Source of the DNA: Clostridiales bacterium
GTDB lineage: Bacteria > Bacillota > Clostridia > Peptostreptococcales > T1SED10-28
Direction of reading: 5' to 3'
NCBI GenBank assembly: GCA_007134725.1
Contig: SLKF01000190.1
Location: 1 to 10,479 of the forward strand
Length of the DNA: 10,479 bases
Each line of letters starts with the position of its first letter. The stretch's first letter is position 1. Made by a program: the position numbers and the translations under genes. The notes under the pieces are model-generated. The model was not told where the DNA came from and ran no database searches. It was given only the letters and a program-made list of their open reading frames with translations. Of this stretch, positions 1 through 10,479 are shown piece after piece.

Positions 1-50
1 ATCCGAATGTTTTTTATCTGAATGTTTTTTATCTGAAGCTTTTTTATCCG
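1..50 (-). repeat. 15-bp tandem repeat, three full units, coding
   Basis: Units at 1-15, 16-30 and 31-45 follow ATC(C/T)GAATGTTTTTT with few changes, and a partial unit starts at 46. On the minus strand each codes for a five-residue SDKK(H/A) block, so the array is in frame with the N-terminus of the probable rlmB. It runs off the window edge, so the copy number is unknown. Confidence 0.85.
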
Positions 51-156
51 GCATACTTTGGTACTTCTTTTCCTCCGGTTTGCTGGCCCGCTTATCAAAC
101 TTAGTATATTTCTTCACCGGGTTGTTTCTTTTCACATTTTTATTTTTCTTCATCAT
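1..156 (-). CDS. rlmB: N-terminal 52 codons of a probable 23S rRNA methyltransferase (RlmB/TrmH family), cut by the window edge
   Basis: Only the start of this gene is visible. It opens MMKKNKNVKRNNPVKK and stays open to the window edge as a Lys-rich, low-complexity, surely disordered segment ending in repeats of about SDKKH. No catalytic SPOUT domain is in view, so the identity rests on position: in Firmicutes, rlmB follows mrnC (or mrnC-thyX in Clostridia). RlmB 2'-O-methylates G2251 of 23S rRNA, and related proteins can carry basic N-terminal tails. The start is chosen from GAGGTG at 160-165 just upstream; the second ATG at 153 is equally possible. It lies 49 bp after thyX with no promoter or terminator seen between them, so the two are probably co-transcribed. 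The coding status is fairly secure, the name much less so. Confidence 0.55.
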   Translation of the reverse strand, partial: MMKKNKNVKRNNPVKKYTKFDKRASKPEEKKYQSMPDKKASDKKHSDKKHSD

Positions 157-205
157 CTACACCTCAACATTTCTTAGTTTTTCATTCTCTAACGGTTTCT
201 ATCCA

Positions 206-982
206 CTATGATAATTTTGAAAATCGATTGCGCACGGCAACTATTTCGCCACAGGTCATCGTTCCTTCCGGACAGGGATTATCCAAGCACTTGGGTCCGC
301 CCTTGTCAAATACCGTAGGCGCAATATTTTTGACCTGTCGTAACATTTCGATGGCAAGTTCCTGAATTTCCCACTGGGCTCGGTTACAGCATCGATGATT
401 AAAGAAATGGAGCAATGCCCGGGCATTCATGGTGACGATGATTTTTGTTTCACAGGCATTGGGAAGAACAAAACGAGCATCTTCAATGGCTTTCTTCTTC
501 GCGGTTTTCTTAGCATTTTTTTCCGTTTCACCTTTATCCATGTATTCTTTTATATAATCCATGTATAACTCTTCCGTAATTTCCTCGTAATATTTCCCGC
601 TTTTCTCCATGGCTTCCAGATATTTTGCTTTCGCTTTTGGTCTTTTTTCAATTTCCGGAGGGATGATATACTGAAAATCTTTTTCTTCAACGTACCGTTG
701 ACTTTTCTGAGAGTAGCTGGCCCCGATACGGTGTCTCACCAATTGATGGGTTAAACTTCTTGAAACCCCTTCGATGCCGAAGGTAAATGAAATGTGTTCC
801 AAAGGAGACTCGTGCCCCATATCTACAAGCATCTGGACAAACTTCCGATTTTTCTCAGCATCGGATTGTTCCATGGTTCCCTCGATCCCTTTTGGAGAAT
901 AACAAAGTTTTGCGGCTCCGGCGATCACTTTTTCCGGATCCGGGGTATGGGTAATCAGGTGGACCTTCAATCGACTTTGCAT
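206..982 (-). CDS. thyX: Flavin-dependent thymidylate synthase ThyX
   Basis: ThyX makes dTMP from dUMP with methylene-tetrahydrofolate, FAD and NADPH, replacing ThyA chemistry. Seen: ESPLEH (58-63), the ThyX signature RHRIGASYSQKSQRY (83-97), RCCNRAQWEI (197-206), and a Cys-rich C-terminus with CPEGTMTCG (C232, C237, C244). Length 258 aa is normal for the clostridial branch. The signature carries one residue more than the usual RHR-X7-S spacing (RHR-X8-S; see findings). A charged Lys-rich segment at 147-167 separates the two halves of the fold. The start ATG directly abuts the mrnC stop (TAAATG), and its GAGGAGG Shine-Dalgarno lies inside the acidic last codons of mrnC, so the two are translationally linked. 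Confidence 0.95.
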   Translation of the reverse strand: MQSRLKVHLITHTPDPEKVIAGAAKLCYSPKGIEGTMEQSDAEKNRKFVQMLVDMGHESPLEHISFTFGIEGVSRSLTHQLVRHRIGASYSQKSQRYVEEKDFQYIIPPEIEKRPKAKAKYLEAMEKSGKYYEEITEELYMDYIKEYMDKGETEKNAKKTAKKKAIEDARFVLPNACETKIIVTMNARALLHFFNHRCCNRAQWEIQELAIEMLRQVKNIAPTVFDKGGPKCLDNPCPEGTMTCGEIVAVRNRFSKLS

Positions 983-1411
983 TTACTTTTCCTCCTCTTC
1001 AATAATTTCAACCGCTCTTTTCATCACTTCCATCAATCGTTGGTAGCGTTTCATACAAAACAGGAAGCCAATCAAGGCTTCAAAACCCGTTGCGTATCGA
1101 TAATCTCCGACATCGGAATTTTTGGGAACGGTTTTGGATTTTTGATTTCGTCCTTTTTTTACGATTGACCACTCTTCTGTCGTTAATTCTTCTTCCAATC
1201 TTAACACAATATCCGCTTGGGCTTTCGCTCTCACGTAAGTGATCGCTTTTTTATGAAGCTTGTCCACAGATAACTGAGGATTCTCAGTAAGCATTTTTCG
1301 AATGTATACTTCATAAACAGCATCTCCAATGTAAGCGAGGGCTAAAGGTGAAGTGATCTTCATATTTAGTTCTGATTTATTTTCATTGAATTGCTCTAAG
1401 AATTCTTCCAT
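983..1411 (-). CDS. mrnC: Mini-ribonuclease III (MrnC), 23S rRNA maturation
   Basis: Mini-III is an RNase III catalytic domain without the dsRNA-binding domain; in B. subtilis it trims 23S rRNA precursor ends. Seen: ALAYIGDAVYE (24-34; D30 in the first catalytic motif), the VKKGRN segment (84-89), PKNSDVGDYRYATG (96-109) and ATGFEALIG (107-115; E111 catalytic). The 142 aa length is typical. Position directly after cysS matches B. subtilis. It has a TAGGAG ribosome binding site at 1416-1421 four bases before the ATG. The C-terminal EEEEK codons double as the thyX ribosome binding site. Confidence 0.95.
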   Translation of the reverse strand: MEEFLEQFNENKSELNMKITSPLALAYIGDAVYEVYIRKMLTENPQLSVDKLHKKAITYVRAKAQADIVLRLEEELTTEEWSIVKKGRNQKSKTVPKNSDVGDYRYATGFEALIGFLFCMKRYQRLMEVMKRAVEIIEEEEK

Positions 1412-1436
1412 AAATCTCCTACCTTTCTTGTATCAC

Positions 1437-1465
1437 ATTATATTTCAAAAATAAGAAAAACACAA
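1437..1465 (-). promoter_or_regulatory. Possible sigma-A promoter for mrnC-thyX-rlmB
   Basis: In the 117-bp gap after cysS there is a perfect -10 TATAAT (1437-1442) with a weak -35 TTGTGT (1460-1465) at 17-bp spacing. The long gap compared with the tight mrnC-thyX junction supports a fresh start here. No convincing terminator for cysS is seen in the gap. Confidence 0.45.
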
Positions 1466-1528
1466 CGTCTCGGTAGGCTGAACCTCTACAGAAAGTGGTG
1501 TTATTCTTATAACCTGATTTTTACATCC

Positions 1529-2926
1529 TTACGAAATTCTTCTCCATTGCACCCCTTGAGGCGTATCCATTAACTCAATTCCCATTTCTTGAAGTTGGTC
1601 TCGTATTTCATCGCTCCGTTTATAATTTTTCGCTTTTCTCGCCTGCTGTCTTTCCTCAATCAAGGCTTCAATTTCCTCTTCTAAAACCTCTTCCTGCTTT
1701 TCTAAAAGACCCAGTACATTGGTCAGCTTCTTTAATAGTAGGATTCCCTGATGAATGATCGCCTTCGATGTGCTTTCGTCAATATTGGTATTCAGATCTT
1801 TGACCAGATCAAAAATCACGGAAATTCCATCGGCGGTGTTGAAGTCATCATCCATTTTTTCAACAAACCGTTCTTCATAGGCCAACAGTCTTTTCTCCAT
1901 TTTTCTTTCTTCTTCTGTGAGCGCTTTATCCGCAGCGATTTTCAATAAATGATCTAAGTGTTCCTTGCTGTGATACAGACGATCCAAGCCGCTTTTCGAA
2001 GATACCAGTAAGGCTTTATTAAAATTCAAGGGGTTTCGATAATGGGCGGAAAGCATGAAAAAACGCAGCACTTCCAGATCAAACTCTTTTCGAATATCCC
2101 GAACCGTAAAGAAATTCCCAAGAGATTTGGACATTTTTTCATTGTTCACATTCAAATAGCCTACATGAAGCCAGTAGTTTGCAAAGGGTTTCCCCGTGGC
2201 GGCTTCACTTTGAGCCACTTCATTTTCATGATGGGGAAATACCAAATCGCCTCCACCCCCATGAATATCGATGGTCTCTCCTAAATATTTCTTCGCCATG
2301 GCGGAGCATTCAATATGCCATCCCGGTCGACCTTTCCCCCAGGGACTGTCCCAGCTGGGTTCTCCCGGTTTAGAGGATTTCCATAATACGAAGTCCAACG
2401 GGCTCTTCTTCCGCTCATCCACTTCCACTCTGGAGCCCAGCTGTAAATCTTCCAGGTTCTGTTTTGATAACTTCCCGTAGTCTTCATAACTGTCCACATC
2501 AAAATAAACATCGCCTTCCATTTCATAGGCATGTCCTTTTTTTTCCAAAACACGAATAATGTCAATGATCTCCGAAATGTTTTCCGTTACCTTGGGATGA
2601 ACATCGGCTCTTTCAATGCCTAAGCTTTCCGCGTCCAGGAAGTACTCTTTTATAAATTTCTCACTAATCGCCTCGGCGCTTACCCCTTGGTCCTTGGCCT
2701 TGTTGATAATCTTATCATCGATATCCGTAAAGTTTTGGACAAAGTGCACGTGATAACCGCGGTACTGGAAGTATCTACGCATGGCATCAAATACCATAAA
2801 AGTTCTCGCATTTCCTATATGGAATAAATCGTAGACTGTAGGGCCACAGGCATACATTTTAATTTCTCCCGAGACAACCGGGCGAAAATCCTCTTTTTGC
2901 TTGGTAAGGGTATTGTATAGTTTCAT
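1529..2926 (-). CDS. cysS: Cysteinyl-tRNA synthetase
   Basis: Class I synthetase that charges tRNA-Cys, cytoplasmic and Zn-dependent. Seen (numbering from the ATG at 2926): C27 in [10 protein letters not shown], the HIGH-type motif HIGN at 36-39, GWHIEC with C207, FPHHENE with H232 and E236 (C27, C207, H232 and E236 match the known Zn ligands), KMSKS at 264-268, then the DALR-type helical C-terminal region. At 465 aa it is the normal length. A TTG codon immediately upstream (2927-2929) could also start translation, but the ATG gives the usual MKLYNTL start and better spacing (8 nt) to GGCGGG. It lies 65 bp after gltX with no terminator and so is probably in the proS-gltX-cysS transcript. Confidence 0.97.
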
Positions 2927-2991
2927 CAAGATTTCCCGCCTTTCATCCTTTGGTGTTACTAAGAAGTACTAATCCTATATTTTCAACATTT

Positions 2992-4470
2992 TCACTTCTT
3001 CAATTGTTCCTGTACAAATGCGATTCGTTTCAATAATTTCTCCCGCCCTAAAACTTTCATTACCAGTTTAAGGTCCGGACCTTGAACATCTCCTGTCACC
3101 GCAACTCTTGCAGGTTTGAAAAGCTTTGGTCCTTTCGCCCCCACCTCTTTTTTAAGATCCTTAAATACTTGCTTACTGAAGGCTTCATCAATCACCTCAG
3201 CAATTTTTACCTTTTCATAAAACGCCTCCAAGAGCTCTTCAATATGGTCATCAGACAAAATCTCTCTGCCCTCGGGACTTATTTCGATCTCCTCTTTGAA
3301 AAACATCGCTGCTTTTTCCGGCACCTGGGCCAAATAATCCAAATACTCTTTTAGGACTTCCATTAGATCCTCCACCCAGTGAATTTCTCTTTCACCTTGT
3401 CCCGGCTGCAAGTATCCAACTTCTTCTAAATAGGGAATTGCCAGTTTTGCCAAGCGATGATTATCCGCTTCTTTGATGTAATGGTTATTCACCCAATTAA
3501 GTTTCTCCACATCAAAAACTCCGCCGCTTTTGGAAACCCGCTTCAGGTCAAATTTTTCCTGTAATTCTTCCATCGTAAATATTTCCTGATTATCCTCCGG
3601 ACTCCACCCGACCAAGGCTATATAGTTTACCAAGGCCTCGGGTAAATAGCCTTTCTTTTGAAAGTCCTCCACAGCTACATCCCCTTGACGCTTGCTGAGT
3701 TTTTTCTTGTCACTATTTAAAATGTTGGGTAAATGAACATATTTCGGAATATCCCAACCAAAGGATTTATACAGATGGATATGTTTTGGTGTGGAGGTTA
3801 CCCATTCTTCTCCTCGAATAATATGGGTGATTCCCATTAAATAATCATCTACCACCACGGCAAAATGATAGGTAGGGAATCCATCGGATTTTATAAGCAC
3901 TTGATCATCAATATCGCTGGTATGAAAAGACATTTTTCCCCGGACCATGTCTTCGAAGACAATCTCCTCATTTTCCGGAAGTTTCAATCGAATCACATAT
4001 GCTTCCCCTTTTTTGATCTTCTCCGCTACTTCCTCATGAGAAAGCCCCTTACAATGGCCGTCATATTTTGGGGTTTCCCCTCGACTTTTTTGGTCTTCTC
4101 TTACCTTTTCAATTCTTTCTTTCGAACAGAAACAATGATAGGCATCCTCCTGATGAAGGAGTTGTTTAATATGCTTTTGATAAATTTCCAACCTTCTGGA
4201 CTGCATGTAGGGACCGAAGTCTCCTTCTTCGATTAATATGCCCTCTTCCAGTTGAAAACCCTCATCATGATTGACCCCTGCCCAATTCAAGGATTCAATC
4301 ATGCCTTCAATGGCACCTTCTACATATCGGGCACGATCCGTATCTTCAATTCGAAGAATATATTTTCCCTCGTTTTTTTTGGCAAATAAATAGTTGTATA
4401 GGGCGGTTCTTAAACTTCCAATATGCACAAACCCTGTTGGACTCGGGGCAAATCTTACTCTTACGGACAT
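2992..4470 (-). CDS. gltX: Glutamyl-tRNA synthetase
   Basis: Class I synthetase that charges tRNA-Glu; in organisms lacking GlnRS it also mischarges tRNA-Gln for the GatCAB amidotransferase. Seen: [20 protein letters not shown] with HIGS at 16-19, IEDTDRAR (41-48), a partial Cys zinc-knuckle (C113, C115, C140), [18 protein letters not shown] (206-223), KLSKR at 257-261, and a long helical anticodon-binding C-terminus. At 492 aa it is the normal bacterial length. A strong AGGAGG lies 7 nt before the ATG. Discriminating and non-discriminating forms cannot be separated by eye. It follows proS after only 39 bp. Confidence 0.97.
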
Positions 4471-4509
4471 TTATATTCCTCCTTTATGGCTTTCCGATGT
4501 TTTTTTTCC

Positions 4510-5952
4510 TTAATAGGATTTGGCGAAATAAGTCAATACTTTTCCTTCTCTTCCACAGAAGGGACAATCTCCGCCTAGATCTTCCTGCTCAAAGGGTACG
4601 CAGCGCATGGTAGCACCGGTTTCTTGTTTAATGTTTTCTTCACATTCCGGATCTTCGCACCAATTGGCTTTTACAAAACCTTGGGTCGTATTCATGATTT
4701 CTTTCAATTCCTCTATGCTCTTGGCGTAATAGGTATTCTCATCCCGCATTTTCTTTGCTTTCTCAAATAGATTATGGTTAATCTCTTTTAAAAGCACAGG
4801 GATATGAGCCGTAAGTTCATCGATGGCTACGGGAGTTTTTTCCAAGGTATCCCGTCGTACAAGCATCACCTGATTATTTTCAATATCTCTAGGACCAATT
4901 TCAATTCGAATCGGTGCCCCTTTCATTTCCCATTCATTAAACTTCCAACCGGGAGAGTAGTTTTCCCGATCATCCAACTCTACACGGGCAATATCTTTCA
5001 GTTGGTGAAAGAGTTCTGAAGCTTTCTCCAGTACCCCTTCTTTATGGGTAGCAATCGGTACGATGGCCACTTGCGTCGGAGCGACTCCGGGAGGTAGTAC
5101 CAGTCCCCGGTTATCTCCATGAACCATGATGATTCCTCCGATCAGTCTTGTGGAGATTCCCCAGGAGGTATGGTAAGGATACTCTTGTTTTCCTTCTCGG
5201 CTTAAGAAATTAATATCAAAGGCCTTGGTAAAATGTTGGGCTAAGTTATGAGAGGTTCCTGCCTGCAGGGCTTTTCCGTCATGCATTAAGGCTTCCATGG
5301 TGTAAGTGGCATGGGCACCGGCAAACTTCTCTTTTTCACTTTTTCTTCCTATAATGACGGGCATGGCCAATAATTCTTCTGCGGTTTCTTTATAAATATT
5401 CAGCATTTGCAGGGTTTCAGCCTGGGCTTCTTCTTCTGTTTCATGCAGCGTATGGCCTTCCTGCCATAAAAATTCCGAGGTTCTTAAGAAAGGTCGGGTG
5501 GATTTTTCCCACCGTACCACATTGCACCATTGATTATACAAAAACGGAAGATCCCGATAAGAGTTCAACCATCTTGAGTACATTTCGCATATGATGGTTT
5601 CTGAAGTCGGTCGAATCGCCAGTCTTTCCGCCAGCTCTTCATCGCCACCGTGGGTTACCCAGGCAACTTCCGGAGCAAAGCCTTTTACATGCTCTGCTTC
5701 TTTCATTAATAAGCTTTCGGGAATCAATAAAGGAAAGTAGCAGTTTTTATGTCCCGTATCTTTGAAGCGCTTATCTACATAAGCCTGGATATTTTCCCAA
5801 ATAGCATAGCCATAAGGTTTAATAGCCATAAAACCTTTTACCGGGGAGTAGTCCACCATATCGGTTTTCTTAATAACATCCGTATACCATTGTGCAAAAT
5901 CCTGCTCCATTGGAGTGATTTCTTCTACAAATTCTTTTTTCTTTTTTCCCAT
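4510..5952 (-). CDS. proS: Prolyl-tRNA synthetase, archaeal/eukaryal-type (ProS type 3)
   Basis: Class II synthetase that charges tRNA-Pro. It is the compact form without the ~180-aa editing insertion of the E. coli type. Seen (numbering from the ATG at 5952): [15 protein letters not shown] (12-26), [19 protein letters not shown] (35-53), RPTSET (114-119), the motif 2 region [21 protein letters not shown] (147-167), the motif 3 region [19 protein letters not shown] (265-283), and a C-terminal Zn-type site with C432, C437, C451, C463 and C466 ending KSY. The 480-aa length suits the family. An upstream ATG at 5967 gives 485 aa but has no ribosome binding site; the ATG at 5952 has GGAG nine bases before it and gives the typical [14 protein letters not shown] start. 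A terminator hairpin sits about 40 bp before the start (see that entry). Confidence 0.96.
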
Positions 5953-5961
5953 TTTTTCACG

Positions 5962-5965
5962 CTCC
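5962..5965 (-). promoter_or_regulatory. Ribosome binding site that decides the proS start
   Basis: GGAG at 5962-5965 lies nine bases before the ATG at 5950-5952. The alternative upstream ATG at 5965-5967 is preceded only by an A-rich stretch, with no purine-rich GG core. The shorter protein is therefore preferred. Confidence 0.6.
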
Positions 5966-5990
5966 ATTATTTTTTTTTCATCTATTGATT

Positions 5991-6026
5991 AAAAAGCACT
6001 CATCCCTAACCGATAGAGATGAGCGC
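5991..6026 (-). terminator. Strong intrinsic terminator in the proS leader
   Basis: On the minus strand the 13-base arm GCGCTCATCTCTA (6014-6026) pairs with TAGGGATGAGTGC (5996-6008) around a TCGGT loop, with two G-U wobbles, followed by TTTTT (5991-5995). It lies after ispF but also after the proS promoter and about 40 bp before the proS start. It could simply end ispD-ispF transcripts, or act as an attenuator for proS. No T-box antiterminator sequence (TGGNACCGCG type) precedes it. Confidence 0.85.
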
Positions 6027-6046
6027 TGTACGATGCGTTAAAGCCC

Positions 6047-6075
6047 ATTCTATCCCATTGCGTCCACTCAGTCAA
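6047..6075 (-). promoter_or_regulatory. Sigma-A-type promoter for proS-gltX-cysS
   Basis: -35 TTGACT (6070-6075) and -10 TAGAAT (6047-6052) are separated by 17 bp; each hexamer matches consensus at five of six positions. The start point would be near 6038-6040, giving an ~88-nt leader that contains the terminator hairpin almost at its 5' end. Confidence 0.7.
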
Positions 6076-6080
6076 GTTCC

Positions 6081-6569
6081 CTATTCCCACTGTTTTTCGA
6101 TGTTTTTTATGCTTGCAATCGCCATAGAGGCAATCCCTTCTTTTCTTCCTTCAAAGCCTAAGCCTTCCGTGGTTGTGGCTTTTATATTGATTTGCCCTTC
6201 CGTGACGCCTAAAGCCTCGGCGATGTTGGTACACATCCCGTTGATATAGGGTGCCATTTTGGGTTTTTCCGCAATAATGGTTCCATCGATATTATTGATT
6301 TCATAGCCTTCTTCACGTAATAACTGACCTACATGGTTTAATAATTTTATGCTGCTTGCTCCTTTATATTTGGCATCCGTATCAGGAAAGTGTTTCCCGA
6401 TATCCCCTAAGGCCGCAGCGCCAAGCAAAGCATCTTTGATCGCATGCAATAAAACATCCGCATCGGAATGCCCCAAGAGTCCTTGCTCGTAAGGAATTGT
6501 AACGCCTCCGATAATCAACGGTCTTCCCTGTTGGAATTTATGAACATCATAGCCCATTCCTACTCTCAT
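6081..6569 (-). CDS. ispF: 2-C-methyl-D-erythritol 2,4-cyclodiphosphate synthase IspF
   Basis: Fifth step of the MEP isoprenoid pathway: it cyclises CDP-methylerythritol 2-phosphate with loss of CMP. Works as a trimer with Zn. Seen: [12 protein letters not shown] with metal ligands D8 and H10, [13 protein letters not shown] with H34, D38 and ligand H42, [10 protein letters not shown] (56-65), and [12 protein letters not shown] (131-142). At 162 aa it is the normal length. AAGGA lies 9 nt before the ATG. IspD, the third step, is upstream in the same direction but separated by an unusual 306-bp gap. Confidence 0.97.
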
Positions 6570-6650
6570 AGTATTACGTCCTTTCTTTGTATTCTTTCAC
6601 TGTGTTTGATGAAGTACGTATAGGAGAATGAATCATGTCTAAGTTTAATA

Positions 6651-6752
6651 TTACCTTAATCGAAGATCATTTGCACGGATTTTTGCAAACAAATCTCTCT
6701 TCATGTGAAAAAATCTTACAGTAACCCTTTCACAATAATCTTGCTGTTTCGC
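6651..6752 (-). other. In-frame open continuation after a UAG codon, downstream part of the ispD-ispF gap ORF
   Basis: Directly after the UAG at 6753-6755 the same frame stays open for 33 codons to a TAA at 6651-6653. It starts AKQQDYCERVTVRFF and ends basic (ANDLRLR). The composition looks protein-like, but no start with a ribosome binding site lies inside it, so it would be translated only by reading through UAG. It may be the remnant C-terminus of a decayed gene. A 6-bp inverted repeat TTTGCA/TGCAAA (6670-6675 and 6684-6689) lies within it. The remaining 81 bases to ispF (6570-6650) hold only the ispF ribosome binding site. Confidence 0.25.
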
Positions 6753-6863
6753 CTATGGTTTCCCATTTTCTAAAGCTTTATCGATCACTTCTTGAATTAT
6801 TGGACTGCAGCATTTCCCGGTTGAAGCCCCTCAACAATTCTTATTTGATTGATTTTTCAACAT
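6753..6863 (-). CDS. Candidate small selenoprotein (36 aa with in-frame UGA) or remnant of a small gene
   Basis: Starting two bases-groups after the ispD stop, an ATG at 6861-6863 is placed 7 nt from a GGGGG ribosome binding site. The frame reads MLKNQSNKNC, then UGA (6831-6833), then GASTGKCCSPIIQEV and an amphipathic helix-like end (VIDKALENGKP) before UAG at 6753-6755. A UGA right after a Cys codon, with a CC pair eight codons on, is the arrangement seen in redox selenoproteins. Two hairpins are possible near the UGA: GGGCT (6825-6829) with AGTCC (6802-6806) just downstream, and GTTGAG/TTCAAC (6830-6835 with 6820-6825) enclosing the UGA; neither is a strong bacterial SECIS. Read as a stop, UGA leaves a 10-aa peptide. 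I recognise no family. Decay of a longer gene is the main alternative, since the frame continues past the UAG. Confidence 0.3.
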
Positions 6864-6870
6864 GTTCATA

Positions 6871-6877
6871 CCCCCTT
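6871..6877 (-). promoter_or_regulatory. Ribosome binding site for the ispD-ispF gap ORF
   Basis: AAGGGGG overlaps the ispD stop codon and stands 7 nt before the ATG at 6861-6863. It is too close to the first ATG (6867-6869) for that one to be favoured. Its presence is the main sign that something after ispD is, or was, translated. Confidence 0.5.
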
Positions 6878-7595
6878 ACCGATTGGTCTTTCGTCTTTTC
6901 AAAATCGCCTGTCCAATTTCTAAGTCTTCCGGTGTTGTGATTTTAATGTTCTCATAGCTTCCCCGAATCATTTTCACCCTGCCACCTAAGGCTTCCACAA
7001 GCATGGCATCATCGGTAACGGATAAATTCTCAATTTCTCTTTTTTGATGAGCCTGGAGTATGATCTCTTTTTTAAAGGTTTGAGGGGTTTGAACAAGCCA
7101 AAGATTTTCCCGTTTCGGTGTATCTTTCACAAATCCTTCTTCATTGATGATTTTGATCGTATCCTTAACCGGCATCCCTACGATGGAACAACCATAAGCA
7201 TTGGCCGATGCAATGCTTTCATTTATTATTTCTCCGGTCACAAAGGGTCTTGCCCCGTCATGAATCAGTACCACTTCACAGGCCTTGGATACAGCTTTAA
7301 TACCGTTGTAAACTGAATGGTACCGCTCTTTCCCACCTTCAACAATTATTTTAACCTTTGAAAGGTTGTATTTCTCCACAATATTTTCTCTGCAAAATTC
7401 CACTTCTCCTTCCCCTACTACGATAACAATTTCATCAATTTCGGGGTGGTCTTCAAAATGCTGTAAGGTATGAGCTACAATCGGTTTCCCTTCTAAATGA
7501 ATGTATTGTTTATTATAATTCTGCTCCATTCTTTTCCCTTTCCCCGCCGCAACAATAATGGCACTGACTTTTTGTGTAAATCCTCGGTTTCCCAT
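6876..7595 (-). CDS. ispD: 2-C-methyl-D-erythritol 4-phosphate cytidylyltransferase IspD
   Basis: Third step of the MEP pathway: CTP + methylerythritol 4-phosphate to CDP-methylerythritol. Seen (239 aa): SAIIVAAGKGKRM (11-23, CTP-binding glycine-rich loop), GGKERYHSVYNG (87-98), IHDGARPF (111-118), PVKDTIK (142-148), VTDDAMLVE (193-201), ENIKITTPEDL (215-225). The frame is open for a further 58 codons upstream to 7769, but the ATG at 7593-7595 has a very strong AAGGAGG five bases away, gives the normal family length, and the upstream part crosses an 11-bp repeat array and the yacL terminator. No clear promoter is visible between that terminator and the gene. Confidence 0.96.
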   Translation of the reverse strand: MGNRGFTQKVSAIIVAAGKGKRMEQNYNKQYIHLEGKPIVAHTLQHFEDHPEIDEIVIVVGEGEVEFCRENIVEKYNLSKVKIIVEGGKERYHSVYNGIKAVSKACEVVLIHDGARPFVTGEIINESIASANAYGCSIVGMPVKDTIKIINEEGFVKDTPKRENLWLVQTPQTFKKEIILQAHQKREIENLSVTDDAMLVEALGGRVKMIRGSYENIKITTPEDLEIGQAILKRRKTNR

Positions 7596-7613
7596 GACTT
7601 CCTCCTTCCTTCT

Positions 7614-7668
7614 ACTTTGTTTCTTATTTATTTCGAATTTGTTTCTACTTTGTTTCTGACTTGTTTCT
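7614..7668 (-). repeat. Five 11-bp tandem repeats in the ispD leader
   Basis: Units in exact 11-bp register start at 7614, 7625, 7636, 7647 and 7658. On the minus strand the consensus is AGAAACAAAGT; the unit at 7625 is the most diverged. The period is not a multiple of three, so this is not a protein repeat, and it lies just upstream of the ispD ribosome binding site. An 11-bp period puts each unit on nearly the same face of the DNA helix, so binding sites or an unstructured A-rich leader are both possible. Confidence 0.75.
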
Positions 7669-7727
7669 GTTTCACTACAAAGGTGTTTTCGGTATGTAGA
7701 ACCTCTGATCACAATATGGTTTCTTGG

Positions 7728-7763
7728 AAAAAGGGGCTCTTTATAGTATAAAGAACCCCTTTT
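7728..7763 (-). terminator. Intrinsic terminator of yacL
   Basis: A 16-bp stem (arms 7748-7763 and 7729-7744, one G-U pair, loop of three) has an AAAAGGGG base and is followed on the minus strand by TTTTT overlapping the arm (7728-7732). It starts 11 bp after the yacL stop. Plus-strand use is possible (TTTT) but there is no plus gene to end. Confidence 0.9.
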
Positions 7764-7774
7764 CAACACTGTAC

Positions 7775-8902
7775 TTATGCAGATTTTCCGTGCATTTCTT
7801 TCGGTTTGGCAAAAATCATTCTTCCGGCGGCGGTTTGAAGCACACTGGTAACTAAGACTTCTATGGTCTTTCCGATGTGTTTTCTACCGCTCTCCACAAC
7901 AATCATGGTGCCATCATCAAGGTAGGCGAGTCCTTGCCCCGACTCTTTTCCATCCTTAATAACCTCTACTTCCATTTCTTCCCCGGGAAGAACAACGGGT
8001 TTTACTGCGTTGGCCAATTCATTAATATTAAGAACGGGAACTCCTTGAAATTCAGCTACTTTGTTTAGATTATAGTCATTGGTAATTACTTTTCCTCCCA
8101 ATTGCTGTGCGAGTTTCAAGAGTTTTACATCCACTTCTAAATTTTCTTCATAGGCCTGTTCAAACCCATGATCCAGTATGATTACTTCGATCTTGAGTTC
8201 TTTTTGAATGATGTTTAAAATATCCAGTCCTCTTCTTCCCCGATTACGCTTCAAGGATGCGGAAGAATCCGCCACATGACGAAGCTCTTCGAGAACAAAC
8301 TCCGGAATAATCAATGGTCCTTCCAAAAATTCCGTTTTACAGATATCCGCAATCCGCCCATCAATAATGACGCTGGTATCTAGAATTTTAGGACAGGGCT
8401 TGTAGCTTTCATTTTTTATTTTTTCAATTTCTTTGTCACAGTCTTTTTGACTATCCAACCCTCTAAAAGAATTTAATATGGATAAGTCCTGTCCTCTTTT
8501 GGTCGCTAGGCTTACTCCTAAATATCCCAGGAAAATCGCCACCAGTACCGAAAGAATTGTTCCGATAAAGGGAAAGGGAATATTCATGAGTAATCTACTG
8601 ATAATATAGGCTATAATAAGGCCTACAACAAGTCCAATGGATCCAAAGATAATATCCGAAGTCGGAACTTTTGCCAACTCCCTTTCGATCCAGTTTGCCA
8701 CACCTCTACCGAATGTAATGATTAATGGAGAAATCAAAAAAAATATAAGTCCGCCGATAAATAATGATACCGAATATCCCAAAACCATATACCAGAAGTT
8801 CTCCGTGATATTCTCATAAAATTGGGCTCCGTTGTAAAAAAGCAATACTCCCGATACTCCCCCCAGCAAGGCAAAAATCCACCTTACAATTTTGTTAACC
8901 AT
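7775..8902 (-). CDS. yacL: Membrane-anchored PIN/TRAM-domain protein, YacL family
   Basis: 375 aa. The N-terminus has about four membrane segments (near 5-22, 38-63, 84-103 and 111-133). A linker then leads to a PIN nuclease-like domain (172-295) with acidic residues in place: D175 in KILDTSVIIDGR, E205/E206 in FVLEELRH, D258, and D276 in ITNDYNLNK. A C-terminal TRAM domain (about 304-365) is a predicted RNA-binding fold. The cytoplasmic PIN plus TRAM suggests an RNase tethered to the membrane, but the substrate of this family is not established to my knowledge. The neighbours radA and ispD match yacL in B. subtilis. GGAGGTG lies before the ATG. Confidence 0.93.
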   Translation of the reverse strand: MVNKIVRWIFALLGGVSGVLLFYNGAQFYENITENFWYMVLGYSVSLFIGGLIFFLISPLIITFGRGVANWIERELAKVPTSDIIFGSIGLVVGLIIAYIISRLLMNIPFPFIGTILSVLVAIFLGYLGVSLATKRGQDLSILNSFRGLDSQKDCDKEIEKIKNESYKPCPKILDTSVIIDGRIADICKTEFLEGPLIIPEFVLEELRHVADSSASLKRNRGRRGLDILNIIQKELKIEVIILDHGFEQAYEENLEVDVKLLKLAQQLGGKVITNDYNLNKVAEFQGVPVLNINELANAVKPVVLPGEEMEVEVIKDGKESGQGLAYLDDGTMIVVESGRKHIGKTIEVLVTSVLQTAAGRMIFAKPKEMHGKSA

Positions 8903-8927
8903 TCCTTCACCTCCAATTTAATATTTT

Positions 8928-8957
8928 ATTATAATTGTGTTCATGTATAAATGCAGA
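8928..8957 (-). promoter_or_regulatory. Possible weak promoter for yacL
   Basis: A perfect -10 TATAAT (8928-8933) lies about 25 bp upstream of the yacL start. The best -35 at 18-bp spacing is TCTGCA (8952-8957), matching only three of six. No U-tract terminator follows carD, so read-through from carD is also likely. Confidence 0.35.
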
Positions 8958-9029
8958 GGTTCCAACTACGGTCCCTCTGTGCCCCTTCCCCCTAAATCCT
9001 TGAAATCCAGCGCCTTTCCATGCCAAGTA

Positions 9030-9506
9030 TTATTCAATCATGGCTTCTATTTCTTCCAATAAGTCCTCTTTACTTCTTTCCGTAGCTAAAATCAATTCAC
9101 TGAGCAGCACTTGTTTCGCATTTTGCATGATTTTTCTTTCTCCTGTGGATAATGCTTTTTCCCGGTCTTTTAAGGTTAAATTCCTCACTACTTCCGCTAC
9201 TTCAAAAACATCTCCGGTCTTTATTCGATCCATGTTTGCCCGGTACCTTTTATTCCAATTCGCGGACATTTCCGTAATCTGCGCCGAAAGAACAGCAAAC
9301 ACCAGTTCCACTTCTTTTGTATTGATGATTTCCCGGATGCCGATTTGATCCATACCGTCTAAAGGAATCATGACCTTCATATCATCCAGAGGCATTTTCA
9401 TAATATAATATCGTCGTAACTCTCCAAGAATTTCTTTCTCTTCAATCGCTTCAATAACCCCCGCTCCATGAACGGGATAAACCACTTTATCACCAATAGT
9501 ATACAT
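9030..9506 (-). CDS. carD: CarD/CdnL-family transcription regulator
   Basis: 158 aa. The N-terminal part, starting MYTIGDKVVYPVHGAGVIEAI and running to about residue 60, is the Tudor-like RNA polymerase beta-binding domain shared with Mfd (CarD_CdnL_TRCF). The rest (about 70-158) is helical and contains the NWNKRYRANMDRIKTGD stretch typical of the DNA-binding half. In mycobacteria and myxobacteria CarD/CdnL stabilises promoter open complexes, especially at rRNA promoters; the role in Clostridia is inferred. It has GGAGG seven bases before the ATG and two good promoters. The neighbouring gene on the other side is divergent. Confidence 0.92.
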   Translation of the reverse strand: MYTIGDKVVYPVHGAGVIEAIEEKEILGELRRYYIMKMPLDDMKVMIPLDGMDQIGIREIINTKEVELVFAVLSAQITEMSANWNKRYRANMDRIKTGDVFEVAEVVRNLTLKDREKALSTGERKIMQNAKQVLLSELILATERSKEDLLEEIEAMIE

Positions 9507-9542
9507 ATAATTTCCTCCAAATCTCTATTTGCTCTCTTCTAA

Positions 9543-9571
9543 ATTATACCCCATCCCACTTGAACAGTCAA
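9543..9571 (-). promoter_or_regulatory. carD promoter, proximal
   Basis: TTGACT (9566-9571), 17-bp spacer, perfect TATAAT (9543-9548). The transcription start would be near 9536, leaving about 30 nt before the carD ATG. Confidence 0.8.
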
Positions 9572-9582
9572 ACAAACCAGAT

Positions 9583-9611
9583 ATTCTATCATAGGCCTTT
9601 TTCGCTGTCAA
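9583..9611 (-). promoter_or_regulatory. carD promoter, distal
   Basis: Perfect TTGACA (9606-9611), 17-bp spacer, TAGAAT (9583-9588) preceded by a TGn extended -10. It lies exactly 40 bp upstream of the proximal promoter. Confidence 0.65.
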
Positions 9612-9679
9612 TATTCTTTTTTCATGATCCTGTTTCCCCGGTTTCCATGGCTGTTTTGCTAAATAATCCTTCATTTTCA

Positions 9680-9709
9680 TTGACAATAGGTTCTTTGAAA
9701 AAGTATAAT
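9680..9709 (+). promoter_or_regulatory. Consensus sigma-A promoter for the 132-aa plus-strand gene
   Basis: TTGACA (9680-9685) and TATAAT (9704-9709), both perfect, with an 18-bp spacer. The start point is near 9716, about 35 nt before the ATG. Confidence 0.85.
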
Positions 9710-9749
9710 AGAACTAACGATTACCAAACAAATCCGAGGGGTTGAAGAT

Positions 9750-10148
9750 ATGGACAAAAGTTTTTCTTTAAGTGAATTTCAATCATTAGTCGATGAAGTG
9801 CTGATTCGTCATAAGAGTATTTTGGATATTTTGAGCAAGGTACAGGAAAGCAGCGCAAGAGTAAATCGCGCCGTTGCCAAGGCCAGTACCAGCTGTGGCT
9901 GCATTAACATCTGTGTCGAAAAACCGGAAATCCCCGACGATGTTACCTTTTCCAAACTGAAGTCCTATATGTCGGATCATGTAGAAGGCAAACTTTGCAA
10001 TACCTGCGAAGAAAAAGTTAAACAGGAGATTTCGAACAATTTATTTTATCTCTTTGCACTATGCAATACTTTTGATTTGGATACGGAAAAAATGACCGAG
10101 GATTATTACAAACAATTAAAGCTTCTCGGAAAGTACGGACTGTTATAA
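9750..10148 (+). CDS. Small Cys-rich protein of unknown function, clostridial type
   Basis: 132 aa, no signal peptide or membrane segment. The N-terminal half is a helix (RHKSILDILSKVQESSARVNRAVAKA) leading to TSCGCINIC (C49, C51, C55). The second half has HVEGKLCNTCEEKV (C83, C86), NLFYLFALCNTFDLD (C105) and LLGKYGLL. The paired CGC and CxxC look like a metal or redox site. I recall similar proteins in Clostridia beside radA/carD, sometimes labelled DUF1573 or MazG-like, but cannot confirm a family or function. GAGGGG lies 8 nt before the ATG and the promoter is consensus, so the gene is surely expressed. It is the only plus-strand gene here and converges with radA on a shared terminator. 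Confidence 0.85.
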   Translation: MDKSFSLSEFQSLVDEVLIRHKSILDILSKVQESSARVNRAVAKASTSCGCINICVEKPEIPDDVTFSKLKSYMSDHVEGKLCNTCEEKVKQEISNNLFYLFALCNTFDLDTEKMTEDYYKQLKLLGKYGLL

Positions 10149-10174
10149 TTTTATATTTCCAATGAAAAGCCGTA

Positions 10175-10206
10175 AAAAGCCAAAGGTTAAACCCTTTGGT
10201 TTTTTT
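10175..10206. terminator. Bidirectional intrinsic terminator between the plus-strand gene and radA
   Basis: CCAAAGG (10180-10186) pairs with CCTTTGG (10193-10199) around a 6-nt loop. T7 (10200-10206) follows on the plus strand and a C then TTTTT on the minus strand, so it can serve both convergent genes. Confidence 0.85.
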
Positions 10207-10240
10207 GTTTTCCACTGCTGATTCCTCTACTTGTTCCTTT

Positions 10241-10306
10241 GGCAATGTCCCCAGCAATGTCTCCGGCAATCTCTCCGGCAATGTCTCCGGCAATCTCTCC
10301 GGCAAG
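10241..10306 (-). repeat. 12-bp tandem repeat, five units plus a half, just after the radA stop
   Basis: Units GGCAAT(G/C)TCTCC start at 10241, 10253, 10265, 10277 and 10289, with a half unit at 10301. The last four alternate G/C at the seventh position, so a 24-bp superunit is visible. On the minus strand each unit would read as LPE(R/T) in the same frame as radA, but behind its stop codon. It lies between radA and the terminator, so it is transcribed as the radA 3' end. Confidence 0.85.
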
Positions 10307-10314
10307 AAGACCCC

Positions 10315-10479
10315 TTAGCGAATGATCTCCTGGACGGCTTCTCTTAAGGTATCCACCCCTAATAGATTTTCCGTATTTTGGTATTGGGTCAGCTTTTTCT
10401 TATTTCGATTGGAAATCATCACCGATTCAAATCCCATCTTCATCCCTTCCTTAATCATTCTTTCCGCCTGGGCCACGGG
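10315..10479 (-). CDS. radA: C-terminal 54 codons of RadA/Sms DNA repair protein, cut by the window edge
   Basis: The visible end reads VAQAERMIKEGMKMGF ... LLGVDTLREAVQEIIR and stops with TAA at 10315-10317. This matches the end of the Lon-like P domain of RadA (AEKRI..A..LGF, then a ...GV.T..EAL end). RadA is a RecA-like helicase for branch migration in recombination and repair. No ATPase motif is in view, so the name rests on this tail plus the neighbourhood (radA precedes yacL in B. subtilis). disA, which usually follows radA, is not here. Confidence 0.7.
   Translation of the reverse strand, partial: PVAQAERMIKEGMKMGFESVMISNRNKKKLTQYQNTENLLGVDTLREAVQEIIR

Follow-up and report, generated by a model that had tools for sequence, protein, structure and literature searches.

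A short UGA-containing frame between ispD and ispF is probably the remnant of a Csac_0668-type selenoprotein gene

Results

A 38-codon frame interrupted by one UGA lies behind ispD

The window, by which we mean the whole stretch of 10,479 nucleotides analysed here, carries ispD and ispF on the minus strand. The coding part of ispD (6879..7595), which served as the query and is an open reading frame with relatives elsewhere, gives 239 amino acids from the ATG at 7595, with its stop codon at 6876-6878. The ispF gene (6081..6569) is likewise an open reading frame, with relatives in 57 of 60 genomes, its own included. Between the end of ispD at 6876 and the start of ispF at 6569 there are 306 nt, and reading of the letters reveals a frame there on the minus strand (6753-6869), 38 codons long, interrupted once by UGA (6831-6833) and terminated by TAG. 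It is preceded by AATCGGTAAGGGGGTATGAACATG and its product is MNMLKNQSNKNC-UGA-GASTGKCCSPIIQEVIDKALENGKP. The ispD stop is followed by GGGGG, an ATG and, two codons on, a second ATG, which has the better spacing from the GGGGG. The UGA immediately follows a Cys codon, is codon 13 from the first ATG and codon 11 from the second, and has a Cys-Cys pair at codons 7 and 8 past it.

An earlier note on this DNA had described a frame with UGA behind ispD, with no strand given, placing the UGA at codon 11 directly after Cys and a Cys-Cys pair eight codons away. The frame was confirmed on the minus strand, the codon count is right from the second ATG, and the pair is present, although at the places given above. 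The plus strand at 6753-6869 differs from the frame so described, and Pfam found nothing in plus-strand frames of 29 and 61 aa. The window peptide itself has no Pfam family, with neither zf_CopZ (CPxC) nor a BFD-like 2Fe-2S domain detected. Nothing was found when the window was scanned with Rfam (at gathering scores) and for tRNAs, and a promoter and terminator scan of positions 6500-6960 found none.

Elsewhere the window holds short tandem arrays at 1-48, 7610-7668 and 10241-10305 with periods of 15, 11 and 12, one of which lies immediately 5' of the ispD ATG and would be spanned by the longer ORF listed for ispD. On the plus strand, opposite to the main genes, a 132-aa open frame with SCGC and CNTC motifs occupies 9750-10148; no Pfam family scored above cut-off for it, with a MazG-like match at E 0.065.

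The spacing of ispD and ispF was compared in 51 loci having both genes, three of which are the window itself, with some genomes counted twice. The gap was -40 to 200 nt in 44 of the 48 non-window loci, which agrees with the earlier statement that these genes are normally adjacent and that an inserted unit is unusual; the remaining four gaps were 210, 223, 229 and 1,091 nt, the last of these (L176) being the largest among the loci compared. Within the same genus the insert is absent in G001, G003 and G004. In G002 ispD is close to a contig end and does have an insert behind it; this contig stops ~0.5 kb past ispD, and no match to ispF was found in G002. Just upstream of ispF, three genus members (L013, L014 and L015) have in common GCTTTTGTTTT and, further on, AATCTTTTATAAT (AATCTCTTATAAT in L013), a pair that is possibly the ispF promoter and was not seen in the window.

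The C-terminal half matches the NF045877 family

The earlier note had named no matching family. In a scan of 18,950 models, with C substituted for the UGA, the window peptide matched NCBIfam NF045877, with its C-terminal half covering profile positions 135-161 of 161 only (E 1.5e-4; 21.8 bits, cut-off 190). Across 393 genomes of the order, NF045877 was found in 64 at E <= 1e-5 and above the cut-off in 26, with TGA in ten of the 36 rows above cut-off, one of which also has TAG. The window peptide itself found matches at E <= 0.1 in 33 of these genomes, its own included. Leaving out the self match, 30 of the 42 non-window places, including the 12 best, lie inside NF045877-family genes and 12 lie outside. 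This placing used 44 of the 84 NF045877 rows (the 43 best, to E 1.0e-38, and the second G166 row), and the genomes with the 12 outside places have no place among the rows omitted. No convincing match joined both halves around the UGA at E <= 0.1 in the 392 other genomes; five other rows had TGA at 27-43% identity, two of which were inspected and looked unrelated.

The C-terminal piece of the frame, TGKCCSPIIQEVIDKALENGKP followed by TAG (6753..6821, minus strand), ends in TGKCCSPIIQEVIDKAL, of which 15 of 19 residues are identical to each of TGKCCSPIIQEVINNAL and TGKCCNPIIQEAINKAL, the C-termini of two Sec copies in G130; the search with the window peptide gave E 1.6e-5 in G130. In a full-length G130 copy of 162 residues, Sec occupies position 11 and TGKCC begins at position 144; the corresponding positions in the window are 13 and 17, so that in this comparison ~129 codons (some 387 nt) are gone from the window frame, in frame. 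Pfam detects both zf_CopZ and Fer2_BFD (BFD-like) domains in G130, and these are absent from the window peptide. Together with the family name, these domains suggest that the intact family would function in metal handling or redox, and in the part of the review at hand the Csac_0668 family is listed as copper chaperone CopZ family form 2, with motif CU (PMC13188914).

One Sec-type family gene, L218 (G166:C87:8738-9210), gives two NF045877 rows, 3-137 and 134-160, and its frame departs from the family sequence before the end; it seems to be frameshifted near its C-terminus. At L049 (G005:C35) a short zf_CopZ domain lies within one 330-aa open frame together with LAGGASSRMGENKAL, which we take to be a MobA-like motif, and in L047 (G004) a similar motif comes after the zf_CopZ frame.

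The N-terminal half is shared with a second species of the genus

Directly 3' of ispD, G002 has MNNLKNQAIKNC-UGA-GSSAGSTGPAEEKTGCPVCNIKGKKVSSKTVKHLIKERFV and then a stop. From the RBS to beyond the UGA 49 of 59 nt are identical to the window, and the alignment stops at CCGG. There the G002 frame continues with CPVCNIKGKKV into a zf_CopZ domain (Pfam, E 2.9e-7), and this piece matches NF045877 at positions 4-50 of 161 with 37.6 bits, below the cut-off of 190, before the copy ends after 53 codons. The N-terminal half of the window frame scores 0.4 bits by itself on a family profile built here, and its assignment to the family rests on G002. On this comparison residues M1-S16, MNMLKNQSNKNC-UGA-GAS (6822..6869, minus strand), would be the N-terminal piece of a Csac_0668-type selenoprotein. 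The adjoining ACCGGG (T17-G18; 6816..6821, minus strand) marks the putative deletion junction zone, where homology to G002 stops and homology to the family C-terminal PTGKCC begins; this ACCGGG could come from either flank.

In L098 (G002:C219) a methyltransferase-like frame and then a second piece in another frame lie at 8524-8854, and among the loci compared these pieces have matches in G002 only. The best NCBIfam match of the methyltransferase-like frame had E 1.1e-5 and was far below cut-off. We infer that the second piece is the C-terminal part of the same gene, and if the two belong together it looks as if the middle of this gene had also been deleted. In the window, positions 6680..6699 (minus strand) contain a weak 14-nt exact match to G002, GAGAGATTTGTTTG, whose score was reached in 16 of 2000 shuffles, and this is only a hint that the window retains the RBS and start region of a G002-type methyltransferase-like gene.

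The UGA aligns with a selenocysteine codon and the family hairpin is gone

In the 11 Sec-type family sequences obtained from 12 loci (the sequence pattern used missed L201), TGA directly follows Cys at the homologous place; in a further relative, L046, Thr precedes the UGA. Because family genes carry TGA right after Cys at this place, the UGA of the window most likely descends from a Sec codon. The search of related genomes with the UGA peptide that had been proposed as a check found no convincing short form in the 392 other genomes at E <= 0.1.

In Sec-type members the UGA is followed ~19-22 nt later by the loop of a hairpin, for example UUCUACUG-GUA-CAGUAGAA. We aligned ten of the 11 recovered Sec sequences together with G002, leaving out L220 (spacing one codon shorter, and another stem) and L046 (shorter spacing, weak hairpin). 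In these 11 aligned sequences 93.9% of the 66 cells of a six-pair stem are paired, compared with 25.8-60.6% when the stem is slid, and three pairs are changed on both sides, in six such cells. Of 500 shuffles, none matched or exceeded the paired percentage, the count of cells with both sides changed or the covariation score, but 46 did so for the count of pairs with both sides changed and 430 for that of further pair types, and shared ancestry can inflate such counts. On this alignment, the Csac_0668 family has a covariation-supported candidate SECIS hairpin. When read by hand against the alignment, G002 retains four of the six stem pairs, and its predicted fold is a different, longer one (-12.9 kcal/mol, z -0.96).

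In the window the junction lies upstream of the place of the family hairpin, which is gone, and by hand only two of the six stem pairs would form. No stem of at least four pairs with a loop 12-37 nt past the UGA was found. The best fold has its loop ~14 nt past the UGA, with an inner stem of three pairs and an outer stem of five beyond an internal loop, and reaches -6.0 kcal/mol (z +0.84), with 165 of 200 shuffles folding at least as well. On the stem search and the folding against shuffles, a standard SECIS in the window was rejected. The earlier note had itself called the hairpin downstream unconvincing as a SECIS, which stands, but the downstream hairpin that it took to fit selenocysteine is no more than chance would give. 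The window also falls outside the published bacterial SECIS model (16-37 nt, stem of at least 4 bp, -7.5 kcal/mol or lower), although according to the part of the review at hand some putative elements do so too (PMC13188914). Five of the 11 family Sec sequences likewise miss its energy limit, with -4.3 to -7.3 kcal/mol over 42 nt; L213, one of the 11, takes another fold at this length, and two of three relatives folded singly had z near -1. By folding energy alone, the window cannot be told apart from intact members.

Selenocysteine machinery is present in the genus

Genes for selB, tRNA-Sec and selA score above cut-offs and are clustered in three of the five genomes of the genus (G001, G002 and G004), and GrdA is above cut-off in three of the five, with one internal TGA in G001 and in G002. 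In the window's own genome, G000, a draft 79.87% complete, we found no GrdA and none of selB, tRNA-Sec or selA above cut-off; matches to tRNA-Sec were sub-threshold only, the best at 40.7 bits against a gathering score of 47. When the sel region of G002 (19,001 nt) was compared with G000, positions 1-7,901 matched as three segments of 75-79% identity that all lie on contig C157, with no match in G000 beyond position 7,901. The first base of C157 falls ~0.2 kb short of where the tRNA-Sec gene would be (8,097 in L097), and this syntenic contig ends just before the cluster. As far as can be told, the missing genes fall in an assembly or binning gap, so that their absence from G000 is uninformative and neither refutes nor supports a Sec reading; a lack of sel genes, which had been named as a refutation, was therefore set aside.

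Discussion

We consider it very likely that the frame behind ispD is a pseudogene remnant, made of the two ends of a Csac_0668-type selenoprotein gene from which the middle and the SECIS have been deleted. An ancestor common to the window lineage and G002 would have carried, between ispD and ispF, a gene for a CopZ-like 2Fe-2S selenoprotein of the Csac_0668 family, with zf_CopZ and BFD-like domains; that G000 and G002 share this start, in the same position, is best explained by a single ancestral Sec gene or a single insertion. In the window lineage an in-frame internal deletion of ~129 codons, with CCGG at the junction, would then have fused some 16 codons from the start of the gene to some 22 from its end, the intact protein having ~162 residues. 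Comparison with relatives shows that the two metal-binding domains went with it, as did the hairpin by which SelB would be recruited. With the SECIS hairpin lost the UGA at 6831..6833, aligned to that of G002 and of the Sec-type members, should act as a stop, and most likely now ends translation after 10 or 12 residues, leaving a presumably non-functional remnant that rides in the ispD-ispF unit. On the best reading of the sequences both copies are broken, and differently so, that of the window by internal deletion and that of G002 by loss beyond codon ~50. No full-length parent gene of the window's own lineage was found, and the deletion is therefore deduced from relatives. Two features tell against a remnant, since a peptide still in use would show them too: the reading frame is kept across the deletion, and the C-terminal piece is well preserved and carries no further lesion. 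The earlier reading as a selenoprotein was right in so far as the UGA probably comes from a Sec codon, but what had been taken for a complete small gene joins some 16 residues from the N-terminus of a known protein to some 22 from its C-terminus. A new tiny selenoprotein family was rejected, since both halves belong to one known family.

The same in-frame join, with no other damage, looks fresh, as it would if the organism or a strain mixture possessed the longer selenoprotein gene and the draft had lost ~390 nt at a short repeat. The assembly is in 308 contigs and, as noted, incomplete, and the G002 contig also ends shortly past ispD, so the region may be hard to assemble. Such an artefact is nevertheless unlikely, as the different lesions in the G002 copy at the same locus point to real decay and the window contig extends 6.8 kb and 3.7 kb either side of the join with long open genes, although neither point is decisive. 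We regard it as very unlikely that the deletion left a functional C-U / C-C redox peptide of 36-38 residues that is still translated with Sec, given that both domains and the family SECIS hairpin are lost, the window fold is outside the published model and no convincing second genome among the 393 has the short form. The RBS, start, Cys-UGA, Cys-Cys and stop are nonetheless all intact and in frame, the genus has Sec machinery and GrdA genes with an internal TGA, and in the part of the review at hand some genuine bacterial SECIS elements are said to depart from the model (PMC13188914). That the locus encodes a minimal selenoprotein of this length, in which a CopZ-like protein is reduced to its Cys-Sec and Cys-Cys pairs and Sec is inserted through a non-standard SECIS, is highly improbable. 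An unrelated intergenic frame arising by chance might be suspected from a frame of just 38 codons with no Pfam family, but one half matches the start and the other the end of a single family, with order and reading frame kept, and this contradiction led us to reject it as having next to no likelihood.

If the deletion is real, the remnant represents a bacterial selenoprotein gene caught during its loss and damaged in different ways in two species of the same genus. The case is ordinary, though instructive: a UGA with cysteines on either side, downstream of a good RBS, can mark a fossil instead of a tiny selenoprotein. A by-product of the analysis is the covariation-supported hairpin of the Csac_0668 family. 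The part of PMC13188914 at hand uses none of the words pseudogene, deletion or remnant.

Compared with known systems, the fragment in G002 is like the window in its genomic place and in its nucleotide identity across start and UGA, but keeps the first ~50 codons, has lost the C-terminus and has the methyltransferase-like frame behind it. The related family CopZ_Nterm_CC (NF047645, putative iron-sulfur cluster-binding metallochaperone) gives no match to the window peptide; a full-length G130 protein scores 90.4 bits with it, under its cut-off of 100. The window peptide is not an intact member of NF045877 (CopZ_Nterm_CU, Csac_0668 family 2Fe-2S cluster-binding (seleno)protein), as its low score and the loss of both domains show; by descent, it would belong there through its N-terminal C-U (or CC) motif, with the C-UGA aligned to G002 and to the 11 Sec-type sequences, and through its C-terminal KCC-PIIQ-I end. 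Although it is without the ~129 central codons and the SECIS hairpin, the window resembles this family in the C-UGA start, the TGKCCxPIIQExI end, their order, the frame and the place of the UGA.
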